Shown in pieces: positions 1 to 64,000 of a stretch of 64,000 bases of DNA. Source of the DNA: Rhodococcus sp. HNM0563 (GTDB taxonomy: Bacteria > Actinomycetota > Actinomycetes > Mycobacteriales > Mycobacteriaceae); contig NZ_JAASAF010000006.1 of assembly GCF_012726195.1 (NCBI RefSeq), positions 186,001 to 250,000 on the forward strand, written 5' to 3'. Each line of letters starts with the position of its first letter. The first letter of the stretch is position 1. Below the pieces are notes generated by a model. The model was given only the letters and a program-made list of their open reading frames with translations. It searched no databases and was not told where the DNA came from. Position numbers and translations under genes: made by a program.

Positions 1-6
1 CGGTAG
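1..6 (+). CDS. dnaA: possible last codon and stop of dnaA (partial)
   Basis: The window opens with CGG TAG, which would fit a terminal Arg codon and stop of dnaA, the gene expected immediately upstream of oriC and dnaN in actinobacteria. Only one codon is visible, so this rests on gene order and on the terminator hairpin that follows. Confidence 0.35.
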
Positions 7-33
7 CCGAGACCCACTGCAGGACCATCCGAG

Positions 34-69
34 AATCGGAAGCGCCACACCGGGCGCTTCCGATTTTTT
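34..69 (+). terminator. rho-independent terminator, probably of dnaA
   Basis: A perfect 13-bp inverted repeat (34-46 with 53-65) has a 6-nt loop and is followed by a T run at 64-69. It lies just after the presumed dnaA stop and before the first DnaA-box-like sequence. Confidence 0.75.
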
Positions 70-450
70 CTGTCCACAGCCTGTGGGCAACCCTCGATTC
101 CATCCCGGATCTCGAGAAAACAGACCCACTCACACTTGTGGACAAGGGTGTGCAGAACGTGGGATCTTTGTGGACGAACGGTGGACAGAAGTAGAACAGT
201 CTCGAGGTGTCCACATTCATCCTCGAGAATTCCTCGAGTTCATCCTCGAGTCGAGCGCCTCGAGAAGGCCTCGCCACCAGCGTAGACGGTGGTTCGTCCA
301 CAGATTCCACAGGACCTATTACTACTTCTGTGAGTTCTTCTCAGAAATACTCTTTCAAAACAGGTGTGTGGATCCCTCGAGTCCACAGGCCCTCGAGAGT
401 CGTGTCCTCGCAACGAGGTCCGGCTTTCCAAGCAGCGCTCGAGGGCCTAC
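70..450. other. oriC: oriC-like region with DnaA boxes between dnaA and dnaN
   Basis: There is no credible gene between 70 and 550. Against the actinobacterial DnaA box TTGTCCACA, a perfect reverse-strand copy lies at 137-145. One-mismatch copies lie at 70-78, 82-90 (reverse), 169-177 (reverse), 207-215 and 294-302. Weaker ones are near 180-188 and 379-387. The interval 310-360 is locally AT-richer and could be the unwinding element. The position between dnaA and dnaN is the standard actinobacterial oriC. Nine CTCGAG hexamers are interspersed with the boxes. Confidence 0.85.
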
Positions 451-550
451 CGTGGAGCCGCATCCCCGACGCCGAGCGAAGGAGTCGGGGCCGTGTGTCA
501 GACTCGTAAGACTTGTCGATGACCACGATCGAGAGAGGATCCCCCGGGCG

Positions 551-1735
551 ATGGAGCTTGGAAGCATGAAGTTTCGTGTTGCTCGCGAGGACTTCGCCGA
601 CTCTGTCGCATGGGTGGCACGAAGCCTCCCGTCGCGCCCACCGGTTCCGGTGCTCGGTGGAGTACTTCTCGGAGCCGAAGAGCAGGGCCTGACCGTCTCG
701 GGCTTCGACTACGAGGTCTCCGCGCAGGTTCACGTCCCGGCCGAGGTCATCACACCGGGCCAGGTGCTCGTCTCAGGCAAGTTGCTCGCCGACATCACCC
801 GTGCGCTCCCCAACAAGCCTGTGGATGTCGTCCTCGACGGCACCCGCGTGCTCATCACCTGCGGTAGCGCCAAGTTCTCCCTGCCGACGATGCCCGTCGA
901 GGACTACCCGCAGCTTCCCGAGCTCCCCCAGCAGACGGGTGCCCTGTCCGGAGATCTGTTCGCCGAGGCCATCGGCCAGGTCGCGGTTGCGGCCGGCAAG
1001 GACGACACCCTTCCGATGCTCACCGGCATCCGAGTCGAGATCGAGGGCACCGACATGGTGCTCGCGGCCACCGACCGTTTCCGGCTCGCGGTGCGCAAGC
1101 TCGAGTGGATGCCCACCGGCGAAAGCACCAGCTCGGCAGTGCTGGTGCCCGCGAAGACTCTGTCCGAAGCCGCGAAAACAGTTGGTGGAGCATCGAGTCC
1201 GGTGGTCCAGCTGGCACTGGGCAGTGGCTCCTCGGTTGGGGCTGACGGTCTGCTCGGCATCGTCGCCGACGGCCGCCGCACCACAACGCGGCTTCTCGAC
1301 GCCGAGTTCCCCAAGTTCCGTCAGCTGCTCCCGAGCGAACACACCGCGATGGCCACGGTCGAGATCGCACCGCTGGTCGAGGCGATCAAGCGTGTTGCGC
1401 TCGTCGCCGAACGCGGAGCGCAGGTCCGCCTCGAGTTCAGCGAGGGCAGCGTGTTGCTCTCGGCCGGTGGCGACGATGCAGGGCGCGCCGAGGAATCGCA
1501 CCCGGCCGAGTTCCACGGCGAGCCGATGGTCATCGCATTCAACCCGGGATATCTGCTCGACGGTCTGACGTCGTTGCACACCGACAAGGTGTCCTTCGGC
1601 TTCACCACGTCGAGCCGTCCGGCCGTGCTGCGCCCCGCTACCGATGAGGAGCCGGTGCCCGACGAGTCGGGCACGTTCGCTGCCCCCGACAGCGCCTACA
1701 CCTACCTCCTGATGCCGGTGCGCCTGCCGGGCTGA
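551..1735 (+). CDS. dnaN: DNA polymerase III beta subunit (sliding clamp)
   Basis: A 394-residue protein, the usual clamp length. It forms the ring-shaped dimer that tethers the replicative polymerase to DNA. The sequence matches actinobacterial DnaN throughout, with [16 protein letters not shown] near the N-terminus, [21 protein letters not shown], the central [10 protein letters not shown] and the C-terminal [10 protein letters not shown]. The open frame extends upstream through oriC, but that part is not protein-like. Start 551 gives [10 protein letters not shown]. The alternative ATG at 566 has a better-spaced GGAG (553-556) and would give 389 residues. It is the first gene after oriC and is followed closely by recF. 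Confidence 0.97.
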
Positions 1736-1760
1736 CCGGCGAGCAGAAAGTGAACGGACC

Positions 1761-2985
1761 GTGTACGTTCGCACGTTCGCGCTGCGCGATTTTCGTTCAT
1801 GGAAGACCGCGGCGGCCGATTTGGCCCCCGGCCCAACCGTTTTCGTCGGGCCCAACGGACACGGTAAGACCAATCTGATCGAAGCGCTCGGGTACCTGTC
1901 GGGTCTGTCATCGCATCGTGTGTCCTCCGATTCCCCTCTGTTGCGCGCTGGGACCGCACGAGCGTTCGTGGGTGCCGTGGTCGTCAACGGTGGCCGTGAA
2001 CTCGGAATCGACATCGAGATCAACGACGGCAAGGTCAATCGGGCCCGAATCAACCAGTCGCCGGCCAGGCGACCGAGAGAGATCGTCGGGATCCTCAGGA
2101 CGGTGTTGTTCGCACCTGAGGATCTGTCGCTGGTCCGTGGCGACCCGGGCGACCGTCGGCGGTTTCTCGACGAGTTGCTCACCACGCGGTTTCCGCGTCT
2201 CGGTGGGGTGCGCGCCGACTACGACAAAGTTCTGCGTCAGCGTTCCGCGTTGCTCAAGACGGCCGGCGGGGCACTTCGAAAGGGCGCGCGCTCGAGCGAT
2301 GGCGCGAGCGCGCTGGCGACGCTCGACGTATGGGACGGGCACCTGGCGGCACACGGGGCGGAGTTGCTGGCGGCGCGAATCGCGCTGCTGCACGACCTCG
2401 AGCCCCATGTGGTCGAGTCCTACCGGTCCATCGCACCGGAATCACGTCCGGCGGCCTTGCGGTACCGGAGCAGTCTCGGCGACGCACTGCCCGCAGAGTT
2501 TGCTGATCCCGCGCGAGTACCCGAGCACGACGACCTGGGACTGATCGAAGGCGCGTTTCTGCAGAGGCTGTCGGCGATGCGTTCCAAGGAGATCGAACGG
2601 GGCGTGTGCCTGGTCGGTCCTCATCGGGACGACCTCGAGTTGGCGCTCGGTGATCAGCCGGCGAAAGGGTATGCGAGCCATGGCGAATCCTGGTCGTTCG
2701 CTCTGTCGCTGCGGCTGGGCGCATTCGCTCTGCTCCGGTCGGAGGGTACGGATCCGGTCCTGATGCTCGATGACGTGTTCGCCGAGCTCGACCGTCGTCG
2801 CCGAGCTGCGCTCGCGGCGGTCGCGGCAACGGCGGAACAGGTCCTCATCACCGCGGCCGTACCCGAGGACGTACCGTCCGAGCTGGCGGGTGCACGGTTC
2901 CCGGTGCACGCGGAGGACACCGAGCACGGCCGTATCTCGGTGCTGGGTGCCGTGCAACGAGGAGAATCGGTGGGGGAGGTAACCG

Positions 2986-2996
<11 letters not shown>
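1761..2996 (+). CDS. recF: DNA replication and repair protein RecF
   Basis: A 411-residue SMC/ABC-type ATPase that helps load RecA at single-strand gaps and stalled forks. The Walker A motif GPNGHGKT is at residues 30-37 (Lys36). [11 protein letters not shown] precedes the signature region and [11 protein letters not shown] is the Walker B/D-loop near residue 335. Translation starts with GTG directly before [13 protein letters not shown], the typical RecF N-terminus. The gene lies 25 bp after dnaN and its end overlaps the next gene by 11 bp, so it is probably cotranscribed and coupled. Confidence 0.96.
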
Positions 2997-5786
<2,790 letters not shown>

Positions 5787-5842
5787 TCCTTGCGGATGTG
5801 GAGGCGGCGTGGTTTGCCTCACGTTCCGGTGTGTCACCCCCG

Positions 5843-5884
5843 GTAGGGCCTGCGATGTGTGATAACTCATGTCGCAGGCCCTAC
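5843..5884 (+). terminator. hairpin downstream of gyrB
   Basis: A perfect 13-bp inverted repeat (5843-5855 with 5872-5884) with a 16-nt loop lies 57 bp after the gyrB stop. No strong T run follows, as is common for actinobacterial terminators. The rest of the 383-bp gap to 6170 shows no further gene and presumably holds the conservon promoter. Confidence 0.6.
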
Positions 5885-6169
5885 TGATACTCTCATTTCG
5901 GACGAAAGCCGCTTACATTCAGCGGTTACTCATGAGTACACTCCTAACGGCCATTCGTATGCGTGGTCGCCGAACAGGGCCATGAAGGGAATCATCGGGC
6001 GTATGTGGAATCCCGTCTTCCATATCCCTTGTATGTCCCGATATGGTGCCCTCACCCAGAAACGTCTCGTTCGACTGCATTCCAGGGAAAATCACGCTCA
6101 CCGGTCGAGTGGGTTGGTTGCGAATGCTCGTCGCCCGGCGCGAACGGGTTGGAAGGAGAGCTGTAATCC

Positions 6170-9100
6170 ATGAGTGACGAGTCACCGCGCCGGCAGCGGT
6201 GGTGGAGCATCGAGGGGTGGGGTCTTCGCAGGAAGGTCACCGCTGTCCTCGCCGTTCCTGTAATAGTGGCGATGGTCCTCGGCGGACTTCGCGTCCAAGC
6301 GGAACTCAGCAACGCGATCCATTTCTCGTCCGCTGCGGACCAGGTCGTGGCAGTGCCCGATATCGTCGACTTCTCGACTGCGTTCGCAACCTCTACCGCT
6401 ATCAATGCGTCCGGCACGGCGACACCGGAGGACCTCGATGCCCTCCGGGAATCATTCGAAAAAATCAAGCCTCTTGCCGAAAACCCCGATTTCGATCCTG
6501 CCATCACTGCAGACCTCACCCAGACGATCGCCGCCGCAGAGACCCTCTACGGGCAGATGCAGGCCGGCCCCGTCCCCGTCGCACAGATGGCCAAGACTTA
6601 CAACGAGGTTCGCGACAGCCTCAACCGGATCGTCGAGGCGATTCTCGACCAGATCGACGACCCGGAGGTCCTCGGCCACGGGACTCGCCTGATCAATGCG
6701 TGGTACTCGCAGCGTTACCTGTTCGGTCAGGTCCTCGGCATCATCGAGATTCTCGAGAACCCGGAAACCTCGGGCACTGCGCTGGTCACCGCGTCCGGCG
6801 GCGAGCTCGCGATGCTCGATCTGCTTGCTCGCTCGTACCCCCTCGCCGACTCACAGATCGCCGACCTGCGCAGCGGTATCGAAGAACGAACCGCAATGGT
6901 GGAGGCCGCAGGCCAGGGCCCGCTGCCGTTGTTGGACCTGCGCGCATCGATGCTTCACAGCGTCGATGTCTACTCCAACATCATCAACGAAGCTTCCCAC
7001 GCGATCAGTGAGACTGTGATCGACCGCGCGTCGGAAACTCGTTCTGCTGCACTCAGAGATACTGCATTCGTGCTCGCGGCGCTGCTCGTCGCTCTCGTTC
7101 TCGCGTTGCTCGTGTCGCGGTCGCTGGTGGGACCGATCCGTCGTCTGCGGTACGGCACCCTCAAGGTTGCACGGCAGGAACTTCCCGAAGCCATCGACCG
7201 GATCAAGGTCGGCGACAGCATCGAGGACATCGAGTTCACACGGGTTCCGGTCGAGACGACCGAGGAGATCGGTCAGCTCGCCCGCGCCGTCGACGACATG
7301 CACGGTCAGGCGCTGCGCCTCGCCGGTGAGCAGGCCCACCTCCGCTTGCAGATCAGCGACATGTTCGAGACGCTCGCACGTCGAAGCAAGTCGCTCGTCG
7401 AACAGCAGCTCGGGCTCATCGAGCGACTCGAGTTCGAAGAGAAGGACCCGTCCCGTCTCGAGAGCTTGTTCAAGCTCGATCACCTTGCGGCACGTATGCG
7501 CCGTAACGGCGACAACCTCCTGATTCTCTCCGGGACACGCATGCGCCGCGGGCAGTCCGCCCCGGTTCAGCTCGGCGACATCCTGCGTGCGGCGATGTCC
7601 GAGGTAGAGGACTACCAGCGAGTCGAGATCGGTTCCACGCCGGACGGTGCGCTCAGTGGTGCCGTCGCGACGGACATCGTTCATCTGCTCGCCGAACTGG
7701 TCGACAACGCCCTGCGCGCTTCCCCGCCCGACAGCACTGTCACGTTCAGCTTTGCACGTGCCGTCGACGGTGGTCTGCTCGTCGAGATCGCCGACCGCGG
7801 TATCGGTATCCCGTCCGATGAACTCGAGTTGATCAACGATCGTCTCCGTCAGGGTGGCGAGGTAGGCCCGGACACTGCTCGTCACATGGGTCTGTTCGTG
7901 ACCTCGCGTCTTGCAGATCGCCACGGCCTGACCGTGCGCCTGCGGCCGACATTCGACACCGCTCGTAATCCCGGTATCACCGCGAGTGTCCACATTCCGG
8001 ACGTTCTGCTCATGTCGCCGCTGGCACTGGCCCAGCCGGCGCCCGTCATCGACGGGGAGGCGGAGGAGATCTCCGTCGAACAGAAGCAGGAAGCTCCTCT
8101 GACCTCGACGGACCGCGAACACTCGCAGCCGATTCCGGAGTATCTTCCGGTGCGCGCCGATGCTCGTCAGGACCCACGTGTCGACGATCAGCTCACGGAG
8201 ATCCGTCGACCGGACACCGCTCCGGCCGGGTTCGCGCAGTCGGAACCCGGATACCGGGAGCAGCCGCAGCAGTCTCAGCCCCAGGCGTTCCCCCCTGCTC
8301 CGGCAGCCCACGCCGCTCCGACAGCTCCGCCTCGTCAGCAGCCGCCGCGCGAGCAGACACCGACCGGTCTGCCGCAGCGTCAGCCGGGCTCGACTCCAGG
8401 ACTGCCGCAGCGTCAGCCGGGCTCGACACCGGGGCTTCCGCAGCGCAGTCCCGGTTCGACTCCAGGACTTCCGCAGCCGGACGGACAGCAGGCTCCGCGC
8501 CGGGTCCAGCCCGATGCGGCGGCGGCATTCGCTTCGGCGCTCCCGTCACGTGCCAACCGCACACCCGTGGATCCGAATACCGAGAGCGGACGTCGCGAGA
8601 GTCCGGAGCGCGAGCAGGATCCGCCGGTTCAGGAATCGCTGAACCAGGCCGAGGAGACTCGGGATTCGTCGAGTCACGCCGTTCCCGCGGCCCCGCCGAT
8701 CCGCGAATCCGGTCTGCCTCAGCGTCGTCCGGCCCAAGGGAACCCCCCGGCCTCGGGCTCAGGTCTGCCTCAGCGTCACCCTGGTGCAACTCCCGGCGTT
8801 CCCGTGCGCGCGGTGCGCCCTCCGCAGGACGCACCCGAATCGGGTCTGCCGCAGCGAAATCCCGGCGCTACACCGGGTCTGCCGCAGCGTCGGCCGGGGT
8901 CCACGCCGGGTCTGCCTCTGCAGAGTCAGGACGGATCGGCAACGTCGAACGGTCATACCGCACAGCCGACCCGAAGTGAGCCGGATGCGCGACCGGCAGC
9001 GGTCACGTCGTCGGGTCTGCCGCAGCGTCGGCCCGGTGCGACTCCGTCGGTAGCGCCTCTGCAGGCAGGTCCGCCGCCCAGCGCGGAGAATCGTCGTGGT

Positions 9101-9676
9101 GGAGCGTTCGGGCTGCCGCGTCGGCAGCCGGGCACGTCGCCGCGAATCCCGCAGTCCGCAGCCCGCCCGGCGAGTATTGCCGACGGTGGTTCGGTATCGG
9201 AGCAGAGCGATGCGCAGAATGCGGCCCGGCATCGTTACCGCACCAATTCCGCGAAGACCGCGTCGTTCTTCCAGCCGCGGCCGGATGTGGGTTCGCCGAA
9301 ACCTCACTCCGCGGCCGGTAACCCGATTTTCTCCGACATGATGTCGGACTGGCTCGTCGATCCGACGAACCTTCCCGAGGATCGGCGGAAGCGCGAATGG
9401 CATTCGGCGGCCGACTCCGGATGGCAGGCCGCGCAACGTGCAGCGGAGGTTCCTGTGGAGGAACACACCACCTCCGGCCTGCCTCGCCGTGCGCCGGGCG
9501 AACGCCTCGTCCCGGGTGCCGTGCGCGAACCTGCGACCGCAGAACAGCGCGCGCTTCGACGTCGTGACCCGGAATCCATTCGGGCCAATCTCAGTCGCCA
9601 CCAGCAGGGTGTCCGCAATGGGCGCGCCTCGGCGACGACAAGTAATCGCGAGAACAATGAACAGGGAGTTCGATGA
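6170..9676 (+). CDS. conservon sensor histidine kinase (CvnA-like) with proline-rich repeat tail
   Basis: A large (1168-residue) membrane sensor. A transmembrane segment near residues 20-40 is followed by an extracellular nitrate/nitrite-sensor-type helical region (about 45-295). A second membrane segment lies near 298-320, then a HAMP-like linker and a HATPase_c domain (about 500-590, with [12 protein letters not shown], then DRGIGIP, then HMGLFV). No canonical phospho-His box is obvious, as is usual for conservon kinases. The C-terminal half is Pro/Gln/Arg-rich with about ten GLPQRxPGxTP-type repeats (roughly residues 734-1110). It is the first gene of a cvnABCD operon; its stop overlaps the next start (ATGA). 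GGAAGGAGAG lies upstream of the ATG. Confidence 0.88.
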
Positions 9677-10089
9677 ACATTGATCATGGATCCGATGTAG
9701 CTCGTCCATTGGACTGGTTGGTTTCCAACTTTGCGCGCGAAGTCCCTGGTGTCTCGCATGCGGTCCTCGTGTCGGCCGACGGTCTCCTCATGGCTGCCAG
9801 TGCCCATCTTCCGGTCGACCGTGCCGAGCAGCTCGCTGCGGTGACGTCCGGACTCGCGAGCCTCTCCAATGGGGTTTCGCAGTTGTTCGACGGTGGCGGA
9901 GTATTGCAGTCCGTCGTCGAGATGCAGCACGGCTACTTGCTGCTCATGAGTGTCGGCGACGGTTCGCACCTCGCTGCGCTCACAGCTTCGGAATGCGATA
10001 TCGGACAGGTCGGCTACGAAATGGCGCTCCTGGTCGACCGGGTGGGTGCGTCGGTCGAGGCGACGCCTCGGGTCGGCCTGGGGTCCTGA
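9673..10089 (+). CDS. Roadblock/LC7 family protein (CvnB-like)
   Basis: A 138-residue single-domain Roadblock/LC7 protein. The N-terminal [19 protein letters not shown] and the [13 protein letters not shown] strand-turn are typical of the conservon Roadblock family. In Streptomyces conservons CvnB interacts with the kinase and the GTPase, acting as part of a G-protein-like membrane complex. The start overlaps the kinase stop by 4 bp, and the DUF742 gene follows after about 13 bp, so it sits in one translationally linked operon. Confidence 0.93.
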
Positions 10090-10102
10090 CGTCGAGGTGG
10101 CC

Positions 10103-10477
10103 ATGGAACCGCGCAAGCCGGAGTCGGTGCCGGACCAGCCGAGTCTGGTCCGGCCGTACTCGCTGACTTCGGGACGCACAAGTCCTGCGGTCGAACTCGC
10201 GTTGGAAGCCTTGATCCAGGCAATTCCGGGAACAGACAGCCGGGCTCGGGATCTGGACAACATCAACGCCACGATCTTGGAACTGTGCAAGGAGTCCCCG
10301 TCGGTCGCCGAGATCGCGGCGAGGGTGGGTGTGCCGCTCGGCGTTGCACGCGTGCTCGTCGCCGACCTCGTCGAAGCCGGGCATGTACAGATCCTGGCCA
10401 CGCTGAAAGACGATTCGAGCGACGCGGAGCGTCGTGAGCTGATTGAAAGGGTCCTCAGTGGACTTCGCGAACTCTAA
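10103..10477 (+). CDS. DUF742 family protein (CvnC-like)
   Basis: A 124-residue cytoplasmic protein with the DUF742 hallmarks. LVRPYSLTSGRT is near residue 15-26, followed by a winged-helix-like part (ILELCKESPSVAEIAARVGVPLGVARVLVADLVEAGHV). It is the third conservon component, usually found with CvnB and CvnD. The ATG at 10103 is preceded by GAGGTGG. A GTG two codons upstream (10097) is possible. The open frame runs further up but only as an antisense-like extension over cvnB. The end overlaps the GTPase gene by 20 bp. Confidence 0.92.
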   Translation: MEPRKPESVPDQPSLVRPYSLTSGRTSPAVELALEALIQAIPGTDSRARDLDNINATILELCKESPSVAEIAARVGVPLGVARVLVADLVEAGHVQILATLKDDSSDAERRELIERVLSGLREL

Positions 10478-11045
10478 CGCTACGAAGCGCGTGACCTCGA
10501 CCAAGATCGTGATCGCCGGCGGATTCGGTGTCGGTAAGACCACGCTGGTGGGGGCTGTGTCGGAGATCGTTCCGCTCCGCACAGAAGCGCTCGTCACCAA
10601 CGCCAGCGATGGCGTCGACAACCTTGCCGCAACGCCGCAGAAGTCGACCACAACCGTGGCCATGGACTTCGGTCGAATCAGTTTGGCCGAGGATCTCGTG
10701 CTGTACCTCTTCGGTACGCCCGGTCAGCATCGGTTCTGGTTCATGTGGGACGACCTCATCCGCGGTGCCATCGGTGCGATCGTGCTGATCGATACCCGTC
10801 GATTGGACGAGAGCTTCGCCGCTGTCGACTTCTTCGAAGCGCGCAATCTTCCGTTCATCGTCGCGATCAACGAGTTCGACGATGCACCGCGCTACCCTCT
10901 CGAAGACATTCGCCAGGCCATGGCCATCTCGCCCGAGGTGCCGATCGTCTCGATCGACGCTCGGTCGCGTGAATCGGCCAAGCAGGCACTTGTCACCGTC
11001 ACCGAATACGCACTCCGGAAGTTGCATCAGCCGGTGGCGCAGTAG
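10458..11045 (+). CDS. conservon GTP-binding protein (CvnD-like)
   Basis: A 195-residue Ras-like small GTPase of the bacterial conservon type. It shows the P-loop GGFGVGKTT at residues 21-29, the switch II region LFGTPGQHRFWF, the NKxD-equivalent INEFDD and SIDARS near the C-terminus. GTG at 10458 was chosen because AAAGGG lies 7 nt upstream; a TTG at 10443 is an alternative. It is the last gene of the four-gene operon, followed by a hairpin at 11054-11097. In characterised conservons the GTPase is thought to be regulated by the Roadblock and kinase partners. Confidence 0.94.
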   Translation: MDFANSNATKRVTSTKIVIAGGFGVGKTTLVGAVSEIVPLRTEALVTNASDGVDNLAATPQKSTTTVAMDFGRISLAEDLVLYLFGTPGQHRFWFMWDDLIRGAIGAIVLIDTRRLDESFAAVDFFEARNLPFIVAINEFDDAPRYPLEDIRQAMAISPEVPIVSIDARSRESAKQALVTVTEYALRKLHQPVAQ

Positions 11046-11053
11046 GAGATTCG

Positions 11054-11097
11054 GGCCCGCGGCCAATCATCATTCGGTACGGATGATGGCGCGGGCC
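11054..11097 (+). terminator. hairpin after the conservon operon
   Basis: A long imperfect inverted repeat: GGCCCGC plus GCCAATCATC on the left pair with GATGATGGC and GCGGGCC on the right, with small bulges. It starts 9 bp after the last stop. No T run follows. Confidence 0.6.
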
Positions 11098-11471
11098 ACC
11101 ATCACCTCGGCAATCGGGGTGTTCGTCGGAGTGACGGGTGCGCGCGACGCGCGCACTGCGTCAGCCGACGGGTCCGTGTGTGGTGGTTGATCATCACGAA
11201 ATGTCTTGTCGGTCGGGCTGTTGCGGATGCCGCGGTGATCTGCGTGCCCGATCGATGGGTGTCAGGTCACATTCGTGAGAACGGTGTCGCCTGCACCGCT
11301 CGACTGCTCGGACTGCCGACTGTGTCTCCTTCAAGCTTCTCGCACAACAGTTTTCGATGAACGCAGGGTAATGTCCCCGACGGCTGTCAGGGACACTGTT
11401 GCATCGAAATCACGTGTGCAGCATGCCTCCTCGTGCTGGTGGGGTCGTGTGCTGTTCAGCTTGGAGAACAT
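11098..11471. other. intergenic region before the MHYT gene
   Basis: There is no convincing gene in this 374-bp stretch. The one structured element seen is a 24-bp imperfect dyad at 11372-11395 (TGTCCCCGAC, then GTCAGGGACA), 76 bp upstream of the MHYT gene start. It could be an operator or mRNA hairpin. The remainder shows nothing recognisable. Confidence 0.5.
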
Positions 11472-12296
11472 ATGTCGCACGAACTTCACCACTTCTCGAT
11501 GGGAATGTGGGTCTTCGTTCTGGCCTGGCTCACATCGGTGATCGGGTCGTATGTCGGCCTGTCCTGCGCGCACCGTGCAAACCACGCTCCTACCCGGGCA
11601 CTCCGGATGCGCTGGACGGTGCTGGCGAGCATCTCGATCGGCAGCGTCGGGATCTGGTTGATGCACTTCATCGGAATGATGGGGTTCACCGTGCCCGGTT
11701 CCTCTGTGCGTTACGGCTTGGCCGAGACACTGGTATCGGTCGTACTCGCCGGTGGTGCGACATGGTTCGGCCTGAGCATCGTCGGTAACGATGCGCCCTG
11801 GATGGCGAATGCCCCGCAGTGGATCCGTCTGGTGGTCGGCGGTGGTGTCATGGGGTGCGCTGCTGCCGCGATGCACTACACCGGAATGGCCGCCGTACGT
11901 GTACAAGGAGAACTCGTCCAGGACACGACCTTCGTTGCTGCCTCGGTCGCGATCGGCGTCGCGGCCTCCCTCGTAGCGCTGGCATTGTCGCAGCGTGTCG
12001 CGAGCTCGCTCATGCGTGTACCTGCAGCGTTGTTGATGGCCTGTGCGGTGGTGGCATTGCACTACACCGGTATGGCAGGCGTGTCGGTGATCATCGATCC
12101 GGCGGCGCCGGCTCCAAGCGGCATGACCGTGATGTCCCTGATGTTTCCCGGCTTCATCGTAGGGCTCGGTGTGCTCGTGGTTCTGGTGATCTTGCTGCTG
12201 GCTGCTCCCAGCGACGACGACATGCTTCGTGAGTTCCAGATCGCGGACTGGTCGGAATCGGTGGATTCGCGCGGGGTGAAGTCCGAGATGTCGTGA
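11472..12296 (+). CDS. MHYT domain integral membrane sensor protein
   Basis: A 274-residue protein that is mostly membrane helices (about seven). It carries the MHYT signature repeats: MHFIGMM near residue 63, MHYTGMA near 134 and LHYTGMA near 196. Bacterial MHYT domains are proposed to bind copper or another metal and to sense oxygen, CO or NO. Here the domain stands alone without an attached GGDEF/EAL or kinase output, ending in a short acidic cytoplasmic tail. TTGGAG lies 5 nt upstream of the ATG. An in-frame start 39 bp upstream is less likely. It is monocistronic between the conservon and gyrA. Confidence 0.88.
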   Translation: MSHELHHFSMGMWVFVLAWLTSVIGSYVGLSCAHRANHAPTRALRMRWTVLASISIGSVGIWLMHFIGMMGFTVPGSSVRYGLAETLVSVVLAGGATWFGLSIVGNDAPWMANAPQWIRLVVGGGVMGCAAAAMHYTGMAAVRVQGELVQDTTFVAASVAIGVAASLVALALSQRVASSLMRVPAALLMACAVVALHYTGMAGVSVIIDPAAPAPSGMTVMSLMFPGFIVGLGVLVVLVILLLAAPSDDDMLREFQIADWSESVDSRGVKSEMS

Positions 12297-12424
12297 TGCG
12301 TGGCCCGAAAGTGGATGTCCTTCGCGGCGGTTGCTGACCTGCACCTATAGACTCGGGTGGTTGCGAGAGGTTCGCCGGGCGTGAGCCCGTACCGGACGTT
12401 CGAGCCGAGTAGAAGAAGGAGCTC

Positions 12425-14929
12425 ATGACCGACATCACGTTGCCGCCGGAGGGTGCGGGGCACGACCGTATCGAGCCCGTCGACATCCAGCAGGAGATGC
12501 AGAACAGCTACATCGATTACGCGATGAGCGTGATCGTGGGCCGCGCACTCCCCGATGTGCGTGACGGTTTGAAGCCCGTGCACCGCCGCGTGCTGTATGC
12601 GATGTTCGACAACGGCTTCCGTCCCGACCGGGGCTATGTGAAATCTGCGCGTGCAGTCGCGGAGACGATGGGCAACTATCACCCGCACGGCGACTCGTCG
12701 ATCTACGACACGCTCGTCCGTCTCGCGCAGCCGTGGTCGTTGCGGTACCCCCTCGTCGACGGGCAGGGCAACTTCGGCTCCCGAGGAAACGACGGGGCCG
12801 CGGCCATGCGATACACCGAGTGCCGCCTGACGCCGCTCGCAATGGAGATGTTGCGCGAAATCGACCACGAGACGGTCGATTTCCAGCCGAACTACGACGG
12901 TCGAACGCAAGAACCGACGGTTCTCCCCAGCCGTATCCCCAACCTGTTGATCAACGGTTCGGGCGGTATCGCGGTCGGTATGGCGACCAACATTCCGCCT
13001 CACAACCTGGGCGAGGTCGCCGAAGCGATCTACTGGGCACTCGAGAACTTCGAAGCCGATGAGGAAGCCACACTCGCGGCGGTCATGGAGCGCATCAAGG
13101 GCCCCGACTTCCCGACTGCAGGCCTGATTACGGGCTCGCAGGGCATCCATGATGCCTACACCACCGGGCGCGGTTCGGTGAAGATGCGCGGCGTCGTGGA
13201 GATCGAAGAGGATTCCAAGGGCCGTTCGTTCATCGTCATCACCGAACTGCCGTACATGGTGAACCCGGACAACCTGATCACCTCCATCGCGGAGCAGGTG
13301 CGCGACGCGAAGATTGCGGGTATCTCCGATATCCATGACGAGTCGTCCGACCGCATCGGCATGCGCATCGTCGTCACGGTCCGCCGCGACGCCGTCGCCA
13401 AGGTCGTGCTGAACAACCTGTACAAGCACACGCAGTTGCAGACGAGCTTCGGGTGCAACATGTTGTCGATTGTCGACGGGGTGCCGCGCACGTTGCGTCT
13501 CGATCAGATGATCCGGTTGTACGTCAACCACCAGATCGAGGTCATCATCCGCCGGACGCGGTATCTGCTGCGTAAGGCCGAGGAACGCGCTCATATCCTG
13601 CGCGGCCTGGTCAAGGCCCTCGATGCGCTCGACGAGGTCATCAAGCTGATCCGCGCGTCACAGACCGTCGACATCGCTCGCGCCGGCCTGATGAATCTGC
13701 TCGACGTCGATGAGATCCAGGCCGATGCGATCCTGGCGATGCAGTTGCGTCGGCTCGCTGCTCTCGAACGTCAGAAGATCGTCGACGACCTCGCCGAGAT
13801 CGAACGCGAGATCGACGATTACAAGGACATCCTCGCCAAGCCCGAGCGGCAGCGTGCGATCGTCCGCGACGAATTGAAGGAGGTCGTCGAGAAGTACGGC
13901 GACGAGCGTCGCACCCGCATCGTCCCCGCCGACGGCGACGTGACCGACGAGGACCTGATCGCCCGCGAGGACGTGGTCGTCACGATCACCGAAACCGGCT
14001 ACGCCAAGCGCACCCGCACCGACCTGTACCGGTCGCAGAAGCGCGGTGGCAAGGGTGTCAAGGGTGCCGACCTCAAGCAGGACGACATCGTCAAACACTT
14101 CTTCGTGACGTCGACGCACGACTGGTTGCTGTTCTTCACCACCAAGGGCCGCGTCTACCGCGCGAAGGCATACGAGCTTCCCGAAGCGAACCGCACGGCC
14201 CGTGGCCAGCATGTCGCGAACCTGCTGGCATTCCAGCCGGACGAGCGCATCCAGGGTGTGATCCGGCTCAAGACGTACGAGGATGCGCCGTACCTGGTCC
14301 TCGCGACCCGCAACGGACTGGTGAAGAAGTCGCGCCTCTCGGATTTCGACTCCAACCGCTCGGGCGGCATCGTTGCGATCAACCTGCGCGACGAGGACGA
14401 GATGGTGGGCGCCGTGCTGTGCTCGTCCGAGGACGATCTGCTGCTCGTGTCCGAGCTGGGTCAGTCTATCCGCTTCTCGGCGACCGACGAAGCCTTGCGT
14501 CCGATGGGTCGCGCGACTTCCGGTGTGCAGGGCATGCGGTTCAACGGCGAGGACAAGCTGTTGTCGCTGAACGTGGTGAAGGAAGGTACGTACCTGCTGG
14601 TTGCAACTTCCGGTGGCTACGCGAAGCGCACGCCGATGGAGGACTACCCCGTCCAGGGGCGCGGTGGTAAGGGTGTTCTGACCATCCAGTACGACAAGCG
14701 ACGTGGCACCCTGGTCGGTGCACGAATCGTCGAGGACGATGACGAGTTGTACGCCATCACGTCCGGCGGCGGTGTCATTCGTACTGCTGCCAAGCAGGTA
14801 CGCAAGGCAGGCCGACAGACCAAGGGTGTGCGTTTGATGAACCTGGGCGAGGGCGACACGTTGCTTGCGATCGCACGCAACGCCGACGAGCCCGAGGAGA
14901 TCGACGCATCCGAATCGAAGGAGTCGTAA
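12425..14929 (+). CDS. gyrA: DNA gyrase subunit A
   Basis: The breakage-reunion subunit, 834 residues. The catalytic Tyr130 lies in [11 protein letters not shown]. The quinolone-resistance region reads [13 protein letters not shown] (about 83-95), with Ser91 where M. tuberculosis has Ala90 and Asp95 retained. The C-terminal beta-pinwheel holds GQ(R)GGKGV-type boxes ([10 protein letters not shown] near 540, [11 protein letters not shown] near 745). AAGGAG precedes the ATG. gyrA is separated from gyrB by the conservon and MHYT genes. The DUF3566 gene starts at the base after its stop. Confidence 0.97.
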
Positions 14930-16114
14930 GTGAGCACTCCCCAGGGGCCGAACGGATCCGACCAGGGAAAATCCGCCCGGAAGCCCGAGGACCGGAACGG
15001 ACGCGAGGTGGAGACCGACCCGAGCGGGCGAGCTGCTGAGAAGCAGGCGTCCGGGCAGGCGAAGTCTGCCGGTGACGACGTGACGCCGGAGGCCGCTCAG
15101 TCGGGGAAGCCCGGTGACAAGCCTGCGGCAGAATCCACGAGCGGGCCGGCACCGAAGTCCGCCAAGTCATCGGAGCCCGCCTCGACCCCCGGCAAGGGGG
15201 AATCGGCTCCCGCCGAGGAGCAGGCGACGCGACAGGCACAGCGTTCGGGCCCGACGCCGCGTCCGGCGGGTCAGAAACCGCCTTGGCAGCGTGGACAGCA
15301 GCCTGTGGCCGACAAGCAGGGTGCTGCGGCGCCGCAGCAGAACACTCCGCAGACGAATCTCCCTGGGGTCGGGCCCGGCCTGGGAAAGACTGCAAATCGC
15401 CCGTCAGGAGCCGCTCAGCGTCCCGCGACGGGCTCCCAGCCGGCCGTGGGTAAACCTGCCGCCAAGAACAATCCCCCCGCCAAGAGCAATCCCGCAGCGA
15501 AGGGCAGCGCCGCGCCTACTCGTCCGGTCGTCACCGGTACGGCAGCCGCCTCCATGACCGGTGGCGCGCAGGGATCCGATCGGGGCGCCGCGGCAGCCAA
15601 GTCGGCGGTCATCGACGGCCCGACCCGGCACATCGAGCGCAAGGATCTGGCGAAGGACCTGCCGGATCTGTCGAGCGTCAAGCACCCGACGCCGGCGGCG
15701 CCCGCCGCGGCGGAAACTCCGCACGCGAGCCCCGTCGTCGTGGCACCTGCCGCGGGTGAGGCGCTCAGGGCGACTGTCCAGCTGCGCCGCATCGATCCGT
15801 GGTCGATGCTGAAGGTATCCGCTCTGATCTCCCTGTCGCTGTTCTTCGTGTGGATGATCGCGGTCGGTCTGTTGTACGGCGTGCTCGCGGGCATGGGCGT
15901 GTGGGATCGGTTGAACAGTGCCTTCACCGACCTCGTCTCGGAGTCGGGAAGTGACGGACTTATCACCGTCGGTCAGGTGTTCGGCTACGCGACGGTGATC
16001 GGTCTCGCGAACATGATTCTGATGACCGCTCTTGCCACGCTCGGTGCGTTCATCTACAACCTCTGCAGCGACCTCGTCGGCGGGGTGCAGGTCACTCTGG
16101 CAGACCCGGACTGA
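14930..16114 (+). CDS. DUF3566 membrane protein (Rv0007-like)
   Basis: A 394-residue protein. The first 270 residues are low-complexity and rich in Pro, Ala, Gly, Lys and Ser, probably disordered and cytoplasmic. A C-terminal DUF3566 domain (about 275-394) starts at [17 protein letters not shown] and contains two membrane helices ([19 protein letters not shown] and a second near 350-375). The function is unknown. Rv0007 occupies the same place after gyrA in mycobacteria, which suggests a conserved link to the replication/division locus. The GTG start follows the gyrA TAA directly, with GAAGGAG inside the gyrA end. Confidence 0.9.
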
Positions 16115-16145
16115 CCTGCAGGAATGCTGCCCCATCGAAGCAATT

Positions 16146-16174
16146 TTGTTCTTCGACTGTCGGTGGGGTAGTGT
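16146..16174 (+). promoter_or_regulatory. putative promoter of tRNA-Ile
   Basis: TTGTTC (16146-16151) and TAGTGT (16169-16174) are separated by 17 bp. The likely transcription start is about 8 bp before the mature tRNA 5' end. Confidence 0.5.
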
Positions 16175-16189
16175 TCCATCTCGGTTCGA

Positions 16190-16263
16190 GGGCCTATAGC
16201 TCAGGCGGTTAGAGCGCTTCGCTGATAACGAAGAGGTCGGAGGTTCAAGTCCTCCTAGGCCCA
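16190..16263 (+). tRNA. tRNA-Ile (anticodon GAT)
   Basis: A 74-nt cloverleaf. The acceptor GGGCCTA pairs with TAGGCCC, the anticodon stem CTTCG/CGAAG encloses CTGATAA (GAT at 16224-16226), and the T arm is GGAGG-TTCAAGT-CCTCC. The CCA end is not encoded. The position after gyrA/DUF3566 matches mycobacteria. Confidence 0.97.
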
Positions 16264-16289
16264 CTCCCCGTGCCGAAAGGGGCAGCAGA

Positions 16290-16391
16290 ATGAAAGTTCT
16301 CATCGCGGTGGGAACGGCAGTTCTGGTGGTCTTCGGAATCGTCCGGATGCTCCGGAGCGAGGATGAGTGGCACGAGGTACCCAGCCGGTGA
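16290..16391 (+). CDS. DLW-39-like small protein
   Basis: A 33-residue ORF with a good AAAGGGG 8 nt upstream of its ATG. It has one hydrophobic helix (LIAVGTAVLVVFGIVRML) followed by an acidic SEDEWHEV tail. Size, location between tRNA-Ile and tRNA-Ala, and the Trp motif (DEW here, DLW in the family name) suggest the actinobacterial DLW-39 family of unknown function. It is probably a membrane-anchored microprotein. Confidence 0.72.
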   Translation: MKVLIAVGTAVLVVFGIVRMLRSEDEWHEVPSR

Positions 16392-16401
16392 CCCGGCGTA
16401 C

Positions 16402-16474
16402 GGGGCCTTAGCTCAGTTGGTAGAGCGCTGCCTTTGCAAGGCAGATGTCAGGAGTTCGAATCTCCTAGGCTCCA
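16402..16474 (+). tRNA. tRNA-Ala (anticodon TGC)
   Basis: A 73-nt cloverleaf. The acceptor GGGGCCT pairs with AGGCTCC, the anticodon loop is TTTGCAA (TGC at 16435-16437), and the T arm is AGGAG-TTCGAAT-CTCCT. CCA is not encoded. Confidence 0.97.
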
Positions 16475-16480
16475 CAGTCG

Positions 16481-16512
16481 AAGGGCGCTTCCGAGAAATC
16501 GGGAGCGCCCTT
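16481..16512 (+). terminator. terminator after tRNA-Ala
   Basis: A 14-nt inverted repeat (16481-16494 with 16499-16512) with one G-T pair and a GAAA tetraloop begins 7 bp after tRNA-Ala. Confidence 0.7.
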
Positions 16513-16530
16513 CGGTCATTTACGAGAACC

Positions 16531-16593
16531 TTCCTCCTGCTCCTCGGGTTTCCGTTGGTTGTGTACCTGCGGAAACCCGAGGAACAGGAGGAA
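16531..16593. terminator. long bidirectional hairpin between tRNA-Ala and csoR
   Basis: Arms of 24 nt (16531-16554 and 16570-16593) match with a single mismatch around a 15-nt loop. It ends 10 bp before the end of convergent csoR and can serve both directions. Confidence 0.65.
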
Positions 16594-16602
16594 AGTGTCC
16601 GG

Positions 16603-16950
16603 TCAGGATCGCAGTAACCGAGCGATGGCGTCGGTCGCTTCCTTGATCTTCGCGTCCGCTTCGGGCCCGCCCGCGACCGCGGCGTCGACCACACAATGAC
16701 TGATGTGGTCTTCGAGCAGACCCATCGCGACGGCCTGTAGCGCCTTGGTCATCGCCGAGACCTGGGTGAGGATGTCGATGCAGTACTTCTCGTCTTCGAC
16801 CATTCGCTGTAGTCCTCGGGCCTGGCCTTCGATGCGCTTGAGTCGTTTGAGGTAGGCATCCTTCTCGGTGATGTATCCGTGTCCGGCGTGTTCATGGCAG
16901 TCGGCTGCGGGAACATCGGATGGGGTGGCCGCTGGGGTGGGTGTGGCCAT
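16603..16950 (-). CDS. csoR: copper-sensing transcriptional repressor CsoR
   Basis: A 115-residue DUF156-family all-alpha repressor that releases DNA on binding Cu(I). The copper ligands are present: Cys57, His82 and Cys86, with the same spacing (25 and 4) as M. tuberculosis CsoR Cys36/His61/Cys65. A His-rich N-terminal part (CHEHAGHGY) may add metal sites. The ATG at 16950 has a strong AGGAGG upstream; the longer reading is not supported. It is the last gene of the copZ-copA operon, which it probably autoregulates through the dyad at 19730-19746. Confidence 0.94.
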   Translation of the reverse strand: MATPTPAATPSDVPAADCHEHAGHGYITEKDAYLKRLKRIEGQARGLQRMVEDEKYCIDILTQVSAMTKALQAVAMGLLEDHISHCVVDAAVAGGPEADAKIKEATDAIARLLRS

Positions 16951-16998
16951 TGTGTCCTCCTGGGATCCGGCCGGCATGTGGCGCATCGTCGATTATGC

Positions 16999-19248
16999 CT
17001 ATCGTGCGGTGGAGCGGAATCGGCGAAGTCGCAGACTGTTGCTGACCACGAACACCGACGAAAAGGCCATTGCGGCGCCCGCGATCATCGGGTTGAGCAG
17101 GCCCATCGCGGCCAGTGGCAGCGCGGCCACGTTGTAGGCGAACGCCCAGAACAAGTTGCCCTTGATCGTGCCGAGGGTACGGCGGGAGAGACGGATCGCA
17201 TCGGCTGCGGCGCGTAGGTCGCCTCGGACGAGCGTCAGATCGCTCGCTTCGATTGCGACGTCGGTGCCGGTGCCCATCGCGAGCCCGAGGTCGGCCTGGG
17301 CGAGCGCGGCGGCGTCGTTGATCCCGTCACCGACCATCGCGACCACCTTGCCCTGCTCCTGCAGGCGTTTGACGACGTCGACCTTTTCGGACGGCAGGAC
17401 CTCCGCGATGACCTCGCCGATTCCCACTTGACCTGCGATGGTCGTGGCTGCGGCGGTGTTGTCGCCGGTCAGCATGATCGGTGTCAGACCGAGGTCGCGC
17501 AGTTGGGTGATCGCTTCGGCAGAGGTGGGCTTGATGACATCGGCGACCACCAGCACTCCGCGCGCAGCGCCGTCCCAGCCGATTGCGACGGCGGTTCTGC
17601 CGTCGGCTTCTGCGGCCTTCATGGCGGCGTCGAGTTCGGCGGGCAGGTGTTGGGCGAAGTCGTCGAGCAGCCGCGTGCGTCCGATGAGCACTGCACGATC
17701 GCCCACGGTGCCTTGCACGCCGAGTCCCGCAAGGTTCGCGAACTGTTCCACCGGCGGCAGGCTGCCCACCTTGTCGCGGGCGCCCTTGGCGATGGCCTGT
17801 GCGATGGGGTGTTCGGAGGAATCCTCCAGGGCTCCCGCCAGACGCAGAACCTCATCGGTGTCCTCACCGGGCGCGGCGATCACGTCGACCAGGGTCATCT
17901 TGCCTGCGGTGATGGTGCCGGTCTTGTCGAGGACGACGGTGTCGACCCGGCGGGTCGATTCGAGGACTTCCGGGCCCTCGATCAGGATGCCGAGTTGAGC
18001 TCCGCGACCGGTGCCCACCATCAGAGCGGTCGGTGTCGCCAGACCGAGCGCGCACGGGCAGGCGATGATCAGTACGGCGACGGCTGCAGTGAACGCTGCC
18101 GCGACCGAGCCTCCGGTACCGAGCCAGAACCCGAGGGTTCCCACCGACAGTGCGATCACGATGGGGACGAAGACTCCCGAGATCCTGTCCGCGAGCCGTT
18201 GTGCCTGGGCCTTGCCGGTCTGAGCGTCTTCGACGAGTGCGGCCATCTGCGCGAGTTGGGTATCGGATCCGACGCGATTGGCGCGCACGATGATTCGGCC
18301 GCCCACGTTGACGGTGGCGCCGATGACCTGGTCGTCCGGTCCGATTTCTGCCGGTACCGATTCGCCGGTGACCATCGAGGCATCGACTGCGGAGGAGCCG
18401 TCGACGACGATGCCGTCGGTGGCGATCTTCTCGCCGGGCCGGACCACGAACTCGTCGCCGACGGACAATTGCTCGACGGGTACCCGTTGCTCTTCACCGT
18501 TGCGGAGTACCGAAACTTCTTTGGCGCCGAGTTCGAGGAGCGCACGTAGCGCTGCACCGGCATTGCGCTTGGATCGGGCCTCGAAGTATCGGCCTGCGAG
18601 GATGAAGGTCGTGACCCCGGCGGCAGCCTCGAGGTAGATGTTGCCAGTGCCGTCGGTGCGGGCGATGGTGAACTCGAACGGGTGGGTCATACCGGTGATG
18701 CCGGCGGTGCCCCAGAACAGGGCATAGACAGACCAGCCGAGCGCTGCGAGGGTGCCGACGGAGACGAGGGTGTCCATCGTGGCGGCGCCGTGCCGGAGGT
18801 TGGTGAGGGCGGCCTTGTGGAACGGCCAGGCCCCCCACACGACAACGGGCGCGGCGAGGGTCAGGGACAGCCACTGCCAGTTCGGGAACTGGAGAGCCGG
18901 AACCATCGCCATCGCGATCACCGGGATGCTGAGGGTCAGTGAGACCAGCAGTCGCTGCCGCAACGCGGCGGTCGGATCCGGCTCCGCGGTGGGATCGGAT
19001 CCAGCGGCAGTGGGCGGCGAGGGTAGCGCGGCGGTGTATCCGGCCGCCTCGACGGTGGCGACGAGGTCGGCGGGCGACACATCGCCGATGTAGTCGACGC
19101 GCGCTTTCTCCGTGGCGTAGTTGACGGTGGCTGTGACGCCGTCGAGTTTGTTGAGTTTGCGCTCGATTCGGTTGGCGCACGACGCGCAGGTCATGCCACC
19201 GATCTCGAGTTCGACGCGACCATCTGCCGGACGGGCGACGGAGTTCAT
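16999..19248 (-). CDS. copA: copper-exporting P1B-type ATPase
   Basis: A 749-residue heavy-metal ATPase. The N-terminal HMA domain carries GMTCASC (Cys21, Cys24). Eight membrane helices include the CPC metal motif near residue 395, followed by [10 protein letters not shown]. The phosphorylation motif DKTGT is near residue 438, with SEHPIAQAI and GDGIND further on. These define a P1B-1 Cu(I) exporter of the inner membrane. GAGGAGT lies upstream of the ATG. It is in an operon with copZ and csoR, so copper is the likely substrate; silver is possible. Confidence 0.94.
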
Positions 19249-19273
19249 TCGGTACTCCTCTCGGATGCGGTGG

Positions 19274-19435
19274 TCAGTGTCCGTGCTCGTCGACGGTGGT
19301 GGTCGTCGGGGGGAGTGACGGGGAATCGATGTGGCTCGTGTTCTCGGGGCCGGTCAGCGTGCCGGCCCCGAACGCGAGGGCGAAGACTGCGACCAAGGAG
19401 AGGATGAATCCGGCGACCTTCGTCGGTGTTTTCAT
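19274..19435 (-). CDS. small membrane-anchored protein in copper operon
   Basis: A 53-residue product. [18 protein letters not shown] begins a single hydrophobic helix or signal anchor. A short Ser/Pro/Thr tail follows, ending DEHGH with two His residues. It lies between copZ and copA on the same strand with small gaps, so it is cotranscribed. The N-terminus resembles longer actinobacterial proteins linked to metal operons. This may be a truncated relative or a dedicated microprotein that tethers copper near CopA. The longer upstream reading starts in unlikely Pro/Thr-rich sequence. Confidence 0.6.
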
Positions 19436-19469
19436 CGGAGGACTTCCTGTCGGAGTCGGTGTGGGTGGC

Positions 19470-19676
19470 TCAGTCGGCGATCTTGTAGCCGGCCTCATCG
19501 ACGGCTGCTGCTATGGCTGCACTGTCGAGTGCGGTGTTCGACTCGATGTCTACGCGTCCGCTTGCGAGGTCGACTTCGACACCGGTGACGCCGGGGATCT
19601 CACTGATTTCTTCACGGACCGATGAGACGCAGTGTCCGCAGGTCATTCCGGACACGGTGACTGTGGTGGTGTTCAT
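19470..19676 (-). CDS. copZ: copper chaperone CopZ (HMA domain)
   Basis: A 68-residue single heavy-metal-associated domain. GMTCGHC provides the copper-binding Cys13 and Cys16 in a beta-alpha-beta-beta-alpha-beta fold. It would pass Cu(I) to the HMA domain of CopA in the cytoplasm. AAGAGGAA precedes the ATG. It is the first gene of the operon, directly downstream of a promoter that contains a CsoR-type operator. Confidence 0.93.
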   Translation of the reverse strand: MNTTTVTVSGMTCGHCVSSVREEISEIPGVTGVEVDLASGRVDIESNTALDSAAIAAAVDEAGYKIAD

Positions 19677-19720
19677 GAGTTCCTCTTTCTCGCTCGCTGC
19701 ACGGAGGTGTTCCGTCGACC

Positions 19721-19749
19721 AATATACCTATACCCCCCATGGGTATCAA
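19721..19749 (-). promoter_or_regulatory. copZ promoter with CsoR operator
   Basis: On the minus strand, TTGATA (19749-19744) and TATATT (19726-19721) are spaced by exactly 17 bp. Between and overlapping them lies ATACCC-N5-GGGTAT (19730-19746), a perfect 6-bp dyad of the CsoR operator type. Repressor binding there would block RNA polymerase. Confidence 0.82.
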
Positions 19750-19879
19750 CCCTTGCCGGGGTGGACCCTTCGGAAACCAGGTGGGATCTTGTAATCCGGA
19801 TGATGTCGAGAACTGCCGAATCGCTCCGTCCCAGGTGTGGATGCAGCCACACGGGCTGTGCAGAACCGAGGAGATCACG

Positions 19880-20287
19880 ATGGCGAAGTACCTACTGCTC
19901 AAGCATTACCGCGGCGCCCCCGAGTCGGTGAACAGTGTCCCCATGGATCAGTGGACCCCCGAAGAGGTCGACGATCACATCAAGTACATGCAGGAGTTCG
20001 CTGCGAAACTCGAGAAGACCGGTGAATTCGTCGACGGGCAGGCACTCGCTCCCGAGGGCGCATTCGTCCGATACGACGGGGAGGGGCGTCCGCCGGTCAC
20101 CGACGGACCCTTCGCGGAGACGAAGGATCTCATCGCCGGTTGGATGGTGATCGACGTCGACTCCTACGAGCGCGCCGTCGTCCTCGCCGGTGAATTGTCG
20201 GCAGCGCCGGGCGCCGGCGGCAAGCCGATCCACGAGTGGCTCGAAGTGCGGCCGTTCCTCACCGCACCTCCGACGATCACCGAGTGA
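19880..20287 (+). CDS. YCII-related (DGPF) family protein
   Basis: A 135-residue alpha-beta protein of the YCII/DGPF family: MAKYLLLKHYRG at the N-terminus, the DGPFAETKDLIAGWMVI block near residues 75-90 and the final WLEVRPF. DGPF proteins are encoded beside ECF42-type sigma factors in actinobacteria, as here, where the sigma gene starts two bases after this stop. Molecular function is unknown; a role in signalling to the sigma factor has been suggested. GAGGAGAT precedes the ATG. An in-frame extension upstream overlaps the copZ promoter region and is unlikely. Confidence 0.9.
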   Translation: MAKYLLLKHYRGAPESVNSVPMDQWTPEEVDDHIKYMQEFAAKLEKTGEFVDGQALAPEGAFVRYDGEGRPPVTDGPFAETKDLIAGWMVIDVDSYERAVVLAGELSAAPGAGGKPIHEWLEVRPFLTAPPTITE

Positions 20288-20288
20288 G

Positions 20289-21434
20289 ATGGACGAACTG
20301 CTGCTGAGGACGCTGACTCCCGCAGTCATCGGCGTCCTCGTGCACCGCGGAGTCGACTTCGCGACTGCCGAGGACGCCGTGCAGGAGGCGCTCATCGAGG
20401 CCACCCGGACATGGCCGGAACGACCACCCGTGGATCCGAAAGCGTGGCTGGTCGCGGTGTCCTGGCGCAAATTTCTCGACGTATACCGCTCCGATACGGC
20501 GAGGAGAGAACGCGAGCAGCGAATGGTCGTCGAACCACCGCCCGGGCCGACGGAGACCGCCGACGACACACTGCACCTGTTCCTGCTGTGTGCTCATCCG
20601 TCGTTGACCTCGACTTCGGCTGTGGCGCTCACGCTCCGCGCCATCGGAGGGCTGACGACCAAGCAGATCGCGTCGGCCTACCTCGTCCCGGAGGCGACGA
20701 TGGCGCAGCGGATCAGCCGTGCCAAGAAAACCGTGAGTGGTGTGCGGTTCGCAGAGGTAGGCGATCTCGCAACTGTGCGACGCGTGCTCTACCTGGTCTT
20801 CAACGAGGGCTACACGGGGGACGTCGACCTGGCACCCGAAGCGATCCGGCTCACTCGGCAGTTGGCGGAGATCGATGATGACGAAGAGACCATCGGGTTG
20901 CTGGCGTTGATGTTGCTGCACCACGCCCGACGTTCCGCGCGCATGCGTGAGGACGGGAGTCTTGTCGCGCTTGCAGACCAGGATCGTTCCCGCTGGGACA
21001 CCTCACTCATCGCAGAGGGCGTGGCCATGCTTCAGGCCGCGCTGGCTCGGGACCGGCTCGGCGAGTTCCAGGCCCAGGCCGCCATCGCGGCCCTGCACGC
21101 CGACGCGGTGCGTGTCGAAGAAACCGATTGGGTGCAGATCGTCGGCTGGTACGACGAACTCCTCAGCTTCACCGGATCTCCGGTCGTGGCGCTCAACCGT
21201 GCCGTCGCGGTCGGTGAGGCCGACGGACCCGGGGCAGGTCTCGCGGCCTTGGCTGCGGTGGATTCCGGCCTTCCGCGATACAGCGCGGCGGCGGCGTACC
21301 TCCACGAGAAGGCCGGTGATCTCGAGGACGCCGTTCGGCTGTATGCCGAAGCGGCTCTGACTGCGTCCAACCTGGCCGAACGGCACCATCTTGCACGGCA
21401 AGCGGCAAGGGTGAGTCAGCTGCTCCACGGGTAG
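20289..21434 (+). CDS. ECF42-type RNA polymerase sigma factor
   Basis: A 381-residue extracytoplasmic-function sigma factor. Sigma region 2 (FATAEDAVQEALIEATRTWPE, near residues 24-44) and region 4 (LTTKQIASAYLVPEATMAQRISRAKK, near 120-145) are followed by a roughly 200-residue C-terminal extension of helical repeats. This is the layout of ECF group 42, whose C-terminal TPR-like domain replaces an anti-sigma factor. It is cotranscribed with the upstream DGPF gene. The ATG at 20289 fits the sigma N-terminus; the open frame extends back into the upstream gene. Confidence 0.9.
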   Translation: MDELLLRTLTPAVIGVLVHRGVDFATAEDAVQEALIEATRTWPERPPVDPKAWLVAVSWRKFLDVYRSDTARREREQRMVVEPPPGPTETADDTLHLFLLCAHPSLTSTSAVALTLRAIGGLTTKQIASAYLVPEATMAQRISRAKKTVSGVRFAEVGDLATVRRVLYLVFNEGYTGDVDLAPEAIRLTRQLAEIDDDEETIGLLALMLLHHARRSARMREDGSLVALADQDRSRWDTSLIAEGVAMLQAALARDRLGEFQAQAAIAALHADAVRVEETDWVQIVGWYDELLSFTGSPVVALNRAVAVGEADGPGAGLAALAAVDSGLPRYSAAAAYLHEKAGDLEDAVRLYAEAALTASNLAERHHLARQAARVSQLLHG

Positions 21435-21439
21435 CCGGA

Positions 21440-21455
21440 TGTTTCACGTGAAACG
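21440..21455. promoter_or_regulatory. parS-like ParB binding site
   Basis: TGTTTCACGTGAAACG matches the bacterial parS consensus TGTTTCACGTGAAACA at 15 of 16 positions, including the full 14-bp palindrome. It is intergenic, about 21 kb from oriC, where chromosomal parS sites cluster in actinobacteria. Confidence 0.85.
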
Positions 21456-21499
21456 ACACCCGTGTACGACAGTTCGTAGTATCGACGTACCCTGGGCTC

Positions 21500-22000
21500 A
21501 TGTTCACCGAACGACGGCTCGTGGCGCATCTGCGCGGCGGCTTCGCCGGGGGCACTTCCGGTGCGGTGAGCATCGCCGCACACGCGGCGGCCGGGGGAGC
21601 GACACCCGGCCAGAGTTCGGCGGTACTCCTGCTGCTGGCGGCGGTCGCTGTCGGAATGCTCGCGGTGGGAAGCCGTCTTCCCGTGATGGCGGTCCTCGCG
21701 GTGGGCCAGGTCCTCGGTCACGTCGCACTTGCTCTGGGGTCCGAGCACATGCATATGCCGAGTCCCACCATGGTCGCGGCGCACGTCGCGGCGGTGGGGG
21801 CCGGAGCCTTCTTGATCACCGCTGCCGAGCGGGGCTGCCGCATCGCCCTGGCGGCGGTGCATCGTCTCGTCCCTCGGCGCTACCACGCGCCACCCGTACG
21901 TTCTCGCGTCGTCCCGTGCGTCGCGCATCGCCCGCACGCGCGTCGTGTGCTTCTTCCCGCTGCCGGGCTCGGCACGCGAGGTCCGCCGGTCGTGGCCTGA
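21500..22000 (+). CDS. hypothetical membrane protein in copper gene cluster
   Basis: A 166-residue protein with about four hydrophobic helices in the first 115 residues and a basic, Arg/His-rich C-terminal tail. It contains HVALALGSEHMHMP near residues 74-87, where His/Met clusters could bind copper. The family is not recognised with certainty. It precedes a PCuAC copper chaperone and a Dyp-type peroxidase on the same strand, so a role in copper handling at the membrane is inferred. The C-terminal 40 residues look less constrained and their reading frame is less certain. Confidence 0.6.
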   Translation: MFTERRLVAHLRGGFAGGTSGAVSIAAHAAAGGATPGQSSAVLLLLAAVAVGMLAVGSRLPVMAVLAVGQVLGHVALALGSEHMHMPSPTMVAAHVAAVGAGAFLITAAERGCRIALAAVHRLVPRRYHAPPVRSRVVPCVAHRPHARRVLLPAAGLGTRGPPVVA

Positions 22001-22090
22001 ACTCGACCTCGTTCACGAGTCCCCACCGGGATCGCCGCCGCGCGGCGATCGGCGCTGCCGCATGCCCGGACAACAGCATGGAGAACCCAA

Positions 22091-22603
22091 GTGATCAAGA
22101 TCTTCAGAACATCTCTGCTCCTCACCGCCGCCGGCGTTCTCGTCGCGGGATGCGGCGCCGACAGCAACCACACCACCGCAGCAGACTCGCTCGTCGTCTC
22201 GTCGTCCTGGGCGAAAGCTGCCGACTCAGGCATGACCGCTGCGTTTGCGGAACTCGAGAACACCGGCGATGAAGACCTGACCATCGTCTCTGCAGCGAGT
22301 CCCGGCGCGGGCAGCACAGAACTACACGAGATGGTCGCGGGTGACGGTGGCGCGATGGTGATGCGCGAGTCCGAATCCGGGTTCGTCGTCGAGGCCGGCA
22401 GTGTGCACAGCCTCGAGCCGGGAGGCGACCACCTGATGCTCATGGATCTGACCGGTCCGATCGTGCCGGGAGCGGACGTGTCCTTCACCCTCACCTTCGA
22501 CGACGGTTCCACGAAGGACTTCACAGCTCAGGTCCGCGACTTCGCGGGTGCACAGGAGGACTATGCACCGGGTCACGCGGAAGGGGTCGACCACAGTGGC
22601 TGA
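22091..22603 (+). CDS. PCu(A)C-family copper chaperone lipoprotein
   Basis: A 170-residue secreted lipoprotein. The signal peptide ends in the lipobox VAGC (Cys21), and a cupredoxin-like PCuAC domain follows. The HEM, later MVM, and HLMLM segments provide the His/Met copper-ligand pattern of the family. PCuAC proteins carry Cu(I) outside the cytoplasmic membrane, for example to cytochrome oxidase or copper importers. GTG start with GGAG upstream. The gene overlaps the next by 8 bp (GTGGCTGA), indicating translational coupling. Confidence 0.88.
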   Translation: MIKIFRTSLLLTAAGVLVAGCGADSNHTTAADSLVVSSSWAKAADSGMTAAFAELENTGDEDLTIVSAASPGAGSTELHEMVAGDGGAMVMRESESGFVVEAGSVHSLEPGGDHLMLMDLTGPIVPGADVSFTLTFDDGSTKDFTAQVRDFAGAQEDYAPGHAEGVDHSG

Positions 22604-23768
22604 CGTCAGTCGTCGTCGCCTGCTGGGCGGTAGCGCTGCGATGCTCGGGGTGGTGGGGCTCGGAGTGGGAGGCGCGGGAGTCGCCGCCGCAACGCGGGAG
22701 CCTGAGCACAGGGGCGCAGACACCGTCGAGTGCCACGGTGTGCACCAGGCGGGAATCGATACCGAGCCGCAGGCGTTTGCCGCGTTCGTGGCGCTCGACC
22801 TGAAACCGGATGTCGATCGGGTCGGCTTGATCGGTGTGATGAAAGTGTGGGCGGAGGACACGCGCCGACTCACCCGTGGAGTGCCTGCGCTCGGCGATAC
22901 CGAACCCGAGCTGGCAGTCGACCCCGCACGCCTGACCGTCACTGTCGGATACGGAAGCGCGGTGTTCGATGCGGCAGCATCGGTCGCTGCGCGGCCGGCG
23001 TGGCTTCGGCCGCTGCCGTCGTTCGGCATCGACGAACTCGAGGACCGATTTTCTGGAGGCGACCTGCTGCTGCAGGTGTGCGGCGACGACCCGATGACGG
23101 TGTCTCATGCGGTGCGCGCACTCACCAAGAGCGTGAGATCGCGTGCGTCGATCAGATGGGTGCAGCGGGGTTTCCGTCATGCCGCGGGTACCCGGTCCGA
23201 GGGGCTGACGATGCGCAATCTCATGGGCCAGGTCGACGGCACCGTCAATCCGCAGCCTGCGACCCCGGATTTCGATCGCCAGGTCTGGAATGCGGGCGAG
23301 CCTCGGTGGCTGGCAGGTGGGACGTCACTCGTGTTGCGCCGCATCCGCATGGAGCTCGACACGTGGGACGAACTCGACCGTCCCGCGAAGGACCTCGTGA
23401 TGGGGCGCAGGCAATCGGACGGCTCACCGCTGACCGGTGCCGACGAGCACGACGACGCCGATTTCGAGGCGCTCGACGACCACGGGATTCCGGTGATCCC
23501 GCCGGAGGCGCACATTGCTCGGGCCCGGCCGCGCAGCGCCGACGAACAGTTCCTCCGCCGCGCCTACAACTACGACGACGACGGAGCAGGTCTGCTGTTC
23601 GCCGCCTACCAGGGCGATGTGGATCGGCAGTTCCTTCCCGTGCAGGAGCGGCTCGCGGAGCACGACGCGCTCAACACCTGGACCACTCCCGTCGGATCGG
23701 CCGTCTTCGTCATACCACCTGGATATGGACCTGATGGGTACCCGGGGGATGTGCTGTTGGAGAACTGA
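22596..23768 (+). CDS. Tat-exported Dyp-type heme peroxidase
   Basis: A 390-residue member of the dye-decolorizing peroxidase family. An N-terminal twin-arginine signal ([20 protein letters not shown]) is followed by the peroxidase fold with [12 protein letters not shown] (the GxxDG motif, catalytic Asp) and [17 protein letters not shown] carrying the likely proximal heme His. The C-terminal segment has [19 protein letters not shown]. It resembles EfeB/DyP enzymes. GTG at 22596 is preceded by AAGGGG and overlaps the PCuAC stop; an ATG at 22563 is possible but poorly spaced. The context suggests copper or oxidative-stress related work outside the membrane. Confidence 0.9.
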
Positions 23769-23775
23769 CCGAATA

Positions 23776-23812
23776 TGTGACGCAGGCCCGGTTCGGGGCT
23801 AGCCTGGTTACT
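23776..23812 (+). promoter_or_regulatory. promoter for leaderless R2lox mRNA
   Basis: GTGACG (23776-23781) and TAGCCT (23800-23805) are spaced by 18 bp. The -10 ends 7 nt before the GTG at 23813, which places transcription start at the start codon, a leaderless arrangement common in actinobacteria. Confidence 0.6.
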
Positions 23813-24784
23813 GTGACGTGGATAACACAGGAACGTCAGGGGTTTGCGTCGCTGCGGGAAGGCGGCCTCAATTGGGACGCCTTCCCGCTTCGGCTCTTCT
23901 CGAAGGGCAACGCCAAGTTCTGGGATCCTCACGACCTCGACTTCTCGCGTGACGCGTCGGACTGGTCGGAGCTGAATTCGGAGCAACAGCGCAGTTCGAC
24001 CTTTCTGGTTGCGCAGTTCGCCGCGGGTGAAGAAGCCGTCACCCAGGACATCCAGCCGTTCCTGCGTGCGATGGCGGCCGAGGGCCGGATCGGCGACGAA
24101 ATGTACTTGACGCAGTTCTGTTTCGAGGAAGCGAAACACATGCAGGTGTTCCGGCTGTGGATGGACGAAGTGGGCCTCACATCGGATCTGCATCCGTACG
24201 TGGCGGACAACCCGTACTACCGACAGTTGTTCTACGAGGAACTACCGCACTCGCTCAAGGTGCTCGATTCGGATCCGTCACCTGCGAACCAGGTGCGCGC
24301 GAGCGTCACCTACAACCACGTGATCGAAGGAAGTCTGGCCCTCACCGGCTATTACGCCTGGCAGAAGGTGTGCACTACACGGGGAATCCTGCCGGGCATG
24401 CAAGAACTGGTGCAGCGCATCGGCGACGACGAGCGCCGCCACATGGCGTGGGGAACGTTTACGTGCCGTCGGCACGTCGCGGCGGACGATTCGAACTGGA
24501 ACGTCGTGCAGGAGCGCATGAACGAACTGCTCCCGATGGCCCTCGGGATGATCGGATGGGTCAACGACCAGTTCGACGAACAACCCTACGGACTCGATCC
24601 CGACGAGTTCGTCGCCTACGCGGCAGACCGGGCACAACGCCGACTCGGGGCGATCGAATCGGCTCGGGGCCGGGCCGTCGAGGAAATCGACCTCGACTAC
24701 ACACCGGAGGTTCTCGAGGACAAGTTCGGTGCCGAGGACGCAGCGGAACTCGCCTCGATCACCGAGACGGAGACTGCCGACTAG
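23813..24784 (+). CDS. R2-like ligand-binding oxidase (R2lox)
   Basis: A 323-residue ferritin-like protein homologous to M. tuberculosis Rv0233, often annotated as ribonucleotide reductase beta. The Mn/Fe ligands are all present: Glu73, Glu106, His109, Glu172, Glu207 and His210. The Val76/Tyr167 pair that forms the ether crosslink in the M. tuberculosis enzyme is retained. R2lox binds a long-chain ligand and is a two-electron oxidase rather than a true NrdF; its physiological substrate is unknown. GTG at 23813 was chosen for the promoter just upstream and agreement with the family N-terminus. Confidence 0.92.
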
Positions 24785-24799
24785 GCGGAAACCAGGTGG

Positions 24800-25963
24800 T
24801 CAGAGCATCAAGGCGAGCACGAGGCACACGACGATCACCGCGCCGATCCCGGCCAGCGCGTAGGTGCGCGCCGACAATTTCGGCTCAGCGGGTGGTTCGG
24901 CGGCGTGCGCGACGGTCAATGCTTTCTGATCTTCATCCACCACTTCGGACGCTGAGGAGCCTCTGGACGAGGGCTCTCGGGCCGGACCCGAATCGGTGGT
25001 GGTGGCAACAGCCACCGGTGGGTCGTCCTCCGAGTCGGTTTCGGCTTCGCGCAGCCGCGCGAAGCCGCCGGTGAGGACGTCTGTTCTGTCGTAGGACGGC
25101 GGCAGGCCGATGCGTGCCTTCTTCTCTCGCGCAGGCGTGAAGCCTGTTGCCAGGATCGCCGCTCCGAGCGCAGCAGTCTGCTCGGGTCCGGGGCCGACAA
25201 GGCTCCGAACCATCAATTTGGTCGCGAGGCTGTTCGCGATGTCCTGGATGTGCGACCGGTCGCGGGCGATGAGCCCATCGCCCATGACCACGACGGCATC
25301 GAGGTTGTCGGGCATCCACCCGAACGCCCCGAGCGCTGTCGCGAGTTGCGCCGCCGGAGAGGGTGCGCCCTTGGCCGTGACACGGAAGGCTTTCCCTGCC
25401 GGCACGCCGGAGCGAACCAGTGTGACTGTGGATCCCGCATCGTCCACGTGGTAGACGCCGATGAGCAGACCGGGGGTCTCGGAGATCTCCGAGGCGTACC
25501 ACGTTGCGGCGCCCTGAGCGTCGGAAACGAGGTCGACGTGCCTCAATTCGGCGTAGTCGAGCGCGGCGCGGAGCACCGAGACCCGGGTCGGATCCCAATG
25601 CGATGGGTACGTGGCCGTGTAACCGGGATCGGTGTCGCGGTCCATGCCCCCGAAGGTCGGAAGTGGGTGACATTCGTTGAGGAGGCAGTGAACTGCTGTT
25701 GCCATTGCGTCCTCGGCGCGATAGACGCGGCCGTCGCTTGCAGCGATGCCCCCCGGGTCTCCCACACGTGACAGGAATCCGGAGAGCGTACGTGCCTCGT
25801 CGACCGTGCGGGTGGAACCGCCGAGTTGTGAGTTGCCGTCGTGGTCGATGTGCAGGACCGTGTCGCGGGCGATGACAACGGGATCCGGGGTGCCGGGTTC
25901 GTTGGATGCCACCACTGCTGTGGAGACGATCCTGCCTATCCGAAGCCCTACCCCGATCGCCAT
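24800..25963 (-). CDS. Hsp70/actin-fold membrane-anchored protein, function unknown
   Basis: A 387-residue protein. An N-terminal actin/Hsp70-like fold is suggested by MAIGVGLRIGR, a long two-lobed middle, VVVMGDGLIARD and GPGPEQTAALGAAILAT, the typical last glycine-rich motif of Hsp70-like nucleotide-binding domains. A Ser/Asp/Pro-rich linker (about 290-350) and one C-terminal membrane helix (YALAGIGAVIVVCLVLALML) follow. The canonical phosphate loops are degenerate, so ATP binding is uncertain. Start 25963 has GGGAGGG upstream. It diverges from the hydrolase gene at 26085. It may be a mycolata-specific membrane regulator. Confidence 0.62.
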   Translation of the reverse strand: MAIGVGLRIGRIVSTAVVASNEPGTPDPVVIARDTVLHIDHDGNSQLGGSTRTVDEARTLSGFLSRVGDPGGIAASDGRVYRAEDAMATAVHCLLNECHPLPTFGGMDRDTDPGYTATYPSHWDPTRVSVLRAALDYAELRHVDLVSDAQGAATWYASEISETPGLLIGVYHVDDAGSTVTLVRSGVPAGKAFRVTAKGAPSPAAQLATALGAFGWMPDNLDAVVVMGDGLIARDRSHIQDIANSLATKLMVRSLVGPGPEQTAALGAAILATGFTPAREKKARIGLPPSYDRTDVLTGGFARLREAETDSEDDPPVAVATTTDSGPAREPSSRGSSASEVVDEDQKALTVAHAAEPPAEPKLSARTYALAGIGAVIVVCLVLALML

Positions 25964-26072
25964 CTCGAACCCTCCCTGTAACGATTTGCTTACATCATGC
26001 CCCCTTACTCTTCCGGGAGGGCGTGTACGCCGTATGGCTACCGTAGACCGCGCCTGTCGTGAATATCCCATT

Positions 26073-26084
26073 TAGACTCCAGCG
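26073..26084 (+). promoter_or_regulatory. -10 element for leaderless hydrolase mRNA
   Basis: TAGACT (26073-26078) ends 6 nt before the ATG at 26085. No ribosome binding site lies in between, so the mRNA is probably leaderless. Confidence 0.45.
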
Positions 26085-27788
26085 ATGGCACAGCAGGAGG
26101 AGCGCTCGGAGCCCGGATCGTTTTCGGAGATCGTCTATCGGCGCACAGCGCACCCGGTCGGTCTCGCTGTCGCGCTGTTCTTCTTCGCGCAATCGATGAC
26201 GCCGTCGCTGCTGCCGCGTGTGTGGTATCTGCAGGGTGTTGCCACGGGAATCTCGGTGGCCACGGGTTACGGACTCGGCTGCTTCGTGGCCTGGGTTCTG
26301 TGCAGATGCGGAGTGCGCCCCCGGTGGTCTGCAGTCACTCGTCGTCGTGGATGGTGGTTGCTGGCCGTCGTCGCTGTCGCGGTGATTCCGACCTTCCTCG
26401 TACTCGGCTCGTGGTGGCAGCAGATCGTCCGTGAGCTGGTCGGCCTCGAACGACTCGAACGCCTCCTGTACCTGCCGGTCCTTCTCGTTGCGGTGATCGT
26501 GGCGCTCGTGCTGATCGCGGTGGCTCGCCTGCTGAGATTCGGGGTGATGCGGTTGTCCGTGTTCTCTGCGCGATTCCTGCCCGATGGAGTTGCGAACGTC
26601 GCTGCGATCGTCGTCGTCGTGGTGGTGCTCGTGGTGGTTCTCGACCACGGGGTGTATCGGGGAATCCTCTCGGTGGCAGAGCGTTCCGCGGCCGTATCGG
26701 ATCACGGTACGGCGGACGGCGTCGATCGTCCGGCCGCACCGGAGAGGTCGGGTTCACCGGACTCGTTCGAAAGCTGGGAGACACTGGGCCGGGAGGGGAG
26801 AACCTTCGTCGCGGGCGGTCCTACTGCCGCCGAGATCGCCGATGTCACCGGTGAACCCGCGCTGACACCGATCCGCGCATACGTGGGTAAGGAATCCGCC
26901 GGCACTGTCGCCGAGGGGGCAGGCAAAGTGGTTGCGGAGCTGGAACGCACGGGCGCATTCGACCGGTCGGTCCTCGCGGTGGTGACCACCACCGGGCGCG
27001 GTTGGGTCAACGAGAACGTCGCAGGAGCACTCGAATTCGTGAGCGGCGGTGATTCGGCGATTGCGGCGATGCAGTATTCGTTCCTGCCGAGTCCGTTGGC
27101 ATTTCTTGCCGATCGTGAAACCCCGCAGGATGCCGGACGCGCGTTGTTCGACGCGGTGTACGAGCGGTGGGCCGAATTACCCGGCGATGCCCGTCCGAAG
27201 CTCGTGGTCTTCGGGGAGAGTCTCGGATCATACGGTGGTCAAGCCGCTTTCGCGTCCGGCGATGCGCTCGTCGCCATGACCGACGGTGCATTGCTTGTGG
27301 GCACACCGAACTTCGCGGAGCCGTGGGGGAGGATCACCGAGATGCGCGACGAAGGTTCGTTCGAGCGTCTTCCTGCCGTGGACGGCGGGCGGAACATCAG
27401 GTTTGCGTCGGATCCGGGTGATGCAGATCTTCCCACCGAGTGGGAGTTTCCACGTGTGGTGTTCTGGCAGCACGCGAGTGACCCCATCACGTGGTGGTCG
27501 TTCGATCTGATACTGCATCGGCCCGACTGGCTGCGCGAACCTCTGGGCCCCGACGTGGACCCGGGGATGCGGTGGATTCCGTTCGTGACGTTCTGGCAGG
27601 TGACTCTGGACATGGTTTTCTCGGCGGACGTGCCCGACGGACACGGTCATTCGTATGGGGTGGATGCAGCCGAATTGTGGGCGGACATTCTTAGCCCGCC
27701 GGGGTGGGGCGGTGACGAAACCATACGGGTGCAGGAAGCGCTTTCCGGCATGTCACAGAACGCAGAGCTGGAACTTACTGCCGAGTAA
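26085..27788 (+). CDS. alpha/beta-hydrolase family membrane protein (Rv1069c-like)
   Basis: A 567-residue protein. The N-terminal third holds about four or five membrane helices (residues 23-210). A cytoplasmic or extracellular alpha/beta-hydrolase domain follows, with the nucleophile elbow GESLGSYGG (Ser near residue 381). Also present are VVFWQHASDPITWW and DVPDGHGHSYG, where the His could complete the triad. This is the layout of the actinobacterial Abhydrolase_9 family. The physiological substrate is unknown; a lipid ester or thioester is plausible. Confidence 0.88.
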   Translation: MAQQEERSEPGSFSEIVYRRTAHPVGLAVALFFFAQSMTPSLLPRVWYLQGVATGISVATGYGLGCFVAWVLCRCGVRPRWSAVTRRRGWWLLAVVAVAVIPTFLVLGSWWQQIVRELVGLERLERLLYLPVLLVAVIVALVLIAVARLLRFGVMRLSVFSARFLPDGVANVAAIVVVVVVLVVVLDHGVYRGILSVAERSAAVSDHGTADGVDRPAAPERSGSPDSFESWETLGREGRTFVAGGPTAAEIADVTGEPALTPIRAYVGKESAGTVAEGAGKVVAELERTGAFDRSVLAVVTTTGRGWVNENVAGALEFVSGGDSAIAAMQYSFLPSPLAFLADRETPQDAGRALFDAVYERWAELPGDARPKLVVFGESLGSYGGQAAFASGDALVAMTDGALLVGTPNFAEPWGRITEMRDEGSFERLPAVDGGRNIRFASDPGDADLPTEWEFPRVVFWQHASDPITWWSFDLILHRPDWLREPLGPDVDPGMRWIPFVTFWQVTLDMVFSADVPDGHGHSYGVDAAELWADILSPPGWGGDETIRVQEALSGMSQNAELELTAE

Positions 27789-27850
27789 ATGCATGTTACA
27801 TTGCGTATCGCCGTGATGGGCGGCACACATTTCGAGGCACGGAGGAATCA

Positions 27851-29143
27851 ATGGCGGGTCGTACCCGGCGATGGGGGATGACGGCGGGATTGGCGTCTGC
27901 GGCACTGATGGCCGGATTGATGGTCACCCCGGCGACAGCGAATGCAGAAGGCGACTTCTATCAGCCGCCGGAGGTGCTCGGGGGAGCACCGGGTGACCTC
28001 ATTCGCACCGAATCTTCCGACCTCGCGATCCGCGTGCCCACGCCCGACGGTGTGTTCCCCGCTCAGGGAACACGGCTGCTCTACCGCAGTAACGACGCCA
28101 ACGGCGAAGCAAACGCCGTGAGCGGCACCTATCTCGAACCGTCCATGGCATGGAACGGGCCGGGCGAGCGACCCCTGGTGGTGCTGGCCCCCGGAACGCA
28201 GGGCCAGGGCGATCAGTGCGCACCGTCGAAGGCCCTCAACCACGTCGTGCAGTACACACCGCCGCTCGATCTCTTCACCGAATACGAACTCCTCTCGATC
28301 AACGCGATGCTGCTGCAGGGTATTGCAGTGGCGGTCACCGACTACGACGGATTGGGAACCCCCGGCCACCACACGTACGTCAACCGTGAGGCCGAGGCCC
28401 ACGCGGTCCTCGACGCGGCACGAGCAGCGCAGAACCTGCCCGGGGCTTCCATCTCGGAAAACGGACCTGTCGGCCTCTTCGGCTACTCGCAGGGCGGTGG
28501 CGCCACAGCCGCCGCGGCGGAACTCGCTCCCTCCTACGCTCCGGAACTCGACATCAAGGGCGCCTATGCCGGCGCACCTCCGGCCGATCTGGTCGAGACC
28601 CTGAAGCAGATCGACGGAACCGCGCTCACCGGTGCCGTCGGCTACACGATCAACGGTCTCATCGAGGCATACCCGGAACTGACGGATGTCCTCGACGCAG
28701 AGATCAACGAACGAGGGCGCGAGATGCTCGCCGCGGTGGCGAACCAGTGCTTGCCCGAGACGCTGTTCACCTTCGGTTTCCAGCAGACCAGTGACTACAC
28801 GCGCACCGGCGAGCCCCTTGACGTCGTGACCTCTCGGATCCCCGAGGTTCAGGAAGTGATCGCGGAGCAGCGTATCGGCCGACTGTCCCCGCAGATCCCG
28901 GTTCTTGTCCAGCACGGCACCCAGGACGATACGGTGCCGTACGGCCAGGGCCGCCAGATGGCGCTCGACTGGTGCGCCCAGGGTGCCGCGGTGCAGTTCT
29001 CCCCGAACAACACGCCGCCGATCCTCCCCGGCTTCATCGTCAATCACGCGTTGCCCATGATCGGTGGCCTGCCCGAGGCGGTGGCGTACATGAACGATCG
29101 CTTCGCGGACAAGCCCGCGCCGTCCAACTGCGGCGCATTCTGA
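27851..29143 (+). CDS. secreted lipase (secretory lipase family)
   Basis: A 430-residue exported hydrolase. The signal peptide spans about residues 1-32 (AGLMVTPATANAEG). The mature domain has a GYSQGGGA nucleophile elbow (Ser near residue 214), VLVQHGTQDDTVPYGQG with the likely catalytic Asp, and a C-terminal NHALPMIGG with the His. The pattern matches the LIP/secretory lipase family common in Rhodococcus and Mycobacterium. Two or more Cys pairs may form disulfides. GGAGGAATCA precedes the ATG, and a strong terminator follows at 29160. Confidence 0.9.
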   Translation: MAGRTRRWGMTAGLASAALMAGLMVTPATANAEGDFYQPPEVLGGAPGDLIRTESSDLAIRVPTPDGVFPAQGTRLLYRSNDANGEANAVSGTYLEPSMAWNGPGERPLVVLAPGTQGQGDQCAPSKALNHVVQYTPPLDLFTEYELLSINAMLLQGIAVAVTDYDGLGTPGHHTYVNREAEAHAVLDAARAAQNLPGASISENGPVGLFGYSQGGGATAAAAELAPSYAPELDIKGAYAGAPPADLVETLKQIDGTALTGAVGYTINGLIEAYPELTDVLDAEINERGREMLAAVANQCLPETLFTFGFQQTSDYTRTGEPLDVVTSRIPEVQEVIAEQRIGRLSPQIPVLVQHGTQDDTVPYGQGRQMALDWCAQGAAVQFSPNNTPPILPGFIVNHALPMIGGLPEAVAYMNDRFADKPAPSNCGAF

Positions 29144-29158
29144 TCCTGCCACGACAGT

Positions 29159-29200
29159 AGAATTCGGCCCCCGCTCCGCGAGTGGGGGCCGAATTCTTTT
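29159..29200 (+). terminator. rho-independent terminator of the lipase gene
   Basis: An almost perfect 16-bp inverted repeat starting GAATTCGGCCCCC, with its partner ending GGGGGCCGAATTC, has a short loop and a TTTT tail. It also separates the convergent acyl-CoA dehydrogenase gene. Confidence 0.85.
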
Positions 29201-29204
29201 GCGA

Positions 29205-31160
29205 TCAAGCAGGATTCTGTGTCAGCCGGAAGCGGCGGGCCAGGTTCTCGTCCTGTGACGGTCCGGGCGCCCACTCGGAGATCCACGGACCTGTGCCCTC
29301 ACTCTGATCGAGCACCCCGTTCTCGAGCCACGTGTAGCGCCCCTCGAGCACACCGTGAGTGAGCGCGACGTCGGCGTCGTCGGTGTTGGTCCACAATCCG
29401 TCGAAGAGCCCCTCGACTCGTATGCGCGCCTGCTCGCAGAAGGTGTCGGCCAGCACGAAGGCATCCTCGGCGCCGGCATGCCGGTCGGCGCGCTGTCGTT
29501 CGGCACGCACGCAGCACGCTGCCATCGCGAACAGCTCGGCCCCGATGTCGACTACGCGTCCCAGAAAGTTCTGTCGCTTCTCGAGCCCGGCCTGCCAGCG
29601 GGCCATCCCGTAGAACGTCGACCGTGCGAGCTTCCGAGAGGCTCGTTCCACATACCTGAGATGGACAGCCAGAGAACCGAATTCATTGTAGGAGTTCGGA
29701 AGTTGACCCTTGCCCGCCACCAGTTTGGGGAGCCACTTGGCGTAGAAACCGCTGGCCCTCGCTGCGGCTTTCGCTTTTGCCTCGGCGGAGGCCTTGGGAT
29801 CGGCGAGATCACCTGCGGCCTTCAGGTGTGCGTCGACTGCCTCTCGCGCGACGAGCAGTCGCATGATCTCGCTCGACCCTTCGAAGATCCTGTTGATGCG
29901 CAGATCACGCACCAATTGCTCGGCCGGCACGGCCCGTTCGCCGCGCGCTGCAAGCGATTGCGCGGTCTCGTATCCGCGACCCCCGCGGATCTGTACGAGT
30001 TCGTCGGCGATGATGCACGCCATCTCGCTGCACCACAGTTTCGCGAGGGCGGCCTCGATGCGGATGTCGTTGCGTTTCTCGTCGGACATCTGCCCGGAGA
30101 GCTCGACGACGGACTCCAGCGCGTAGGTGGTGGCAGCGATGAACGAGATCTTCGACGCCACTGCGGCGTGCTCGCCGACGGGTCTGCCCCACTGAACCCT
30201 CGCGGACGACCACTCGCGCGCGATCTTCAGCGACCACTTTCCCGCCCCCGCACACATCGCTGGAATCGCAAGGCGCCCGGCATTGAGGGTGGTCAGCGCG
30301 ATTTTGAGGCCGTCGCCTTCGCGTCCGATGAGGTTCTGCGCGGGAACACGCACCTTGTGCATGCGCGTGACACCGTTCTCGATGCCCTTCAATCCCATGA
30401 ACGTGTTGCGGTGCTCCACCGTGATGCCCGGTGAATCTGCTTCGACGACGAAAGCCGAGATCCCGCCTCGATGTGCGTCGTCACTGTGGCCGTCTCTGCG
30501 GGGCACACGTGCCATGACGACGAGCAGTTCGGCGACAACACCGTTGGTGGTCCACAGTTTGACTCCGTCGAGTTCGTACGCCTCGCCGTCTTCGATCGGG
30601 GTTGCCGTGGAGGCGAGGCGAGCGGGGTCGGAGCCGACGTCGGGTTCGGTGAGCAGGAACGCGGAGATGGCACCCTTCGCGCAGCGTGGGAGATATTCCT
30701 GCTTCTGCTCGTCGGTGCCCGCGAGCGCGAGTGGCTCTGGCACGCCGATCGACTGGTGGGCCGACAACAGCGCACCGATGCTCGGATGCACGCTCGCCAC
30801 CAGTGTCAATGCGCGGTTGTAGGCCACTTGGGAAAGGCCGAGCCCGCCGTAGCGGGGTGCGATCTTCATGCCGAAGCATCCGAGGTCGGCGAGAGCTGCA
30901 ACGTAGTCGTCGGGGATCTCCGCGTCGCGTTCGATGACGGCGCCGTCCATCGTGCGGCACAGGTTCCGCAGTTTCGTCAGGAACTCTTCGGTGCGGGCGT
31001 CCTCGTCGGGGGTGGGTCGTGGGAACGGGTGGACGAGGCCGAGTGTGAGCCGGCCGAGGAACAGCTCCTTGGCGAAGGAGGGTTTGTCCCAATCGGCTTC
31101 ACGTGATTCTTCGGCGACTGCGCGTGCTTGTTCTTCGGTGACGTGCGCGGATCCGGTCAT
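29205..31160 (-). CDS. acyl-CoA dehydrogenase (FadE10-like)
   Basis: A 651-residue flavoenzyme, the long form with a C-terminal extension seen in M. tuberculosis FadE10 (about 650) and mitochondrial VLCAD. Core motifs are GCFGMKIAPRYGGLGLSQ, FLLTEPDVGSDPARL (FAD/substrate binding), the KLWTTNG strand, RGGRGYE and RIFEGSSEIMR near the flavin pyrophosphate site. It would catalyse the first step of fatty acid beta-oxidation, or desaturate a related acyl-CoA. GGAGG lies upstream of the ATG. The substrate cannot be fixed from sequence. Confidence 0.9.
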   Translation of the reverse strand: MTGSAHVTEEQARAVAEESREADWDKPSFAKELFLGRLTLGLVHPFPRPTPDEDARTEEFLTKLRNLCRTMDGAVIERDAEIPDDYVAALADLGCFGMKIAPRYGGLGLSQVAYNRALTLVASVHPSIGALLSAHQSIGVPEPLALAGTDEQKQEYLPRCAKGAISAFLLTEPDVGSDPARLASTATPIEDGEAYELDGVKLWTTNGVVAELLVVMARVPRRDGHSDDAHRGGISAFVVEADSPGITVEHRNTFMGLKGIENGVTRMHKVRVPAQNLIGREGDGLKIALTTLNAGRLAIPAMCAGAGKWSLKIAREWSSARVQWGRPVGEHAAVASKISFIAATTYALESVVELSGQMSDEKRNDIRIEAALAKLWCSEMACIIADELVQIRGGRGYETAQSLAARGERAVPAEQLVRDLRINRIFEGSSEIMRLLVAREAVDAHLKAAGDLADPKASAEAKAKAAARASGFYAKWLPKLVAGKGQLPNSYNEFGSLAVHLRYVERASRKLARSTFYGMARWQAGLEKRQNFLGRVVDIGAELFAMAACCVRAERQRADRHAGAEDAFVLADTFCEQARIRVEGLFDGLWTNTDDADVALTHGVLEGRYTWLENGVLDQSEGTGPWISEWAPGPSQDENLARRFRLTQNPA

Positions 31161-31253
31161 GATGCGCCTCCATCGGAGAGTGTCTACCCGCGAGTATCCA
31201 CCTTCGTGTGGTATGCGTCATACGGTTGAGCGGATTCGATACCGACCGGTAAC

Positions 31254-31718
31254 TCAGGCGCCGGTGGTCCCGTCGTCAGGCACCGCCTGCACGCGCGGAG
31301 GTTCGGCCGCCACGGGCGGGAACGACGGACGACGCGTGCGATAGAAGACGACGCCACCGAGGACGACGGCGCCGAGTACACCGGTGACGAGCAGTGCCTT
31401 GCGTCCGCCACGCGACTGCGTATCGGTCTTCTTCGCGATGCCCTTGTCGGTCAGGGCCTTCTCGGTGGCCGCCTTGATCAGCGGAGACGCCTCTTGGCGT
31501 GCGCGACGTGCGTGAGCAGCGAGCTCCCTCGACACCTCGACACCCTTGCGGGCGACGACGAGGCCGGCTGCCGCCGACCCCTGAGCCAACGCCACAGCAC
31601 CGTCCCCGGCGACACGAAGCGCGCCAACGAGATTGGTGGTGTCGTCGATCGGAGGTACGAGGTCGCGGACGGACTCGGAGAAAGCACTACCGGAAGGGGA
31701 CTCGCTCACACTCGACAT
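31254..31718 (-). CDS. cwsA: cell wall synthesis protein CwsA
   Basis: A 154-residue protein with one C-terminal membrane helix ([19 protein letters not shown], about residues 110-130) and a short Pro-rich tail. The N-terminal part is helical and charged. Size, topology and position just upstream of divergent ppiA match Rv0008c CwsA, which interacts with Wag31 and CrgA and supports peptidoglycan synthesis and pole integrity in mycobacteria. Start 31718 gives MSSVSESP; a start six codons earlier lacks support. Confidence 0.85.
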
Positions 31719-31824
31719 GGCTCCACACTGCCACACCGGTTCATCCTTCCGTCAGGAGCGCGGGAGGATCATCACAGTAGGAGGAGTGCCGCGCCGAACA
31801 ACACAAGGATGGCAACATGGGGGT

Positions 31825-32352
31825 GTGACTTCACCCAACCAGACAGCAACCGCCACCCTCCATACCAACCGCGGGGACATCGTCATCTCCCTGTTCGGCA
31901 ACCATGCGCCGAAGACGGTCGAGAACTTCGTCGGCCTCGCCAACGGCTCGAAGGAATACAAGACGCAGAACGCAAAGGGCGAGACCACCGGCCCGTTCTA
32001 CGACGGCGCGATCTTCCACCGCGTCATCGACGGCTTCATGATCCAGGGCGGCGACCCCACCGGCACCGGCCGCGGCGGCCCGGGCTACCAGTTCGGTGAC
32101 GAATTCCACCCCGAGCTGCAGTTCGACCGTCCCTACCTCCTCGCGATGGCGAACGCGGGCCCGGGCACCAACGGCTCACAGTTCTTCATCACGGTCGGTG
32201 CCACCCCGCACCTGAACCGTCGCCACACCATCTTCGGTGAGGTCGTCGACGCAGAGTCGAAGAAGGTCGTCGACGCCATCGCGACCACCGCAACCGATCG
32301 CGGCGACCGCCCGACCGACGACGTCGTGATCAACAGCATCACGGTCGCCTGA
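31825..32352 (+). CDS. ppiA: peptidyl-prolyl cis-trans isomerase A (cyclophilin)
   Basis: A 175-residue cyclophilin that speeds proline isomerisation during protein folding. It shows family motifs [19 protein letters not shown] (active-site Arg/Phe), [16 protein letters not shown] and [12 protein letters not shown]. No signal peptide is seen, so it is cytoplasmic. GTG at 31825 was chosen because the product then begins like mycobacterial PpiA; no strong ribosome binding site is near, so the mRNA may be leaderless. It lies 11 bp before the rhomboid gene, probably in one operon. Confidence 0.95.
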
Positions 32353-32363
32353 AAGAGAAACCC

Positions 32364-33290
32364 ATGACGAACCCCGGCTGGGGCCCTTCGGCCGAGGGGG
32401 GCGGCCCCGCGTCCCAGCCGCGGTGCGTCCGTCACCCCGACCGCACCACGCTGCTTGCCTGCACGCGGTGCGGCCGACCCTTCTGCCCGGAGTGCCTGCG
32501 TCCCGCGTCGGTGGGGCATCAGTGCGTCGAGTGTGTCGCCACCGCGCAACGCTCCGCACCGCAGGCCCGAACGGTCGCCGGTGCGCCGGTGCGCACCGAT
32601 CGGCCGACTCCGCTGGTCACCTACATCCTCATCGCGCTCAACGTCGTGATCTTCGGGATCACCGCCGCGCAGTCCGGCAGCGTGATGAACAACGAGCAGG
32701 CCTCGCGCCTGTTCCTGGATTGGGCGCTGTGGCCGCCCATGATCGCCGCCGATGGCGACTACATCCGGGTGCTCGGCAGCGGCTTCCTGCACTACGGCCT
32801 GCTACACCTCGCGGTCAACATGTTCGCGTTGTGGATCATCGGCCGCGATACCGAGTTGGTTCTCGGTCGTGCCCGCTATCTCGCCGTGTATGTGGTGTCC
32901 ATCGTCGGTGGTTCCGCTGCGGTGATGTTCCTTCAACCCGACGCTGTCACTGTGGGGGCGTCGGGTGCCGTGTTCGGTCTGCTCGGAGCCCAGGCCGTCA
33001 TCCTGCTGCGGTTGCGTCGTAGCCCAGCACCGGTGCTTGCGGTGGTGGCACTCAACGTCTTCATCAGCATCACGATTCCCGGCATCTCCCTGTGGGGACA
33101 TCTCGGCGGCCTGGTCGCGGGTGCTGCCGCGACGGCAGCTCTGCTCTACGCCCCGCAGTACACGGGCGCCGGAACCGACCGAATCAAGATCGTCCGCACG
33201 GGGTGGATCGCGCTCGCTGCGGTGGCGTTGGTCTCGCTCGTACTCGTGGTGCTCGCAGTGCTGCGTCTGCGCTCTCAGCTGGGAGTGTGA
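32364..33290 (+). CDS. rhomboid-family intramembrane serine protease
   Basis: A 308-residue protein. The N-terminal B-box-like zinc-binding segment (CVRHPDRTTLLACTRCGRPF followed by CPECLRPASVGHQC, residues 21-55) precedes six to seven membrane helices. HYGLLHLAVNMFALW is in an early helix, the catalytic Ser lies in VGASGAVFGLLGA, and the catalytic His in WGHLGGLVAGA. Rhomboids cleave membrane proteins within or near the bilayer. In mycobacteria a rhomboid gene (Rv0110) has this zinc-finger layout. It is convergent with, and overlaps by 16 bp, the PH-domain gene. Confidence 0.92.
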   Translation: MTNPGWGPSAEGGGPASQPRCVRHPDRTTLLACTRCGRPFCPECLRPASVGHQCVECVATAQRSAPQARTVAGAPVRTDRPTPLVTYILIALNVVIFGITAAQSGSVMNNEQASRLFLDWALWPPMIAADGDYIRVLGSGFLHYGLLHLAVNMFALWIIGRDTELVLGRARYLAVYVVSIVGGSAAVMFLQPDAVTVGASGAVFGLLGAQAVILLRLRRSPAPVLAVVALNVFISITIPGISLWGHLGGLVAGAAATAALLYAPQYTGAGTDRIKIVRTGWIALAAVALVSLVLVVLAVLRLRSQLGV

Positions 33291-33745
33291 TCGGGCGCCA
33301 GTCCGTGCACCGCAAGCGCGTCGTACACGTCGCGTGGGTCCGTGCCCAGATCCCAGCGGCCGAAGATCATCAGCCGCTCGTCGCCGGTTCCGGGTTCGAG
33401 CGTGTCGATTTCGAGCATCGGGACCCGCCGACCGAGTCGCGGGTATTCCACGATGCGTACCCGGTGCAGTGTCGCGCGCGGGAATTCACGACGACCGGAC
33501 AGGCGCGTGGTCGCAATTCCCGACGCCTGCCCGTCGGTGTCGCCGAGGACCTCGAGGCGGGGCCGCTGGCGGGCAGCCGAGAACGCCATCGAAAGAACGA
33601 GTAGCGCAGCGAATCCGATGAGAATCCGGCCTACTGCGTCGGGAACGGCGAACACCGCCGCCACCGCGAGGACCACTCCGCCGGCTGCGAGGGCTGCGAC
33701 AGCGACCGGGGGAGTGGACCATTCGAGTGGAGCTCGATCGGTCAT
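33275..33745 (-). CDS. PH-domain membrane protein (Rv0010c-like)
   Basis: A 156-residue protein with two hydrophobic helices (about residues 14-35 and 40-58) followed by a small beta-rich bacterial PH domain (LEVLGDTDGQASGIATTRLSG to YDALAVHGL). It matches the Rv0010c position between ppiA and crgA in mycobacteria. Function is unknown. Its end overlaps the convergent rhomboid gene. Confidence 0.82.
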   Translation of the reverse strand: MTDRAPLEWSTPPVAVAALAAGGVVLAVAAVFAVPDAVGRILIGFAALLVLSMAFSAARQRPRLEVLGDTDGQASGIATTRLSGRREFPRATLHRVRIVEYPRLGRRVPMLEIDTLEPGTGDERLMIFGRWDLGTDPRDVYDALAVHGLAPDHTPS

Positions 33746-33830
33746 GCCACTACGTCCGCACAGTTGTGCACAGGGTTCTCCACAGGTGGGGATGAATTAC
33801 AGCGGTGTAATCCAGCGTCATCGGCGGTCG

Positions 33831-34097
33831 TCAACGCCACTTCATCGTCATGATCAGGCCCGCCACCATGAAGCCGAATCCGATGAGGAAGTTGTACGCA
33901 CCGAGGCTGTTCATGAAGGAAATGTGCTCTGCGGCGAGGTAGTACACGATCAGCCACAGCAATCCGATGATCATCAGGCCGAGCATCACCGAGACGTAGA
34001 TGGAGCTCGACGGCGCGGCCTTGACCTTCACCGGAGTACGGCTGACCGACCTCTCGACCGCGTCGTCCTTCTTCTTCCTGACCTTCGACTTGGGCAT
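33831..34097 (-). CDS. crgA: cell division protein CrgA
   Basis: An 88-residue protein with a basic N-terminus (MPKSKVRKKK) and two membrane helices (about 32-52 and 66-85) joined by a short loop, ending MTMKWR. This is the standard CrgA layout. CrgA interacts with FtsZ, FtsQ, FtsI and CwsA and helps coordinate septal and polar peptidoglycan synthesis. GAGGA lies upstream of the ATG at 34097; longer readings are antisense-like. Confidence 0.95.
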   Translation of the reverse strand: MPKSKVRKKKDDAVERSVSRTPVKVKAAPSSSIYVSVMLGLMIIGLLWLIVYYLAAEHISFMNSLGAYNFLIGFGFMVAGLIMTMKWR

Positions 34098-34201
34098 GGT
34101 GTCCTCGCTGGTACGACTCCGCCTCCTGCAGGCCGGCAGAGTAGGTTGGGCATCTACCTGTGCTGTACACGCTAACGCAGTAGCCGAAAGGGAGGTTCGA
34201 C

Positions 34202-34927
34202 GTGTCGAACGGTCGGCTGCGCACTCTGGCCTGGGCGTCCGCGACACTGGTCGTGTGCCTCGTTGCGGGGCTGCTGCTCGGCACCACCCGCGGTGTTTCC
34301 GACGGTAGTGAATTGCGCGCGAGTGACTCGCCCCGCCTGTCCGACCTCGTTCGTGTCGCGCAGGCCGAATCGGATGATCTCGCTGCCACCCGTGACGCAC
34401 TGGCCACGCAGGTCGCACAGCTTCAGAGCAGTGCGGCCACCGACGACGACGAAGTCGCTGCCGTGCTCGACCGGATCGCCGCACTCGAGGAACCTGCGGG
34501 ACTGACCGAACGGCAGGGCGCCGGTGTCACCGTCACCTTGACCGATGCGCCGCGCGACGCCGACGGCCGGTATCCGGCAGGCGCCTCGCCCGACGATCTC
34601 GTGGTGCACCAGCAGGACGTGCAGAGTGTGCTCAACGCGATGTGGGCCGGTGGAGCGGAAGCCATCTCCATGCAGGATCAGCGGATCGTCGAGACCTCGG
34701 CCCCCCGCTGCATCGGCAACACCCTCCTACTGCACGGTCGCACCTACTCGCCCCCGTATGTCATCACGGCGCTGGGGGATCCCGCCGCGATTGCGGCGTC
34801 GCTCGATGCCGAACCCGGAGTGCGCTTGTACAAGCAGTACTCCACGCGCTACGGATTGGGCTTCACACAGCAGGTCGGTTCCGAACTCACTGTCCCCGCC
34901 TACACCGGCGGAGCCGCGGCACGATAA
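34202..34927 (+). CDS. DUF881 family membrane-anchored protein (Rv0012-like)
   Basis: A 241-residue protein with an N-terminal signal anchor (residues 8-28), a coiled-coil-like stretch (about 50-95) and a DUF881 domain with QGAGVTVTLTDAP, DLVVHQQDVQSVLNAMWAGGAEAI and PPYVITALGDP. DUF881 proteins resemble YlxW/YlxX of the Gram-positive division cluster. Rv0012 is in the same place. GTG start with AAAGGGAGG upstream. Confidence 0.9.
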   Translation: MSNGRLRTLAWASATLVVCLVAGLLLGTTRGVSDGSELRASDSPRLSDLVRVAQAESDDLAATRDALATQVAQLQSSAATDDDEVAAVLDRIAALEEPAGLTERQGAGVTVTLTDAPRDADGRYPAGASPDDLVVHQQDVQSVLNAMWAGGAEAISMQDQRIVETSAPRCIGNTLLLHGRTYSPPYVITALGDPAAIAASLDAEPGVRLYKQYSTRYGLGFTQQVGSELTVPAYTGGAAAR

Positions 34928-34936
34928 CTCGGTGAG

Positions 34937-34949
34937 TACTCTGCTCACC
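34937..34949 (+). promoter_or_regulatory. -10 element for leaderless trpG/pabA mRNA
   Basis: TACTCT (34937-34942) ends 7 nt before the ATG at 34950, consistent with transcription starting at the start codon. No convincing -35 or Shine-Dalgarno is visible. Confidence 0.45.
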
Positions 34950-35612
<663 letters not shown>

Positions 35613-35618
35613 CGGCCC

Positions 35619-37538
35619 CTATCGGATTCCGAGGACCCCGACTCCGACGCTCACGGTGTCGGACTTGGAGATCTCCGAACCGGGCGGCTGCTGCTGGGTG
35701 ATGATCGTGCCCACGAGACCGGCATCGAGTGTGGCCTCCCGGGTCTGCACGAGCTGAGCAGCCGAGCCGGTCCAGCCTGCCGCGCGAAGCGCCGACAGTG
35801 CCTGCGACACCGAACGGTTGGTGAGCACGGGCATCTCGATCCGGTCGCCGTCGGAAACCTGGATCGTGACGGTGCCACCCGAATCGGTCGTGGCGCCGCC
35901 CGCCGGGCTGGTCGACACCACGGTGCCTGCCTTCTCGCTCGACTCGACCTGCTCGACGACGACCTCGAATCCGGCGCCCTCGATGTTGCCTCGGGCAACT
36001 TCCTGGGCCTGTCCCACGACATTCGGGACACGGACCTGCTCGGGCCCGGAACCGAGTGTGATGGTCACCGTGGCGCCACGGTCGATGTTCGCGCCCGCCG
36101 ACGGCTTCTGCTCGACTACGGTGTCGACCTCGTCCTCGTCGGACGGCGCCCGCAACACATTCGGGTCGAGCCGCAGCCCGACCGAATCGAGTTGTTGCGC
36201 GGCCTTCTCCTGAGAGAGGCCGTCGAGCCGCGGAATCTGCACCTGCTCGGGTCCACTCGACACCTCGATGGTGACAGTCGAGCCCTCATCGGCCTGGCTG
36301 CCCGGTACCGGGCGTGTGTTGACCACGTTGCCTTCGGCGACCACCGTGTCGGGTTTCTCCTGCAGAGCCACCCTGAAGCCGCTGTCCTGCAGTTGGCTTT
36401 CAGCCTCGCTCGCCGCGAGATTACGGACGTCGGGAACGGCAACCTGCGCCGCGGTGGAGCCGGGGCCCAGCGACCACAGGAACACGCCGACGATGCCCAC
36501 GACGATCACGGCCGCGACGCCGAGGAGGACCTTGCGCAACGTCGAACCGCCACCACCTCCGGACTCGTCGCCTGCAGCGACCCCGCCTGCAGCACCCGCT
36601 GCGGCAGCGGGACGGTAATGCCTGCCGGTGTTCTGATCGACCGAATCGATCAAAGTGGTGCGGTCTTCGTCGGTCATCACCATCGGCGCGCTGGGACGCT
36701 GGCCGCTGAGAACCCGGATCAGGTCGCTGCGCATCTCCGCCGCAGACTGGTAGCGGTTGGCGGGGTTCTTCGCCATCGCCTTGAGGATCACCGAATCCAG
36801 CTCGGGGGGAACCTGCCGATTCACCGACGACGGCAGCGGCGGATCTTCACGAACATGCTGGTAGGCGACCGCTACCGGTGAATCACCTTTGAAGGGGGGC
36901 TCGCCGGTCATGATCTCGAACAGCACGCAGCCCACCGAGTAGACGTCGGAGCGCGCATCGACCTGCTCGCCCCGCGCCTGCTCGGGAGACAGGTACTGAG
37001 CGGTGCCGATCACGGCGGCGGTCTGCGTCATCGGGCTCGACGCGTCAGAGATCGCGCGGGCGATGCCGAAGTCCATGACCTTGACCGCGCCTGCTTTGTT
37101 GATCATGACGTTGGCGGGCTTGACGTCACGGTGCACGATTCCGTTGCGGTGGCTGAAGTCGAGCGCCGCGCACACGTCGGCGATCACCTCCATCGCCCGC
37201 TTGGGCGCCATCGGCCCCTCGCCGCGCACGATGTCGCGCAACGTGTCGCCCTCGACGAACTCCATGACGATGTACGGGATCGGGCCGGCTTCCGTTTCGG
37301 CTTCACCGGTGTCGTACACGGCGACGATCGCCGGGTGATTCAGTGCCGCCGCGTTCTGTGCCTCGCGACGGAACCGCAGGTAGAACGTGGGGTCGCGGGC
37401 GAGGTCGGCGCGTAGAACCTTGATTGCCACGTCACGACCGAGTCGTAGATCCCGTGCCAGATGCACCTCGGACATGCCACCGAAGCCGAGGATCTCACCC
37501 AGCTCGTAGCGTGAGGAGAGCTTGCGCGGTGTGGTCAT
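35619..37538 (-). CDS. pknB: serine/threonine protein kinase PknB
   Basis: A 639-residue transmembrane kinase. The kinase domain (1-280) has [11 protein letters not shown] (P-loop), VAIKVL (catalytic Lys), [16 protein letters not shown] and [14 protein letters not shown] juxtamembrane region and membrane helix (about 340-362) precede four extracellular PASTA domains (about 365-639) that sense muropeptides. PknB controls growth, division and peptidoglycan synthesis. ATG at 37538 overlaps the pknA stop by 4 bp, and AAGGA is upstream. It is the last gene of the fhaB-pstP-rodA-pbpA-pknA-pknB operon. Confidence 0.97.
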
Positions 37539-39121
37539 GACGTTCCTTGTGTGTCCGGCGGTGCGTTGTTCGTACCGTTGCTGGCTGCGGGCTCTTCGTC
37601 GCCTCCCGTACCTCCGTCGCCTTCTCCGCCACCGGAAGCGTCGCCCGGCGACTCTTCTCCTCCTTCGACGGGTTGCGTCGTGGTGGTGGCGGCGGTGGTT
37701 GTCGGTGTCGCGGTGGTCGTGGTCGGAGTTTGGGTGGTCGGAGTCGGAACCTCGACCGTGGTTGTCGGCTCTACTGTCGTCGGCACCTCGACCGTGGTCG
37801 TCGGCTCGAATGTCGGCGGCTGAGTCGGGACCGGGGGTGGGGCAGTCCATTCCGAGGTGGTCGTGGTCTGCGGTGCGCGTGTCGTCGTGGTGGGTTGCGG
37901 CTTCGTCGTGGTGATCTGCGTGGTCGGCGACTGCCCCGTGTCGGGTCCGTTCTCACCGTTGGTGAGCAGAACCACGCCCAGTGTGACCAGCGCAAGTACG
38001 ATCGCCACGCCTGCGGCCCACGCGAGTGCGGTGGGGCTCGGCCCCTTCCGGTCGCCATCGCCGTCACCTCCGCCCGAAGCGGCGGCCGCAGCAGCATAGG
38101 GAGGTCGGCCGGTCGTCGGTGGCTGCGACGCCCCGGTGTACGGCCCCTGCGTGTACGCGGTCGGCGCATACTGCTGTGTCTGCTGAGACGACTGCATGGG
38201 CACCGTCGTGGTCGCCCCCGGAACACCCGGAGGCAACACTCGATTGGCGCTCGTCACCGGCGGCACATTGCCCGGCGGCGGCGCGGGCCGGCCGGACCGC
38301 ACGGCCGACACGGCGTCGCCGAACTCGCCGCCGCTCGAGTAGCGGTACTTCGGGTCCTTCGTCATCGCGATGTCGATGAGGTCGTGGACCTCGGGCGGGA
38401 GATCGGCGGGCAGCGGCGCGGGAGTTTCCTGCACGTGCTTCATCGCGACGGTGACGACACTCTCGCCCAGGAAGGGGCGCCGTCCCGACAGCACCTCGTA
38501 GCCGACGGCCCCGAGCGAATACACATCGCTCGCCGAGGTCGCTTCCTGCCCGAGAGCCTGCTCCGGCGCGATGTACTGCGCGGTGCCCATGACCATCCCG
38601 GTACGCGTGACGGGCGATGCGTCGACGGCCTTCGCGATACCGAAGTCGGTGATCTTCACCTGGCCGGTCGGGGTGATCATGATGTTCCCGGGCTTGACGT
38701 CGCGATGCACGACACCCGCATTGTGCGCGGCCTGAAGGGCCCGGCCGGTCTGTTCGAGCATGTCGAGGGCCTGCGGCAACGACAGCCTGCCCACACGCGA
38801 CAGGACCGCGTTGAGCGGCTCGCCGTGTACGAGCTCCATCACCAGATAGGCGACGGACTGTCCTTCCTCGTCGGTCGTCTCGCCGTAATCGAACACCCCG
38901 GCGATACCCGGGTGGTTGAGTTGCGCCGTGGTGCGCGCTTCGAACCTGAATCGGGTCAGGAAGTCCTGGTCGTGCGACAACTCGGCCTTGAGAACCTTCA
39001 CCGCGACACGACGGTCGAGCCGTGTGTCCAGGCCTTCCCAGACCTGCCCCATACCGCCCGTGGCGATCAGTCGCGTGAGGCGATAGCGGTCGGCGACCAT
39101 GGCGCCGCTGTACAAAGCCAT
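37535..39121 (-). CDS. pknA: serine/threonine protein kinase PknA
   Basis: A 528-residue transmembrane kinase, about 100 residues longer than M. tuberculosis PknA. The kinase domain (about 12-275) has [33 protein letters not shown] and [11 protein letters not shown] Pro/Gln-rich linker and one membrane helix (around 365-388) follow. The extracellular tail (about 390-528) is extremely Thr/Pro-rich and then Gly/Glu-rich, a likely O-mannosylated stalk without PASTA domains. PknA phosphorylates division and wall proteins. One base separates it from pbpA, and its end overlaps pknB. Confidence 0.96.
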
Positions 39122-39122
39122 G

Positions 39123-40607
39123 TCAGCCTCCCTGTATTCCGGCCGAAATCACGGCCCGTCCGATAGGCGCAGCCACCGAGCCACCGGTAGCGGCGAGAGC
39201 GCGATCACCACCGTCCTCGACGATCACGGCCACCGCCACTGTGGGCTGCTGAGCGGGTGCGAACCCGATATACAGCGTGTGAGGTGGGGTGTTGCGCGGG
39301 TCGCTGCCGTGCTCGGCGGTGCCGGTCTTCGACGCGATCTGAACACCGGGAATCGCACCCTGTCCACCCGACCATTCTTCGGAGCCGATCATCAAATCGG
39401 TCAGTGTTGCCGCGACCGAGGGGTCGATGGCCTGCCCGAGGGATTCGGGCTTGGTTTCCGCGAGGAGTGCGAGATCGGGCCCCTCCAGACGTTCGACGAG
39501 ATACGGCTTCATGCGCACACCGCCGTTGGCGACGGTCGCGGCGATGACCGCGTTCTGCAGGGGAGTCAGTGCGACGTCGCGCTGACCGATGGTGGACTGC
39601 CCGAGCGCAGCCCCGTCGGCGATCTGCCCGACCGTGCTCTCCGCGACAGGCAACGGAATGTCCATGGTCTCCCCGATGCCCAGAGCTTCCGCCTGGTCGA
39701 CCAGAGCCTCACGACCGGTGTTGATGCCCATCTCTACGAACGCGGTGTTGCACGAGCGTGCGAACGCTTCGCGAAGCGACACCGTCGGAGCGCCGCCGCA
39801 GGCAGCGCCGCCGTAGTTCTCGAGGGTGGTCGTGCTGTCGGGAAGGGTGATGTTCGGGGCGGCCGTGAACTGATCGTCCGGGGTGACGCCCGACTCGAGG
39901 GCTGCCGCCGTCGTCACCACTTTGAACGTTGAACCCGGCGGGTAGGTCTGAGAGATTGCGCGGTTGAGCATCGGCTTGTCCGGGTCTGCGTTCAGTTCGT
40001 CCCACGCCGCCGACGTTGCGGCACCGTCGTGTCCGGACAACCGGTTCGGGTCGTAGCTCGGCGTGCTCACCATCGCGAGGATCTTGCCGGTCGCAGGCTC
40101 GATGGCCACGACCGACCCGGTGTATCCCTTGGAGGTGAGTTCGTCGTACGCGACCTGCTGCATGGCCGGATCGATTGTCGAGACCACATTGCCGCCGCGC
40201 GGGTTGCGTCCCGACACCAGATCGAACAGCCGGCGTCCGAACAGCAGGTTGTCGGAGCCGTTGAGCAGTTCGTCCTCACTGCGTTCGAGGCCCGTGCTGC
40301 CGTACTGCATCGAGTAGAACCCGGTGACCGGCGCGTAGGCGAGCGGACTCATGGGCTGTGCGGGTGTCGACGGATATTCACGCAGGTACTTGTAGCGACT
40401 GTCGGTGGGGATCGACACGGCCAGCGCCTGCCCGGCAGCCGAGATCTGACCGCGCTGACGGGAGTACTCGTCGATCAACACCCGTGAGTTGCGCGGGTCG
40501 GTGCGCAGATCGTCTGCCTTGATGACCTGCACGTAGGTGGCGTTTGCGAGCAGGGCGACAACCATGAACATCACGGCCATCGCGACCTTGCGGAGCGGAG
40601 TGTTCAT
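39123..40607 (-). CDS. pbpA: penicillin-binding protein A (class B transpeptidase)
   Basis: A 494-residue membrane-anchored D,D-transpeptidase. An N-terminal membrane helix (about 8-26) precedes a dimerisation/pedestal region and the transpeptidase domain. The active-site motifs are S226-TFK (Ser226, Lys229), S285-C-N287 and K427-T-G429. It crosslinks peptidoglycan during growth and division, in partnership with the adjacent RodA. It matches Rv0016c in size, motifs and operon place. It overlaps rodA by 4 bp. Confidence 0.97.
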
Positions 40608-42052
40608 TCGCGCCCCATCATTTCCGTCTGCGCTTCCGCGATGGGCGTCATCGGCTTCTTACGCGGCTGCACGGGTTCGCGTGCGGCGTGCGAGATCTTC
40701 ATCAGCAGAGCGAGCAGCAAGTAGTTCGCGAGCAGCGACGACCCGCCGTACGAAACGAACGGCGTGGTCAGGCCCGTGAGGGGAATCAGTTTGGTGACAC
40801 CGCCGACCACGACGAACAACTGGACGGCGAGGGTGAACGACAGACCGGCGGCGAGGAGTTTGCCGAAACTGTCGCGCACGGCGAGAGCGGTGCGCAAGCC
40901 GCGGATGACGAGGATGAGGAACAGCAGCAGGATCGCGGCGAGCCCGATCAGGCCGAGTTCCTCACCGATCGCGGCGATGATGAAGTCGGTCTTCGCGAAC
41001 GGCACCTGGGCGGGCCGCCCGCTGCCGAGACCCGTGCCTGCGACACCGCCGGTGGCCAGACCGAACAGCGACTGCGAAATCTGATATCCGGTGTTGCTGT
41101 AGTCGGCGAGTGGGTCGGCCCACGTCTGGACGCGGACGCGGACGTGACCGAACATCTGGTACGCGAAGACGAAGCCGACCGCGAGCAGCGAAAATCCGAT
41201 GATCAGCCAGCCCACGCGTTCCGTCGCGATGTAGAGCATCACCAGAACGGTGGTGAACAGCAACAGCGAGGTGCCCAGGTCTTTTTCGAAGACCATGACG
41301 CCGATGGAAATGATCCACGCGGCGAGGATCGGGCCGAGGTCTCGCGCACGGGGAAAATCCATGCCGAGGAAGTGTTTGCCTGCCGTGGTGAACAGATCAC
41401 GTTTCGCCACGAGCACGGAGGCGAAGAAGATGATCAGCAGAATCTTGGCGAATTCACCCGGCTGGATACTGAAGCCGGGAAGCCTGATCCAGATCTTGGC
41501 GCCGTTGACCTCGGAGAACTGCGACGGCAGCAACGCGGGGATCGCGAGGGCGATCAGCCCGATCAACCCGAGGGTGTAGCTGAAGCGGGCAAGCAGCCGG
41601 TAGTCGTGGAGGAACACGAGGACAGCGATGAACAGGGCTATGCCGATCGCGGTCCACAGCACCTGCTGGTTCGCGTCGGGCGACGGCATCGGCAGACCCA
41701 TGTAGCGCGCGTTTTCCTGGTCGGCCAGGTCGAGCCGGTGGATCAGCACGAGGCCGAGACCGTTGAGCAACGCGACGATCGGCAACAGCAGTGGATCGGC
41801 GTACTTGGCGTACCGCCTCACCGCCAGGTGCGCGACGAGGAACAACCCGGCGTACGCGAGTCCGTACTTTGCGAGATCGAGCGTGAGCGCCTGCTCGAGA
41901 GAGGCCTCGACGAGCATCATCGACACCGTCGTGATGCCGATCGCGACGAGCAGTAGTCCCAGTTCGGTGTTGCGCTTCGTGGATTGAGCAGGGGCCGGAG
42001 CGAAACCACCGGGGGGGCTGGGAAAAGCCCCCGCACCATGGGTCACCGACAT
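40604..42052 (-). CDS. rodA: SEDS-family peptidoglycan polymerase RodA
   Basis: A 482-residue integral membrane protein with about 12 helices. SEDS signatures include WIRLPGFSIQPGEFAKI, MVFEKDLGTSLLL (with the conserved Glu-Asp), TGYQISQSLFGLATGG and the final PFVSYGGSSLLANY. It polymerises lipid II into glycan strands with PbpA as partner. The N-terminal 25 residues are Pro/Gly-rich. It is translationally coupled on both sides. Confidence 0.96.
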   Translation of the reverse strand: MSVTHGAGAFPSPPGGFAPAPAQSTKRNTELGLLLVAIGITTVSMMLVEASLEQALTLDLAKYGLAYAGLFLVAHLAVRRYAKYADPLLLPIVALLNGLGLVLIHRLDLADQENARYMGLPMPSPDANQQVLWTAIGIALFIAVLVFLHDYRLLARFSYTLGLIGLIALAIPALLPSQFSEVNGAKIWIRLPGFSIQPGEFAKILLIIFFASVLVAKRDLFTTAGKHFLGMDFPRARDLGPILAAWIISIGVMVFEKDLGTSLLLFTTVLVMLYIATERVGWLIIGFSLLAVGFVFAYQMFGHVRVRVQTWADPLADYSNTGYQISQSLFGLATGGVAGTGLGSGRPAQVPFAKTDFIIAAIGEELGLIGLAAILLLFLILVIRGLRTALAVRDSFGKLLAAGLSFTLAVQLFVVVGGVTKLIPLTGLTTPFVSYGGSSLLANYLLLALLMKISHAAREPVQPRKKPMTPIAEAQTEMMGRE

Positions 42053-43548
42053 CAGGCGCCCACCCTGCAGTTCTGGCCGGGGACCTGGGGTACGGGCGCC
42101 GGTTCCGGCGCCGCCGTCGTTTCGATTCCGCCGTTTTCGGGCGCTTGTTCACCGGGTGCGGGTGCTGCCTCATTCGGGACGGGCTCGGCAGGCGGGGCAG
42201 GTGTCTCACCGGGCACGGGTGCTCCCGGTGTGGGTTCGCCGGTCGCAGGTGGTGTGGGTTCCGGGGCCGGGGCAGGAGCCGGCTCCTCGACCTTGCACAC
42301 CGGAAGCAGATCCTGCTGCGCGAGGCGGGCCATCTGCACGCTCGCCTCGTCGAGCGTCCCGGACGGAAGGCCGGCACGAACCTGCTCTCGCGCGGCGGGC
42401 TGAAGGTCGTCGACCATCATCACGCGACACTGCGCGTCGGCCGGATCCACAAGGGTCAGCTCGCCCTCGTCGGTCACGCACCCGATACGTGCCGGCTCCT
42501 GCAGCGAGTAACCGAAGATGTTGCCGGGGAGACCGCGCAGCACGGTGACGCGCGCGTCATCGGCGCTGACGTAGTAGTTGTTCTGGATCATCTGCCGACC
42601 GAAGTACCCACCTGTGGCGACCAGACCGAGCACCACGAGCGCGATGAGCGGGGCCCACCACCGGCTACGACGCTTCTTCGGCTCTTCGGGCGCTTTGTTG
42701 ATGACGCGCTTGGGTGTGGCGCGGGGCGGCCGCATGGCGGCGGCGCGACCGGCGGCGGTGTTCGGCCGGGGAGCTTCGTCCTCGTCCTCACCCGATGCTG
42801 CTCCGGCGACGATGGGGTTGCTCTGCCCGTAGTCGAGATCGATGACGTCGGCGACCACCACGGTGATGTTGTCGGGGCCGCCGCTGCGCAATGCAAGTTC
42901 GATGAGCCGGTCGGCGCATTCGTCGTGGCCGCCCTCGCCCAGGGTGTTCGCGATCGTCTCGTCGCTCACCACATCGGACAGGCCGTCGGAGCAGATCAGG
43001 TAACGATCCCCGGCGCGCGCTTCGCGCACCGTCAGGGTCGGCTCCACTTCTGCACCGGTGAGCGCGCGCATGATCAGCGAACGCTGCGGATGCGTGTGCG
43101 CCTGTTCCGCGGTGATGCGGCCTTCGTCGACCAGTGACTGCACGAACGTGTCGTCGCGGGTGATCTGGGTGAGCTGGTTGTCGCGCAGCAGGTAAGCGCG
43201 GGAGTCGCCGATATGCGCCAGGCCCAGCTTGCTTCCTGCGAACAGGATGGCGGTGAGCGTGGTGCCCATGCCGTCGAGTTCGGGTTCTTCCTCGACCTGA
43301 TCGGCGATCGCGGCATTGCCCTCTCGAACCGCGTCGTCGAGTTTGCCGAGGAGATCTCCTCCCGGCTCGTCGTCGTCGAGATGTGCGAGCGCGGCGATCA
43401 TCAGTTGCGAGGCGACCTCGCCGGCGGCGTGACCACCCATTCCGTCGGCCAAGGCCAGCAGGCGCGCACCGGCGTAGACGGAGTCCTCGTTGTTGGAGCG
43501 AACGAGGCCGCGGTCGCTGCGTGCGGCGTAGCGCAGTACAAGTGTCAC
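42052..43548 (-). CDS. pstP: PP2C-family serine/threonine phosphatase PstP
   Basis: A 498-residue membrane phosphatase that reverses PknA/PknB phosphorylation. The PP2C domain (1-240) has RSDRGLVRSNNEDS, ALADGMGGHAAGE (metal-binding Asp), GMGTTLTA, HIGDSRAYLLR, CSDGLSDVV and SGGPDNITVVV. A membrane helix (about 295-315) follows, then an extracellular domain and a Pro/Glu/Ala-rich C-terminal tail of about 80 residues. GTG start overlaps the fhaB stop (GTGA). Confidence 0.96.
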   Translation of the reverse strand: MTLVLRYAARSDRGLVRSNNEDSVYAGARLLALADGMGGHAAGEVASQLMIAALAHLDDDEPGGDLLGKLDDAVREGNAAIADQVEEEPELDGMGTTLTAILFAGSKLGLAHIGDSRAYLLRDNQLTQITRDDTFVQSLVDEGRITAEQAHTHPQRSLIMRALTGAEVEPTLTVREARAGDRYLICSDGLSDVVSDETIANTLGEGGHDECADRLIELALRSGGPDNITVVVADVIDLDYGQSNPIVAGAASGEDEDEAPRPNTAAGRAAAMRPPRATPKRVINKAPEEPKKRRSRWWAPLIALVVLGLVATGGYFGRQMIQNNYYVSADDARVTVLRGLPGNIFGYSLQEPARIGCVTDEGELTLVDPADAQCRVMMVDDLQPAAREQVRAGLPSGTLDEASVQMARLAQQDLLPVCKVEEPAPAPAPEPTPPATGEPTPGAPVPGETPAPPAEPVPNEAAPAPGEQAPENGGIETTAAPEPAPVPQVPGQNCRVGA

Positions 43549-44006
43549 GGGCGGAGCTCGATCACGGTCTTACCCACGCGCACAGGAGTGCCGAGGGGTA
43601 CGCGGACAGCCGTGGTGACTTTTGCTCGGTCCAAGTACGTTCCGTTCGTCGAGCCGAGGTCTTCGACGTACCAATCGGACCCGCGCGGCGATAGTCGCGC
43701 ATGCCGGGTGGACGCGTAGTCATCGGTGAGCACGAGTGTCGAATCGTCGGCGCGACCGATCATCACCGGTTGCGTGCTGAGCGTGATCCTGGTGCCCGCG
43801 AGGGCACCCTGCGTCACGACCAGGTACTTGGCGGTCTTGTTACGGCCGAGCGACGGCAATACCGACTGCTTGGGGGAGTAGCGCGGTAGTGGTCGCGCAG
43901 AACCGGCATAGATGTCCGAGCGCAATGCTCGTAGCACTGCCCAAACGAACAGCCACAGCAGGAGAAGGAAACCTGCCCGGCTCAGCTGCAGAATCAGCCC
44001 CTGCAC
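43545..44006 (-). CDS. fhaB: FHA domain protein FhaB (FipA)
   Basis: A 153-residue protein with an N-terminal membrane helix (about 10-30) and a C-terminal FHA domain that binds phosphothreonine: MIGRADDSTLVL, STRHARLSPRG and [12 protein letters not shown]. In mycobacteria the homologue is phosphorylated by PknA and interacts with FtsZ and FtsQ. GTG at 44006 follows a strong GGAGG and gives the expected length (155 in M. tuberculosis). A 156-bp gap to fhaA suggests a possible own promoter. Confidence 0.94.
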   Translation of the reverse strand: MQGLILQLSRAGFLLLLWLFVWAVLRALRSDIYAGSARPLPRYSPKQSVLPSLGRNKTAKYLVVTQGALAGTRITLSTQPVMIGRADDSTLVLTDDYASTRHARLSPRGSDWYVEDLGSTNGTYLDRAKVTTAVRVPLGTPVRVGKTVIELRP

Positions 44007-44162
44007 GGCATGTCCTCCTTCGGCATGTGCGACCGGCGCGCGGTCGTCCGGTTCGGTGCGGTCACTCACAATACGGACATCGACCGACTCCATGCAGAAT
44101 CAGATCCGCAGCTCGTGCTGCGGATGAGATCTGTGGATCCGGTGAGCCGGTTTTTCCGCTGG

Positions 44163-45515
44163 TCAGAGGATACGAACGAGGATTTCCGAGTGGCCTGCGC
44201 GGATCACATCGCCATCGGCGAGCTGCCAGTCCTGAACCGAAGCACTGTTGACGGTGGTGCCGTTGGTCGAACCGAGATCGGAAAGCATCGCGACCTGCCC
44301 GTCCCAGCGGATGTCGATGTGGCGGCGGGACACACCCGTGTCGGGAAGGCGGAACTGGGCGTCCTGCCCGCGTCCGATGATGTTGCTGCCTTCGCGGAGC
44401 TGGTAGTAGCGGCCGCTGCCGTCCTCGAGCTGCAGGGTCGCGGTCAGGACACGTCCGGCCGCTGCGGGAGGCTGCTGGTAGCCGCCGCCCGCATATGCCT
44501 GCTGCTGGTATCCCTGGTCGGGCTGCTGGTAGCCGGGATCGGCGTAACCCTGATCGGCGTAGCCCTGCTGGCCGTACGCCTGCTGCTGGTAACCCGGGTC
44601 TGCGTAGCCCTGGTCGTACCCCGCGCCCGCTGCGTACCCCTGCTGCTGGTATCCCTGGTCGGGCTGCTGGTAGCCGGGGTCTGCGTACCCCTGCTGGCCG
44701 TAGTCCTGGCTGTAGGCCTGCTGTCCGTATGCCTGCTCGGCCTGCTGCCCGTACGCCTGGTCTTGTGAATAGCCACCCTGGTCCTGCTGGTAGCCCTGGG
44801 CGCCGTAGCCCTGCTGGTCGTAGCCCTGCTGGTAGTTCTGCTGGTCGTAGGCCGGCTGCTCGTAGCCTTGAGCGCCGTAGGCGGCCTGCTGGTCGTAACC
44901 ACCCTGGTCGTCGTACCCGCCGCCCTGAGGGGCGTAACCACCGTTGTAGCCCTGTGCGTAGCGCTGATCCTGGCCGCCGTGCGCGTGACCGTTTCGTGCG
45001 TACTGTGCTTCCGCCTCGGCGGGGTCACGGCTTGGTTCGTAGCCGGGGTTCTGCGTCATGGAGCCAACTCCTGGTTCGGGGGTCACTGTTGGACGGTTCT
45101 TCGGGGTCCGCTGTGACGGGACGTGCGTCGGTGGACGCCCTGCCTCAGGGTCGACCGAGCCGCGTGTCCGGAACTGCCCGGTGTGCAGTGCCGAAGACGA
45201 CTCGAATACAACCTGGATTTCACCGTATGTCTGCCATCCCTGTTCGCGAATGAAGTCCTCAAGGTGACGCGCGAACGCCTTCACAGTCAAGTCCCGATCC
45301 GCCGCCAAGGCCTCGTGATCGGAGTCGCTGATGGTGATGACGTACTTGTTCGGGGCCAGCGTGTGGCCACGATCAAGCTGCTGGACGCCGTCGGTGGCCT
45401 CTTGTTGGAGGGCAGCTTCGACTTCCTGGGGGACGACGCCACCACCGAAGACGCGGGCGAACGCGTCGCCGATTGCTGCTTGCAGCTTTCGCTCGAAGCG
45501 TTGGGCGATACCCAT
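44163..45515 (-). CDS. fhaA: FHA domain protein FhaA with Tyr/Gln-rich linker
   Basis: A 450-residue protein. An N-terminal DUF3662 domain (about 1-115) is followed by a Pro/Thr linker and a roughly 180-residue Gln/Tyr/Gly-rich tract (about 170-350) with QGYxxPGYQQ-like repeats. A C-terminal FHA domain follows (about 360-450: [20 protein letters not shown], then [11 protein letters not shown]). FhaA binds phosphorylated MviN/PknB and dampens peptidoglycan synthesis at poles and septa. The repeat tract is low-complexity and prion-like in composition. Confidence 0.95.
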
Positions 45516-45718
45516 GACGACCCCCTTTCCGGTCCAGCGTGTCGTGGGTGCAGATCTCGCTAGTGCATGGTATCCATTTTTGCTCGGATTCGACCGGGCG
45601 GATTACTCCGCGTGTTCAACCTGACATGTCGATGGGCGTGGCGGGAGCCCGAAAAGTTGCTCTGACCTCGTGAATCGGTGATTCGGTAGGCGCTGTGTTA
45701 CTGTTTTCTGCGTTGCTC

Positions 45719-45801
45719 GGGCGAGTGGCGGAATGGCAGACGCGCTGGCTTCAGGTGCCAGTGTCCTTCGGGACGTGGGGGTTCAAGTCCCCCTTCGCCC
45801 A
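45719..45801 (+). tRNA. tRNA-Leu (anticodon CAG)
   Basis: An 83-nt class II tRNA. The acceptor GGGCGAG pairs with TTCGCCC, the anticodon stem CTGGC/GCCAG encloses TTCAGGT (CAG at 45752-45754), the variable arm is TGTCCTTCGGGACG, and the T arm is GGGGG-TTCAAGT-CCCCC. TACTGT at 45699-45704 may be its -10 element. The location after fhaA matches mycobacterial leuT. Accessory genes follow. Confidence 0.96.
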
Positions 45802-45827
45802 CAGTGAGTAGTTCCACGAACTACGAC

Positions 45828-45873
45828 GAATGAGGTCACGAACTCGAAAGAGGTCGTGACCTCATTCTTGTTT
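45828..45873 (+). terminator. terminator after tRNA-Leu
   Basis: A perfect 14-bp inverted repeat (45828-45841 with 45854-45867) followed by TTGTTT. It also closes the convergent cassette ending at 45891. Confidence 0.82.
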
Positions 45874-45890
45874 GCGGGTTGGTCGTCGAC

Positions 45891-46775
45891 TTACGCGAAT
45901 CGTCCCCGATCCAGCGTCGGGACGTCGATGGGAACTGTGTTGCGGCGGTACAGCCGCACCGAGCACTTGTCGACGGTGAGGAAATGGATCGGTTCCCAGT
46001 TGATTCCAGCGTCCTTCAGTGCCTTCTTGTGGGATTTCCACTCGTCGCGAAGCTGCTTCTTCTCGGTCGGGCTGAACGGGTGGTCGGTCAGTACGAGGAG
46101 GCGCACCCGCTTCGGCAACAGCGGCGATCCCTCGACGACCTCTAGACGAAACTGCTCGACGTCATCACACCACGCCTGCGACTTCTTGCACTTCGAGAGG
46201 AGCCTCCGTAGCGACTCGAATACCGGCCCTGCCAGTGCGTCGTGAACAGCGGGGCGGGAGAGTTTGCTGACGAGCCGCCGGCCGAGAATCAGCTCCTCCT
46301 CGATCGTGGCAAAGCCCTCGACGGGGTCATGTGCAGCGAGTAGGCCTTTGCTGACCGGGACAACCGCGCGCAGGTCCACAGCCCAGGCCGCTCCAACCGC
46401 GGGCGGCTGAGTCAGCCAGACGTACTCCGTCACCTGGTGGTCCTTGATTTGCTGGATCTTGTCCGTGGGGAAGGCCGATACGTCTCGCACCGGACACACG
46501 CTCACCAATGGGTGCCGCTTCGCGGGGCCACCCGCGATATCGCAAGTCTGCGAGACCACCACCGAGTATCCGGTGTCGCTCAGCAGCGCCGAACGCGCAC
46601 GCACCCCACCCACTGCTGCGCCGGCGGACCGTTCGCCGGTCACGGGGTCGTCCTGCCACGCGGGAACGATCCAGGTTCCCCGGTCCATTTTGAGGAGATG
46701 ACCCTGCCGCCACCGCTCGAGTGAGACAAGTGTGTCCGGATCCCACTGCTCCGGCAGGAGACGGTCGATTGTCAA
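45891..46775 (-). CDS. protein of unknown family with SQTCDI motif (third gene of TIGR04255 cassette)
   Basis: A 294-residue soluble protein, family not recognised. The N-terminal third carries VVVSQTCDIAGGPAKRHPL, with a Cys-Asp pair next to a strand, a pattern reminiscent of uncharacterised proteins from accessory loci. The rest is mixed alpha/beta with a basic helix (KKQLRDEWKSHKKALKDAG) near the C-terminus. There is no signal peptide or membrane helix. Its ATG overlaps the stop of the upstream HTH gene (ATGA), so it is coupled with it. An effector or modification role is possible but unproven. Confidence 0.7.
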   Translation of the reverse strand: MTIDRLLPEQWDPDTLVSLERWRQGHLLKMDRGTWIVPAWQDDPVTGERSAGAAVGGVRARSALLSDTGYSVVVSQTCDIAGGPAKRHPLVSVCPVRDVSAFPTDKIQQIKDHQVTEYVWLTQPPAVGAAWAVDLRAVVPVSKGLLAAHDPVEGFATIEEELILGRRLVSKLSRPAVHDALAGPVFESLRRLLSKCKKSQAWCDDVEQFRLEVVEGSPLLPKRVRLLVLTDHPFSPTEKKQLRDEWKSHKKALKDAGINWEPIHFLTVDKCSVRLYRRNTVPIDVPTLDRGRFA

Positions 46776-47521
46776 CGTGCGAATCCGTCCTCGACGTCTT
46801 CGGTAACCAAGGGCCCTCCGGAGCGGATGATCGGAGTGTCGATTTCCTCTGCGATTCCTTCAGCCACCGAAGTGCCGATCTCGCGCTGGGGGAGCGGAGT
46901 CCTGTCAACCGCCATGTCTACGAGGTCGTCGAACCTGGCGTCGAGCAGGGCATCGATCCGCTGCGGGTCGCCCCGGAGCCACCGAGCCAGCGGCTGATCG
47001 ACGGTGTTGTGGAGATCGTCGACCGCATCCGCGAGCTCCCACAGTCGACCCAGGCTGGCGACACGAGGTCGGCTTCCAGCCGGCTTGTCCGCCCACGAAT
47101 GGAAGGTCCGCTTGCGGATGCCGGTGGCCTTGAACATTTCCTTCTGTGTGAGACCAAGGTCGGTCCGGAGCTGTTCGAACGCATCGACGACGTCCGCGGT
47201 TTCGGTGACCTTTCGAGTCTCCGCTCGCACAGTGTCGATGAATGTGTATGGGGTGGTCATCCACAATGCCGAGCCCGGCAGGTCGGTCTTGCCGTCGACG
47301 TATTTGATGACGGCGACATGAACTTGTTCCCGGCGTGAGGTATCGAGCGCGCTGGAGAAGTGCGCAGCCACATTTCTCAGCCCAGATGAGGAACTCATCG
47401 CCATGAAGGTGCTGGACCAGTAGGTGTCCTCAGCGTGTACCGGGTGCAACCCCAGCCGATCGGACCTCGAGGACGACGACCGGAGTACCCGTGAGCCGGT
47501 CGGCTCGTACATGATCGTCAT
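46772..47521 (-). CDS. HTH protein resembling Xre/MbcA-type antitoxins
   Basis: A 249-residue protein. The first 75 residues are variable and Ser-rich. A helix-turn-helix follows around residues 115-135 (FEQLRTDLGLTQKEMFKATG, then IRKRTFHSWAD), and then LGRLWELADAVDDLHNTVDQ and RWLRGDPQRIDALLDARFD. This resembles the toxin-binding domain of Xre/MbcA/ParS antitoxins. It could bind DNA and autoregulate the cassette. The ATG overlaps the TIGR04255 stop. An internal start such as the Met near residue 40 is possible. Homology is inferred from pattern only. Confidence 0.66.
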   Translation of the reverse strand: MTIMYEPTGSRVLRSSSSRSDRLGLHPVHAEDTYWSSTFMAMSSSSGLRNVAAHFSSALDTSRREQVHVAVIKYVDGKTDLPGSALWMTTPYTFIDTVRAETRKVTETADVVDAFEQLRTDLGLTQKEMFKATGIRKRTFHSWADKPAGSRPRVASLGRLWELADAVDDLHNTVDQPLARWLRGDPQRIDALLDARFDDLVDMAVDRTPLPQREIGTSVAEGIAEEIDTPIIRSGGPLVTEDVEDGFAR

Positions 47522-48372
47522 CCTTCGCCTCCCTCTCGAAGCTCCTTCAGGTATGCCTCGGTCACCGATGCCTGGAACAGGGACAGCGCGGTGCGGTTCA
47601 GGCGCTCGGCCGACATGACGACCTCCCGTACGTCGAATGTGAAGGAAGAGTGGCGGAACACGTCGGTGTCGAGAAGGTAATGCACGTTCTTGCCGGAATC
47701 GTCCTGAATCGGCCCATGGCGCAGCAACGCGCCGTGATGGTCGTCGAGGCGGATCTCCACCTGCTGTTGGGCGCCTCGGACGCTATTGCCGAAGATTGGG
47801 TTGAGCACAGGTCCGAGGAGGGTGTCATGGATCCGACCACGCCATGCCTCTGCGGAGTGGATGCCGCGGTCTTGGAAGCGGTCGACGTACCGCAGGCCGA
47901 TGCGGTGCACCAGCGAAGGTTTGATCAACAGTCGGAGTGACTCGAGCAGAACGGTGAGCGGAGTTTTCAGGCTGGTGCTCCAACGCTCATAGCGGTTGAT
48001 CTGGAGGATCAGGATGTCGGGCATGAGCGTGATGTGGCCGGAACCGTCCGCTGACACGACCTGCCACCCCTGCGATTCCGACGCCACCTGGGAGGCGCCG
48101 TTGGAACCGAAGTCGATCCGCATCTGCTGCTGGCGGGCTTGTTGGATGGTCGGGTAGTCGATCCCGGTGTTGTCGACGAGGTTGTCGCGAAGCGTGGCCG
48201 CGGCTTCTGGGGCGATCTCTTCTACGGGAGACGTGAAGCGAATCTCGATCACCGCGGCTTCGAGTGGGGCGTTTCCGAGCAGCGTGGGATCGGCAGGGCG
48301 GAGCTCCCCCAAAGGGATGTCCTCGGCAGGCTGAAGTGTGTGCGGATCGATCGTCATATGCGTCCCGTCCAT
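47518..48372 (-). CDS. TIGR04255 family protein (first gene of cassette)
   Basis: A 284-residue soluble protein. LLGNAPLEAAVIEIRF near residues 31-46 is the typical N-terminal signature of the sporadically distributed TIGR04255 family. The middle has LILQINRYERWSTSLKTPL and HRIGLRYVDRF, also family-like. I know of no established biochemical function. The ATG at 48372 is preceded by AAGGTG inside a direct repeat; an ATG at 48357 is an alternative. It leads a three-gene, overlap-linked operon. Confidence 0.8.
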   Translation of the reverse strand: MDGTHMTIDPHTLQPAEDIPLGELRPADPTLLGNAPLEAAVIEIRFTSPVEEIAPEAAATLRDNLVDNTGIDYPTIQQARQQQMRIDFGSNGASQVASESQGWQVVSADGSGHITLMPDILILQINRYERWSTSLKTPLTVLLESLRLLIKPSLVHRIGLRYVDRFQDRGIHSAEAWRGRIHDTLLGPVLNPIFGNSVRGAQQQVEIRLDDHHGALLRHGPIQDDSGKNVHYLLDTDVFRHSSFTFDVREVVMSAERLNRTALSLFQASVTEAYLKELREGGEG

Positions 48373-48374
48373 TG

Positions 48375-48395
48375 AGATGCACCTTAGATGCACCT
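48375..48395. repeat. 10-bp tandem direct repeat upstream of TIGR04255 cassette
   Basis: AGATGCACCT occurs twice (48375-48384 and 48386-48395) with an 11-bp period. It covers the ribosome binding site of the first cassette gene. A TTGACT on the minus strand (48413-48408) lies just upstream as a possible -35. It is a candidate operator for the cassette's HTH protein. Confidence 0.55.
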
Positions 48396-48584
48396 ACCGA
48401 CGAGTGTAGTCAATATGTCGAGAAGGGCAGCGGGAGCGGTAGGTCAGATGGACGCCTACTGGACCACTGCTCCGGCCGTCGAAGGTGGATCGAACCCAGC
48501 CGACCGATTGCACACTCGCATTGCCCCGGGACGGACTGACCGCGCGTACCCGGCAACCGGTCACCTCTCCACATTGATCTGTGT

Positions 48585-49952
48585 TCAGCTGAGCAGTGCA
48601 GTCAGCCAGGCGGCGACGAGCAGTACTTCCGGTCCGCGGAGCCATTGCCGGACCAGATCGACCGGAATCTGGCCGACAGCGGTTTCGAGGATCAGACCGT
48701 CGTAGCGGATCGACGGCCGCGTCCGTACCCGGTAGGCCGCACCACAGCCACCTGCCAGACCGATCACCAGCGTCGCCGCGGTACCACCACTCAGGAAAGT
48801 GGTCGACACGGCGACCAATGTTGCTGCGACGCTCGGTACTACAGTCAGCGGCAACAGGATCTGCCGGTCAGCGGAACCGAGTAATGCACCGAAGTCACGC
48901 TCACGCAAGATATCCCGTAGTCCCGCACTGAAGAGCATCGTGACGACGAACACCGCGGCGAGTTGCAGCACGGCTACCGCTGGTGGGGTCACCGCCATCG
49001 GCGCGACGGCCACAATGCCGACGACACTGCACGCCAACAGCAACGATACCGGTCGGCGACGGTGGCGAAGCAGGTCGGATTCGATGAGTGCCCGTGACAG
49101 ACCACCGCGTATCGGGCGTGTCCGACGCCGTCCGATACGTTGCCAAGCCTTCTGTTCGAGCATCCCGAGTAGCACTGAAGGATCCAATGCGGTGACGGAG
49201 GCGGACACGGCCGCCGTGGTGCCTGCTCCGGCCGTCAGGTCCGCTGCTCCGATCCTGCCGCAGCACGCCACCGCGCAGGCCCCGACGGCCACGGCGGTCG
49301 CCCCGACTGCTGTGACAAGCCACCAGTTCATCGGCATGGGAACGTTCACCCCGGCGATCGCAGCGACAACGGCGGCGACTGACCCCAGCAGCGCAACCCG
49401 GATCAGGTCGGTCACTATGCGCAGCGGGAGTATCCGACACTGAGTAAGAACAGATAGCGCAACCACGCTGCAGCCGACAGCTGCCATGAGAACGGCGAAT
49501 GGCACCCACGTCGTCAACGCTGCCGCGAAAGCTGCAATACGACCCACAAGCGCGCCGACCACTGCGCCACATCCGAGCGCAAGTGCTACTCGTCGGCGTA
49601 GCAGAGCGCCGCGATCGAGGGGCGCCGCTACCAGCCAGAAACCGAACTCGGCACTGGTGCTCACCGGACCGATCGCCCGCACGAAAGCGAGCCCGACCGC
49701 CGCAGCGGCCGCGGTAACAGCCCATCCCCACGTCGATGTCCACGGCTGCCCGGTGACCCACACGTTCAGCGGGGTGAGCACGGTCGGTGGCAGCGTGAAC
49801 AGCCACCACAGCAGGCCGGCACCGACGTACAACCCGAGTGTCCCGAGCACGAACGTCGCGGCACGACCGCCGACCGGCGTGTGCTGTCGTTCGAAGTCAC
49901 GGATGAGCATGCGGATCGACCGCACCGAAACGGCGCTGCGTGTCATCACCAT
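48585..49952 (-). CDS. ABC transporter permease-like membrane protein
   Basis: A 455-residue hydrophobic protein with about 10-12 membrane helices and an Arg-rich loop near residue 290-310 (QKAWQRIGRRRTRPIRGG). The start overlaps the ATP-binding gene stop (ATGGTGA), which shows coupling to it. It has no clear subfamily signature, though it looks like ABC-2-type or DUF6297-like permeases of actinobacteria. The substrate is unknown; export is more likely than import because no binding protein is nearby. Confidence 0.75.
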   Translation of the reverse strand: MVMTRSAVSVRSIRMLIRDFERQHTPVGGRAATFVLGTLGLYVGAGLLWWLFTLPPTVLTPLNVWVTGQPWTSTWGWAVTAAAAAVGLAFVRAIGPVSTSAEFGFWLVAAPLDRGALLRRRVALALGCGAVVGALVGRIAAFAAALTTWVPFAVLMAAVGCSVVALSVLTQCRILPLRIVTDLIRVALLGSVAAVVAAIAGVNVPMPMNWWLVTAVGATAVAVGACAVACCGRIGAADLTAGAGTTAAVSASVTALDPSVLLGMLEQKAWQRIGRRRTRPIRGGLSRALIESDLLRHRRRPVSLLLACSVVGIVAVAPMAVTPPAVAVLQLAAVFVVTMLFSAGLRDILRERDFGALLGSADRQILLPLTVVPSVAATLVAVSTTFLSGGTAATLVIGLAGGCGAAYRVRTRPSIRYDGLILETAVGQIPVDLVRQWLRGPEVLLVAAWLTALLS

Positions 49953-50596
49953 GAGTCTGCCTCGACGACCTGATCGGCGACTGTATCCACCAGGACGCCG
50001 TCGTGCGAGACAATCAATACTGTTCCGCCTGAATGTTTTTCGTCGATGAGGGCAGATGCCAGCCATGTGCGACCGGCCTCGTCGAGATGTTGTTCCGGTT
50101 CGTCGAGAACCAACAGTCGTCGGGGCCGGACGAACGCCGACGCCAACGCCAACCGGTGACGCTGACCGCTCGACAAGGTCACCGGGAGTTGGTCTGCTAC
50201 CGGTAGCAGACCGACGTCTGCAAGGACCTGTGTTGCCGCTTCGAACGGGTCGGGGACCTCGTGACCGGTCGCGACGAGTTGTAGGTGTTCGTGTGCTGTG
50301 AGGTGAGCGAAGGTAGGCACCTCGCCGAACACCGCGGCGACATTCCTGCGGAACGCCGGAGAGGTTTCGTCGACTGATGTGCCATCGATTTCGATGGCGC
50401 CGTCGTCGAGACGATCGGCTCCGACGACGCACCTGAGCAGAGTCGACTTGCCTGCTCCGTTTGCGCCGACCACGGCACAGCATCGGCCGACGGCAACGTC
50501 GAAGCCGACTCCGGCCAGGACCGTCACATCTCCGAACCGACGGTGGGCATTGCGAATGGACACGGCGGGTACGCCGTGCAGATCAGGGGTGTGCAT
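49946..50596 (-). CDS. ABC transporter ATP-binding protein
   Basis: A 216-residue ATPase with Walker A GANGAGKST, Q-loop region AAVFGEVPTFAHLTAHEHL, a degenerate signature LSSGQRHRLALASAF, Walker B RLLVLDEPEQHLDE and switch SHDGVLVD. The short form is typical of drug, peptide or antimicrobial exporters. ATG at 50596 has GGAG at good spacing; an ATG at 50614 has its GAGG too close. It is coupled to the permease downstream. Confidence 0.9.
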   Translation of the reverse strand: MHTPDLHGVPAVSIRNAHRRFGDVTVLAGVGFDVAVGRCCAVVGANGAGKSTLLRCVVGADRLDDGAIEIDGTSVDETSPAFRRNVAAVFGEVPTFAHLTAHEHLQLVATGHEVPDPFEAATQVLADVGLLPVADQLPVTLSSGQRHRLALASAFVRPRRLLVLDEPEQHLDEAGRTWLASALIDEKHSGGTVLIVSHDGVLVDTVADQVVEADSW

Positions 50597-50683
50597 GAAG
50601 GGGTCTCCACTCATCCTCGGCAAGGCAAACACAGGGTGAGGAGGGACCGTCGAACAGTGAGATGGATCGTTCTGCGGTCCCCG

Positions 50684-51058
50684 CTAAGGGGAACCGGGCG
50701 CGCGCGGACGGGGCCGACCTGCGGTGTCGGGGTGAGAGTGTCGGCGGAACTCACCGTGTAGACGTTGTTCCTCGCCTGTAGGGCCTCGAATGCTCCTACC
50801 GAAGGAAAACAGCGGATCGTCGACACGGACGGCGAGCAACAGTGTGGTGACAGCGACGACCGCAACCAGCAGACTCGCCAGCAACGCCGAGGTGTCTCCG
50901 GTGGAGATCGCTGCGACCGGCACGGCCAACGCGACAATCCAGGACAGAACGAAGAAAGCTACCTCCGCCCCGTTCCTCCACCCGTAACACACCCTCGTGA
51001 GTCTATTCGGCGCCGAGGCCAGATGCACCTTGCCAGGCCTGATTTCGGTGGCCGTCAC
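50684..51058 (-). CDS. small two-helix membrane protein upstream of ABC transporter
   Basis: A 124-residue protein. A basic N-terminus is followed by two hydrophobic helices (AEVAFFVLSWIVALAVPVAA and ALLASLLVAVVAVTTLLLAV, about residues 33-75), then a charged Arg/His/Pro-rich tail. No family is recognised. The GTG start is uncertain, with only a weak ribosome binding site. It lies 87 bp upstream of the ABC ATPase on the same strand and may be part of that transport operon. Confidence 0.5.
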   Translation of the reverse strand: MTATEIRPGKVHLASAPNRLTRVCYGWRNGAEVAFFVLSWIVALAVPVAAISTGDTSALLASLLVAVVAVTTLLLAVRVDDPLFSFGRSIRGPTGEEQRLHGEFRRHSHPDTAGRPRPRAPGSP

Positions 51059-51686
51059 CGTCCGGCGCCGTGTCGTCACATGCCTGAACACATGTTCGAG
51101 TTGACGCGCGTCACACCACGTGGGACCATCCCTGCACCGACCTGAATACAGGTCGACCCCGGCTGGTGGTGGAACACCGAACCGGGGTCTGGGCACACGA
51201 CAGATTGGACCTGTCATGCACCGTAGGGTGGAGTCTATCCACACGCCCCCAGGGGGCGCTTCTCATGGTTCGGTCTTCGATACCGACCTTCTTCTTCACA
51301 CCCCGCCGGGGTCTTCGCTGACGTCCTGACTTCGTGAGCCTCTCGACCTACCCGTCGAGGGGCTCAAGGTGTTTGTGCTACGACGTGTGCGCGGGCCGGT
51401 CCGGTAGCCGCGGCACGTCGGGCATTCGTCGCTCGCCTCCCAGAGTCCGACGTCAGCGCTTCGACGCTGCGCGCAGGGGTGTCATTCCCGTGCGTGAAAC
51501 CGACTGGGCGCCAGTATCTTCGTCTCCGCAGCTGGCGGTGGAGCACCCGCTCGTGAGGGTCGACACGAACGACCGGGTCCAGCGTGAGCCGCACGTCTTC
51601 TGCGACGTGGGGCCAGAAGCGTTGGCCGAGATGGTCTATCGGGGTATGGCGACCGGGCAGCTGTGGGGAAGGGGCCGAAGGCAAGC
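51059..51686. other. 628-bp region without a confident gene
   Basis: Open frames exist on both strands but none shows recognisable protein features or a good ribosome binding site. Visible structures are a hairpin near 51241-51260 (CACGCCCCC paired with GGGGGCG) and a 12-bp inverted repeat at 51336-51347 with 51354-51365. Both could be terminators. The segment 51364-51684, minus strand, may be a decayed gene. Confidence 0.5.
51336..51365. terminator. hairpin in the 51-kb intergenic region
   Basis: GAGCCTCTCGAC pairs with GTCGAGGGGCTC (one G-T pair) around a 6-nt loop. No T run. Confidence 0.45.
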
Positions 51687-52607
51687 TCAGCGACCCGTAG
51701 GGTCTCCGCTACCGCCCTCCACCAGACGGGAGATTCCGTCGAGCATCGTCGCGAGTGCCGTGGTGAACAGGACGTCGAGATCGAAGTCCCCGGTGGCCCC
51801 GAGGAACACCTTCGCCGAATACGGGTACGGGCCGGATTCGATGAGCGCAGTGCCGCGGTCGTGATGGCGGCGCATCCAACGGTCCTGGTCCATACCGGTT
51901 TCCGCCTGTTCGTACGCCTCCGTCTCGAGGCTGGCGGCCGTGCCGTGTACCAGATTGAACAACGCGATGTGAAGGACGAACACGCGGTCGGGGCTCAGCC
52001 CCAGTTCGGAGAGCACCCGCAGGTTCCATTCCGAATAGCGCAGCTGGTTCGGCCCCGCATAGGGCCGTGTCAGGGACGAAGTGCGCGCCAGCCACGGATG
52101 TCTCCGGTACACACTCCACAGCGCGGCCATCGACACTTCGAGTTGCTGCCGCCAGGTGCCTTCCGGTACGTCCGGGAGGGTGATGTCCCCGAAGGCTGCG
52201 TCCCGCATCAGCAGAAACAGCTCCTCCTTGTTCACGACGTGCCGGTACAGCGACATGGGCGCAAGGTCGAGCTCGGCGGCGATGCGTCGCATCGACACGG
52301 CCGCGATGCCCTCGGTATCGGCGATCCGCATGGCGCACCGCACGATCAGTGCTCGCCGCGTGAATTGTAGGACGGCAGGCTCGGTGACGTCGGTGGAGGT
52401 CACGGAAACCACGGTGCCGACGCCGGGCACCACTTCGACAAGGCCGCGACTGCGCAGTTCGGCCAATGCCTTGGTAGCGGTGGCCATGGCGACCCCCCAC
52501 TCGGCGACGATCTTCCTGGTCGACGGAACGAGCTGCCCAGGACGAAGGGAACCCGAGACGATGCGGTCGCGCAGCGCTTCGGCGATCTGTAGGTAGGGCG
52601 GGTTCAT
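51687..52607 (-). CDS. GntR-TetR fusion transcriptional regulator
   Basis: A 306-residue regulator with two DNA-binding domains. A GntR-type winged helix (residues 1-70: YLQIAEALRDRIVSGSLRPG, then VPSTRKIVAEWGVAMATATK) precedes a TetR-type HTH (about 85-130: GIAAVSMRRIAAELDLAPMS, then LYRHVVNKEEL) with a TetR C-terminal ligand-binding domain. It is divergent from a FAD monooxygenase whose promoter region has three ACTAGT-centred repeats, so it probably represses that gene and itself until a ligand binds. Confidence 0.9.
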   Translation of the reverse strand: MNPPYLQIAEALRDRIVSGSLRPGQLVPSTRKIVAEWGVAMATATKALAELRSRGLVEVVPGVGTVVSVTSTDVTEPAVLQFTRRALIVRCAMRIADTEGIAAVSMRRIAAELDLAPMSLYRHVVNKEELFLLMRDAAFGDITLPDVPEGTWRQQLEVSMAALWSVYRRHPWLARTSSLTRPYAGPNQLRYSEWNLRVLSELGLSPDRVFVLHIALFNLVHGTAASLETEAYEQAETGMDQDRWMRRHHDRGTALIESGPYPYSAKVFLGATGDFDLDVLFTTALATMLDGISRLVEGGSGDPTGR

Positions 52608-52622
52608 CGGGCTCCTCCAGCT

Positions 52623-52729
52623 GTACTAGTGCAGTGCGCACATCTGTCCTGAATGTTCAGGGCCGTACTAGTGCACTGACTCCGAGAATCACTGTTTTCG
52701 CTGTTCAGATCACTAGTAGTGCGCATGCG
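52623..52729. promoter_or_regulatory. operator candidates for the GntR-TetR regulator
   Basis: The divergent promoter holds GTACTAGTGCA (52623-52633), GTACTAGTGCACTG (52665-52678) and CACTAGTAGTGCGCA (from 52711), all built on ACTAGT with GTGC flanks. TAGATT at 52737-52742 could be the monooxygenase -10, which puts the third copy at its -35. Confidence 0.65.
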
Positions 52730-52796
52730 TACATCGTAGATTCACCAGTGGGCCCCAGAACAGTCGAACGGCCCGACAAGACGAGAAGGAGTCGAG

Positions 52797-54029
52797 ATGT
52801 CGCACCGCCGTAGCGCCCTCATCAGCGGAGCCGGAATTGCCGGACCCGCCCTCGCCTACTGGCTCAACGAATACGGATGGCAGGTCACGGTGGTCGAAGC
52901 CGCGCCCGGCATCCGACCCGGCGGACAGACCGTCGACCTCCGCGGCGCCGGAAGAACCGTCATCGAAAGGATGGGGCTCATGCCGGCAGCCCGCGCGGCA
53001 TGCGTGGAACAGAAAGGGATCGCCTGGGTCGACGCCTCGGGCAGGCACCGCTCCGAGATGCCCGTCGACGCGTTCGGCGGCGACGGCATCGTGAGCGAGG
53101 TCGAAATCCTCCGCGGGGATCTTGCGTCGCTTCTGTACTCGGCCGCAGATGATCACGTCGAGTACCTCTTCGGTACTCGCATCACCGCGCTCGACGACAA
53201 CGGCGACGAGGTGACGGTCACGCTGTCCGACGGCACCGTTCGCACCGTCGATCTCGTATTCGGCGCCGACGGCCCGCATTCGGCGGTGCGCCGCACAGTA
53301 TTCGGGCCCGAGAAGGACGTCGTGCATCCCGTCGGTGGCTACACCGCCTGGTTCACTGCGCCGAGCACGTCGATGGACACACAGGGCTGGTACGAGATGT
53401 TCCAGGCCCCAGGCGGACTGGTCGCATCGATCCGCCCCGATACCGATCCCACGCGAATGAAGGCATCACTGGCATTCGCATCCGAACCCCTGATGTACGA
53501 CCGCAACGATATCGACGCTCAACGCAGCCTCATCGCCGAACATTTCGCCGGTACCGGCTGGCACGCACCACAGTTGGCCGAGGCGGCGCGCACCGCCGAG
53601 GACTTCTACCTCGACGCGCTCGTCCAGGTGCGGATGGACAGCTGGACGAGCGGACGCGTCGCGCTCGTCGGGGACGCCGGCTACTGCCCCTGCCCGCTCA
53701 CGGGCATGGGAACCAGCCTGGCACTCGTGGGTGCGTACGTCCTCGCCGGTGAATTGGCAGCAGCCGACGGCGATCACCGCCGCGCCTTCGCGCGTTACGA
53801 GCAGGTCCTGCGCCCGTACGTGGAGCAGGGGCAACAGATGCCGGGTGGTGGCATGAAGATGTATGCGCCGAAAAGCGCCTTCGTGATCGGCCTCGGTCAG
53901 ATGCTCAACCGCGCCATCACCAGTCGCGTCCTCCAGCCGCTGGCGCGGAAGATGTTCTTCTCCCACGCGGAGAACATCGAACTCCCCAACTATTCGACCG
54001 CGCGCGAACAGCAGACGTCCGAACAGTAG
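52797..54029 (+). CDS. FAD-dependent monooxygenase
   Basis: A 410-residue flavoprotein of the PHBH/TetX-like class A group. GAGIAGPALAYWLNE (residues 11-25) binds FAD ADP-ribose, FGADGPHSAVRR is the DG motif, and GDAGYCPCPLTGMGTSLAL is the GD motif near residue 298. It would hydroxylate an aromatic or polyketide-like compound, or a drug. GAAGGAG precedes the ATG. The divergent regulator suggests substrate-inducible expression. Confidence 0.92.
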   Translation: MSHRRSALISGAGIAGPALAYWLNEYGWQVTVVEAAPGIRPGGQTVDLRGAGRTVIERMGLMPAARAACVEQKGIAWVDASGRHRSEMPVDAFGGDGIVSEVEILRGDLASLLYSAADDHVEYLFGTRITALDDNGDEVTVTLSDGTVRTVDLVFGADGPHSAVRRTVFGPEKDVVHPVGGYTAWFTAPSTSMDTQGWYEMFQAPGGLVASIRPDTDPTRMKASLAFASEPLMYDRNDIDAQRSLIAEHFAGTGWHAPQLAEAARTAEDFYLDALVQVRMDSWTSGRVALVGDAGYCPCPLTGMGTSLALVGAYVLAGELAAADGDHRRAFARYEQVLRPYVEQGQQMPGGGMKMYAPKSAFVIGLGQMLNRAITSRVLQPLARKMFFSHAENIELPNYSTAREQQTSEQ

Positions 54030-54060
54030 CGATCCACCCGGTAAGGGGATCGATGACAGG

Positions 54061-54432
54061 TCACCCGCCCGCGCGCTCGGCGAGGCTCAGCCCGACCAGC
54101 AGCACCACCACGATCGTCGTGGCACCGAGGAGCGGCCACACCCACATGCGTGCTCGCCGTCGCGCTGCACGGACGATACCCGCAACAGTGCCGATGCAGG
54201 CCACAGCAATTCCTCCCCACGTGACTGCGAATGCGGCGGTGAGATAACCCTCCTGGCAGCCTTCGGGGCCGCACGAATCCATCCCCATCGGAAACAGCAT
54301 GGAGAAGAAGAACGCAACGGCCGCGAAAACGATGGTCACGATGACGAACAGAACGGTCACGGCGGTATCGATCGTGGCGGGAGCGGAGCTGCGCGGGTCT
54401 TCGTCGCCGCGGCTGTGGCTCATCGAAGTCAT
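54061..54432 (-). CDS. hypothetical three-helix membrane protein
   Basis: A 123-residue protein with three membrane helices (about 24-47, 66-87 and 96-115). A short extracellular loop contains two Cys (DSCGPEGCQEG). The family is not recognised; related small proteins are frequent in Nocardiaceae. It is convergent with the monooxygenase gene. An alternative start at 54423 gives MSHSRGDE. Confidence 0.7.
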   Translation of the reverse strand: MTSMSHSRGDEDPRSSAPATIDTAVTVLFVIVTIVFAAVAFFFSMLFPMGMDSCGPEGCQEGYLTAAFAVTWGGIAVACIGTVAGIVRAARRRARMWVWPLLGATTIVVVLLVGLSLAERAGG

Positions 54433-54536
54433 ACGTCCATTGTCGGTGCTGCCGACGCGCTGTCCTGAGTGGTTCTACCCGAGTATCGAAGTGGCGTCTG
54501 CCGTGATCCCCGGGCACTATCGAATGCGACGAAGGG

Positions 54537-55025
54537 ATGACCACAGTGGTGAACGACGCGGATCTCGCACACCTGCATCGATGCATCGAACTCGCTGAGG
54601 AATCATTGGTCGCAGGCGACGAACCATTCGGCTCCGTACTTGTCGGCGCCGATGGCCGAGTCCTCGCAGAAGATCGCAACCGAATCGCCGACGGTGACCG
54701 CACTCGGCATCCCGAATTCGCACTTGCCAGGTGGGCAGTGGAGAACATGACGCCCGACAGTCGCGCGGGCGCAACCGTCTACACCTCGGGAGAACACTGC
54801 CCGATGTGCGCAGCTGCGCACGGGTGGGTCGGTCTCGGCAGAATCGTCTACGTCGCATCGTCTCGGCAGCTCACCGAGTGGCTCGAGGAAATGGGCGTTC
54901 CACCGGCGCCGGTGCGGCCCCTGGCGATCCACGAGGTCGCGCCCGGCGTCATCGTCGAGGGTCCGGCACCGGAACTGGAGGACGCGATCCGTCGGTTGCA
55001 TCGCCGATGCCACCTCGGTGAGTGA
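54537..55025 (+). CDS. nucleoside/cytidine deaminase family protein
   Basis: A 162-residue zinc deaminase. The H58-P-E60 motif and C88-PM-C91 provide the zinc ligands and the catalytic Glu. The layout matches guanine/cytidine deaminases of the tRNA-adenosine/guanine deaminase branch rather than free cytidine deaminase. GEHCPMCAAAHGW follows the family. The start at 54537 has GAAGGG very close; GTG at 54546 would be better spaced. The substrate is not resolvable from sequence. Confidence 0.88.
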   Translation: MTTVVNDADLAHLHRCIELAEESLVAGDEPFGSVLVGADGRVLAEDRNRIADGDRTRHPEFALARWAVENMTPDSRAGATVYTSGEHCPMCAAAHGWVGLGRIVYVASSRQLTEWLEEMGVPPAPVRPLAIHEVAPGVIVEGPAPELEDAIRRLHRRCHLGE

Positions 55026-55039
55026 AAAGTGTGCGGAAA

Positions 55040-55477
55040 TCAGGGCGCCACGGGATAGTGGCTGGTGATCGCCACCCGATTCCACGCGTTCATCACGATC
55101 GCGAGCCAGCTCACCGCTGACGCTTGTTCGGCGCTCAACGATCCGTCGTCCCACGCATCCGTCTCCGGAACGGGCAACCGGGTGACCTGCTCGGCGAGGG
55201 CGAGCGCGGCCCGCTCCTGAGCTGTGAAGTACTGAGACTCCCACCAGGCCGCGACCACGGCCAGCCGGTCGGTCGTCTCACCCTTGTCCAGTGCGTCGCG
55301 CGTGTGCATCCGTAAGCAGAATGCGCAACCGTTGATCTGCGATATTCGGATCTTGACCAGTTCGGCCAAGAGCGGATCCAGACCCGCGTTCTTCACCGCG
55401 GTCTCGGCTTGCTCATTGAGACCGACCAGTTGCTGGTACGCAGCCGGATGCAGCTTGCTGAGGTTCACATCGCTCAT
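55040..55477 (-). CDS. AhpD-like carboxymuconolactone decarboxylase family protein
   Basis: A 145-residue all-alpha protein with the AhpD redox motif C51-AF-C54 and His58, followed by HTRDALDKGE. It probably acts as an alkylhydroperoxidase-type disulfide reductase. It converges with the deaminase gene. Confidence 0.9.
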   Translation of the reverse strand: MSDVNLSKLHPAAYQQLVGLNEQAETAVKNAGLDPLLAELVKIRISQINGCAFCLRMHTRDALDKGETTDRLAVVAAWWESQYFTAQERAALALAEQVTRLPVPETDAWDDGSLSAEQASAVSWLAIVMNAWNRVAITSHYPVAP

Positions 55478-55669
55478 CTGTCGCCCTCGTGTTCGTGCTG
55501 TGCTGAGAATGCGCGGGACTGCGCTGACAAACTAGCCGAATCGCCGGTGTGCCGTGGGCCGAATCGTATTCGAAGCGAATGAAAACGTTCCGGGGAGCAC
55601 GGTGGAAGTGGAGGATGGCGGGTGCCGTCGTCTCCCGAACAGTGACCTCCGAAGGATTGGAAGGTGAGC

Positions 55670-56173
55670 ATGTCGATCGTCGTCGTTGCGGGTAATCCCA
55701 AGCCCGGCTCTCGAACTCTCGATGCCGGAGTTCGGCTTGCGACCGCACTGACCGGCCGGGAACCCGACCATGTGATCGACGTGATCAGCCTCGGTGCAGG
55801 TCTTCTCGGGTGGGGTGACGAGGACGTTGCTGCCGCTGTGTCGACTGTTTCCGAGGCCGCTCTGGTCGTGTTCGCCAGTCCGACGTTCAAGGCAACCTAC
55901 ACCGGTGTGCTGAAACTGTTCCTCGATCAATTCGCCACCGGCGACGGATTGCGCGATGTCGTCGCGGTACCGCTCATGCTTGGCGCAGGCCCGGCGCACG
56001 CACTCGCGCCAGACCTGCTGCTCAAGCCGGTACTGGTGGAACTGGGTGCGACGACACCGGCGCCAGGGCTGTATCTCCTCGACTCGACCTATACGACGGA
56101 CAACGCAATCGCCGATTACGCCGAACGTTGGGCGCGGGGGGTGACTGCGGCAGTCCGCACGGAGGCGTCTTGA
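55670..56173 (+). CDS. NADPH-dependent FMN reductase
   Basis: A 167-residue flavodoxin-like reductase. The N-terminal VVVAGNPKPGSRTLDAG loop binds FMN phosphate, and FASPTFKATYTGVLKLFLDQ is the typical second motif. It resembles SsuE/MsuE flavin reductases that supply reduced flavin to monooxygenases. ATG at 55670 has GGAAGG at 5 nt; a GTG at 55664 is too close to that site. Confidence 0.9.
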   Translation: MSIVVVAGNPKPGSRTLDAGVRLATALTGREPDHVIDVISLGAGLLGWGDEDVAAAVSTVSEAALVVFASPTFKATYTGVLKLFLDQFATGDGLRDVVAVPLMLGAGPAHALAPDLLLKPVLVELGATTPAPGLYLLDSTYTTDNAIADYAERWARGVTAAVRTEAS

Positions 56174-56261
56174 ACGCACTTCGACCACTTGGCCGTGTTT
56201 GTCCGTTCTTCCACACCTGGGGATAAGTGTGTGAGCAATGTGCACGACGATCCGCACTCTT

Positions 56262-56792
56262 TCAGCGCAACGCGGTGTCCAGAACGGCCATGAGTTGTGC
56301 AGCACGGCTTCTGCTGGTCGGTGCCGTTGGGTACCGGCACAGAACGTCGATCAACACCGGAGTTGCTCGCATGCGCGCCTTCTCGATCATCTCGTGACCG
56401 ACGGCCGGGTCGTCGCCGGCCTCGATCTCTGCGATACGTGCCGCATTGGCTGCCGCCCGAAGGATGTGCCCGACCTGGTGGGCTTTCGCGATGGGATGCA
56501 GATAGGCCGCGGCGGCGGCGTCGCCTGCGGCTTGTGCGGCCAGTCGCGCGACCTCGGTGGGAGCGTCCGCGGCTGCGCGATGCGCATCCATCGAGGTGAT
56601 GCGTTGAAGTTTCGTTCGGCGTGCACCGCCGATGAACTCCCAGGCAGCGTCCAAGGCGGCACGAGGTCGAGGATCGTCGGGCCTGACGGCCTCGAACCGG
56701 GAGAGCACCTCATGCGCGGACTCGGCGACGTAACGAGCAACCACCCGCAATTCGTCGTGTGTCAGTTCGAAGTCGCCGGTCACCGACGTCAT
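56262..56792 (-). CDS. Imm-5-like putative immunity protein
   Basis: A 176-residue helical protein: LTHDELRVVARYVAESAHEV, PRPRAALDAAWEFIGGA, RITSMDAHRAA and AYLHPIAKAHQVGHILRAAA. These match an actinobacterial family described as Imm-5-like immunity proteins (often misannotated as SbcC). No toxin, secretion gene or polymorphic-toxin fragment is visible next to it, so it is an orphan. Function is inferred from family only. Confidence 0.72.
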   Translation of the reverse strand: MTSVTGDFELTHDELRVVARYVAESAHEVLSRFEAVRPDDPRPRAALDAAWEFIGGARRTKLQRITSMDAHRAAADAPTEVARLAAQAAGDAAAAAYLHPIAKAHQVGHILRAAANAARIAEIEAGDDPAVGHEMIEKARMRATPVLIDVLCRYPTAPTSRSRAAQLMAVLDTALR

Positions 56793-56895
56793 GGCTCGGT
56801 CCTCCCTCGTCGAACTCGCCCGATCGGCACCGCGCCGCCGTCAACCGACCCACAATGGGTGACAGCATGTCCGTCGTCGACGAAGGGATGTCCCA

Positions 56896-57084
56896 GTGGA
56901 TCGATACGAACTCCCGCAAACGGTTCGCCGATCGTCGAAGGAGGTGCAGGAACTGTACGGTACTGCCTACGAAGCAGCGGTCAAGCGGGTCGGGGAGGGC
57001 GAGGACGCCGAGCGTGCAGCCTACGGGGCGGTCAAGGAGAAGTACGACCTCGAGAACGACCATTGGGTGCCGAAGCAGGATTGA
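56896..57084 (+). CDS. ChaB family protein
   Basis: A 62-residue protein with the ChaB fold: an N-terminal LP segment (YELPQTVRRSSKEVQELYGT) and a helix ending in GAVKEKYDLEND. ChaB is proposed to regulate the ChaA cation antiporter in enterics; here the partner is absent. GTG start with GAAGGG 9 nt upstream. Confidence 0.85.
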   Translation: MDRYELPQTVRRSSKEVQELYGTAYEAAVKRVGEGEDAERAAYGAVKEKYDLENDHWVPKQD

Positions 57085-57108
57085 TATTCGGCAGCTGTAG
57101 ACGCCGGA

Positions 57109-57121
57109 TACGGTGAGGTGT
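57109..57121 (+). promoter_or_regulatory. -10 element for leaderless mRNA of 57122 gene
   Basis: TACGGT (57109-57114) ends 7 nt before the ATG at 57122, consistent with a leaderless transcript. Confidence 0.4.
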
Positions 57122-57472
57122 ATGAGCGCTGTTCCGAGCCACTGGATTCCGCACCGTCGCGAGGACGGTGAAGTCATCGGTTGGATCGACCTGGAGTCAC
57201 AGGAACCGGAGATGATTCCCATCGACCGCCTGGGCCGGCCCCTCGAGCCGGTCTCCGACTGGACGACGGCCGAGGAAGTACTCGAAGACCGTGGCCTTCG
57301 ATTCCTCATGAATCGGTTCCATTACGACGGACATACAGTGCGGATCAGGCACCTCTACGACGACCGGGTGATCGTCACGACCGCGGTATCCGATGCTGTC
57401 GGTGATGTCGGGCAGGAGTTCACGCTGCCATTCCCGGTGGGCACGGACCTCAGTGAGATCCGAACGCGCTGA
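57122..57472 (+). CDS. hypothetical protein
   Basis: A 116-residue soluble acidic protein, probably beta-rich, without recognised motifs. It begins MSAVPSHWIPHRREDGEVIGWIDL and ends in FTLPFPVGTDLSEIRTR. Similar unnamed proteins occur in actinobacteria. The start was chosen for the -10 element just upstream; a GTG at 57113 would add three residues. It is convergent with the mycolyltransferase homologue. Confidence 0.65.
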   Translation: MSAVPSHWIPHRREDGEVIGWIDLESQEPEMIPIDRLGRPLEPVSDWTTAEEVLEDRGLRFLMNRFHYDGHTVRIRHLYDDRVIVTTAVSDAVGDVGQEFTLPFPVGTDLSEIRTR

Positions 57473-57483
57473 TCGGGCGGTCA

Positions 57484-58587
57484 CTATGCCGGTGGCAGAC
57501 CCAGCGCATCGGCGAGCAGCGGCCACGACTGATGGAACGCGTCCTGCCAGTACCCCCACGAATGAGTACCTCGAGGCTGCAGGTCGAATGTCGCGGGAAT
57601 GTCGAGTTCGTTCAAGCGGTTCTTCAGGTTCGTCGTGCACCAGTGCACCGCCGCCTCGATCACACCACCGACCACGACCTGGTTCGCCAGCGCAAGCGCC
57701 TGATCCTCGACACTCGCATCCGGTTCTACGACCGTGAACTCATTGCCGAGAGTTTCGTGCGGTCCGGGCAGGCCGGTGGCGTCGGAGATGAACAGCTTGG
57801 TTCCGCGCAGGCCCTCGGCGTTGACCACCGGATCGTTCTCCACCCACGCCGGATCGTCGTCCTCGCCCCACATGTTGCGCACATCGCCGCCGCCCCATGT
57901 CTCGACGACGAGTTTGACGAACTCCCTGCCGATGGGGTCCGACGTTTGTGCGCACCCGCTGTAACCCGCTGCTGCGGAGTAGAAGCCCGGTTTGGCGATC
58001 GCGTATTGCAACACGGCGGTGGCAGTCATCGAGTTCGCCGCGATGGCCTGTATGCCGTTGGTGCCCAGCGCGGCATCGATCAGCGGCGGAAGCTCCTCGA
58101 GGAAGAACGTCTGCCACTTGTTGAGACCGAGGTTTGGATCTTCCCGTTTCCAGTCGGTGTAGTACGAGAATGCGCCGCCGATGGGCATGACCACGTTGAC
58201 ATCTTGTGTTTCCAGAAAATCGCCGACGTCGGTGTTGGCCCACCACGTTGCGGCATCGGTACCACCTCCGGCACCGTTGACCAGGTACAGCACGGGCCGG
58301 GCCTGGGAGGCGTCCCGTGGTCGCTGGACCCGGACGGGGATGTTCTTGTCCATCGCTGCGGAATAGACCTGCAGTGTCAGATGCTGTCCGTCGATCTCGC
58401 TCGAGACGATCCGGGAGTCGTCCGGCGACACCGGGTCTGCGAGCAGTGATTGTGTCGCAACGATGGGGTCGTTCGGCGGTTGCTCCTGTGCGAATGCGAT
58501 GCCGCTACCGGCAGCGGCCGCCACCATCGTCGCGATTGCTCCGGAGACGACGATGCTCTTGACTCTCCCTTTCGATATCGACCGCAT
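57484..58587 (-). CDS. secreted antigen-85-like mycolyltransferase/esterase
   Basis: A 367-residue exported alpha/beta-hydrolase. The signal peptide spans about 1-33. It has VLYLVNGAGGG and a nucleophile elbow ANSMTATAVLQYA (Ser186), DVRNMWGEDDDPAW and a C-terminal GTHSWGYWQ with the catalytic His near 342. The pattern matches the mycolata Ag85/corynomycolyltransferase family, which attaches mycolates to trehalose or arabinogalactan. Trehalose specificity cannot be assumed. It lies in accessory DNA away from the known fbp loci. Confidence 0.87.
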   Translation of the reverse strand: MRSISKGRVKSIVVSGAIATMVAAAAGSGIAFAQEQPPNDPIVATQSLLADPVSPDDSRIVSSEIDGQHLTLQVYSAAMDKNIPVRVQRPRDASQARPVLYLVNGAGGGTDAATWWANTDVGDFLETQDVNVVMPIGGAFSYYTDWKREDPNLGLNKWQTFFLEELPPLIDAALGTNGIQAIAANSMTATAVLQYAIAKPGFYSAAAGYSGCAQTSDPIGREFVKLVVETWGGGDVRNMWGEDDDPAWVENDPVVNAEGLRGTKLFISDATGLPGPHETLGNEFTVVEPDASVEDQALALANQVVVGGVIEAAVHWCTTNLKNRLNELDIPATFDLQPRGTHSWGYWQDAFHQSWPLLADALGLPPA

Positions 58588-58811
58588 CTCGGTCCTTCCT
58601 CTAATGGTTCAGCCGGCGAGAGTTCCGTGCAGCGCGAGTGTGATGAGACCGAGTATCGACATGGTAGCCATGATGCCCCTCCACCCGCACTTCATTCGAC
58701 ATCGTGAAGTGTTGCCCGGCCGTGTCATTGGTTGTAACGCAGTTCTCTCGACCGCGATACGTAGTTGCACTGTCAAGATCAACACAACGTCACAACGTAG
58801 AGGGGTACTTC
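58588..58811. other. divergent intergenic region
   Basis: A 224-bp gap between two divergent secreted-protein genes. It should hold both promoters. No clear hexamer pair or operator was recognised. Confidence 0.4.
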
Positions 58812-59030
58812 ATGCTCAGAAAACTCGCTCTGGTCGGTGCTGTGGCTCTGTCGCTCGGCTTGGGTTCGGTGGGTACTGCTGCTGCGGAACCTGTGTCACC
58901 ACTTCCGGTCATCGACAACTGGGGGTGTGAAGCGGAACCACTACGGTGCCACGTTCTCAACCCCCTGCTGGCGATTCTCATTGGAATCGCGACCGGCTCG
59001 GCCGACGGCGGTGGCCTTACCGGCCCGTAA
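58812..59030 (+). CDS. small secreted hypothetical protein
   Basis: A 72-residue product. A clear signal peptide (LRKLALVGAVALSLGLGSVG, then AAAE, about 1-25) precedes a short mature part with two Cys (WGCEAEPLRCHVLNPLL) and a hydrophobic segment. Small exported proteins of this type are common in mycolata; function unknown. AGAGGGG lies upstream of the ATG. A hairpin terminator follows. Confidence 0.75.
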   Translation: MLRKLALVGAVALSLGLGSVGTAAAEPVSPLPVIDNWGCEAEPLRCHVLNPLLAILIGIATGSADGGGLTGP

Positions 59031-59040
59031 TCGGGTCCAG

Positions 59041-59074
59041 CGGCGCACCAGGAAGAACCCTGCCTGGTGCGCCG
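59041..59074 (+). terminator. terminator of the small secreted protein gene
   Basis: A 12-bp inverted repeat CGGCGCACCAGG (59041-59052) pairs with CCTGGTGCGCCG (59063-59074) around a 10-nt loop, 11 bp after the stop. Confidence 0.75.
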
Positions 59075-59148
59075 CCGGGGGCGATGACTTTTGCTGACGC
59101 GCGCAGTCTCAACTCTGTGCCATCAATGACGAGTGCGTGGAGGATCGA

Positions 59149-59790
59149 ATGAGCCAGCTGCTGAGGGTCCAGAATTTCACCGTGTCGAGCGACGGCATCG
59201 CTGCTGGTGAAAACCAGAGTTTCGAGAATCCGTTCGGTCTCGACCACGGCGAGATGTTCGCGTGGGCCGGTGCTACGGCGAGCTGGCCCAATCGCACCGA
59301 GCCGGGTGGAAGTCGCGGCCTCGACGACTACTTCGCACGCGACTTCGCGCACAACATCGGCGCCGAGATCATGGGACGTAACAAGTTCGGTCCGCAACGT
59401 GGCCCCTGGGCGGATCACGAGTGGCTCGGATGGTGGGGTGACGAACCGCCGTTCCACACGCCGGTGTTCGTGATGACCCACTACGAACGTCCGTCGTTCA
59501 CGCTCGGAGACACCACGTTCCACTTCGTGAACAGCGACCCGGAAACCGTCCTCGAGCAGGCACGCGAGGCTGCACAAGGCAAAGATGTGCGCCTCGGTGG
59601 TGGCGTGACCACGATCAAGGAATTCCTCGATGCCGATCTCGTCGACACCATGCATGTGGTCGTGTCGCCGGTGAAGTACGGACAAGGTCTCCGGCTCTGG
59701 GAATCACCCGACGAGTTGCGCGACAGGTTCCACCTGGACGTCGTACCCAGTTCGAGCGGTGTCACTCACCACGTGTTCTGGCGAAAATGA
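59149..59790 (+). CDS. dihydrofolate reductase family protein (RibD C-terminal-like)
   Basis: A 213-residue DHFR-fold reductase. An N-terminal VQNFTVSSDGIAAG strand, AEIMGRNKFGPQRGPW (the xMGRxT-like nucleotide segment), RLGGGVTTIKEFLDADLVDT and LWES near the end fit the RibD C-terminal/DHFR-like family. The physiological substrate is unknown and it is probably not the folate enzyme. ATG at 59149 has GGAGG 5 nt upstream. Confidence 0.88.
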   Translation: MSQLLRVQNFTVSSDGIAAGENQSFENPFGLDHGEMFAWAGATASWPNRTEPGGSRGLDDYFARDFAHNIGAEIMGRNKFGPQRGPWADHEWLGWWGDEPPFHTPVFVMTHYERPSFTLGDTTFHFVNSDPETVLEQAREAAQGKDVRLGGGVTTIKEFLDADLVDTMHVVVSPVKYGQGLRLWESPDELRDRFHLDVVPSSSGVTHHVFWRK

Positions 59791-59800
59791 TGCGATCGAA

Positions 59801-60448
59801 TCACTCCGCGCGGGGACGCGCGGGATACCCGGCGATGAACAGCCCTTCGGCCGACACACAGACCTCTCCGTCGGCTGTGCTGATCTCTCCGACCGTGTGG
59901 ATCTTCCGGCCGTCGCGCGACACCTGACGGGCAGCGACCGTCAGCGGCTCGAACAATGGCGCCACGCGGTGGTACCGGACCGTGAGCTGCGCTGTCATGC
60001 CACGCTCGCCCGCGTAGTCGTTCGCGTTACCGAGAGCGTGATCGAGAAGGAGCGCAGACATACCGCCGTGCACCTTTGCCGGTGGCCCCTGGTACGGCAG
60101 GTCGAGCGTGGTTTCGCCGCGGATCGATCCGTCGTCGTATCCCCGGAACTGCAGCGGCGGTGCGATCGGATTGTCGACGCCGGTGACGGGACTGTGGCGC
60201 GTCGGTCCGTTTCCCTCCCACATTTCGACCAATCGCGTGTCGAGGTCGGGGGAGTGCTCGTCGAGCGTGTCCGCGATCTCGTGCAGCGTGTCGCGGATGC
60301 GGGCGAGGTGTGGGTTGTCGCGTCCGGTGCGCAACACCGCCGTCATGAGACGTCGCGTTGCATCCGCGACCTCCTCGATCACATGGCCTGTGGGTGGGGC
60401 GCAGGTCGCGACACCTTCGTTGATCTCTGCCGAGGCAGTCGATGCCAT
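59801..60448 (-). CDS. PaaI-like hotdog thioesterase
   Basis: A 215-residue protein with an N-terminal helical extension and a C-terminal hotdog domain: GPPAKVHGGMSALLLDHALG (the HGG motif with the catalytic Asp), MTAQLTVRYHRVAPL and GEISTADGEVCVSAEGLFI. It probably hydrolyses an acyl- or phenylacetyl-CoA. GAGAAGGGG lies upstream; ATG at 60448 or GTG at 60454. It diverges from the MFS gene. Confidence 0.88.
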   Translation of the reverse strand: MASTASAEINEGVATCAPPTGHVIEEVADATRRLMTAVLRTGRDNPHLARIRDTLHEIADTLDEHSPDLDTRLVEMWEGNGPTRHSPVTGVDNPIAPPLQFRGYDDGSIRGETTLDLPYQGPPAKVHGGMSALLLDHALGNANDYAGERGMTAQLTVRYHRVAPLFEPLTVAARQVSRDGRKIHTVGEISTADGEVCVSAEGLFIAGYPARPRAE

Positions 60449-60633
60449 GGTCACCCCTTCTCCACAATCCCTGCGCTGTACGAGGACCGACGGTAGGTCC
60501 TGACCGCAACGGTCGCCGGGCAACTTCCGCTGATCGGGAGCGGAAGCATTCGCGCTGACCGCGACGGTTGTCCGGTGTGCCGAAGTGGCGCGAACCGCAC
60601 CCTGAAACCGCCCGGTGCGCGCACCATTGTTCT

Positions 60634-62205
60634 GTGACCACACCCGACCAGGGCCGTCCCACTCGCGCACCATTGGTGCTGGCATCGTTGATCCTCGTCG
60701 CGGCGGTCGCGAACCTGAACCTCGCCGTTGCGAATGTCGCACTGCCCGATATCGGGAAAGCCTTCGATGCGACTCAGACCAGTCTCAATCTCATCGCGGT
60801 CGGGTACTCGCTCGGATTGGCGGCGTCCGTCCTCTATCTCGGCGCCATCGGCGACCGCTACGGACGCAAGAGCATGCTGCTCCTCGGCATGGCGCTGTCG
60901 GTGCCCGCGTCGCTCGTCGCGGGCCTTGCACCGAACGAGGGGATCCTGTTTCTGGCCCGGGTGATCGGGGGAGTGTCGGCTGGGCTCGCCTATCCGACGA
61001 CGTTGGCGCTGATCACGGCGCTGTGGTCGGGAGCGGGCCGGACCCGAGCAATCGCGTTGTGGTCGTCGATCGGCGGTGGTCTCACCGCGCTCGGGCCGCT
61101 CGTCGCCGGGTCGCTGCTGGAAGGCTTCTTCTGGGGATCGGTGTTTCTCGTGACGATCCCGCTGGCACTCGTGGCGCTCGGACTCACGATCGTGTTCGTG
61201 CCGAGCCACGTCAACGAGTCGACGGACCCCGTCGACCACCTCGGCGGAATCGTGTCGGTAGTCCTGGTCGGATCACTCGTCGTCGGTATCAACTTTGCTC
61301 CGGTGGACGGAATGACCACCGTCGCCGTGTCTGCGCTCGCGATCGCTGCCGCCTCGGGTGTGGGTTTCGTGATCCGTCAACTGCGGGCGCGGAATCCGCT
61401 GTTCGATCTGCGGATCGCGCGGCGTCGGACCTTCTGGGTCGCGGCTGTTGCGGGCATCATCGTGTTCGGCACGCTGATGGGGACGATGTACATCAGCCAG
61501 CAGTACCTGCAGAACGTCCTCGGGTATTCGACTCTCGCCGCGGGATCGGCTGCGCTTCCCGCGGCGTTGGTGATGGTGCTGGTGGCGCCGCAATCGGCGA
61601 AGCTCGTCGAGTCGCACGGGGCTCGGTTCACGCTGCTGCTGGGATACGTCGCAATCGTGCTCGGATTGGTGGTGGCTCTGATGATGTGGGACGCCGATGC
61701 CCACTATTGGGTTGTTGCGCTGGGTTTCATGTTCCTCGGCGCAGGCGTCGGCCTGGCAGGCACACCGGCATCCCACTCACTGACGGGCTCGGTGCCGGTG
61801 TCGCGCGCGGGCATGGCCTCCGGAACAGCCGATCTCCAGCGCGACCTTGGTGGCGCCATAGTGCAGTCGATACTCGGAGCGCTGCTCACAGCGGGGTATT
61901 CGGCATCGTTCGCAGCCACGATTGCCGCGAATCCGCAGGCGTCGTCGGTCAGCGAACCGACGCAGGCCGCACTGGAGAAATCGTTCGCGGGTGCGGCGAA
62001 CATCGCTGAACGGTATCCGCAGTACGCGCAGCAGATCATCGCCGCAGCCCGAGCAGCATTCCTCGACGGCGACACGCGCGCATATGCGGCAGCAATCGCA
62101 ATCGTCCTCATCGGTGCGGCACTTGTGTTCTTCGCGTTCCCGAAGCGCGACGCCGAGCGTGTGCTGCTGGCGAGCTACGCCGCCGAGGATGCGCGTGAGG
62201 CCTGA
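60634..62205 (+). CDS. MFS transporter, DHA2/EmrB-QacA type
   Basis: A 523-residue membrane protein with about 14 helices. ALPDIGKAFDATQTSLN, the loop motif GAIGDRYGRKSMLLLG (motif A) and [20 protein letters not shown] near helix 11 are typical of DHA2 drug:H+ antiporters. It probably exports drugs or metabolites. GTG at 60634 was chosen because the helix-rich sequence begins soon after; no strong ribosome binding site is seen. The divergent thioesterase shares the 185-bp promoter gap. Confidence 0.9.
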   Translation: MTTPDQGRPTRAPLVLASLILVAAVANLNLAVANVALPDIGKAFDATQTSLNLIAVGYSLGLAASVLYLGAIGDRYGRKSMLLLGMALSVPASLVAGLAPNEGILFLARVIGGVSAGLAYPTTLALITALWSGAGRTRAIALWSSIGGGLTALGPLVAGSLLEGFFWGSVFLVTIPLALVALGLTIVFVPSHVNESTDPVDHLGGIVSVVLVGSLVVGINFAPVDGMTTVAVSALAIAAASGVGFVIRQLRARNPLFDLRIARRRTFWVAAVAGIIVFGTLMGTMYISQQYLQNVLGYSTLAAGSAALPAALVMVLVAPQSAKLVESHGARFTLLLGYVAIVLGLVVALMMWDADAHYWVVALGFMFLGAGVGLAGTPASHSLTGSVPVSRAGMASGTADLQRDLGGAIVQSILGALLTAGYSASFAATIAANPQASSVSEPTQAALEKSFAGAANIAERYPQYAQQIIAAARAAFLDGDTRAYAAAIAIVLIGAALVFFAFPKRDAERVLLASYAAEDAREA

Positions 62206-62253
62206 GCGGCGTGTCGCCGGTGCCCGAACCGGCAGTTCGGCGAAGGTGGCGGC

Positions 62254-63522
62254 ATGGTCTCTGCCTTGCGATGCGTCCTCATCGTCGTCGGGGGTGTTTC
62301 ATCAGGTGTCGTACTGGGTGAGCCCAGCGTCGACACCTACATCGACTTCGGCTCGAGCTCGGTGTTCGATTCCGATGTCGCAGCGGCTGCGGCGGGCTCG
62401 ATCGTGGCGATGCTCGCGGCAACGGTGTGCCGCGGCCGCTCACAGGTGGCAACCACGGTCCTCGCAGGGGCTCTGCTCGTGGCGATCGTCGCGTTGCCCG
62501 GAGCATGGAGTTACGACATCTATCCTGCGACGATCGGCGCGGGCCTGATTCTCGGTGGCCTGTCGGCGATGTGCTGGGGACCGCAACTGCTGTGTCGGCA
62601 GAGCGTACTTTCTGGCGCTGTGGTCGCCGGTCTGTTGACGGCGTCGCCGATCGCCGAATACCGAATGTTTGCGGCCTCGTCCCCCGGCTGGACGGCGTAT
62701 GTCGAGGTGAGCGAGCAACCCGCGAATGTCGTGTGGTTGAGCTCGGCGGTCGCCGTCGCTGTCCTCGCGATCGCGACAGTGGTGATCGGTGGTGTCGATA
62801 CGGGCGACGCACGGGCGTGGGACATGCGTGAGTTGGTGGCCGGTGTCGGAATCCCTTTTATCGCAATCGTCTTGTACTGGTCGTTCGACGGTGCCCTGTA
62901 CACGCCGACGAGCGATTTCGGGCAGGGGCGATGGGTTCTGGGCGTCCTGATCGTGCCGATCGTGATCATCGCGGCACTGAGCTTGCGGAACCGCTCCGGA
63001 AAGCTGCTTCTCGCCGCTACTGCACTGCTCGTCTCGGCTCGTGCAGCAGAGGAATTGACCCCGGGCGCGTGGCCGATCCTGTTGATCCCGTCGATACTGG
63101 TGGCTCTCGGTGTGTGGCTCGGCCGCCGGTATCCGGTACCTCTTGTCGGGATCGGAGTGCTGGCGCTCGTCACGGCAACAGCGATCTTCGAGCGGGCACC
63201 ATGGGACAACATGCATTTCGTGGCGACGATCTTCGCCCTACCGTGTGCTGCCGCATACACGATCGTCGCGTCCCTGCCCTCCACCGCAACTGTGACTGCG
63301 ACGTCGCTGACACTGCCGGCCGTGATGGCGCTGCCGCTGATGATCCAGTTCGGGTGGACCGCATACACCCCGCTCACCGAAGCGAATCAGGACTTTCCGG
63401 AAGATGTGCCGAGCACATGGACGGTGATGACGGTCGCTGCGTCGGTGGCATCGGTGATTGCGTGCGGTGCCGCGATGGCGTGGTTGCAGTACCGGAGGCC
63501 GAGCCGGGACAACGCTGCGTAA
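62254..63522 (+). CDS. hypothetical polytopic membrane protein
   Basis: A 422-residue protein with about 11-12 membrane helices. No transport, kinase or enzyme signature was recognised. A loop near residue 130-155 (PIAEYRMFAASSPGWTAYVE) and one near 210 (GALYTPTSDFGQG) are the main polar parts. It follows the MFS gene by 48 bp on the same strand and could be cotranscribed. Confidence 0.65.
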   Translation: MVSALRCVLIVVGGVSSGVVLGEPSVDTYIDFGSSSVFDSDVAAAAAGSIVAMLAATVCRGRSQVATTVLAGALLVAIVALPGAWSYDIYPATIGAGLILGGLSAMCWGPQLLCRQSVLSGAVVAGLLTASPIAEYRMFAASSPGWTAYVEVSEQPANVVWLSSAVAVAVLAIATVVIGGVDTGDARAWDMRELVAGVGIPFIAIVLYWSFDGALYTPTSDFGQGRWVLGVLIVPIVIIAALSLRNRSGKLLLAATALLVSARAAEELTPGAWPILLIPSILVALGVWLGRRYPVPLVGIGVLALVTATAIFERAPWDNMHFVATIFALPCAAAYTIVASLPSTATVTATSLTLPAVMALPLMIQFGWTAYTPLTEANQDFPEDVPSTWTVMTVAASVASVIACGAAMAWLQYRRPSRDNAA

Positions 63523-63556
63523 TGGCTCGGCGCCCGGTATTGCAGGTGTCGTGGTG

Positions 63557-64000
63557 TCAGGGCACGATCACTTCGGTCGACACCGGGATATTCGGACGGT
63601 CTGTGCGCAGGGTGAGCTGAACCCGGCCCTGGCCCGGATGCACCTGCACGACCATCGGATAGGTGCTCGAGTGGCGCGCGGGAACGAAATGGCTCACCGA
63701 GCCGCTCTGGCCGGTGTCGAGATTTCGCCAATCGATGATGGCAGTGACGTCGCAGGCCAGCAAGGTCGGAGCCCACTCTCCCAAAGGCGAGAACCCTTGC
63801 GTGATACGCAGTTCCACGGAATGAGTGGAACCGGGCGCATTCGAGTACTCGTACAACGGCCCGTCGTACGCGGTGCCGGATGCGCTCAATATGCCTGCGC
63901 AGATGCCATTTCCCAACGTCAACACCGGCGCTGTCGCAACATTGTTCATAACGCAGGATCGCGGTCCGACATTCGACCATCCGAGCTGACATGGGTCGGC
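63557..64000 (-). CDS. secreted protein, 5' end beyond the window
   Basis: Reading from the window edge, the frame stays open before the ATG at 63949 and gives ADPCQLGWSNVGPRSCV, which looks like a mature secreted N-terminus just after a signal cleavage site. The gene therefore probably starts outside the window. The visible 147 residues have four Cys (two in the first 16, then GICAG and LLACDV), Thr/Ser/Pro-rich beta-type sequence and no membrane helix. It resembles small exported actinobacterial proteins of unknown function. Confidence 0.65.
   Translation of the reverse strand, partial: ADPCQLGWSNVGPRSCVMNNVATAPVLTLGNGICAGILSASGTAYDGPLYEYSNAPGSTHSVELRITQGFSPLGEWAPTLLACDVTAIIDWRNLDTGQSGSVSHFVPARHSSTYPMVVQVHPGQGRVQLTLRTDRPNIPVSTEVIVP

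Follow-up and report, generated by a model that had tools for sequence, protein, structure and literature searches.

The window analysed here, a 64,000-nucleotide stretch of DNA from Rhodococcus sp. HNM0563, carries three genes (A, B and C) on its minus strand, with A transcribed first and the trio flanked by a tRNA-Leu gene and by membrane/ABC genes (Table 1). The gene calls bear out the original prediction, which had placed the genes between tRNA-Leu and an unrelated ABC locus. An alternative GTG start of A at 48393 would give a protein of 291 residues. An ATGA overlap had been claimed for both junctions; this holds for A/B, whereas B and C overlap by TTGA, with C starting at TTG. Across the loci compared, in-frame four-base overlaps of stop and start occur at 19 of 27 A/B junctions, 14 of these being ATGA, and outside the window's own clade at 13 of 21. 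A and B are therefore often coupled in this way, while the B/C overlap is no general feature, being in frame at 9 of 26 junctions (4 of 20 outside the clade). The hairpin at 45850-45863, after tRNA-Leu, is one of three found, as against 2.2 expected from shuffled sequences.

Table 1 Features of the three-gene locus, in window coordinates
Feature	Position	Strand	Remarks
tRNA-Leu	45719-45802	+	
Gene C, SQTCDI protein, 294 aa	45891..46775	-	TTG start; structure model; predicted effector
Gene B, Xre/MbcA-like helix-turn-helix, 249 aa	46772..47521	-	Family-profile match; predicted repressor and antitoxin
Gene A, TIGR04255 family, 279 aa	47518..48357	-	ATG at 48357; NCBIfam match
Operator-like tandem repeat, 2x AGGTGCATCT	48375..48395	-	Start-to-start 11; immediately 5' of A
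Membrane/ABC genes, unrelated to the trio	from 48585		

Gene A had been assigned to the TIGR04255 family, and the NCBIfam model confirms this over nearly its whole length: positions 4-251 of its 252 are matched, with a score of 100.5 bits (cut-off 30; E 1.3e-28). The entry's short name calls the family sporadic, and no function is given; no SecB match for A was found in Pfam or NCBIfam, and no convincing solved structural relative by sequence. The family is present in 17 of 197 genomes of the class, and in 11 of these (G000, G147, G288, G300, G238, G216, G352, G208, G325, G210 and G204) relatives of B and C adjoin it, with C oriented oppositely in G210 and with B and C recognised by frame motifs on a short contig in G204. 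In the other six (G029, G069, G085, G124, G364 and G326), neither B nor C was seen beside A. Other arrangements occur on more distant carriers. On a plasmid of Rhizobium sp. CB3060 (L059, 2147-7129), a TIGR04255 gene stands with two other partner genes, one of them NlpC/P60 peptidase-like by eye, and a multiubiquitin-ThiF-DUF6527 operon directly adjoins the group; the family may thus be one whose effectors can be swapped. In two further loci (L054, 5039-5878; L055, 4645-5475), a distant TIGR04255 gene precedes two small genes unlike B and C, perhaps as another TIGR04255-based type of operon.

The trio as a whole behaves as a conserved unit. When C was searched against named genomes, nine mycobacterial loci were returned, and every one keeps the A-B-C order, although frames are split in two of them (B and C in L012, C in L010). 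One of these loci, L012, also has about 1.4 kb extra immediately before gene A. In the window's family, C is found in 4 of 201 genomes, the window's own included, and is absent from all 14 further genomes of the genus that the set contains; two of the other carriers are 76-77% identical, whereas the A-B-C trio of the fourth genome (G042) is 21-27% identical. The preservation of gene order down to about 20% identity is beyond chance, so that conservation as a unit, the check set by the original prediction, is passed in several bacterial groups. A profile of C detects 6 of 296 class genomes, four with the trio and two (G420 and G272) with C-like fragments only, both on contigs below 4 kb. The G420 contig ends 0.3 kb upstream of its fragment, so the region where A and B would lie is missing; in G272, neither A nor B was found in the 3.5 kb upstream. 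Both fragments (L041, 2653-3189; L042, 3557-3989) show an FQGD(L/I)F motif together with PHPC or PQPC, and the C superfamily may on their account be wider than the trio. C is thus nearly always accompanied by A and B, whereas A also serves in other settings.

Relatives of the trio also travel on mobile carriers. Among 72,556 plasmids searched with A, seven records were returned, six of which carry A-B-C (Kocuria, Chroococcidiopsis, Sinorhizobium, Sphingomonas and two Vibrio), the seventh being a Rhizobium plasmid with A beside other partners. A search with a relative of C likewise gave seven records, six with A-B-C, adding two Rhizobium etli plasmids; the remaining one holds a C fragment only, with A not annotated. 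A relative of A has three matches in the phage collection, and in the one region examined, an Acinetobacter prophage contig, the trio lies near cI and methyltransferase genes. In IMG/VR, C is present on ten contigs, with the trio complete on seven and cut by the contig end on three; in L069, gene C reaches the contig end. Window C itself has no match in the plasmids or phages, viral scans with close queries found nothing, and PHROGs matches none of the window's three proteins, while placing one A relative and one C relative in families of unknown function and two B relatives in regulator-type or other families. A trio-bearing stretch of 12,568 bases is identical in Mycobacteroides franklinii, a Mycobacterium MAG and Mycolicibacterium vanbaalenii (L007, L008 and L011, 312-12879); it starts inside or beside tRNA-Pro with an integrase-like gene adjoining, and its identity across the three likely reflects recent transfer, with assembly contamination as another source it may have.

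In the window's genus, all 18 of 18 genomes have the tRNA-Leu block. G146, one of the two siblings closest to the window's genome, has less than 0.3 kb in place of about 8.2 kb that includes the trio. In the 14 sibling regions compared (G146 and 13 others, out of 17), no DNA match falls in window positions 45,886-54,067, which indicates that the variable part of the genus at this place is larger than the trio, at about 8.2 kb. Window positions 45871-54068 hold the trio, the ABC genes, a GntR-like regulator and what looks by eye like an FAD monooxygenase. The idea that tRNA-Leu serves as the integration site of the cassette is unsupported, given that the block is in all 18 genomes of the genus, that the variable stretch exceeds the trio and that no integrase was recognised by eye among its listed open reading frames. 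A tRNA-adjacent place had been named as typical of defence or toxin-antitoxin-type systems; the position beside tRNA-Leu is not general for this cassette.

Gene B had been likened to Xre/MbcA antitoxins, a likeness that shows at the level of the family. Window B alone is weakly Xre-like (Pfam PF20432, E 0.008, below the cut-off), and its NCBIfam matches are also below threshold. By contrast, a profile of 13 B proteins compared with solved structures matches 8qnl, an Xre/MbcA/ParS-type antitoxin, with an E value of 9.3e-6, as well as HigA-2 antitoxins and MbcA (6fkg, E 6.2e-4). About 110 residues precede the helix-turn-helix in B. In four plasmid or viral members (L056, L060, L067 and L068), this N-terminal part appears hydrophobic and rich in small residues, unlike that of window B, and is possibly a membrane or hairpin segment.

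In the window and its clade, a 10-base near-palindrome, AGGTGCATCT, lies immediately upstream of A and is repeated in tandem at a spacing of 11 bases. The same tandem repeat precedes A in L005, L006, L009, L011, L013 and L015, one copy reading AGGTGCACCT in L009 and L015. Against shuffled sequences the repeat of a single locus is of modest significance (p 0.01-0.14 in the window's clade and about 0.05 for the window), and the clade loci that share it are related by descent. Two tests on 21 distant loci, a set that excludes the window's clade, the near copies L062 and L066, and L065, extend the observation. The pattern TTYAC-N5-7-TTYAC, picked after inspecting the sequences, occurs within 110 bases before A in 8 of the 21, as against 0.01 expected per 21 from control stretches and 0.036 from shuffled upstream regions. 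In a pattern-free test, 6 of the 21 have a near-perfect tandem repeat at 10-12 bases (control mean 0.375, maximum 2, in 40 draws); the control stretches of both tests are mostly coding DNA. The remaining distant loci fail the repeat tests, and many show no repeat. The tandem spacing agrees with a dimeric regulator that occupies neighbouring sites on the same face of the helix, and B is presumably the protein that binds there.

Gene C had been called unrecognised, and rightly so, as window C comes near no cut-off in Pfam or NCBIfam and has no match in PADLOC or PHROGs. Its SQTCDI segment, noted earlier as conserved-looking, is indeed among the most conserved parts of the protein in an alignment of C members, and G25 and C78 are invariant in all 26. 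The members span about 235-325 residues; the extension is large, and the conserved segment reads QxCD or HPC. A structure model of C compared with the PDB resembles MazF/CcdB over residues ~13-175, the matches listed being of that type, with residues 176-294 forming an extension outside the predicted fold domain. Confidence in the model is middling (mean pLDDT 71.3, pTM 0.53, residues 36-63 below 50), and C is accordingly a predicted member of the MazF/Kid/CcdB fold superfamily. An attempt to establish MazF kinship by sequence failed: the PF02452 (MazF/PemK) profile matches neither window C nor the 26 members, hhalign of the C profile against 28 PemK/MazF sequences (28 of 30 returned loci) gives non-significant probabilities of 0.2-1.8%, and no convincing solved relative was found by sequence. 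That C might prove a housekeeping enzyme, the outcome named as speaking against a system, is judged unlikely because it matches no family and is patchily present, and the fold predicted for it is that of MazF/CcdB toxins.

The likeness of B to these antitoxins raises the question of whether the trio is a disguised RES-Xre (MbcTA-type) module that degrades NAD. The nearest solved relatives of B include Xre/MbcA antitoxins, and RES toxins are the known partners of such antitoxins (PMC12204516; PMC12457610). This reading appears highly improbable, as no RES model occurs among the Pfam matches of the 26 C members, nor in NCBIfam for window C, and the C model, among its PDB matches listed, finds structures of the MazF/CcdB type. 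A second alternative holds that the module is regulatory and non-toxic, with the MazF-like barrel and the conserved cysteine of C serving as a ligand or redox sensor that steers B as repressor of a mobile element. The invariant glycine and cysteine, the tandem repeats before A and the lack of sequence likeness between C and the MazF families would all suit such a sensor. The repeats, however, precede the cassette itself, no further gene was noticed accompanying the trio across loci, and its patchy, mobile occurrence better fits toxin-antitoxin or defence modules; this account is thus unlikely.

The available data are, on balance, probably best described by a model in which the trio is a mobile, autoregulated three-gene module of the toxin-antitoxin type. 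This reading follows from the MazF-type fold predicted for C and the resemblance of B to DNA-binding antitoxins, and the anatomy agrees with it: an Xre/MbcA-like gene before C, repeats before A, patchy mobile occurrence and a conserved third gene. Specifically, C would be the effector, in which a divergent domain of the MazF/Kid/CcdB fold (~13-175) is followed by a C-terminal extension and the invariant cysteine lies in the SQTCDI segment. B would bind the tandem repeats before A and repress the operon, and would also keep C inactive. A would be a dedicated third subunit, most likely for control or sensing, which holds the B-C complex or reports a trigger. Upon loss of the element, phage infection or other stress, C would be freed and growth would stop, as with MazF or CcdB. 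The toxicity and target of C, its neutralisation by B and/or A, the action of B on the repeats and the trigger are all steps that we infer, and what TIGR04255 does is the most weakly supported part of the interpretation. Several points count against the toxin-antitoxin model. The catalytic residues of MazF were not located in C; the usual toxin-antitoxin partners are shorter than C and B; TIGR04255 occurs with neither B nor C downstream in six of the 17 class genomes; and the G272 fragment has neither A nor B in the 3.5 kb upstream. The middling confidence of the C model, the lack of significant likeness to PemK/MazF sequences, the inconstant B/C overlap and the limits of the repeat tests given above also weigh against it.

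The original prediction had left the choice between a defence and a toxin-antitoxin system. The toxin-antitoxin side is supported by anatomy, fold, the family of B, repeats and mobility, while defence is no more than suggested by some of the neighbourhoods. In L005, a large Type ISP-like restriction gene begins about 200 bases after C; L015 has a short relative of it after C, plus a GmrSD-like gene; and in L053 a TIR gene adjoins the trio (TIR was assigned per protein, the other named neighbours being placed in loci by motif and phmmer matching). Neighbouring open reading frames of 18 trio loci match 66 PADLOC models (81 frames), 25 of them among the matches listed, as against 10 models for 81 control frames; many of the 66, however, are redundant matches on few proteins, five of the 18 loci are viral contigs, and the controls, a random draw from picks in 20 loci on actinobacterial chromosomes only, are unmatched for mobile elements. 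For the neighbour set, 92 frames were picked and 81 scanned; 12 were removed, 8 of them at stretch ends, and an antisense frame of L053 was manually exchanged for the TIR frame. On these grounds, and with so few loci, the enrichment is suggestive only.

These neighbourhoods bear on a third alternative, an anti-phage system proper acting by abortive infection, in which A senses a phage product, B is a signal or regulatory adaptor and C an effector used only in infection, with no addiction. Such a system would agree with the trio's presence in prophage and viral contigs and on plasmids, with the restriction-type, GmrSD-type and TIR genes and the PADLOC counts, and with the multiubiquitin-ThiF-DUF6527 operon beside the L059 TIGR04255 gene. 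It is nevertheless rather doubtful: the counts carry the weaknesses just named, including the deliberate addition of TIR, the solo TIGR04255 genes of mycobacterial relatives lie in ordinary-looking surroundings, and none of the window's three proteins has a match in PADLOC-DB 2.0.0, with weak single matches among the relatives of A and C (PDC-M20B at 0.0019 and Specificity_I at 0.0025, in one of 26 C members each, and DrmC at 0.052 in one A relative). A bolder version, to be held as a tentative possibility, is that of a widespread, undescribed anti-phage system with TIGR04255 as the sensor of infection, B as both repressor and inhibitor, and C as a new class of MazF/CcdB-barrel enzymes in which an invariant cysteine takes the place of the MazF active site. 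TIGR04255 would then be a general sensor for other effectors too; its neighbours differ in L059, L054 and L055.

Taken together, the toxin-antitoxin model ties TIGR04255 to an operon with an Xre/MbcA-like regulator and a predicted MazF/CcdB-fold effector, and thereby offers a testable role for the family. The trio would add a tripartite type to the toxin-antitoxin field, and it is a candidate defence module missed by PADLOC-DB 2.0.0. A full-text search for "TIGR04255", whose scope leaves aside subscription papers, preprints and supplements, found no paper, and among the best-ranked papers on tripartite systems with MazF, Xre or CcdB, none resembles the trio by its title or the start of its abstract. 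The trio looks like an undescribed module of the toxin-antitoxin type.

Among known systems, MazEF, PemIK (Kid) and CcdAB share with the trio the fold predicted for the ~160 N-terminal residues of C, a DNA-binding partner gene directly before the toxin-like gene, and carriage on plasmids and islands. MazEF and PemIK are two-gene operons whose antitoxins are AbrB-like or RHH-like. In contrast, the trio has an extra conserved gene in first place and an Xre/MbcA-like partner rather than one of the MazE or CcdA type (HigA helix-turn-helix structures are also matched), and its C, which has no PemK match, is longer, with the large extension and the QxCD or HPC segment. The RES-Xre systems (MbcTA, ParST and the Xre-RES pair of Pseudomonas putida) resemble it in the likeness of B, seen with the family profile, to Xre/MbcA antitoxins and in the promoter-region repeats, which suggest autoregulation; the Pseudomonas putida complex is reported to bind a repeat in its own promoter region (PMC12204516). 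The trio departs from RES-Xre in its three genes, its effector of predicted MazF/CcdB-like fold and the ~110 residues before the helix-turn-helix of B. The tripartite systems TAC, with its SecB-like chaperone, and HipBST differ in their effectors and in that A, a TIGR04255 protein, has no recognised chaperone or kinase domain, yet they share with the trio a dedicated third protein in one operon with helix-turn-helix and toxin-like proteins.
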